DNA from: a virus
Virus record (IMG/VR): IMGVR_UViG_3300031539_000312
Span: 1-24,109 of that record
DNA length: 24,109 nucleotides
Strand: one strand, 5' to 3'
The notes under the pieces are model-generated. The model was not told where the DNA came from and did no database searches. It worked only from the letters and a program-made list of their open reading frames with translations. A program made the translations under genes and the position numbers. Numbering within the stretch: position 1 is the first letter of the stretch; each line of letters opens with the position of its first letter. Below, piece after piece: positions 1-24,109 of the stretch.

Positions 1-1679
1 ATTGCGTTCAGCAGAGAGGAATCTGAGGACTCCTGCGCTGCGATGCGCATCTCCATCTGTGCGTAGTCTGCGTTGAGGATGAGCCCGCCCTCAAATCGTG
101 AGATAAATTGACGTTTGACATTTAGTGTCTCACTATCACCTTCCTTCGGCTTGCGTGGTATCTGATGAGGGCTAGGCTCACTGCCTGCTAAGCGGTACGT
201 CTCCGTGGACATAGCCAGCTTAGGGTGGATGAAGTCTCGGCCCCCGTGGTGGACTAAGAACTTGTCCCTTAGTGCCTTAACATACGTGCCATGCAGCTTG
301 GCCCACCTTCTGTGCTCCAGCACCAGCCCGATGACCGGATGCTTGTCTGCCTCACGTTCGAGCACCACCCTCTGCGTGGATACGTCTTCGTCTTCGGCAT
401 CACTCAGCACCCGCACCCATGTCCGCTCCCGCAGGTCAATGCCGGGAACGAACTCGACCAGTGCCTTGGCCATCTGAGTAGAAGATCGAGGGTTAATTGG
501 ACCCAAAGTTTCTTGGATCCCGAGCACTAAATCTTCCAAATGGGCCGACATTTGCCTATTTAGTAAGTCGTTTACTCCCTTGTCAATACACAGCCCGGCG
601 CACCTCATGTCTATGAGTACAGGGTACAGATCATCGGCTAATTTCCATGCCTGCGTGAGCTTTGGGTCCGCCTCGATTATCTTATTCTGTGCGAGCATGG
701 CTGCGATACTGGCCTCTCCGTCCCCGCCTGCATACAGGTAGAACTCCTCGTCTGGCGTACCCGCCCAGCCTCCGTACTTCTTGCGTGTCTCCTCGAATGG
801 ACGTGCGTAGTCCCCAAGCTGGGGGGCATACCGCAGCGTGAGATACTTGAGGTTCTTGTTCGGGTCAGTGCAGTCGATGATATGCTCAGCCATCACCGTG
901 TCGTGTACGTTTTCCACCAGTCCCCCGAATCGACGGATCCATTGGCAGTCGAATGATATGTCGGAACCACCCTTGAGAATGGTTGGGTCCACCAATATCT
1001 GAGAGACCCATTCTGGCAGACACCCACCAGATCCCGTCTGTACCACAGTGGCGGTGCCTTCCATAGCTGACAGGATAGCCATTCGTATGTGGCTGTCTGG
1101 CACCCAAGGATTGGTTCCTGGGTACGTTTCGAGGTCGAAGCCAATCGCCTCCACTTGTTGAAATTCATCGGGCATTACCTCCCATTCTGGGGTTCCGGGG
1201 AGCAGCAGTTTATGCTCACCATAAATAGTATCATTGAACCCGGCCACTGCCGCCAGCACATCAAGCCGCAGCCACTTGCGTATGCCAGGAGTGACATACA
1301 CACGGGACAGCGAGTCGCACACATGCACTGGACACGGGATGTCGTCGATGTACGTGGTCTTGCGCCGGTACTTCTTGAGTACGGAGGTGCCCGTGTTCAG
1401 CAGGCTGGCCATAGCTGTGCGCCCGAAGGCAAACACATACTCTGGCTGCGCTGCTTGAATTTCGGACACCACCCGTGCCCTCTCCGCTTTGATGTTTGGT
1501 GCGCGGACCTTCTTCTCTGCGCCCGCAAACTTTGGGTTGCTGACGGCAAAGACAATCTCTACGTCCAGCTTCGCTTCATCTGCGATGTTGCCCAACAATT
1601 CCAGGTCCACGTCAGTCAACGGGAACTGCGGGGATGGGTTCTTGCACATCACGCCAATGAGGAAGACTGCTTTATTCAT
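1..1679 (-). CDS. Family A DNA polymerase, N-terminal 559 residues (runs off left edge)
   Basis: Replicative polymerase of the phage, PolA type. Reading leftward from ATG 1679 the frame stays open to the window edge. Residues 1 to about 150 resemble a degenerate family 4 uracil-DNA glycosylase domain: APNIKAER, then VFAFGRTAMASLLNTG, then VTPGIRKWLRLD. No clear glycosylase catalytic motif is visible. A DEDD 3'-5' exonuclease follows, with FDLET (Asp182, Glu184), SFDCQW (Asp244) and YAGGD (Tyr316, Asp320). NPRSSTQMAKAL begins the polymerase region and DYAQMEMR (538-545) is polymerase motif A. Motifs B and C lie outside the window. GGGAGG precedes the start, which overlaps the stop of the upstream gene by 8 nt. 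Exonuclease residues look intact, so proofreading is expected. Glycosylase activity of the N-terminus is doubtful. Confidence 0.93.
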   Translation of the reverse strand, partial: MNKAVFLIGVMCKNPSPQFPLTDVDLELLGNIADEAKLDVEIVFAVSNPKFAGAEKKVRAPNIKAERARVVSEIQAAQPEYVFAFGRTAMASLLNTGTSVLKKYRRKTTYIDDIPCPVHVCDSLSRVYVTPGIRKWLRLDVLAAVAGFNDTIYGEHKLLLPGTPEWEVMPDEFQQVEAIGFDLETYPGTNPWVPDSHIRMAILSAMEGTATVVQTGSGGCLPEWVSQILVDPTILKGGSDISFDCQWIRRFGGLVENVHDTVMAEHIIDCTDPNKNLKYLTLRYAPQLGDYARPFEETRKKYGGWAGTPDEEFYLYAGGDGEASIAAMLAQNKIIEADPKLTQAWKLADDLYPVLIDMRCAGLCIDKGVNDLLNRQMSAHLEDLVLGIQETLGPINPRSSTQMAKALVEFVPGIDLRERTWVRVLSDAEDEDVSTQRVVLEREADKHPVIGLVLEHRRWAKLHGTYVKALRDKFLVHHGGRDFIHPKLAMSTETYRLAGSEPSPHQIPRKPKEGDSETLNVKRQFISRFEGGLILNADYAQMEMRIAAQESSDSSLLNA

Positions 1680-1974
1680 CCGGACCTCCCGCCTGCCCGG
1701 CTCGGAAGCCTTCATCGTATCCATCCTCGTATGCCCCCTCTATGTCATCGGTGTATCCAACCTTTGCATCCGCATAACCAAGATCATACTGACCCTCGCA
1801 CTCAGGACAATCAGCCTCGCAGTCCACGTCCGTCAACACATCCCCGCCCGCGCTGAAGTGGAACATTACTTCTGCCCCGTTCAACTGCAGGAAAATGGCG
1901 GACATGTCGTTGGTCTGCGCTGCTTGGAATCCATTACTAACCAAAGCCCGTTTGATATTTTTGAAGTCACTCAT
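1672..1974 (-). CDS. Small acidic cysteine-containing protein between primase and polymerase
   Basis: A 100-residue acidic protein that I do not recognise. The start is ATG 1974 behind AGGGAGGATCTGAG, 1 nt after the primase stop; the frame is open further upstream but without a ribosome site. The N-terminal half (MSDFKNIKRALVSNGFQ) looks like a small alpha/beta domain. The middle has a cysteine cluster, CEADCPEC, which may bind metal. The C-terminus is rich in Tyr, Gly and acidic residues in a loose repeat (YDLGY, YEDGYDEGF), a tail type seen in many small phage proteins. It is translationally coupled to the polymerase (ATGAATAA overlap), so a replication-accessory role is a reasonable guess from position only. 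Confidence 0.75.
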   Translation of the reverse strand: MSDFKNIKRALVSNGFQAAQTNDMSAIFLQLNGAEVMFHFSAGGDVLTDVDCEADCPECEGQYDLGYADAKVGYTDDIEGAYEDGYDEGFRAGQAGGPDE

Positions 1975-1975
1975 C

Positions 1976-2749
1976 TCAGATCCTCCCTTTGTAATAGTCA
2001 GCCGGGTCCATGCCGGGCGGCAAAACTTTGACTGACATGTTGAATTCACGGCCAAGCCGCAGTGCCTGTGCCGTCGCATCGCTGTCGAGTATTATTCTTC
2101 TGGTATTAGGAGCCAAATGAACGAGATCCCTACGATTGTAGCTGCTAATACTTTTGCCGCCAATGGCCACAACAGGAGAAGCAGTAGCCAACCAGTACAC
2201 GATAGCATCGAGACAACCCTCAACGAACGTAACATCTTCTTGTCCACTCCATCTTGGTAAGACATAAAATGGTTTCCTTCCTGTTGCGGTAACATACTTC
2301 GGCAATCCATCATCCATAAATCTGCGGGTTGTCCAGTATATTACCTTGCCTTCCGGGCCACGGTAAGGTATCAACACCCTCGGCCCTTCCTTCAATTCAA
2401 CAATGCCAAACTTCTCCGGATGGTGTATGCCCCTGTCGGTCAAATACTTGCGAGCCGTGCGGGACAGCGGCACATAAGCAGGCAGTTGCATCTCAGCCCA
2501 TTCATGTGCCTGTTGTGGCTTGAACTTCTCCGCCAGCATATTACTATTCTTCTCAACCTGCACCCGCCCTCGCGCATCACATCTGAAACATATCCATGCC
2601 CCGTTGTTCGGGTTCATGTATACCTTCCACTTGGCGTTGCCACACACTGGACAATCCTGATACACAACTTGTGTACCTTGCTCACGGCTGGGGCCAGTCG
2701 GAATCGCAGCCGAGGAGCCGCCACTTCTTGTACTTGACCGATAGAACAT
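1976..2749 (-). CDS. DNA primase, zinc ribbon plus Toprim (T7 gp4 primase-like, no helicase)
   Basis: Makes RNA primers for lagging-strand synthesis. From ATG 2749 the product is 257 residues. Cys33, Cys36, Cys54 and Cys57 (CPVC and CFRC) form a CHC2-like zinc ribbon that would recognise the priming site. The middle contains RVLIPYRG, typical of the primase core. The Toprim fold is marked by VTFVEGCLDAIVYW (metal-binding Glu) and IILDSDA (Asp pair). This is about the size of the primase half of T7 gp4; the helicase half is absent and must be a separate gene elsewhere. The chosen start overlaps the upstream nuclease gene by 68 nt. The frame is also open 21 codons further upstream, with no better ribosome site. 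Function is secure, the exact start less so. Confidence 0.9.
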   Translation of the reverse strand: MFYRSSTRSGGSSAAIPTGPSREQGTQVVYQDCPVCGNAKWKVYMNPNNGAWICFRCDARGRVQVEKNSNMLAEKFKPQQAHEWAEMQLPAYVPLSRTARKYLTDRGIHHPEKFGIVELKEGPRVLIPYRGPEGKVIYWTTRRFMDDGLPKYVTATGRKPFYVLPRWSGQEDVTFVEGCLDAIVYWLATASPVVAIGGKSISSYNRRDLVHLAPNTRRIILDSDATAQALRLGREFNMSVKVLPPGMDPADYYKGRI

Positions 2750-3131
2750 TAATGCGCCCCTTTCCTTCGACCGCCATATATGGAATAAGATACACGTCCT
2801 CCCCGTATACAATGGCGAAGAAGTCTACCTCATTCTTGCGATACAAAGTCCTGCTCTTGCTGTCCGTCTTGCACACATTGGCGCGAACTCCTTCATCCGT
2901 TTCATACGCCGTCTTTACTTGCGTTGGATGCCAAGTATATATACCCTTCACCAACAAATCATACGGCGCGTTCTCTCTCGCGGGGAGTGCCACGTCCACG
3001 CCCTTCTGCAGGAGCTTGAACCTTACCAGGGCCTCGCTCGTTGCCGGGATTGTTGCGCACTTGTTACACATGTACCCGCCGTCTGAGTATTGGTTACACC
3101 TAGGGCATGTATTATCTGCTATGCTTCCCAC
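2682..3131 (-). CDS. PD-(D/E)XK nuclease with N-terminal zinc ribbon
   Basis: A 149-residue protein from GTG 3131, chosen because AAAGGAG sits 5 nt upstream; an ATG at 3146 is the alternative. The N-terminus carries a four-cysteine zinc ribbon (Cys9, Cys12, Cys22, Cys25: CPRC and CNKC). The rest fits the group I intron endonuclease-like PD-(D/E)XK family (PDDEXK_5): SEALVRFKLLQKG (Glu33), ENAPYDLLV (Asp58), QVKTA (Gln71-Lys73) and the family hallmark KNEVDFFAIVYGEDVYLIPY. Members are thought to be Holliday-junction resolvase-like or homing-type nucleases. Placed in an operon with primase and polymerase, a recombination or junction-resolving job is plausible but inferred. The gene is longer at its 3' end than needed and overlaps the primase start. 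Confidence 0.8.
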   Translation of the reverse strand: MGSIADNTCPRCNQYSDGGYMCNKCATIPATSEALVRFKLLQKGVDVALPARENAPYDLLVKGIYTWHPTQVKTAYETDEGVRANVCKTDSKSRTLYRKNEVDFFAIVYGEDVYLIPYMAVEGKGRINVLSVKYKKWRLLGCDSDWPQP

Positions 3132-3303
3132 CTTGTCTCCTTTCATGTTCGTCCAGAATCTCGCGCACCTCTCGCATGAACTCCTCAGTCTCATCGTGAG
3201 TTGGTGGACTGCTCTGTTTGTCCTTACCCAAGTACCACTGTGCCCGGCGCAATGCGTCCCGAAGCACGACGATCTTGCACTTGAGTACGTCTACATCACT
3301 CAC
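3112..3303 (-). CDS. Small helical protein, unknown function
   Basis: A 63-residue charged, mostly helical protein that I do not recognise (MSDVDVLKCKIVVLRDALRR at the N-terminus, EREEDEHERR-like charge further on). It starts at GTG 3303 with GGAGGG 6 nt upstream, and GTGAGTGA couples it to the end of the preceding coiled-coil membrane gene. Its 3' end overlaps the nuclease start by 20 nt. The tight spacing on both sides makes it a real gene of the leftward operon. Nothing in the sequence shows its role. Confidence 0.7.
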   Translation of the reverse strand: MSDVDVLKCKIVVLRDALRRAQWYLGKDKQSSPPTHDETEEFMREVREILDEHERRQGGKHSR

Positions 3304-3637
3304 TTCTACCCTCCAGGGTCTTTGCTAATTCCTGATACTCATACTGCAAAAATCGGTACTGATCCCTTGCCTCCGGAGTCATGTAATGGAGCAGTTCTTC
3401 GAGAGTATCATGGATACGGCCAGTCTCAATGGAAAACCTTTCGGCCCATTTATCCTCCATCTTCCACATGCGCTCTTGGATGCTCTCCATGCGGTCCTGC
3501 AGGATTTTCTGGTCAAGGCGCTGCTCTATCATGCGTACCTGATCCGCCTTGGCATACCGGGACTCCCATCCTAGCAAGACACCACCAACAGCGACGATCA
3601 GCATGAACACGGTGAGATATTTCTGCATGTTGGTCAC
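3296..3637 (-). CDS. Membrane-anchored coiled-coil protein
   Basis: A 113-residue protein from GTG 3637, with AAGGAG 8 nt upstream. Residues 5-23 (QKYLTVFMLIVAVGGVLLG) form one membrane segment. The remainder, about 85 residues, is a charged helix or coiled coil (MIEQRLDQKILQDRMESIQE, then MWKMEDKWAERF). With a short N-terminus and a long coiled tail it has the shape of an inner-membrane spanin (Rz-like). However, no lipoprotein partner or lysin gene is nearby and it sits in the replication operon, so that reading is weak. A membrane-bound regulator or superinfection protein is equally possible. It overlaps its upstream neighbour by 4 nt (GTGA). Confidence 0.75.
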   Translation of the reverse strand: MTNMQKYLTVFMLIVAVGGVLLGWESRYAKADQVRMIEQRLDQKILQDRMESIQERMWKMEDKWAERFSIETGRIHDTLEELLHYMTPEARDQYRFLQYEYQELAKTLEGRSE

Positions 3638-3789
3638 TGGTTTTTCTCCTTGTTTTCAGTTAATCCACTCAGAATGATTTCCAGGTGGGCCAACAATTCC
3701 CTGTACTTGTTTTCCCAATCGTCCCGCTCGGCTGTCAATTTAATAACCATTTGCTGTAACTCGTGGTATTCCTCAAAACGGATTTCCAT
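3634..3789 (-). CDS. 51-residue coiled-coil protein
   Basis: Very small gene fitted exactly between its neighbours: its ATG overlaps the methyltransferase stop (TGATG) and its TGA overlaps the next GTG. The product starts MEIRFEEYHELQQMV and continues with LTAERDDWENKYRELLAHLE, a single amphipathic helix. The LTAERDDW stretch matches the EAERDEL block found in the other small coiled-coil genes at 4499-5632, so it belongs to the same mosaic group. Its ribosome site (AAAGGACGG) lies inside a 27-nt sequence that is repeated exactly at 5409-5435. Function unknown. Confidence 0.7.
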   Translation of the reverse strand: MEIRFEEYHELQQMVIKLTAERDDWENKYRELLAHLEIILSGLTENKEKNQ

Positions 3790-3813
3790 CACCCACCGTC
3801 CTTTCCGGGGTTG
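3787..3813 (-). repeat. 27-nt junction repeat, copy A1 (copy A2 at 5409-5435)
   Basis: Exactly identical to 5409-5435. It encodes the end of the upstream protein (NPGKDGG), its TGA stop, the AAAGGACGG ribosome site and the overlapping ATG of the next gene. In A1 the upstream gene is the methyltransferase; in A2 it is a coiled-coil gene. Confidence 0.85.
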
Positions 3814-4502
3814 GCATCCATGATCAATCTCCCAACATACTCCGCTACCTGCGGCACTACGGCGTTTCCGAGTCCTCTAAGTCTGTCCATCTTTCGGGGA
3901 ACCCCATCATCCACTCGAATATTGAGGGATGCGGGCTTCCGCCCGTCCCAAACATCTCCTGGAACCGGAGAAAAGCCGGCCACTTTTTCATTGATGGCGA
4001 GCAGTGATTCGCTGTCGCCGTTGGCGTTGGCAACCACAAAACATCTCCGCCGGCGGCAGGGTGCCCCGAACCAGCTGGAACAGAGTCGAATCGCAGTTGT
4101 GACATAGCCAAAACCACCGAGGTCTTTTCTGACATAGGGGGTCCACGCCTTCCATCTTGGTGAGTTTTCAACCACAACCCAGTCCGGGCGTAGCTCTTTA
4201 ACGATTCTCCGATACTCCCGCCACAGGCCGGATTTTTCCCCCGCAAGCCCGGCGCGGGGTCCCGCCGTATTCGCCGAACTGATATCCTGACAGGGGAACC
4301 CGCCAGCAATCAAGTCCACTTGACCTAGGTTGTGCGCTCCGCACTCCTTGATGTCACCGAATTTCGGTACATTCGGCCAGTGTTTTGCCAGCACCTTCTG
4401 GCAGTAATCATCAATTTCGACCTGCCAGGCACATTCCATCCCCGCCCGCTCAAGGCCCAGGTCTATTCCACCTATGCCAGCGAACAGGGAGCCGAACCTC
4501 AC
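3789..4502 (-). CDS. C5-cytosine DNA methyltransferase (short phage form)
   Basis: Methylates cytosine at C5 in a short target sequence, most likely to protect phage DNA from host restriction. The product is 237 residues. Motif I is FAGIGGIDLGLE (7-18), motif IV GGFPCQDIS with catalytic Cys71, motif VI VVENS (110-114, Ser replacing the usual Val of ENV), motif VIII APCRRRRCFVVA (Cys149 replaces the usual Gln), and motif X LRGLGNAVVPQVAEYVG (209-224). The target-recognition region between VIII and X is only about 50 residues, short even for phage enzymes, so specificity cannot be read. The start is GTG 4502 behind AGGAGG, coupled to the upstream gene by GTGA. A second open frame runs through it (see 3857-4135). 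No cognate endonuclease gene is next to it. Confidence 0.93.
   Translation of the reverse strand: MRFGSLFAGIGGIDLGLERAGMECAWQVEIDDYCQKVLAKHWPNVPKFGDIKECGAHNLGQVDLIAGGFPCQDISSANTAGPRAGLAGEKSGLWREYRRIVKELRPDWVVVENSPRWKAWTPYVRKDLGGFGYVTTAIRLCSSWFGAPCRRRRCFVVANANGDSESLLAINEKVAGFSPVPGDVWDGRKPASLNIRVDDGVPRKMDRLRGLGNAVVPQVAEYVGRLIMDANPGKDGG
3857..4135 (-). other. Second open frame inside the methyltransferase gene, resembling an alternative methyltransferase C-terminus
   Basis: The +1 frame relative to the methyltransferase is open from 4309 down to 3857 (150 codons), with an internal ATG at 4135. Its translation contains DVLWLPTPTATANHCSP and, at the end, SIFEWMMGFPERWTDLED before SETP and the stop. 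Many phage and bacterial C5-methyltransferases end in just this pattern: WPTPTA, a linker, then EWLMGFPxGWTDL. Here the same DNA encodes VVANANG and DGVPRKMDRLRGLGNAVVP in the main frame. No good ribosome site precedes 4135 (GGAAGG is about 13 nt away). It is either an overprinted gene, a frameshift extension, or a relic of how the two C-terminal types arose. Expression is unproven. Confidence 0.35.
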
Positions 4503-4537
4503 TCCCCCTCCTTTCCCTGGTTGCGCTTGGCGAGGAT
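4499..4537 (-). repeat. 39-nt junction repeat, copy B1 (copy B2 at 4878-4916)
   Basis: Matches 4878-4916 at 38 of 39 positions. It encodes KRNQGKEGE, the TGA stop, AGGAGG and the next start. A third, more diverged copy covers about 4677-4698 and encodes GKEEE. Confidence 0.85.
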
Positions 4538-4678
4538 TTCCAGCAATTCAATCGCCGACCACCACCTAGTATCGAGTAATACATTATCCGCCTCATCCAG
4601 CAACCCACCCAGCCGCTCCACCTCGGCCTCAAGCTCGGCGATGCGGGCTTCTCTTTGACTTTGTTCCATTAACCCCAT
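4499..4678 (-). CDS. Small coiled-coil protein (Ea22-like mosaic group)
   Basis: A 59-residue protein from ATG 4678, which overlaps the previous stop (TGATG); a GTG one codon upstream is also possible. Sequence MGLMEQSQREARIAELEAEV is a leucine-rich coiled coil, followed by EADNVLLDTRWWSAIELLEI and the tail LAKRNQGKEGE. The block encoding RIAELEAE is identical over 27 nt to one in the gene at 5411. The tail and the following ribosome site are nearly identical to the end of the gene at 4878. Such exchangeable EAERDEL/AELEAE segments resemble the Ea22-like proteins of lambdoid phages, whose role is unclear. Confidence 0.7.
   Translation of the reverse strand: MGLMEQSQREARIAELEAEVERLGGLLDEADNVLLDTRWWSAIELLEILAKRNQGKEGE
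4624..4650 (-). repeat. 27-nt coiled-coil repeat, copy C1 (copy C2 at 5578-5604)
   Basis: Exactly identical to 5578-5604; encodes the coiled-coil block ARIAELEAE in two different genes. A further diverged shared block lies at 5101-5150 and 5541-5590 (AERDEL and LEAVR). Confidence 0.8.
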
Positions 4679-4878
4679 CACTCCTCCTCCTTCCCGGTGT
4701 CAGCGGGCAGGAAATCAGCCGACATAATGCACCGGGGACAAGTTATTTCCATTCTTGCGCAATCAGGGAATAATTCCCAGTGGTTGCCCTTCATTTTCTT
4801 TCCGCACGCCAGGACATCCATGTACAAATACACATGAATCAACGGCCTACTTGTATTAAGTGCCCGTGCTTTCATCAT
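4678..4878 (-). CDS. Small cysteine-containing protein, possible zinc binder
   Basis: A 66-residue protein from ATG 4878 (overlapping the previous stop) behind AGGAGG; ATG 4875 is equally well placed. It reads MMKARALNTSRPLIHVYLYM at the start, then CGKKMKGNHWELFPDCARME and CPRC. Cys in CGKK, PDCA and CPRC could together hold a zinc ion, but no named family is recognised. It ends in GKEEE, the same acidic tail type as its neighbours, encoded by the same junction sequence that supplies the next ribosome site. Confidence 0.65.
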   Translation of the reverse strand: MMKARALNTSRPLIHVYLYMDVLACGKKMKGNHWELFPDCARMEITCPRCIMSADFLPADTGKEEE

Positions 4879-5303
4879 CACTCCCCCTCCTTTCCCTGGT
4901 TGCGCTTGGTGAGGATGGCGTCAATGCGTTCCAGGTTGTCCCTTCCAGACCTTGCTATTGAGTTTTTCGCAAGTTCGCAGTGTGATTCGATCACGCCAAC
5001 TTTGCCGGTGACCATACATTTTCTTCTTGTGTGCCAGTTGTGCGGGTTGGCGTAGAATTCAAGACATTCTCGGATTCCGTATTCTCGGTTTATCTCATCC
5101 CTCACCGCCTCCAGCTTGGCCCGCAGTTCGTCCCGCTCGGCCTCGGCCTTGTATCGCTTGTTGCGTGCGCAAGTCAACGAGGTATCCGAACAACTTAGGT
5201 CGGCCCTAACTTCTGCTAGGTCTTTGTCCAACTGCATAACTCGTTCGAAAAGATACCGTTCGTTTTCCGCCCGCAGTTCGGCCGGTTGCTTTTCTTTAGA
5301 CAT
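4878..5303 (-). CDS. Coiled-coil protein with conserved C-terminal half (Ea22-like mosaic group)
   Basis: A 141-residue protein from ATG 5303. The first 70 residues are a coiled coil (AELRAENERYLFERVMQLDK, then EAERDELRAKLEAVRDEI). The second half carries ECLEFYANPHNW and a short region with scattered Cys and His (HTRRKCMVTG, ESHCELA), then a helix and the tail LTKRNQGKEGE. The ECLEFYANPxNW phrase is familiar from small phage proteins of unknown function. The block EAERDELRAKLEAVRDE is shared with the gene at 5411, and the last 39 nt are shared with 4499-4537 except for one base. The ribosome site is weak (GTAGGTG). The gene follows the only sizeable gap in the leftward operon, about 107 nt. 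Confidence 0.75.
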   Translation of the reverse strand: MSKEKQPAELRAENERYLFERVMQLDKDLAEVRADLSCSDTSLTCARNKRYKAEAERDELRAKLEAVRDEINREYGIRECLEFYANPHNWHTRRKCMVTGKVGVIESHCELAKNSIARSGRDNLERIDAILTKRNQGKEGE

Positions 5304-5354
5304 CAAACACCTACTTTCTGTTTGGTTGCGCTATGGGTATATTCCATACCTGCA

Positions 5355-5405
5355 TTGCGTCTGATTAGCAAAAGTAAGTAATAATCTATTACTTTTAAGA
5401 CGCAA
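5355..5405 (-). promoter_or_regulatory. Nested inverted repeat in the operon gap
   Basis: In the gap between the stop at 5411 and the start at 5303, TTGCGTCT (5355-5362) pairs perfectly with AGACGCAA (5398-5405). Inside lies a second perfect palindrome, AAGTAATA-ATC-TATTACTT (5376-5394), and an alternative stem AAAAGTAA (5370-5377) with TTACTTTT (5389-5396). This can fold into a two-tier hairpin in the transcript of either strand. There is no long T-run directly after it, so a plain terminator is not shown. A protein operator, an attenuator or an RNA processing site are possible. Confidence 0.5.
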
Positions 5406-5410
5406 TAACA

Positions 5411-5632
5411 TCACCCACCGTCCTTTCCGGGGTTGAGCGCATATTGAATGTGCTGAATTGACTGCGGAATAATTGATTCTTCTTCCCTGTTCGCATTCCA
5501 TTCTTGCAAGGCCATCTCCATGACGGCGGGCCATGCTTCCCTCACAGCCTCCAGTTGCGCCTCGAGTTCGTCCCGCTCGGCCTCAAGCTCGGCGATGCGG
5601 GCTTGGTCTTCCTCATACATATCTGGTAACAT
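5411..5632 (-). CDS. Coiled-coil protein (Ea22-like mosaic group)
   Basis: A 73-residue protein from ATG 5632, chosen because AAAGGAG lies just upstream and the ATG overlaps the stop of the small membrane gene (TAATG). It reads MLPDMYEEDQARIAELEAER, then DELEAQLEAVREAWPAV: a coiled coil made of the same blocks as its downstream neighbours. The middle is helical (MEMALQEWNANREEE) and the end is ALNPGKDGG, identical in the last seven residues to the methyltransferase tail. The 27 nt covering that tail and stop recur exactly at 3787-3813. Function unknown. Confidence 0.7.
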   Translation of the reverse strand: MLPDMYEEDQARIAELEAERDELEAQLEAVREAWPAVMEMALQEWNANREEESIIPQSIQHIQYALNPGKDGG

Positions 5633-5754
5633 TAACTTCTCCTTTCGCCGTAAAACTCCCAAATTGCCAGCGCGATAAGCAGCACAAATACCGGGGGAAA
5701 CGCGATTCCGCCAAGAAAAAGCACGAAAAACATGCCGAATTTAATAGCTGTCAT
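5632..5754 (-). CDS. 40-residue membrane protein
   Basis: Tiny gene locked between neighbours: ATG 5754 overlaps the end of the upstream gene by 14 nt and its TAA overlaps the next ATG (TAATG). The product starts MTAIKFGMFFVLFLGGIAFP and continues PVFVLLIALAIWEFYGERRS: two short hydrophobic stretches split by FPP, or one long bent membrane helix, with a basic C-terminus. Its ribosome site (GGGGGTGGTG) is poor, so it is probably translated by coupling. Small phage membrane proteins of this type act as inhibitors or holin-like factors, but nothing here decides between them. Confidence 0.65.
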   Translation of the reverse strand: MTAIKFGMFFVLFLGGIAFPPVFVLLIALAIWEFYGERRS

Positions 5755-5932
5755 CACCACCCCCGTCCACATACTCGCGATAGAATTCGGCATCGTCGGC
5801 TTTCTCGCGCAGGTTCCATAGTCGCGTCAATTCCGCTGCCTGTGTTTCGTCGATGAATGTACTGAACGTGCTTTGCTCCATATATCGAAGGTCTTCATAC
5901 TCTAGGTCCAGTGTTCTATCTTCGGTGTTCAC
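5741..5932 (-). CDS. Small helical acidic protein, unknown function
   Basis: A 63-residue protein. The start is GTG 5932 because AGGAG is 7 nt upstream and it begins 4 nt after the stop of the previous gene; a longer frame exists upstream but would lie inside that gene without a ribosome site. It reads VNTEDRTLDLEYEDLRYMEQ, then DETQAAELTRLWNLREKADD, then FYREYVDGGGDDSY. It is predicted to be a helical soluble protein. No family is recognised. Confidence 0.65.
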   Translation of the reverse strand: MNTEDRTLDLEYEDLRYMEQSTFSTFIDETQAAELTRLWNLREKADDAEFYREYVDGGGDDSY

Positions 5933-5936
5933 ATGC

Positions 5937-6641
5937 CTACTCCTGTCTGGTTTCGTGTACTCTTTTCGCCGTCGCCCCATGCGCCGGGATATAGATCGCG
6001 CGTTGCCTTTGTTCCGCCCCGTTACACAAATTGCATTGGGCACAAGTTACTTTCCCTTTAGTCGCGGAGCACATAAATGAACCCACTTCGGCGTCCTCTG
6101 GGTTGTTTGGATCTGTCACCCTAAAGGTACTCCACCCCCGCCTGCCCGCCTCCATGAAATCGCTCCACGTCTCCACACTCGCCATTGCAATATATTTTAG
6201 ATCTTCGCGGGTTCGCCACATGTGAGTATAGCAGGTGTGTCCCCTCAGTTTTGTCCACCCCATGATATCACTCAGGATTTCGCTGGGAATTTCCGCCACG
6301 TCACCGTATGCGCCTATCCGCACAGGCTTGTTAGCGTATACGTAGGGGTCAGGTACCCATTTTTCATACCCGCCCCGCTTGTATTTGTTCCAAATACTTG
6401 ACGGAGCCTGCCCTACATTCACATAACACCCGCCCCCATTCCATGGTCGAAGTGGGCATGTCCCGCAAACTACCAAATCACCTCCCGATTTGATCGCGTC
6501 ACTTGGCGATTCATCCGCTGGAAGGATCCAGATTTGGATCATGTCGCCTGTTTTCCGGTTCGCGGACGGTTTGTCTATGCCTGTAGCAATGACCGCTATG
6601 TTGCCTGTTTTGCTATGGTTTGGGCCTTCGTAGATTAGCAT
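5937..6641 (-). CDS. Conserved phage protein with cysteine clusters (resembles DUF7227-type family)
   Basis: A 234-residue protein, chosen from ATG 6641, which follows the previous stop by one base and gives the MLIYEGPNHSKTGNIAVIAT start common to this group; ATG 6659 is the alternative. Family-like phrases are SANRKTGDMIQIWIL, then DLVVCGTCPLR, then GGGCYVNVGQAPSSIWNKY, then RIGAYGDVAEIP and HTCYTHMWR. The C-terminus has CSATKGKVTCAQCNLCNG, which could bind a metal or iron-sulphur cluster, then a basic tail. I recall very similar proteins in many unrelated phages, always annotated as hypothetical. The family number is from memory and should be checked. Function unknown. Confidence 0.75.
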   Translation of the reverse strand: MLIYEGPNHSKTGNIAVIATGIDKPSANRKTGDMIQIWILPADESPSDAIKSGGDLVVCGTCPLRPWNGGGCYVNVGQAPSSIWNKYKRGGYEKWVPDPYVYANKPVRIGAYGDVAEIPSEILSDIMGWTKLRGHTCYTHMWRTREDLKYIAMASVETWSDFMEAGRRGWSTFRVTDPNNPEDAEVGSFMCSATKGKVTCAQCNLCNGAEQRQRAIYIPAHGATAKRVHETRQE

Positions 6642-6642
6642 C

Positions 6643-7002
6643 CTAGTCTTCGCCCCCATTCATCTCACTTAAACTAACCCAACCAACTTCTTTATCCGTA
6701 GCAATTAAACGATTTATTCGCTTGGTCACCTTTGGTGGGTTAAACGGAATACTAAACGTCCAGCACTCGGACCCGTCATACTCGAAACGCCACATTTTAG
6801 TCTCATCACTAAATGCAATTATCAAGTCCGTTGCTACTTTTTGCGCTCCGTATCCAGCGTAATATTCCTGATTTGCCATTAATTTGAATTGTTCCCAGGT
6901 GCAACAATGTCCGGAGTTTTCTGACCCGATAAAAATAATACATTGTTCATCGTGTCCTGAATTCCGAATGGCAATCTCGGTTTCACTGAGTAGATTCATC
7001 AT
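6643..7002 (-). CDS. Conserved phage protein of unknown function (DUF7448-like)
   Basis: A 119-residue protein from ATG 7002, with GGGAG 6 nt upstream and the start 1 nt after the previous stop. It reads MMNLLSETEIAIRNSGHDEQ, then IIFIGSENSGHCCTWEQFKL, then EYYAGYGAQKVATDLIIAF and FEYDGSECWTFSIPF. The order 'gene-start helix, FIGS, TWEEF-like, EYxxGYGxQxVAxDLxI, EYDGSEWWxF' is a pattern I know from small uncharacterised proteins of many phages; the DUF number is recalled, not checked. The tail (ATDKEVGWVSLSEMNGGED) is less typical. It lies directly downstream of the DUF932-type gene in one transcript. Confidence 0.75.
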   Translation of the reverse strand: MMNLLSETEIAIRNSGHDEQCIIFIGSENSGHCCTWEQFKLMANQEYYAGYGAQKVATDLIIAFSDETKMWRFEYDGSECWTFSIPFNPPKVTKRINRLIATDKEVGWVSLSEMNGGED

Positions 7003-7003
7003 G

Positions 7004-7879
7004 TTATACTCCCATTCGCACCTTAACTTGTTCCGCGACTCCGACCGACCGCAACAAACTATCCACGGCATTATCACGCCATGCAAGTTTCGTGCCACCA
7101 TGCTCCGGAGCGTCCATGTGATGCGTATACATCTCGGTTATACCTTGCGTGACGCCCCAGGCAGTCTGCCCCAAGGCGGTCACGTTTTCTTGGATAACCT
7201 TGGCCAGCTTGTCCTGGTATTTCTTCGCGACTTTTTCTTCCATTCCCTTGAGGAACGCCGCGATCTGTTCATCGGTGACCGCCGTGACCGCCGAAATACT
7301 CGTGGTCAGTTTAATCAATTGAACAGCAGTATCAAGACGCTGGAAAGCCGCCGCCACCATCAAGTAAACGTCAACATATTCGATGACGCCAACGTGACGC
7401 CGGGACAGCGCCGCCGCCAAGTCTTGCTTGACCATCATTCCATTCGAGCACCACATGCTGACCGATGACGGGAGCAATTTCCATGCTGATCCGCCGCCAA
7501 AGTCATTGATATTGAACAGTCCTGGACGAATGGGGCTGGGATCTCCCGGCACCTTGAATTCTTCGTCTGGCAGGAAGAAGTTCACCATCGTTTTGCCTTT
7601 GTGGTATGTGGCCCTGTCAACTTTCAGGTTCAAACCCTTGTCGTATGCCACTTCATCCATTGCGCGAAAGATATCCTCGTTATGGATTGTGGTATACATC
7701 GGGTCTTGTACTGACAGGAAGTCCGAACCGCACTCGGGTTCCTTAACCCAAATAGCTTTCTTCGGCAACCTTTGCAGATGACCTTCATAATTGTCAGGCG
7801 ATGCCCCATAAATGGGATGTTCCTCGACTTCAATGTTTGCCACATGCTCTAATGCTGTCCTGTTACTTAGTCCGCTCAT
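7004..7879 (-). CDS. DUF932 phage/plasmid-like protein
   Basis: First gene of the leftward operon, 291 residues from ATG 7879 behind GGGAGG; nine upstream codons lack a ribosome site. It fits the DUF932 (TIGR03299, phage/plasmid-like) family. An N-terminal domain includes LFNINDFGGGSAWKLLPSSV and SMWCSNGMMVK (family core: Cys-Ser/Thr-Asn-Gly-Met). After that come a basic segment (SRRHVGVIEYVDVYLMVAAA) and a long C-terminal helical part (EEKVAKKYQDKLAKVIQENV, then ALGQTAWGVTQGITEMYTHH). Members occur on phages and plasmids, usually among early genes, and their biochemical role is unknown. As the promoter-proximal gene it is likely made first and most strongly. Confidence 0.85.
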   Translation of the reverse strand: MSGLSNRTALEHVANIEVEEHPIYGASPDNYEGHLQRLPKKAIWVKEPECGSDFLSVQDPMYTTIHNEDIFRAMDEVAYDKGLNLKVDRATYHKGKTMVNFFLPDEEFKVPGDPSPIRPGLFNINDFGGGSAWKLLPSSVSMWCSNGMMVKQDLAAALSRRHVGVIEYVDVYLMVAAAFQRLDTAVQLIKLTTSISAVTAVTDEQIAAFLKGMEEKVAKKYQDKLAKVIQENVTALGQTAWGVTQGITEMYTHHMDAPEHGGTKLAWRDNAVDSLLRSVGVAEQVKVRMGV

Positions 7880-8011
7880 TTTTGTGCCTCCCGTGTTTTC
7901 AAACAACTAAGCAAGAGAAGCAACCTCGAGGCCAATATTGTGGCGTGACAACGAATAGGTGCAAGGTGTTGCGGGACAGTAGGTTACAAGTTGCGCGTTT
8001 GTTTGGCATGA

Positions 8012-8039
8012 TTTATGCTAACCCGCTGTGCTTTGCCAA
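8012..8039 (-). promoter_or_regulatory. Candidate leftward promoter for the early operon
   Basis: On the minus strand TTGGCA (8039-8034) and CATAAA (8017-8012) are separated by 16 nt: 5 of 6 and 4 of 6 matches to sigma70 boxes. The -10 lies inside an imperfect palindrome, TTGGCATgattTATGCTAA. A leader of about 125 nt would run to the ATG at 7879. No better pair was found upstream of the operon, but the match is modest. Confidence 0.4.
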
Positions 8040-8066
8040 GTTAGCAGTCTGTTCGCCTTGTGTTCG

Positions 8067-8079
8067 TGACAATATGTCA
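8067..8079. promoter_or_regulatory. Palindrome TGACA-ATA-TGTCA, putative operator 1
   Basis: Perfect 13-nt inverted repeat about 28 nt upstream of the candidate leftward -35 box. The same half-sites recur at 8271-8283 and 8398-8414, which suggests a shared dimeric regulator. Confidence 0.5.
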
Positions 8080-8205
8080 ATGTGACCTAGTGTATTTGTT
8101 AACATAGTGGGAACAAAGCAGTTAGGAATAGGACACTATTGTCATTGTGTCGGTAGTGTAGGTTGTTGGGGGATAGGGTGTTAGCAGGGCATGTCTGTTA
8201 ATGGG

Positions 8206-8240
8206 GACACGGTGTCTACTATAGGATATGTGTCTACTAT
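8206..8240. repeat. GACAC-G-GTGTC palindrome and GTGTCTACTAT direct repeat
   Basis: A perfect 11-nt palindrome (8206-8216) merges with the first of two copies of GTGTCTACTAT (8212-8222 and 8230-8240), spaced 18 nt apart. Further GGACAC elements lie at 8131-8136 and 8244-8249. These look like clustered protein-binding half-sites. Confidence 0.4.
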
Positions 8241-8270
8241 TTAGGACACTGGATGCTAGGATACTAGTGC

Positions 8271-8283
8271 TGACATTATGTCA
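8271..8283. promoter_or_regulatory. Palindrome TGACAT-T-ATGTCA, putative operator 2
   Basis: Perfect 13-nt inverted repeat differing by one base from 8067-8079, and followed at once by a third near copy of the left half (TGACAG, 8284-8289). Confidence 0.5.
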
Positions 8284-8397
8284 TGACAGTATGACTCGAG
8301 GACTGATAGCTGCACATATGCGCAACTAAAAGCCTAGCATCCATGCAGCCTCGAACCCGCGCCGCCGAATAGTCTAGTAGTTTAGCAACTTAGCAAC

Positions 8398-8414
8398 TGA
8401 CAAGTTAGTTGTCA
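8398..8414. promoter_or_regulatory. Palindrome TGACAA-GTTAG-TTGTCA, putative operator 3
   Basis: Perfect 17-nt inverted repeat with the same TGACA/TGTCA half-sites as operators 1 and 2 but a wider spacer (7 nt between the five-base halves). Confidence 0.4.
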
Positions 8415-8493
8415 ATTGATCGTGCAGCTGCTAGGATGCTAGGGGGGCTAGTCAACTAACTGCGCAGGGGATAGTCAATTAGTTTCGCAGGGG
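8411..8493 (+). repeat. Direct repeats GTCAA...CGCAGGGG
   Basis: Two 20-nt copies, at 8451-8470 and 8474-8493, match at 16 of 20 positions and are 23 nt apart. A shorter diverged copy (GTCAATTGATCGTGCAG) lies at 8411-8427. They could be iteron-like replication or regulator sites; the sequence alone does not decide. Confidence 0.4.
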
Positions 8494-8644
8494 GCACAGG
8501 GGCCTTGGATGCTAAAGCCCCCCCTGATTAGGTGGGCATACACGAAAATTCTGCAAAAAAGCTGTTTCCTGAAGAATAGCACGAGCGTACTAAAATCCCT
8601 AGCACCTAGCACCCCCGTCCCGCCTAGACTTTTAGTAAGTTAGT

Positions 8645-8703
8645 GCAACGAAAGTGTTGCATAAAAATAGTACCTGTAGGTACAGTTCAACGAAAATGTT
8701 GCA
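8645..8703. promoter_or_regulatory. Paired CAACGAAA-TGTTG dyads flanking a GTACCT-GT-AGGTAC palindrome
   Basis: GCAAC-GAAAGT-GTTGC (8645-8660) and CAAC-GAAAAT-GTTG (8688-8701) are near-identical direct copies of one dyad, with starts 42 nt apart, about four helical turns. Exactly between them is the perfect 14-nt palindrome GTACCT-GT-AGGTAC (8670-8683). This arrangement is what a dimeric regulator bound on one face of the helix would use. Confidence 0.6.
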
Positions 8704-8722
8704 TGTATAGGCTAACCTCCTA

Positions 8723-8755
8723 TGGCGCATGCCGTTTCGGAAACGCTACTCGCCA
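8723..8755. repeat. 33-nt two-part dyad around CGTTTC-G-GAAACG
   Basis: The perfect palindrome CGTTTC-G-GAAACG (8733-8745) is enclosed by TGGCG (8723-8727) and CGCCA (8751-8755), each set off by 5 nt. The symmetry is exact in spacing. It could be an operator or a cruciform; a one-base loop makes an RNA hairpin less likely unless the inner stem opens to three bases. Confidence 0.45.
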
Positions 8756-8933
8756 CTTAACATAATCCAAAAGCAGGGACTATTTTTTGATGTTTCGTCG
8801 AGAAATAACAGCTTACAAGGGTGTTATCTAATACACAGCTTTTCCGCAGGGTTTTTGCCCCTAAAAATGTGGGCCTGAAGAAACTTTCTTTTCCTGGAAA
8901 CAAATAACTTACACAGCTGGCCGAAAAAAAGTG

Positions 8934-8962
8934 TTGACAAACTGGAAAATCGGGTGTATACT
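8934..8962 (+). promoter_or_regulatory. Strong sigma70-type promoter for the rightward (virion) genes
   Basis: TTGACA (8934-8939, exact -35) and TATACT (8957-8962, 5 of 6 for -10) are separated by exactly 17 nt, and an A-tract (8924-8930) just upstream could act as an UP element. Transcription would start near 8969 and give a leader of about 130 nt before the small terminase gene. This is the best promoter in the window. Confidence 0.8.
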
Positions 8963-9057
8963 TATAGTATAGAGGGTTAGATAACTAATCTATTAACTAT
9001 TTGATTTTTGATTTATTAAATTAATTTACTTTTCATTATATCTAATTTATAAAAAAA

Positions 9058-9088
9058 GGAAATATTTCCCTTTAAATAAAAAAGGAGG
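9058..9088 (+). promoter_or_regulatory. Leader palindrome GGAAATATTTCC and ribosome-binding site
   Basis: The perfect 12-nt palindrome (9058-9069) lies in a very AT-rich leader. AAGGAGG (9082-9088) follows and is 10 nt from ATG 9099; a second purine run (AGGGA) is closer. The palindrome may be an operator or a weak hairpin near the ribosome site. Confidence 0.45.
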
Positions 9089-9098
9089 TAAAAAGGGA

Positions 9099-9752
9099 AT
9101 GAGCAAATATAGACATAGATCTCGCAGACCAAAAGATAAAAATAAAAGACGAATATTGAATTCAGTAAAAGAAACCTGTGTTCAGTTGAAATCAATGGGA
9201 CTTACTTACAATGAAATAGCAGATAAAACTAATTTAGGTTATTCTACTATATATCACATATGTAATGTATGGGCACCACAGAATCCTGATAGAGTCAAGC
9301 AGGCTAGAGCTAGAGCACTAGAAGAGTTAGCGGGCTTAGTATCTAAAAAAGCAATGGAAGCATTGGATCATATTACTCCAGATAGTATGACTCATGATAG
9401 AATTGTCCAGCGTAACGCTAATGGTGACATTACTGGAGTACAGCATTCTGGGCCAAATAGTCTCCAGTTATCCACTCAGGCTGCTATACTTATAGATAAA
9501 TCTCTGGTGCTAAATGATAAAGCTGGTTCACTTAGGGGGGAATCTCCAGAATTGATAGGTCCAGCAGACTTTGCGCAGCTACTAGGGAGCATTCAGGATC
9601 GTATTAAGTATCTTACTAATGTGAAAGCTGACTTAGTTACAGGAGAACTGCAGGCTAGGATCATAGAGTTCCAAGATAAGGTCAATACTGACACTGAGAT
9701 TCCGGCTGACTTTGAGCTGCTGGAACGTGAGGAGTCGGGGTCAGACAGTTGA
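9099..9752 (+). CDS. Helix-turn-helix protein, probable terminase small subunit
   Basis: First gene of the rightward arm, 217 residues. A basic N-terminus (SKYRHRSRRPKDKNKRRIL) is followed by a helix-turn-helix (LTYNEIADKTNLGYSTIYHI, residues 35-54). After it comes a helical middle (ARARALEELAGLVSKKAMEA) and an acidic end. This is the usual plan of small terminases, which bind the packaging site and hand DNA to the large subunit. The large subunit gene is nearly 3 kb away, which is unusual, so a transcription regulator cannot be excluded. The first half is clearly richer in A and T (AGA and ATA codons) than the genes after it. Confidence 0.65.
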   Translation: MSKYRHRSRRPKDKNKRRILNSVKETCVQLKSMGLTYNEIADKTNLGYSTIYHICNVWAPQNPDRVKQARARALEELAGLVSKKAMEALDHITPDSMTHDRIVQRNANGDITGVQHSGPNSLQLSTQAAILIDKSLVLNDKAGSLRGESPELIGPADFAQLLGSIQDRIKYLTNVKADLVTGELQARIIEFQDKVNTDTEIPADFELLEREESGSDS

Positions 9753-9815
9753 CCGGAAGAATCCTCCCTCTTCCTCCTGTTTGGCCCCGCTCCCGCACAT
9801 TTACTAGGAGTACTA

Positions 9816-9968
9816 ATGCCTAAACCCAAACCTACTGGCCACAGATCCAAGAAATATGGTCCAACTAAGTTGATGAGCAAGGAACAACGCGAAAAAGCAC
9901 GCGAAAAAGCAAAGAAAATCGCAGAAGATGTGCGCCGACGTAAGGCGCGGAAGGCTAAGGGAGGCTAA
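9816..9968 (+). CDS. Very basic 50-residue protein
   Basis: Starts at ATG 9816 behind CTAGGAG and ends with TAA 9966-9968. Sequence begins MPKPKPTGHRSKKYGPTKLM and continues with a charged helix (SKEQREKAREKAKKIAEDV) and an RRRKARKAKGG end. It has 20 Lys/Arg against 5 acidic residues, so net charge is about +15. It probably binds nucleic acid or the capsid interior, but no family is recognised. Its 3' end supplies the ribosome site (GGGAGG) of the next gene. Confidence 0.65.
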   Translation: MPKPKPTGHRSKKYGPTKLMSKEQREKAREKAKKIAEDVRRRKARKAKGG

Positions 9969-9969
9969 A

Positions 9970-10179
9970 TTGTTCACAAAAGACGACATTACCCACGTAA
10001 TCCAGCAATGTGTGGATGAATCGCTGAAACGCATACAGATTGAGTTGGCGAATACGGTGCATAAGTCAAATGACTTCTTTGAGGCGAAACTAATCACCGG
10101 TAAGGGCGTCGGAATCGCACAATTTGCGCAATTGCTGGCCGCAGAATTCAAAAATAGGGAGGCAGACGACGATGGTTGA
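9970..10179 (+). CDS. Small helical protein, unknown function (TTG start)
   Basis: A 69-residue protein. TTG 9970 is chosen because AGGGAGG lies 5 nt upstream and it begins 1 nt after the previous stop; a longer frame would lie inside the basic gene. It reads FTKDDITHVIQQCVDESLKR, then IELANTVHKSNDFFEAKLI, then GIAQFAQLLAAEFKNREADD. Mostly helical and amphipathic. Function unknown; the position suggests a head-assembly accessory. Confidence 0.65.
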   Translation: MFTKDDITHVIQQCVDESLKRIQIELANTVHKSNDFFEAKLITGKGVGIAQFAQLLAAEFKNREADDDG

Positions 10180-10741
10180 CTTTATCAAAGACAGTGCAGA
10201 CCAAATTATCGCCTGGATGGCGTCGCAGGATTTGTCTGAGGCTAATCCGGCTGATGTCGACAGGCTGAAAGCAGTTATTGCCCAGAAACAAGTGGATGAA
10301 GCAGTCCATCGGGCCATGGATAACTACAAATCGCTCGAACAAGGCAAGAAGTTCGACGATAAAGCCTTTCGGGACTGGCAGGAACTCAAAGATAAGGAGT
10401 CCGACTTCTATGCGCGGGTCAACGAGGAGATGGAAACAAATCCAAACGCACTCAATGACCCATTTGCGCTCTCGAACACAGCTAACCGGATAGGAATCGA
10501 GATGGGTCTGCTGCCCGCTGGGTTCACACCCAGGAAATCTAGCACAGATCCCATGGAAACCATCGGTGCAGGCGAGGGAGGACATCCCAGCGAAGGCAAA
10601 CCCGGAATTGGGGAGGAGTTTTTGCAAAAAACTGGCAAGATCGCAGAAGCCTTTGAGGGCCTTATCGACATAAACAACCCAGAAACCAGAGCCCGTATCG
10701 CTAAGAGAGCAGAAGCGGGAGGAGGGCCAGACAATGGCTAA
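10172..10741 (+). CDS. Helical acidic protein upstream of the capsid genes, possible scaffold
   Basis: A 189-residue protein from ATG 10172, behind GGGAGG, overlapping the previous stop by 8 nt. The frame is open further upstream but only inside the neighbouring gene. It is mainly helical and acidic: VDFIKDSADQIIAWMASQDL, then VDEAVHRAMDNYKSLEQG, then a Gly/Pro-rich linker, then LQKTGKIAEAFEGLI and PETRARIAKRAEAGG. Scaffolding proteins commonly sit upstream of the major capsid gene, are helical and end in a basic helix that binds the shell, which fits here. No sequence family is recognised, so this is a positional guess. Confidence 0.6.
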   Translation: MVDFIKDSADQIIAWMASQDLSEANPADVDRLKAVIAQKQVDEAVHRAMDNYKSLEQGKKFDDKAFRDWQELKDKESDFYARVNEEMETNPNALNDPFALSNTANRIGIEMGLLPAGFTPRKSSTDPMETIGAGEGGHPSEGKPGIGEEFLQKTGKIAEAFEGLIDINNPETRARIAKRAEAGGGPDNG

Positions 10742-11141
10742 GCGAGTTCCTAAGATCCAATCCGTTAATCAAACTAGATTCAATACTACTAGCCCCATTG
10801 CTATCGACTTCACCATCCCAGGGTACGAATTTCGCTGGGTGAACCCGGATGCCCGTACTGCAATGCAGACTTGGCGGCACTGGCGAGCAGTCGAGAAAGA
10901 TAGTGAATTTGGACAACAGGTGCTGGAGCAGATGCAGAAAGCACCAGATAAATACGGACCAAGTGAAGGAAGTTCTAATTACTTCAGGCGCGGCAGCCAG
11001 TTACTACTGGCCTATGCGAAAAAAGAAGATTGTGATGCCTATCGGAAGGCTATGACAGACAAAGCTGACGAGAGACTGCGAGCAGTCGGAGGAAATCTCG
11101 GCAAGCAGCGTGAAATCTATATCTCTTCCAAGGATAGGTAG
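10734..11141 (+). CDS. Hypothetical head-region protein
   Basis: A 135-residue protein from ATG 10734, overlapping the previous stop by 8 nt with GGGAGGAGGG upstream. It begins MAKRVPKIQSVNQTRFNTTS, has an aromatic stretch (IPGYEFRWVNPDARTAMQTW) and a basic helical C-terminus (RRGSQLLLAYAKKEDCDAYR and further). I do not recognise it. It is followed by a 73-nt gap before the decoration-like gene, the longest gap in this part of the rightward operon, in which I see only a ribosome site. Confidence 0.65.
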   Translation: MAKRVPKIQSVNQTRFNTTSPIAIDFTIPGYEFRWVNPDARTAMQTWRHWRAVEKDSEFGQQVLEQMQKAPDKYGPSEGSSNYFRRGSQLLLAYAKKEDCDAYRKAMTDKADERLRAVGGNLGKQREIYISSKDR

Positions 11142-11214
11142 ACAAAAAGGTAGGCCGATTGCCTCCACGTTTAACAAAGGAAAAGACAATAAATAATCGA
11201 CCAAGGAGGCTGTA

Positions 11215-11721
11215 ATGGCCATTCAAGATCCCGCGATGGGTTTTGTCCCCAAGACTCATCCTAAATTTTATCAGATTGTGAAGGTGGCCGCTGATGGGGC
11301 CGCGGTTGCGAGGTTTGCAGCCGTATCCATCGTTGGTGGATATGCCGTTGCGTCCGATGTGACGCCGTAAGGCGAGGGCGGAGTTGCTGGTATTGCTATG
11401 CATCACGTAGCTGCTACTCCTGGTGTCGTTACGGATTTGATTATCTGTAATGACCCGGATGTTATCTATGAAGTCACTGGTGATACTACTGCTGTAATTA
11501 CCGATGTTGGCGGTTGGGTGCTTCTCAAGGCCGTTACCGTTTCAACTAACGGACAGCTCAGTACTGCCACCGTTGACCTTCCCGCACTAGCCACTCCTAC
11601 CGCCGAGACGCCTTTCCAGGTCACGGGACTTTCCCAAACCGTGGACGGAGCTGCGACTAAAGCATTAGTCAAGCTGGTACGCGGAACATTCCATTACTTT
11701 GATATCGAACCTACCGCCTAA
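11215..11721 (+). CDS. Capsid decoration-like protein interrupted by an in-frame TAA
   Basis: ATG 11215 has a perfect AAGGAGG 5 nt upstream, and the frame reads MAIQDPAMGFVPKTHPKFYQ on to SDVTP, then TAA at 11368-11370 (codon 52). The same frame continues as GEGGVAGIAMHHVAATPGVV and on to YFDIEPTA with the true stop at 11719-11721, 168 codons in all. The whole looks like a capsid decoration or head-stabilising protein, which commonly precedes the major capsid gene (as gpD before gpE in lambda). Both sides of the TAA read as one domain. The next ATG (11398) has only a distant GGAG. GAA to TAA is one base change. It may be a nonsense mutation, readthrough, reinitiation or a sequencing error. 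TAA ends many other genes here, so codon reassignment is excluded. Confidence 0.65.
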
Positions 11722-11734
11722 GGAGGTGACCTAA

Positions 11735-12658
11735 ATGGCTCTTAATCGTACAGCATTAGATAACTTTTACGCGGGACGTAAACCGTACCTCGAAGAAGTA
11801 ATTGGCATGGGTTTCAAGGAGAAGGAAACTAAATTCTCCCAATTCCTGAATATGAAGTCCGCAAAAGGTGGATGGATTGACATGGCGTCAGTCAGTGGTC
11901 TCGGCCTTTGGGCGGAGAAGGCTGAACTGCAAGATGCTTTTGAAGACGACGTAATCCAGGGTCCAGTGGCCCGTGCAAAGGTCTTGACCTACGCGCAGCG
12001 TCACATGGTATCCCAGGAAGCTATCGAAGACGACCAGGGTGATGGTATCATCGCCAACCGGTTGCCTGCGATGTTGCGTTCCGGACGCGCAACGATGGAG
12101 GTTCTGGGGCACGATATGCTCAACAGTGGCTTCTCCACGGTGCTTACTCCTGACGGGATTGCACTGTTTTCAGCCAGTCACGTTAACCTTGTAGGGACCA
12201 CATATAGTAACCTCTTGGGCGCGGCTGACATTAGTCAGGCTGGTCTTGAGGCTGCTATCCTGGCCCTTGAGAATATGACCGATGACCGGAACATTCCTAT
12301 CATGCAGACTGCTTCCAAGATTCTTATCAATCCAGCTTCAAAATGGCTCACTCAGGTTATCCTGGGTTCGGCACAGAAGATCGGGATTGACACTACCGAC
12401 GAAGCAGTAACTGGTTTCAATGATATCAATCCCATGTTCACGCAGGGTTTGACCACCATTGAATCTCCTTACTTCACTGATCCTGAAGCCTGGTTCCTGC
12501 TGGCTGATTCACACGATTTGAATTGGTACACTAGAATCGCCCCCGAGAATTGGTCAGAAGTTGACTATGTCAAAGGTGGGGTTCAAATTGGCGCTCGGTT
12601 CCGTGCAGTTACGGCTGTGTGGGATCCAAGGGGTTGTGTCGGAAGTGCAGGGTCTTAG
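11735..12658 (+). CDS. Major capsid protein (HK97 fold, Mu gpT-like)
   Basis: Builds the icosahedral shell; 307 residues. The start ATG 11735 follows AAGGAGGTGACC. It begins MALNRTALDNFYAGRKPYLE and contains phrases typical of Mu gpT-like major head subunits: YAQRHMVSQEAIEDD (86-100), GHDMLNSGFSTVLTPDGIAL then FSASHVN (125-151), and ILINPASKWLTQVILGS. Near the end WFLLADSHDLNWYTR and GVQIGARFRAVTAVWDPRG fit the final strands. No protease or delta-domain extension is seen. The decoration-like gene is immediately upstream and the large terminase follows after a hairpin. The hairpin and strong ribosome site suggest high expression. Confidence 0.88.
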   Translation: MALNRTALDNFYAGRKPYLEEVIGMGFKEKETKFSQFLNMKSAKGGWIDMASVSGLGLWAEKAELQDAFEDDVIQGPVARAKVLTYAQRHMVSQEAIEDDQGDGIIANRLPAMLRSGRATMEVLGHDMLNSGFSTVLTPDGIALFSASHVNLVGTTYSNLLGAADISQAGLEAAILALENMTDDRNIPIMQTASKILINPASKWLTQVILGSAQKIGIDTTDEAVTGFNDINPMFTQGLTTIESPYFTDPEAWFLLADSHDLNWYTRIAPENWSEVDYVKGGVQIGARFRAVTAVWDPRGCVGSAGS

Positions 12659-12670
12659 ACCTTGACGTAA

Positions 12671-12696
12671 TGGGGGGCATGCTTTAATGTCCCCCA
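12671..12696 (+). terminator. Stable hairpin between capsid and terminase genes
   Basis: TGGGGGGCAT (12671-12680) pairs over all ten positions (one G-U) with ATGTCCCCCA (12687-12696) around the loop GCTTTA. It lies 12 nt after the capsid stop. No T-run follows, so it is not a classical rho-independent terminator; it may reduce read-through or protect the capsid mRNA end so that capsid exceeds terminase. Confidence 0.6.
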
Positions 12697-12727
12697 GACC
12701 CAACATTGAAGGGAGGGCTGGCCGTTA

Positions 12728-14236
12728 ATGGCAGAGATTTTAGACAAAGAACTGGCAGAGCTGCTGGCCCTCGAAAAAGAACTAGCCAAGGCAGAGCAAT
12801 ACTATAAGCAAAACAAGATAGCGACCTTTAAGGATCTCGGCAATCAGAAGAAGTTTACCGAGAGCAAAGCACAAACTAGACTGCTATTCGGCAGTAACCG
12901 TTCCGGCAAATCAGTAAGAGGGACGGTGGAAGAAATATCGTGCTGCCTTGGCTACCGTCCCTGGCTTCCTTTAGATGATGAAAATCGCATAGTTCGGCTG
13001 GCAAATGGCGAGCCAATGGTCCCACCCATAAGAGGGTATCATTTACTAGAGAACTTGAAGGTCGCGGGCACACAGGTCTTTATTCCCAAGATGGAGGAGT
13101 GGCTGCCTAAAGGTGTGGCTACGATCAAGAAGAATAATCTTGGTCACCCAGTATCAGTAAACTTTAAGAATGGGTCAGTCATCCATGTTCTGTCACAAGA
13201 GCAATCGGTTGCATCAATGGAAGGGTGTTCAGGCCAGTTCGTCTGTAGTGATGAGCCAGCTCGAAGAGACATGTGGATCGCGCTCACGCGTGGTCTGATT
13301 GATTTCTCCGGCATAGCGTGGATTCAGGCCACGCCCATCAAAGCATCTTTCTTCATGGCCGAACTTATGCAGGAAGCTAGCCTCCCAGGCTCTGACATAG
13401 ATTTAATCTCAATCAGCGTCGAAGACAATCGCAAGTCGCGCGGAGGATATCTCGAAGATGCTGCGGTAGATCGTTTCATCAAAACTCTAAAACCGCACGA
13501 AGTGGCGGCGAGACTACACGGCAAACCCGCCCATTTGGCTGGTGCAGTATTTGATACGTGGAAACCTCGACCGCCTTTTTTCGTCGATCCCTTTGATATC
13601 CCGGATGATTGGCCCCGTATTATGGTGGCAGACCCAGCAGGGAAGAAGCCTCTAGCTGTCGTCTGGATCGCAATCTCGCCACACAATAAATGGTACATCT
13701 ATCGGGACATGTACGACTCTAGTATCCACACCGCCAAAGCTGCAGCCGAGCGTATCAAGACCCTGGAGAACTGGGAGCAAGACAAACGAGGCGTATGGCG
13801 ACAAGGGCCAGAAAGCGAACCAGTTGTTCTGCGGCTGATCGACACTTCCGCGAACACCAAGGAATTTACTTCTGGCCAAACTATCCTATCTACCTTTGCG
13901 AATCATGGCATCATGTTTGGTCCGGCACAAAAGATAGGATATCTCGCCAGTATAGACCGCATCAAAGAGATGCTAGGCGATGACAAAGAAGAATACGACT
14001 GGGACACCGGGCCTGATCTCATTGTCTTCAACACCTGCCGCCGGGTTGGATACGAACTCCAGAACTTTATCTGGCAACCCGACTCGGTTCAAACACAAGC
14101 ATCCGGAGCAGACTCTATCGAGAAACCTCTGAAAACAAATGATGACTGTATCGACTGTATCAGGTACGCTGTGATGACACGAGCACGGTATCACGCTCTA
14201 GTACACCACTTAGCAAGAATGAGAGACACATGGTAA
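12728..14236 (+). CDS. terL: Terminase large subunit
   Basis: Motor ATPase and nuclease that packages DNA into the head; 502 residues. The Walker A motif is FGSNRSGKS (54-62) and Walker B is FVCSDE (171-176), with coupling motif IQATP (199-203). The nuclease domain carries IMVADPAGKKPLAVVW (Asp302), LRLIDTSA (Asp372) and NDDCIDCIRYAV (Asp472, Asp473, Asp476) as metal-binding residues of the RNase H fold. The start ATG 12728 has GGGAGG about 12 nt upstream. The 3' end overlaps the portal start by 7 nt, so the two are coupled. Unusually the gene follows, not precedes, the capsid gene and lies far from the probable small subunit. Confidence 0.93.
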   Translation: MAEILDKELAELLALEKELAKAEQYYKQNKIATFKDLGNQKKFTESKAQTRLLFGSNRSGKSVRGTVEEISCCLGYRPWLPLDDENRIVRLANGEPMVPPIRGYHLLENLKVAGTQVFIPKMEEWLPKGVATIKKNNLGHPVSVNFKNGSVIHVLSQEQSVASMEGCSGQFVCSDEPARRDMWIALTRGLIDFSGIAWIQATPIKASFFMAELMQEASLPGSDIDLISISVEDNRKSRGGYLEDAAVDRFIKTLKPHEVAARLHGKPAHLAGAVFDTWKPRPPFFVDPFDIPDDWPRIMVADPAGKKPLAVVWIAISPHNKWYIYRDMYDSSIHTAKAAAERIKTLENWEQDKRGVWRQGPESEPVVLRLIDTSANTKEFTSGQTILSTFANHGIMFGPAQKIGYLASIDRIKEMLGDDKEEYDWDTGPDLIVFNTCRRVGYELQNFIWQPDSVQTQASGADSIEKPLKTNDDCIDCIRYAVMTRARYHALVHHLARMRDTW

Positions 14237-16515
14237 AGATGCCATTAAAGTGGCGCAAAGAGCGCGGTGCCTACTATGAGGACCGCATCAGCCAGACTAA
14301 GACATACCGCAATGAGGTCATCACAAAGCGGGAAAAGCTGCGTGCGTTATACAACAAAGAGCCCGGCGGGTTCGACTCCGTGACTCCATTCAAGAACGCA
14401 TCGGACATCCACCTGCCACTCATTCTCGACAAGATCGAAACAGCCGTTCCCAAGGTTGTCTCAGCTATGTGGCGAGCAGAGCCGTTCGTGAACGTCCGCA
14501 AGCCTAATGGCATGGCTGACACTAATATGGCTAAGCACGTCGAGACCTTCGCCTCCTGGGCCTTTCGCAATGACATCCCGATGTTCTACGAGTTCTTCGA
14601 GGGCTTCAACCGGAATAGATTCCTGGATGGCACAGCTTTCGGCAAGATCCGCTGGGTGCGCAAATGGCGCAGAACTATAGAAACTCATACACTCGCAGGC
14701 ACAGTTCAATACGAGGAGGACGGACCATTAGAGGATAAGAGTTCAGATGAGATTTTCGCGGAGATATTCTCCATAGGTGACCCAGATAATTCATTCTATA
14801 AGGCTACAAAGAAAAAGGGCAATCAGTATGAAGTGAAATTCATAGAGGCTGGTTTGCCCTTTACTGCTACTTGTTACATCAATCCCGGCGAAAAGATGGG
14901 GGAATTAGAAGTTAAAGTCCATCGTGACATTATCGAGAGTGACAGCCCAGTCTGCGAGAATGTTGATATCGAGGATCTTATCTTTCCCTCCAGAACCAAA
15001 TCACTGCAGACTGCCGACTGGGTAGCCCATAAGACGTGGTATTCCATAGCAGACTTGAAGCGCAAAAAGAAGAAGGGTTTATGGCAGATCTCTGACAAGG
15101 ATATAGCCTTTGCTCAAGGGACTAAAAGACAAAACGATGACGAAGCTATTGGGGAGTTGGAAAAGGATAGAATCGTTGGCGAATCTGCAAACACTGGTAA
15201 AGAGCTTTCTACGGGGGATGGAAAAGTTGACCCGAACAAAGTTCTAGTTTACGAGGTTTACACGAAAGAATACCTGGATGACGAAGACGAACCTATTGAT
15301 GTGATCCTCCACATTTTGGACAACCTCGGAGTCGTAGTAGGGATAGAGTATCATGACGAAGTATTCCCGCACGGGCGCAGGCCATTTATTCACGATACGT
15401 ACATTCCTATTGATGGCCGCGTGTTTGGCATTGGTATGGCGGAAGTCCTCTACGGAATCAATTTATCGCTCAATAAGACAATTAATGATGTAAACAATGG
15501 AATGACCCTGAAGACCACTCCATGGTTCCTTTACAGCATATTTGGCCTAGCAGAAAATGCGAAGCTCCTGGATGGTATCCAGCCCGGCGAGGGCATACCA
15601 GTAGGAGACGTAAACCAAGTCAAGTTCCCAGATTTCATGCAAGATCCTGCAGCGCAATTCCATGCGAGTTTCGAGACGTTGCGTGGCTATGCTGACAGTT
15701 TGACATTTAGTCCGACTGTTGGTGGGTCAAACAACTATCGGAACGCACCGCGCACTGCGCGGGGCACGCTGGCGCTCATGGACGCTGCGGAAGAGAAGCT
15801 GAGCAGTCTGGTTGAGCAATCTCAAGCAACCTCGTGGAAAGAGATGGTCAAGCAAGTCATCTCTCTATACGGAAGGTATGTTGGGATTGACAAGTGGTAT
15901 TATGTGACTGGCGAGCCTGAGCCTCGTCGGATCTCTCCTCGGGAGCTTCGCGAGAATTATCAGTACGAATTCTCTGGTAGTCTTACCAGCGTAAATCGTG
16001 ACATCCAAAGATCCTTGGCCGAGCGGCTCTACGCCGTTCTTAGTAATGATCCGCTGTATCAGAGTGACCCCCGCGCCAAGCAGAATCTCATGCGTAGGTT
16101 TGCCGAACCATTCTCAGAGACTGGCGAGATCGACAGTATCATCCCAGCTTTGCCGGGTGAGGGGTCTTTCCCGCATCCTCCGTGGCAGCAGGAAACTGAG
16201 ATGTATCAATTACTAGCAGGTATCTATGTTGAAGTGCTGCCAGTAGATGAGGATGAATCACACTTGAAATATATCGAATCATTCAAGAAGGCTGAAATGT
16301 TCAAGACTGCTAATCAGCGTGCCATCGCCATGATCGACGTGCATGAGCAGGAGCACAAGCGAGCCCTGCAACAGAAGATGCAGCAGCAAAAACAACAGTC
16401 ACAACAGGGCATGGCGGGCTCCGGACAGCCACAGGTTGCCTCTGCAGGGAACCCGGCGCAAGGTTTGGCTGGCTATGGCGGAGAGTTATCGGCGCTGGAA
16501 GGCGGTGACGTTTAA
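14230..16515 (+). CDS. Portal protein (podovirus/P22-like)
   Basis: Forms the dodecameric ring through which DNA enters the head; 761 residues, close to P22 gp1 (725). The start ATG 14230 lies inside the end of the terminase gene. The N-terminal part has KTYRNEVITKREKLRALYNK and SDIHLPLILDKIETAVPKVV, which leads into the body typical of these portals. The core includes HGRRPFIHDTYIPIDGRVFG, GMAEVLYGINLSLNKTINDV, and RNAPRTARGTLALMDAAEEK. Such portals have a helical barrel near the C-terminus. The end is Gln-rich (RALQQKMQQQKQQSQQGMAG) and then low-complexity Gly/Ala. The gene position before the adaptor is normal. Confidence 0.88.
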   Translation: MVKMPLKWRKERGAYYEDRISQTKTYRNEVITKREKLRALYNKEPGGFDSVTPFKNASDIHLPLILDKIETAVPKVVSAMWRAEPFVNVRKPNGMADTNMAKHVETFASWAFRNDIPMFYEFFEGFNRNRFLDGTAFGKIRWVRKWRRTIETHTLAGTVQYEEDGPLEDKSSDEIFAEIFSIGDPDNSFYKATKKKGNQYEVKFIEAGLPFTATCYINPGEKMGELEVKVHRDIIESDSPVCENVDIEDLIFPSRTKSLQTADWVAHKTWYSIADLKRKKKKGLWQISDKDIAFAQGTKRQNDDEAIGELEKDRIVGESANTGKELSTGDGKVDPNKVLVYEVYTKEYLDDEDEPIDVILHILDNLGVVVGIEYHDEVFPHGRRPFIHDTYIPIDGRVFGIGMAEVLYGINLSLNKTINDVNNGMTLKTTPWFLYSIFGLAENAKLLDGIQPGEGIPVGDVNQVKFPDFMQDPAAQFHASFETLRGYADSLTFSPTVGGSNNYRNAPRTARGTLALMDAAEEKLSSLVEQSQATSWKEMVKQVISLYGRYVGIDKWYYVTGEPEPRRISPRELRENYQYEFSGSLTSVNRDIQRSLAERLYAVLSNDPLYQSDPRAKQNLMRRFAEPFSETGEIDSIIPALPGEGSFPHPPWQQETEMYQLLAGIYVEVLPVDEDESHLKYIESFKKAEMFKTANQRAIAMIDVHEQEHKRALQQKMQQQKQQSQQGMAGSGQPQVASAGNPAQGLAGYGGELSALEGGDV

Positions 16516-17426
16516 TGGAAGCACTGGAATTTGTCAATCTTGTATCCAGTCAACTCGGTTGGGGCACTGAAACTGATGTGTCTGCCCCCACACCAGAAGG
16601 GCTAAAGATCCTTCAAGTTACTAACACTATTATCGCGTCAATGCAGAACGACAAGAACTGGCCAGAATTGCGCAAAACTGGGTATCTAGCTATAAATGCC
16701 CCGAAGACTTCTGACCCATTTGCAACAACTACTTTTGGTGCGGCAGGCGTTACACTAGAAAATGAGGCTGACCCCTTCTTTAGCATCCTAGACAGTGTCG
16801 GAAAAATCGTGCAGGTAGGGGCCTTTAAGCCAATCTATAAAATTACAACAGTTTCAACTGTGCGCATCTGTGGGTTCAATACTGCATGGCGGGATGAAAG
16901 TTCTTCTGGAGATACCATTGTCATGGGACAAGACACTTACTCTTTGCCCGCAGACTTTGACCGGTTGCTGCTAGGGAAAATGCTTAATATGGGGACGGGG
17001 ACAGAACTCGAAGAACTCGATCCAGTAGCAATGCGCACCGAGAAATTCAACGATGGTTTCGGTCTAGTACAGGAAGAGGCGCGGTATTTCACAATTCACG
17101 GGCTTGATTCTGCTGGCTACCCGCTCGTACATTTCGACCGTATTTTTGACAAGAACTGTACTATCTCGTATGAATATCAAATGAAGCATCCTACTCTAAC
17201 CACTAGCACTGATCCTATTTTATACCCGGTTAAATACATCCTATACATCGCGGATAGTTGTATCGCAATGTTACAGCGTGACGTAGAGAACTCCGCTAAC
17301 GCAGTGCAAACCTCTACGGATAAGCTGCAGAACGCTCTGAGAGTCGGGGCCAACCCCAACAACTCTCGGGACCGCATGCGCATCAGAACCCAGGGTGCGC
17401 TTCACGGCGCGTTCAGGAGACGGTAA
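16515..17426 (+). CDS. Head-tail adaptor-like protein
   Basis: A 303-residue protein starting at the end of the portal gene (TAATGG overlap). It begins MEALEFVNLVSSQLGWGTET and contains GLKILQVTNTIIASMQNDKN, then the phrase YSLPADFDRLLLGKM and later HFDRIFDKNCTISYEYQMKH. The pattern 'helical N-terminus; Trp-Pro; beta domain; LPxDFxR; YxY strand; helical C-terminus' is that of phage neck/adaptor proteins placed after portals in short-tailed phages. It would join the portal to the tail hub. The basic end (RDRMRIRTQGALHGAFRRR) could touch DNA. The assignment rests on position and layout rather than a specific catalytic motif. Confidence 0.65.
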   Translation: MEALEFVNLVSSQLGWGTETDVSAPTPEGLKILQVTNTIIASMQNDKNWPELRKTGYLAINAPKTSDPFATTTFGAAGVTLENEADPFFSILDSVGKIVQVGAFKPIYKITTVSTVRICGFNTAWRDESSSGDTIVMGQDTYSLPADFDRLLLGKMLNMGTGTELEELDPVAMRTEKFNDGFGLVQEEARYFTIHGLDSAGYPLVHFDRIFDKNCTISYEYQMKHPTLTTSTDPILYPVKYILYIADSCIAMLQRDVENSANAVQTSTDKLQNALRVGANPNNSRDRMRIRTQGALHGAFRRR

Positions 17427-19663
17427 TGGCACAGCTCAGAGAATCACGACTTAGTATAACTGGGACTCCTTTTACATCTGGGTTGGACTTGTCTGCTTCG
17501 CGAGATATGGTGGACGAAACTCAACTCTGGGAAATGGAGGGTGCCTTTAACAGCGAGAATAAAACGCTGATTCGCCGCCCATCTTTCGTGCAGTGGGGAA
17601 CCCAGATTATCGAACCTACTGCGGCGGTTGCCAACAATGGCGAGCACATCTCCAAGGCGCTTATTATAAACAGCACTTACTGGGATGAAGTAGAAACCGT
17701 AGGCAATTCAACGTCTATGATCTTTGATAATGGGACGCTGGTTTTATCTGGATGGCAGGCCGCGTCAGGAGAAACTGGATCTTCTACTACTAGAAGAGGG
17801 TATGTAGGCAATGAGACGTTTAATGATGATGTTGGTTTTGATGGCAGTATTTTTCTATCTTTCGTACTACAGGCCAAGTTTTTAGAAACCGCAGAATTCG
17901 CCACAATAAAGTTTGCGGTGAAAGCGGACCAGCAAAAAGAGATAGCAATCACATCTGCCGGGATAGCACTAAAGACTGGGGTTGGCACCTATCTTTCTCT
18001 TTCAGGTACAGACATAGCTATAGATGGACTTCCACATCGCATTGATATCAGTTCTGCTGGGGGCATAGCTTATAGAGTATCTATAGACGGCGTGCTGATT
18101 GATGAGGGCTTGTGGGCTTACGTTGCGGACACGGCAGACTTCTTTGTAGAAGTTACTGCAAAAAGTGATGACACCTTAGAACTAACGCCTTATTCGATTT
18201 TACTCTCCTCTTTTATTCTGCGGGATAGTTACTACATAAGCGAAGACAGCAAGCCATATTACTCTCCAGCAATTACAGACCTCCAGACTGTGCGCGAGCC
18301 CAAGGCCGCTTCCGCTAATGATACGTTCAGTTTACTGGCAGCGGGCAAGAAGTACCTCTGGATTGATTATGCTCTGCGTGGTGTTTGGACTCCGATAGCG
18401 CCACTATCTAGGGAGAAGACCCGGTTCTCCAAGTTTCGGGGCAGCACAATTATCTGCAATTACGCGGACAATAGCCGTAAAACAGAAGTCTATAAATATG
18501 ATGGTGGAGTAATAGAAAAGTTAGACCAAGCTCCAGACATACGATTTACCACAGAATATGCCAACCGTCTTTGGGGGGCTGGAGATGTTAATCACAAACT
18601 ACGCGCTTATTATTCCGGGGACCGGCAACCAAACTTGTGGTGGAATCCCGACGACCCAAATATTAAGGCAACAGAAGATGCCGAGGACGATGCTGGCTTT
18701 ATCGAATTTCCAGGTGATGACAAAACAAGAGTGCGCTTTTTATCCGGAGATTTCTTCGGAATGCTCATGGTATCCACCGATGTTGTCTGGCTAGTGACCG
18801 GGATGTCTCCTCGCGACTTTGAGCGGCGGAGATTAACTGCAGCAATCAGTGCTGATGGCGCTCAGTGTGGCGTGGATGTTTACAATGATTACTGGCTATT
18901 AAGCAAAGACGGTATATCTTCAGCACAGACAACTGACAAGTACGGAGATATCCAGGGTCAGAGAGTCTCAACTTTGGCTAGAGAACTATTCGATACGGGC
19001 CACGCATCTGGCCGTATGCTGACTCCAGAAAAACTATACGACAGCAAAATGGTGTATTTTCCAAAATGGAACACAGTATTATTCCACTCAGAAGAAGCTG
19101 GGGAAGAAAGTCCTGGAGTTATCTACGCGCTAAACATTGAGTCCAACAAATGGTCGGGGCCTTGGCGAGAAGAATGTGCATCAATGCGCGTAGTGACCCT
19201 GACAAGGCCAACACAAGATATGGTAGCTATTGGCACATACGATGGCCGCGTTAAATTCATGACTTCACATGTTTCTAACACAGACACGATTAAAATCTCT
19301 TCACCAATTATAACTGGCCGCAGCATAGATCCCAAACTAGACTCCATGAAAAAATCATGGAAAAACTTTCGGTTGAAAATTGTGCCAACAGGCAACTGGG
19401 ATGTAACTTTCAGGTGGAAAGCAGAAGATCGAGATTGGGAAACCATAACAAAAAAGTTATGTTTACCAGATCATCCATTGATTGGTGATACTTATACAGT
19501 TGATCAAAGCCACATAAAATCGGACTTACAGCCAATGGTGTTGGAGTTCCCTATAGATAAACGCAGTCTGTCCATAAAGTACGAAATTTTAACGAATGCG
19601 CCGTGGATTAAGTTTAGTCGCTGGGAACTTGATTTCCATGTTGACGGACACGAAAAGGATTAG
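17426..19663 (+). CDS. Tail hub / nozzle-like protein with probable lectin-like insertion
   Basis: A 745-residue beta-rich protein, start ATG 17426 behind AGGAGACGG and overlapping the previous stop. It opens like podovirus tail nozzle (stabilisation) proteins: SASRDMVDETQLWEMEGAFN, then NKTLIRRPSF. Later phrases GDDKTRVRFLSGDFFGMLMV, STDVVWLVTGMSPRDFERRR and DVYNDYWLLSKDGISSAQTT are typical of their beta-propeller repeats. Residues about 75-270 are extra: many short strands (FLSFVLQAKFLETAEFATIK, LPHRIDISSAGGIAYRVSID) like a jelly-roll LamG/lectin domain. The protein would form the tail tube end between adaptor and spike. The middle and end are AT-richer than the neighbours. Confidence 0.7.
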   Translation: MAQLRESRLSITGTPFTSGLDLSASRDMVDETQLWEMEGAFNSENKTLIRRPSFVQWGTQIIEPTAAVANNGEHISKALIINSTYWDEVETVGNSTSMIFDNGTLVLSGWQAASGETGSSTTRRGYVGNETFNDDVGFDGSIFLSFVLQAKFLETAEFATIKFAVKADQQKEIAITSAGIALKTGVGTYLSLSGTDIAIDGLPHRIDISSAGGIAYRVSIDGVLIDEGLWAYVADTADFFVEVTAKSDDTLELTPYSILLSSFILRDSYYISEDSKPYYSPAITDLQTVREPKAASANDTFSLLAAGKKYLWIDYALRGVWTPIAPLSREKTRFSKFRGSTIICNYADNSRKTEVYKYDGGVIEKLDQAPDIRFTTEYANRLWGAGDVNHKLRAYYSGDRQPNLWWNPDDPNIKATEDAEDDAGFIEFPGDDKTRVRFLSGDFFGMLMVSTDVVWLVTGMSPRDFERRRLTAAISADGAQCGVDVYNDYWLLSKDGISSAQTTDKYGDIQGQRVSTLARELFDTGHASGRMLTPEKLYDSKMVYFPKWNTVLFHSEEAGEESPGVIYALNIESNKWSGPWREECASMRVVTLTRPTQDMVAIGTYDGRVKFMTSHVSNTDTIKISSPIITGRSIDPKLDSMKKSWKNFRLKIVPTGNWDVTFRWKAEDRDWETITKKLCLPDHPLIGDTYTVDQSHIKSDLQPMVLEFPIDKRSLSIKYEILTNAPWIKFSRWELDFHVDGHEKD

Positions 19664-19665
19664 AG

Positions 19666-20856
19666 ATGCCATTACTTAATATTCATGTCTTTGTAGACGA
19701 TGAAGTGCCCGCTGCCGAGGACTTTAATTCTATTGGAGAATCAGTAAGCGCTGAAATAGCTGGTGGCAATATCGCTGCATCCAGTCTTGTCTGGCCCCTG
19801 GTAGCGCAGGGCGACATTGACATGAATGGGTACAGCATTACTAATATTGCTGGATTCTTTGAGCAGTATCATGTCAATGATTCGTTCACTCTCCAGGAAG
19901 CAATTGCCGAGGTCAACTCTGCTGGTGGCGGAACGATTGTCATTGATCCTGAGAGTGTCCCAGTTGCTTCTAATGAGCTAATCACTGCCAACAATGTAAG
20001 CATTCTTGGATCTTCCGGTAGAAGTATCTTGACAATCAGCGGGACAGCTACACTGTATGGAATAAAATGCACGGGCAGCAATTTTCGCATGACTGGCGTG
20101 CAGATCACTGGCGGTACAACGCTCATCCCATGTATAGTTGTGAACGATAACCAAGGCGCTGCATTTGATAACAACACATTCTCGGCTATCCTTGGCCCAG
20201 GCATCTCGTTTAGTGGTAGCGGAGAGCAGACGGCGAATGCCCGCGTCATTAACAATTTCTTTGCCTTCTGTAGTGAGCAAGCTATCTTAGCACTCAACCT
20301 AGTGAATTCGGTTGTCGACGGCAACACCTTTGATTCTGTGGATGGGAACAATATTGAACTTGGTGGAGACGCTGACACAGCCTGTCATGAAGTAGTAATA
20401 TCAAATAACTCCTTCTCTGGTGGGGATGCGCCCTGTATCTACAGTGACCGCTCTACGACTAGCTCTAGTTTCGGACAGTTATCCATAACGGGTAACGTCA
20501 TGGACGTGACGGCTGGAAATTGTATGGAACTGGGATCTTATATCAATAGTGCTATTACTGGGAATACTATCTTAGATCCAGCTACTATTGCAGTACAGCG
20601 CAGTACAATTACGGGGAATACATTTAATAGCACCTTAGAGATTGACACTACTGCAAGCATGTTCTGCGGCAACAGTTTCCGGGGTGCAGTCACCAGGGTC
20701 TCCGGCACTGCTAACACAATCAATAGCAATATCTTCGAGGCTGCCGTAGAGATTGATGCCGCCTGGATTTCGACCTTCGTGGGTAATACCTGCATAGCAG
20801 GCGTGACAGTAACTGCAACTGACCCAGATGTGGTCGGCTTGAACTGGGGATTTTAA
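19666..20856 (+). CDS. Tail spike with right-handed beta-helix
   Basis: Host-recognition spike, possibly a depolymerase; 396 residues, ATG 19666 after AAAAGGATTAG. Residues 1 to about 65 (MPLLNIHVFVDDEVPAAEDF and on, GDIDMNGYSITNI) form a virion-binding head. From about 70 the sequence DSFTLQEAIAEVNSAGGGTI is the usual entry to a pectate-lyase-type beta-helix, followed by Asn- and Gly-rich rungs (RVINNFFAFCSEQAILALN, VISNNSFSGGDAPCIYSDRS, SITGNVMDVTAGNCMELGSY). Rung-like repeats run to the C-terminus, which lacks a separate trimerisation domain, so the next gene may complete it. No catalytic pair can be assigned by eye. The gene overlaps the next by TAATG. Confidence 0.82.
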   Translation: MPLLNIHVFVDDEVPAAEDFNSIGESVSAEIAGGNIAASSLVWPLVAQGDIDMNGYSITNIAGFFEQYHVNDSFTLQEAIAEVNSAGGGTIVIDPESVPVASNELITANNVSILGSSGRSILTISGTATLYGIKCTGSNFRMTGVQITGGTTLIPCIVVNDNQGAAFDNNTFSAILGPGISFSGSGEQTANARVINNFFAFCSEQAILALNLVNSVVDGNTFDSVDGNNIELGGDADTACHEVVISNNSFSGGDAPCIYSDRSTTSSSFGQLSITGNVMDVTAGNCMELGSYINSAITGNTILDPATIAVQRSTITGNTFNSTLEIDTTASMFCGNSFRGAVTRVSGTANTINSNIFEAAVEIDAAWISTFVGNTCIAGVTVTATDPDVVGLNWGF

Positions 20857-21215
20857 TGAGAACAAAATTATCTGAAACCACACCACGGGTCGAATATGTT
20901 GCAGAAGCAACGATAGACCTTCCGAAGCTGCCCGCTGTAGGGGACTCCGTGTCTTTACGAATTCACGCCAAAGCTGCAAGTACCTCAACATCTTTGGTTG
21001 TTGGAGCAGTTACACTTCAGACATACACAACGGTTGTTGGTACTGTCTATGCTTATGATCTAAATATAGTCAATATTGGCAGTGGAGAGTTTTTAGTGTC
21101 CTACGGCTACAGTAACTTGCTGTATGTTGACAGCACTAACGACTATGCTGCGTCGTCCATCACAGCTTATGCGTCCCCAGTACAGGCATCTGGGAATCAT
21201 ACATATATACTGTAA
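20856..21215 (+). CDS. Small beta-rich protein next to tail spike
   Basis: A 119-residue protein from ATG 20856, overlapping the spike stop by one base, and ending by overlap with the GNAT gene. It begins MRTKLSETTPRVEYVAEATI and is strand-rich with many Ser, Thr, Ala and Val (GDSVSLRIHAKAASTSTSLV, TVYAYDLNIVNIG, YGYSNLLYVDSTNDYA). It has no enzyme motif. The coupling to the spike suggests a spike accessory, a receptor-binding tip or a detached C-terminal domain. No family recognised. Confidence 0.65.
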   Translation: MRTKLSETTPRVEYVAEATIDLPKLPAVGDSVSLRIHAKAASTSTSLVVGAVTLQTYTTVVGTVYAYDLNIVNIGSGEFLVSYGYSNLLYVDSTNDYAASSITAYASPVQASGNHTYIL

Positions 21216-21595
21216 TGCAATACAGAATCGCAAAGCCGGAAGATTTGGAGGCGTGTTCCGCTTGCGTAGCATCTACTGGATATTATCATCAGGTGGATTT
21301 TACAGAGATAGGCGGGATCGTTCTTCTGGCGGAGAATGACGAGGGAGTACAGGGGGTCGTGTGGGCAGCGCGGTCGGGCAACATAGCCTTCGCGGATTAC
21401 TTGGCGGTGACCCCGAAATACATGGGATCTGGTTTGGGCGCACGATTAATCATCAGAGGATGTTATGTGTTAAAGAAGATGGGCGTCAAGCAAATAAGGT
21501 CTTGTGTGCATTATGATAACCGGGAGGCGCTTAGAATTGACAGCAAGCTGGGAGCATTGGATGGTCCATACGCCCAGTCAGTTATCGTACTCTGA
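21215..21595 (+). CDS. GNAT-family N-acetyltransferase inside the tail module
   Basis: Transfers acetyl groups from acetyl-CoA to an unknown amine; 126 residues. It opens MQYRIAKPEDLEACSACVAS (usual GNAT first strand and helix), has the central strand IAFADYLAVTPKYMGSGLGA with the acetyl-CoA loop GSGLGA (71-76), and motif B-like NREALRIDSKLGA (102-114). It is short but complete. It overlaps the previous gene (TAATG) and lies between the spike and ejection genes. GNAT genes recur in the virion cluster of several podoviruses. Possible targets are a virion protein, host protein or surface sugar; the sequence does not say. Confidence 0.8.
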   Translation: MQYRIAKPEDLEACSACVASTGYYHQVDFTEIGGIVLLAENDEGVQGVVWAARSGNIAFADYLAVTPKYMGSGLGARLIIRGCYVLKKMGVKQIRSCVHYDNREALRIDSKLGALDGPYAQSVIVL

Positions 21596-21606
21596 AAGGT
21601 ACAAAG

Positions 21607-22260
21607 ATGGGAACTAAGAAAACGGAGAGCACCCAGACGCAACAGAGTACGGGCAGCACCCGAACCGGAGCAGTCTCCTCCCAGGAGCAGCGCCTGCAGG
21701 AACTGTTGTCGGGGTTGGCTGGGCAGACTGCCGGTCAGTTTGGAGACATCTCCAACATCACAGCAGGGAATATATTTGATATCCCGCCGGAAGCTATGCA
21801 GTATATTCAAGAGGCTTTCGGGCAGCAAGCGCAGCAGGAGCGGCGTGGTGCAGAGTCAGACTTCAAGGATATCATGCTGAAAAACCAGGACTACTTGGCC
21901 AAGCGTGGCATCCAGGATTCCTCAATCGAGAATACTGAGGTAGGCCGTAGGGGGAGTGAGTTTCGGAACACCTTGGCGGACATTGAGGGCAGGCGAGCTG
22001 GCGGCGTGGCCAGCGCACAGTTGAATCTGCCTTTCCAATTGGCGCAGACTCGGTTGCAGGGACAGGGCGTGGCCAGCGGAATGTTCAGCTCCTTTGCCAA
22101 TCCACTGCTTGATGCTTTCTTGCGCACTCGCCTGTCCAATACCAACACCACTGGGACTGCCAGTGGGACGGGCACGGAAGAGACTTCTGGATTCACAATG
22201 GGTGAGCTTGCTGGCCTCGCAAATCTAATTCCAAGGCCGGGTGGTGGCAGTAATGGCTAA
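21607..22260 (+). CDS. Probable internal virion / DNA ejection protein (small)
   Basis: A 217-residue protein, ATG 21607 after AAAGGTACAAAG. The N-terminus is Ser/Thr/Gln-rich (ESTQTQQSTGSTRTGAVSSQ). The middle is helical and hydrophilic (YIQEAFGQQAQQERRGAESD, DYLAKRGIQDSSIENTEVGR, then RRAGGVASAQLNLPFQLAQT), and the end is Gly/Thr-rich. The phrase 'LAKRGIQxSS' and Gln/Ala helices are common in podovirus internal virion proteins ejected with the DNA. It is the first of three similar helical products in a row, as in P22 (gp7, gp20, gp16) or T7 (gp14-16). The 3' end overlaps the next start by 8 nt. Confidence 0.65.
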   Translation: MGTKKTESTQTQQSTGSTRTGAVSSQEQRLQELLSGLAGQTAGQFGDISNITAGNIFDIPPEAMQYIQEAFGQQAQQERRGAESDFKDIMLKNQDYLAKRGIQDSSIENTEVGRRGSEFRNTLADIEGRRAGGVASAQLNLPFQLAQTRLQGQGVASGMFSSFANPLLDAFLRTRLSNTNTTGTASGTGTEETSGFTMGELAGLANLIPRPGGGSNG

Positions 22261-23701
22261 AGACCTAATCAAAGAGCGCCAGAAGAAGTACAGTGATAAA
22301 GACAGCACGCCAGTAGATATGGCTCAGGCTCAACTTGATGCTGCGCGGGGGCTGGACGAGAAGAGCTTTCTGCAGACTTTGACAGACCCGAGGTCTCTGA
22401 TGAAACTTGGCCTCAGTGCTGCTGCGCTGGCTGCTGGATCTCCAGAGGCGGCGGGATTAATCACTGGGCTGGACCTGCTGGAGTCTCCGGGGGAGATGGC
22501 TGCGTCCAAGGGCGCAAAGTCACAGGCTGTCGGATCTGCCACCAAAACCTTGATGGATGCCAAGCAGAAGGAAATTGATAATGAGTTAGTGGAATTAAAA
22601 AGTAGGCGGGATTTATTTGGCAATAATCCACAACTATATATAGCTGCACACCTCTTGCAAGATGGGGCTACCAACGCACAGCTGTCAAATCTTCTTAACT
22701 TCCCGGATGAATTTGCTTGGGATAGGCTGGATGCTAGTAGAAAAAGCCAGGAGAAATTAGAAAACTACGCCGCTATAATCGAAAAGGCTTTGGCCGAAGC
22801 AGATAATGAAGAGACTGCAACCGAGCTTACTAAGCTGTTAATCAAAACCAGGATACCCGGAGCCAACCTAACAAACGAGGAAATCAACCACATGATTGAG
22901 ATGGTTGGAAAGGGCAGTGTTACGCTGTCGGAAATCCTTGGCACAGTAGCAACCAAAGTAACTGGTGGTAGCCAAATTGATGCTCAAATAGCGTACGCTG
23001 GGGGAGCAGACCCCATACAGGTTCTAGGAAATCTGAAAGCTTTATTGTCGCCACAAGAACTTACTAACAAAGATCGGGCCGCACAAATGGCCCTGAATGA
23101 AGTTTTTGTAGCAAAGACTATAGCGAAAACTAATACAGATGGGACTTATGATGTATTGGCATCTCCAACTATTACGGAAGCCATAGGATTTATGGATGAT
23201 CCAGAACAAAAAGCTATCGCGCAAGAAATGGCCGAATCGTGGGGATTTGCTGGAACATCTCAAGCCGAGGTAAAGCTGCGTTCTGATGTATATGCCACAC
23301 AATTAGCTGTAATGGCCGAAAAGAACATTATGTTGAAAGGGCTAACTCTGCCTGAGCTGCCAGCAACTTGGGCCGTGGACACAACTAATGAACTAATGCG
23401 AGACTCTAGGGCTCTTACTATGGAGGCTAACAAAAGTATTGCAGGTGGCAGACTCGACTCCCTTCGCGCATCGATTATCAATAACACCGGATTCGCGCCA
23501 GGAACTGATGGCTATAAAGCAATTCGGAATAAGGCCATAGATAGAATCAGGGCAAAGACGACTGCTTCTGGGCTATCAGAAGCTCAAATATATGAGCAAG
23601 CTGCTGCCCTTATTGCAACTAACAAAGAAGATTACACCGAGTATGGTGCAGCCGCACCAGGACGTTCCGATGTAGTGGCAGACGAAAATGTACTGGAGTA
23701 G
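22253..23701 (+). CDS. Probable internal virion / DNA ejection protein (medium)
   Basis: A 482-residue protein; ATG 22253 overlaps the previous stop and gives MAKDLIKERQKKYSDKDSTP. Earlier in-frame codons are inside the neighbour. It is almost entirely helical, with a hydrophobic Ala-rich patch near the N-terminus (LMKLGLSAAALAAGSPEAAG) that could insert in a membrane. Long charged helices follow (SQEKLENYAAIIEKALAEAD, NEETATELTKLLIKTRIPG). No enzyme motif is seen. Size, composition and place fit the second ejection protein of short-tailed phages. The part 22550-23600 is AT-richer than the flanks, a sign of mosaic origin. Confidence 0.62.
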   Translation: MAKDLIKERQKKYSDKDSTPVDMAQAQLDAARGLDEKSFLQTLTDPRSLMKLGLSAAALAAGSPEAAGLITGLDLLESPGEMAASKGAKSQAVGSATKTLMDAKQKEIDNELVELKSRRDLFGNNPQLYIAAHLLQDGATNAQLSNLLNFPDEFAWDRLDASRKSQEKLENYAAIIEKALAEADNEETATELTKLLIKTRIPGANLTNEEINHMIEMVGKGSVTLSEILGTVATKVTGGSQIDAQIAYAGGADPIQVLGNLKALLSPQELTNKDRAAQMALNEVFVAKTIAKTNTDGTYDVLASPTITEAIGFMDDPEQKAIAQEMAESWGFAGTSQAEVKLRSDVYATQLAVMAEKNIMLKGLTLPELPATWAVDTTNELMRDSRALTMEANKSIAGGRLDSLRASIINNTGFAPGTDGYKAIRNKAIDRIRAKTTASGLSEAQIYEQAAALIATNKEDYTEYGAAAPGRSDVVADENVLE

Positions 23702-23710
23702 TGCCTTACT

Positions 23711-24109
23711 ATGAGCGACCTCTATAGTAGGAAATCCGCATACGATGATTATATAGATTCCGGTATGGACCCTCAAACCGCGCAGTTGCAAGCCGGGCTC
23801 AGTGACCTTGAATTAGGCGCGATGGGCTTGGAAGCAGATCCAGAGGCTGCTGTCAGCGAGCACATGAAGTCTGGGCTGGTGGCCCAGGACTTGGAGGACT
23901 ACGGCTATGTGCCTATAGGGTTCAACGAGGAACAAGCAGGCATGAAGTTCGTTGAGGAGGTTGGTCCGGAAGATCCGTTCGACACTCTTAACGCCATGCT
24001 CGCAGACGAGACAGGTGGGGATAGTTGGTGGGTATCTGGGGCCAAGGCTGCTGGACGTGCGACAATGGCTGGATTCCAGGGAGTGGTGCAGTCTGTTGTA
24101 TTTCCACAC
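23711..24109 (+). CDS. Probable large internal virion protein, N-terminal 133 residues (runs off right edge)
   Basis: Starts at ATG 23711, with GGAG 12 nt upstream. It reads MSDLYSRKSAYDDYIDSGMD, then PQTAQLQAGLSDLELGAMGL, then VAQDLEDYGYVPIGFNEEQA and, at the edge, AKAAGRATMAGFQGVVQSVV. The last stretch looks like the beginning of a hydrophobic helical region. As the third gene of the ejection set it may be the largest, which in T7 and relatives carries a lytic transglycosylase, but that part is not in the window. The frame has no stop before the edge. Confidence 0.65.
   Translation, partial: MSDLYSRKSAYDDYIDSGMDPQTAQLQAGLSDLELGAMGLEADPEAAVSEHMKSGLVAQDLEDYGYVPIGFNEEQAGMKFVEEVGPEDPFDTLNAMLADETGGDSWWVSGAKAAGRATMAGFQGVVQSVVFPH

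Follow-up and report, generated by a model that had tools for sequence, protein, structure and literature searches.

Lee, Kam and Shaw reportedly found in 1995 that the gene for the larger polypeptide of the methyltransferase M.EcoHK31I also encodes the smaller one, in a different frame. M.EcoHK31I (YGGCCR) has been called naturally split (PMC3439449), and its two polypeptides make up one enzyme: the larger one holds motifs I-VIII and X, the smaller one holds motif IX (PMC3404938), and in the literature the predicted recognition domain is assigned to the larger polypeptide. M.AquI (CYCGRG) is an alpha/beta C5-methyltransferase in which the small subunit carries both motif IX and motif X (PMC3404938).

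In this study, we describe a locus on the minus strand of a virus record of 24,109 bases (henceforth the window, meaning the whole stretch of DNA that was analysed), whose head maturation, terminase and portal genes lie on the plus strand. As in M.EcoHK31I, the larger polypeptide of the window has motifs I-VIII and X and lacks motif IX, and motif IX is found in a second, predicted polypeptide, as GSPHPSIFEWMMGFPERWTD; the comparison is one of architecture, not of sequence. The main apparent departure concerns the conserved recognition segment, which lies here in the predicted smaller polypeptide, read in the +1 frame, whereas in M.EcoHK31I it has been placed in the larger one, a published placement that is itself a prediction. 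In addition, and unlike M.EcoHK31I, the gene described here belongs to a phage. With M.AquI, it shares a C5-methyltransferase that is divided in the recognition region to give two polypeptides; motif X of the window is, however, in frame 0, and the combination of motifs IX and X in the small subunit is not found.

An arrangement that does resemble M.AquI exists in the Corndog-type Mycobacterium phage Firecracker (L032, 759-1704), where gp6 and gp5 are the overlapping-frame halves of one C5-methyltransferase. Frame 0 stops after motif VIII, and the separately annotated +1 gene (gp5) holds the recognition segment, motif IX and motif X, the latter being the feature shared with M.AquI. Ordinary monomeric phage C5-methyltransferases (Rctr41k ydiP, L006) have the same catalytic domain, motif IX and motif X, but differ in having IX and X in one frame (LTPTECERLQGFPDGWTD...YRQLGNAV) and a +1 frame that is not open.

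Two readings of one minus-strand locus

The original prediction, made from the sequence of the window, had called attention to a segment that can be read as a methyltransferase C-terminus in two frames. Both readings exist at the coordinates that it gave, on the minus strand, and the sequences that it quoted are correct. Frame 0 (...VVANANG...DGVPRKMDRLRGLGNAVVPQ) matches the C5-cytosine DNA methyltransferase family PF00145 over residues 2-166 (E=6e-38), contains the catalytic-domain motifs I, IV (PC), VI (EN) and VIII, and carries motif X as GLGNAVVPQ. The +1 frame reads LWLPTPTATA...EWMMGFPERWTDLEDSETP, with SPHPSIFEWMMGFPERWTDLEDSETP as its C-terminal end, and terminates in SETP*. Hereafter, the frame 0 polypeptide is called alpha and the putative +1 polypeptide is called beta. 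The features of the locus, in window coordinates, are the following:

3789..4502, minus strand: frame 0 gene, alpha-type polypeptide of 237 aa with a GTG start; C5-methyltransferase motifs I-VIII and X.
4507..4514, minus strand: Shine-Dalgarno site AAAGGAGG for the frame 0 gene, read from the sequence, just 5' of the GTG at 4502.
3857..4309, minus strand: +1 overlapping ORF for a putative beta-type polypeptide, open over 150 codons, which is the maximum length; +1 stops are excluded between motifs IV and IX in relatives.
3875..4039, minus strand: +1 segment LWLPTPT...WTDLE, target-recognition segment and motif IX; identity 71-73% with the +1 frames of L357 and L358 versus 53-58% in frame 0, z about 9.
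3881..3940, minus strand: +1 motif IX, GSPHPSIFEWMMGFPERWTD; the family profile aligns with ordinary motif IX (hhalign probability 87%, E=3.8e-6).
3876..3962, minus strand: frame 0 residues 181-209, a low-confidence linker that overlaps the +1 motif IX together with the residues immediately preceding this motif; pLDDT <50.
3852..3875, minus strand: frame 0 motif X, GLGNAVVP; frame 0 profile against ordinary motif X, probability 95.5%, E=1.5e-8.
4133..4135, minus strand: in-frame +1 ATG, a possible alternative start suggested by the sequence; the 92-residue product would keep the recognition segment and motif IX.
4312-4310, minus strand: +1 TGA codon; the close relative L357 is open at the same place.

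No convincing Shine-Dalgarno site was found upstream of the TTG at 4309 in the +1 frame of the window. Given the TGA at 4312-4310, beta of the window may be shortened or differently started.

A 39-base element is found in four copies at the ends of minus-strand genes of the window (3789-3827, 4499-4537, 4878-4916 and 5411-5449). The copies are 62-97% alike, and the element encodes the last residues of the gene and contains a Shine-Dalgarno-like GGAAAGGA.

Distribution of the +1 frame among related loci

With the +1 protein as tblastn query, methyltransferase genes of three Pseudomonas phages, PS-1, Shamal and Marin, were matched in their +1 frames (E from 1e-7 to 2e-6), with weaker matches in Paenibacillus phage Lily, where the match is an annotated internal gene, and in a Klebsiella phage. 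The shifted translation thus matches real, conserved sequences. Scans of viral and genome contigs yielded several hundred loci; locus counts include some repeated contigs, and 157 dereplicated loci were used for statistics. Among 233 loci that had both an EWLMG-type motif and a recognisable catalytic domain, the motif was in +1 relative to the catalytic frame in 231, so that the two readings share the same DNA, and frame 0 remained open past the motif in 227 of these 231; the other two loci look like indels. Such a pattern is at odds with the proposal that the two readings represent alternative C-termini of two types of methyltransferase. When the scan was extended with the subtype of the window, the motif was in +1 in 80 of 80 cases.

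Because loci fetched by a +1 query are biased towards the motif, the key test, that of +1 stop codons (see below), was redone on loci fetched by frame 0 only. Among 101 loci fetched in this way, the +1 motif or a variant was detected in 98. Of the remaining three, L017 and L022 carry motif IX in their frame 0; the third, L025, has neither, and its frame 0 is short and interrupted. Seven loci without a visible catalytic domain, most of them near a contig end, carry motif X in the other frame. Free-standing +1 genes without a methyltransferase were not found among the surveyed loci. In these sequences, conservation of the two-frame arrangement was found at hundreds of loci, in phages and in bacteria, and the arrangement is often mis-annotated.

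Individual loci with other arrangements were also detected. In-frame fusions of the catalytic domain with the +1 end type were seen in L111 and L208 only; their catalytic matches lie in two frames, and both cases were discarded as probable indels. In L101 the +1 frame runs into motif X, which may also reflect an indel. In L239, a +1 segment of the WVEWLMG type is located at 2648, about 730 bases past the methyltransferase stop, and may belong to a second, degenerate or rearranged gene.

Selection on the +1 frame across the family

The shifted reading of a conserved protein is partly predictable, and one might think of the +1 frame as a passive shadow of the frame 0 protein that yields no product. 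All the nulls used here keep the frame 0 protein. For stop codons, synonymous codons were shuffled within each gene with preservation of the frame 0 protein and of codon usage. In 61 non-redundant relatives fetched by frame 0 alone, a single +1 stop was observed between motifs IV and IX versus 196 expected. Before motif IV, 98 +1 stops were observed in the same 61 loci and 94 were expected, and stops in the +2 frame showed no depletion (470 versus 469 expected). In a larger set, the +1 stops observed and expected in three successive regions were 4 versus 160, 0 versus 225, and 0 versus 167. When the boundary of stop exclusion was located column by column, it proved to be sharp, a few codons ahead of VDLICGGFPCQ. 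The second frame of the homologues is, therefore, not freely broken by stops.

Ordinary methyltransferases, examined as a control, do show a mild deficit of +1 stops (200 in 28 loci versus 282 expected), as a passive shadow would have it. The synonymous-shuffle null is not perfect, but the mild deficit of the control is far from the effect seen in the two-frame family.

Differences at four-fold degenerate sites amounted to 0.627 before the overlap, 0.336 in the catalytic part of the overlap and 0.282 in the recognition segment; synonymous divergence inside the overlap is about half. The contrast gave p=5e-148 in the largest similarity bin, although pairs are non-independent and the p-values are only indicative. 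Between motifs VIII and IX, outside the motif, the mean excess pairwise similarity score was 32.4 in +1, 5.0 in frame 0 and 3.5 in +2. In other words, the recognition segment shows conservation in +1 but very little in frame 0. This conservation, the near absence of +1 stops under nulls that keep the frame 0 protein, and the z of about 9 obtained in the window make a passive shadow hardly credible.

Signals for translation initiation were also examined. A +1 start codon preceded by a Shine-Dalgarno match of at least 5 bases was found in 63 loci versus 17.6 expected, and a 7-base match was found in 16 loci versus 1.5 expected; no enrichment was detected for +2 start codons with a Shine-Dalgarno match (6 versus 4.0 expected). 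The +1 enrichment is seen shortly 5' of motif IV. In a group of loci rich in Firmicutes, AAGGAG-N6-ATG is spelled by the frame 0 codons for KESFYER. A single conserved +1 start codon was not found, and start positions vary between subfamilies. Altogether, sequence comparison indicates that the +1 frame is protein-coding across the family and under strong purifying selection; dual coding can be considered established at this level.

Selection on the +1 frame of the window

For the window, synonymous shuffles that kept the frame 0 protein and its codon usage were used as the null. A +1 frame with 150 stop-free codons was obtained in 0.34% of the shuffles, and the mean was 4.35 stops. When the C-terminal 55 residues of the +1 frame were compared with the +1 frames of three relatives, identities were 40/55 (L357), 39/55 (L358) and 31/54, versus 32/55, 28/53 and 23/51, respectively, for frame 0 of the same DNA. 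The +1 excess over shuffled synonymous codons had z values of 9.1 to 9.5 (9.3 for L357 and 9.1 for L358). The N-terminal half of the +1 frame (motif IV to VIII) showed no conservation beyond that imposed by frame 0 (z = 0.2, -0.3 and 1.6); between L357 and L358 themselves, the +1 N-terminal half that they have in common gave z=4.0.

Hence, the C-terminal half of the window's +1 frame is under clear selection and the N-terminal half is not demonstrably so; segment 3875..4039 of the minus strand is the portion with demonstrated selection. On these alignments, the C-terminal part of the predicted beta polypeptide of the window can be regarded as well supported. The frame equivalence put forward in the original prediction is real. 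Its further suggestion that the alternative frame may still be in use agrees with strong purifying selection in the family and with selection in the C-terminal half of the window's +1 frame; in the N-terminal half, z is about 0.

Motif content and predicted folds

Profile comparison indicated that the two frames hold different parts of an ordinary enzyme. The +1 profile aligned with columns 77-96 of the ordinary methyltransferase profile (motif IX, E=3.8e-6) and the frame 0 profile aligned with columns 96-131 of the same profile (motif X, E=1.5e-8), each E-value coming from a single profile comparison. The motif IX consensus is GQLNPTWVEWLMGFPLGWTD in +1 and RRLTPTECERLQGFPDGWTD in ordinary enzymes. 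Classical motif IX was absent from frame 0 of the compact relatives checked, and from frame 0 of the window. The motif split between the frames is, therefore, firm, and the idea that one end type was derived from the other must be abandoned: the two readings are complementary, with motif IX in +1 and motif X in frame 0, in neighbouring profile columns.

In the AlphaFold model of frame 0, pLDDT was >90 for the C-terminal helix and for most residues of the catalytic part, while residues 181-209 were below 50 and predicted to be disordered. Comparison of this model with M.HhaI gave Z=22 over model residues 1-237, and the fold predicted for alpha is one without the small domain. For beta, the mean pLDDT was 60.8 and the pTM 0.26; values of about 65-78 were reached in the last 50-60 residues only, and this low-confidence model was too poor for a fold search. 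A poor prediction for beta alone might be expected if it is a fragment that needs a partner. Searches with +1 proteins gave nothing meaningful in Pfam or NCBIfam, and the +1 reading of the window was without a Pfam match; the best PHROG match of +1 was a family whose member from phage VIPECOMC04 is itself a +1 reading.

A QLTLF-like sequence, which resembles the bacterial beta-clamp-binding motif, was found close to the beginning of the +1 protein, shortly before motif IV, in 32 of 147 loci (22%; for example L024, L220, L238 and L263) versus 0.6 expected. The window and many GC-rich members do not have this sequence. Its presence would fit a +1 protein with another function, for instance a regulator or a replication-associated factor, overlapping a self-sufficient methyltransferase. 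However, motif IX is in +1 and missing in frame 0, the two relatives with motif IX in frame 0 are without the +1 motif, and the +1 protein of Firecracker carries motif X too. Another function for the +1 protein is, in consequence, quite improbable.

The same motif content could be produced from one gene by programmed ribosomal frameshifting in the methyltransferase message, yielding a frame 0/+1 fusion and no separately started polypeptide. Frameshifting would account for a window without a clear +1 start, and for the observation that motif IX is out of frame with both of its neighbours in most loci. The strong enrichment of +1 starts with Shine-Dalgarno sites just upstream of motif IV is, however, difficult to reconcile with it. 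Furthermore, the exclusion of +1 stops already begins about 100 codons before the recognition segment, an opening that would not be required for a shift located after motif VIII, and a single shift would lose motif X. We thus consider frameshifting unlikely.

A putative two-polypeptide methyltransferase

Our preferred reading, which we hold to be very probable, is that this locus specifies a cytosine-5 DNA methyltransferase made of two polypeptides, as in M.EcoHK31I, and that the coding sequence of the second polypeptide lies within that of the first, in the +1 frame. Alpha would fold as the catalytic, AdoMet-binding large domain, in which a flexible linker connects motifs I-VIII to the helix of motif X. 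Beta would supply what is missing of the small domain, namely motif IX and the segment for target recognition. The start codon of beta would, in many relatives, be separate and preceded by a Shine-Dalgarno site, shortly 5' of motif IV, and beta would end near motif X. Alpha and beta would then assemble into one active enzyme; for the window, this would mean that beta is produced, associates with alpha and methylates DNA together with it. A plausible history is that an ordinary gene lost the frame of the segment containing the recognition region and motif IX, and kept it as a separate polypeptide.

Annotation and significance

The PHROG family phrog_1008 ('DNA methyltransferase'), the 'Mte8-like protein' of phage K1ind1 and the 'g62 internal gene' of phage Lily all derive from the +1 frame of methyltransferase genes with such an overlap. 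They are annotated as methyltransferases or as hypothetical, and no record was found that describes any of the three as a second subunit. The proteins that the original prediction took for another C-terminal type appear to be themselves +1 readings of such genes, phrog_1008 being an example, and not an independent class of enzymes. In virus Rctr197k (L005, 1086-1766), the +1 frame was deposited as a conserved hypothetical protein and the overlapping methyltransferase was omitted. Gene callers pick one frame or the other, and as a consequence the two halves of a single enzyme are listed in databases as two 'methyltransferase' families. A report of a widespread two-frame arrangement was not found in the literature searched, which was largely that available without subscription.

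What had been described as a peculiarity of one or two restriction-modification enzymes thus appears to be widespread, occurring in phages and in genomes from many phyla. A more speculative view, which we offer tentatively, is that the two-frame alpha/beta enzyme might be a major and largely unrecognised architecture for cytosine methylation in phages and prophages across many bacterial phyla, with the recognition polypeptide lying wholly inside the catalytic gene, and with a subset possibly tethered to the replication clamp of the host by the QLTLF-like N-terminus. In practical terms, cloning such a gene in a single frame may yield an inactive protein. About 100-250 codons are under selection in two frames, so that those who study overlapping genes have in this family a natural data set of unusual size, and the residence of target specificity in the overlapping frame becomes testable.
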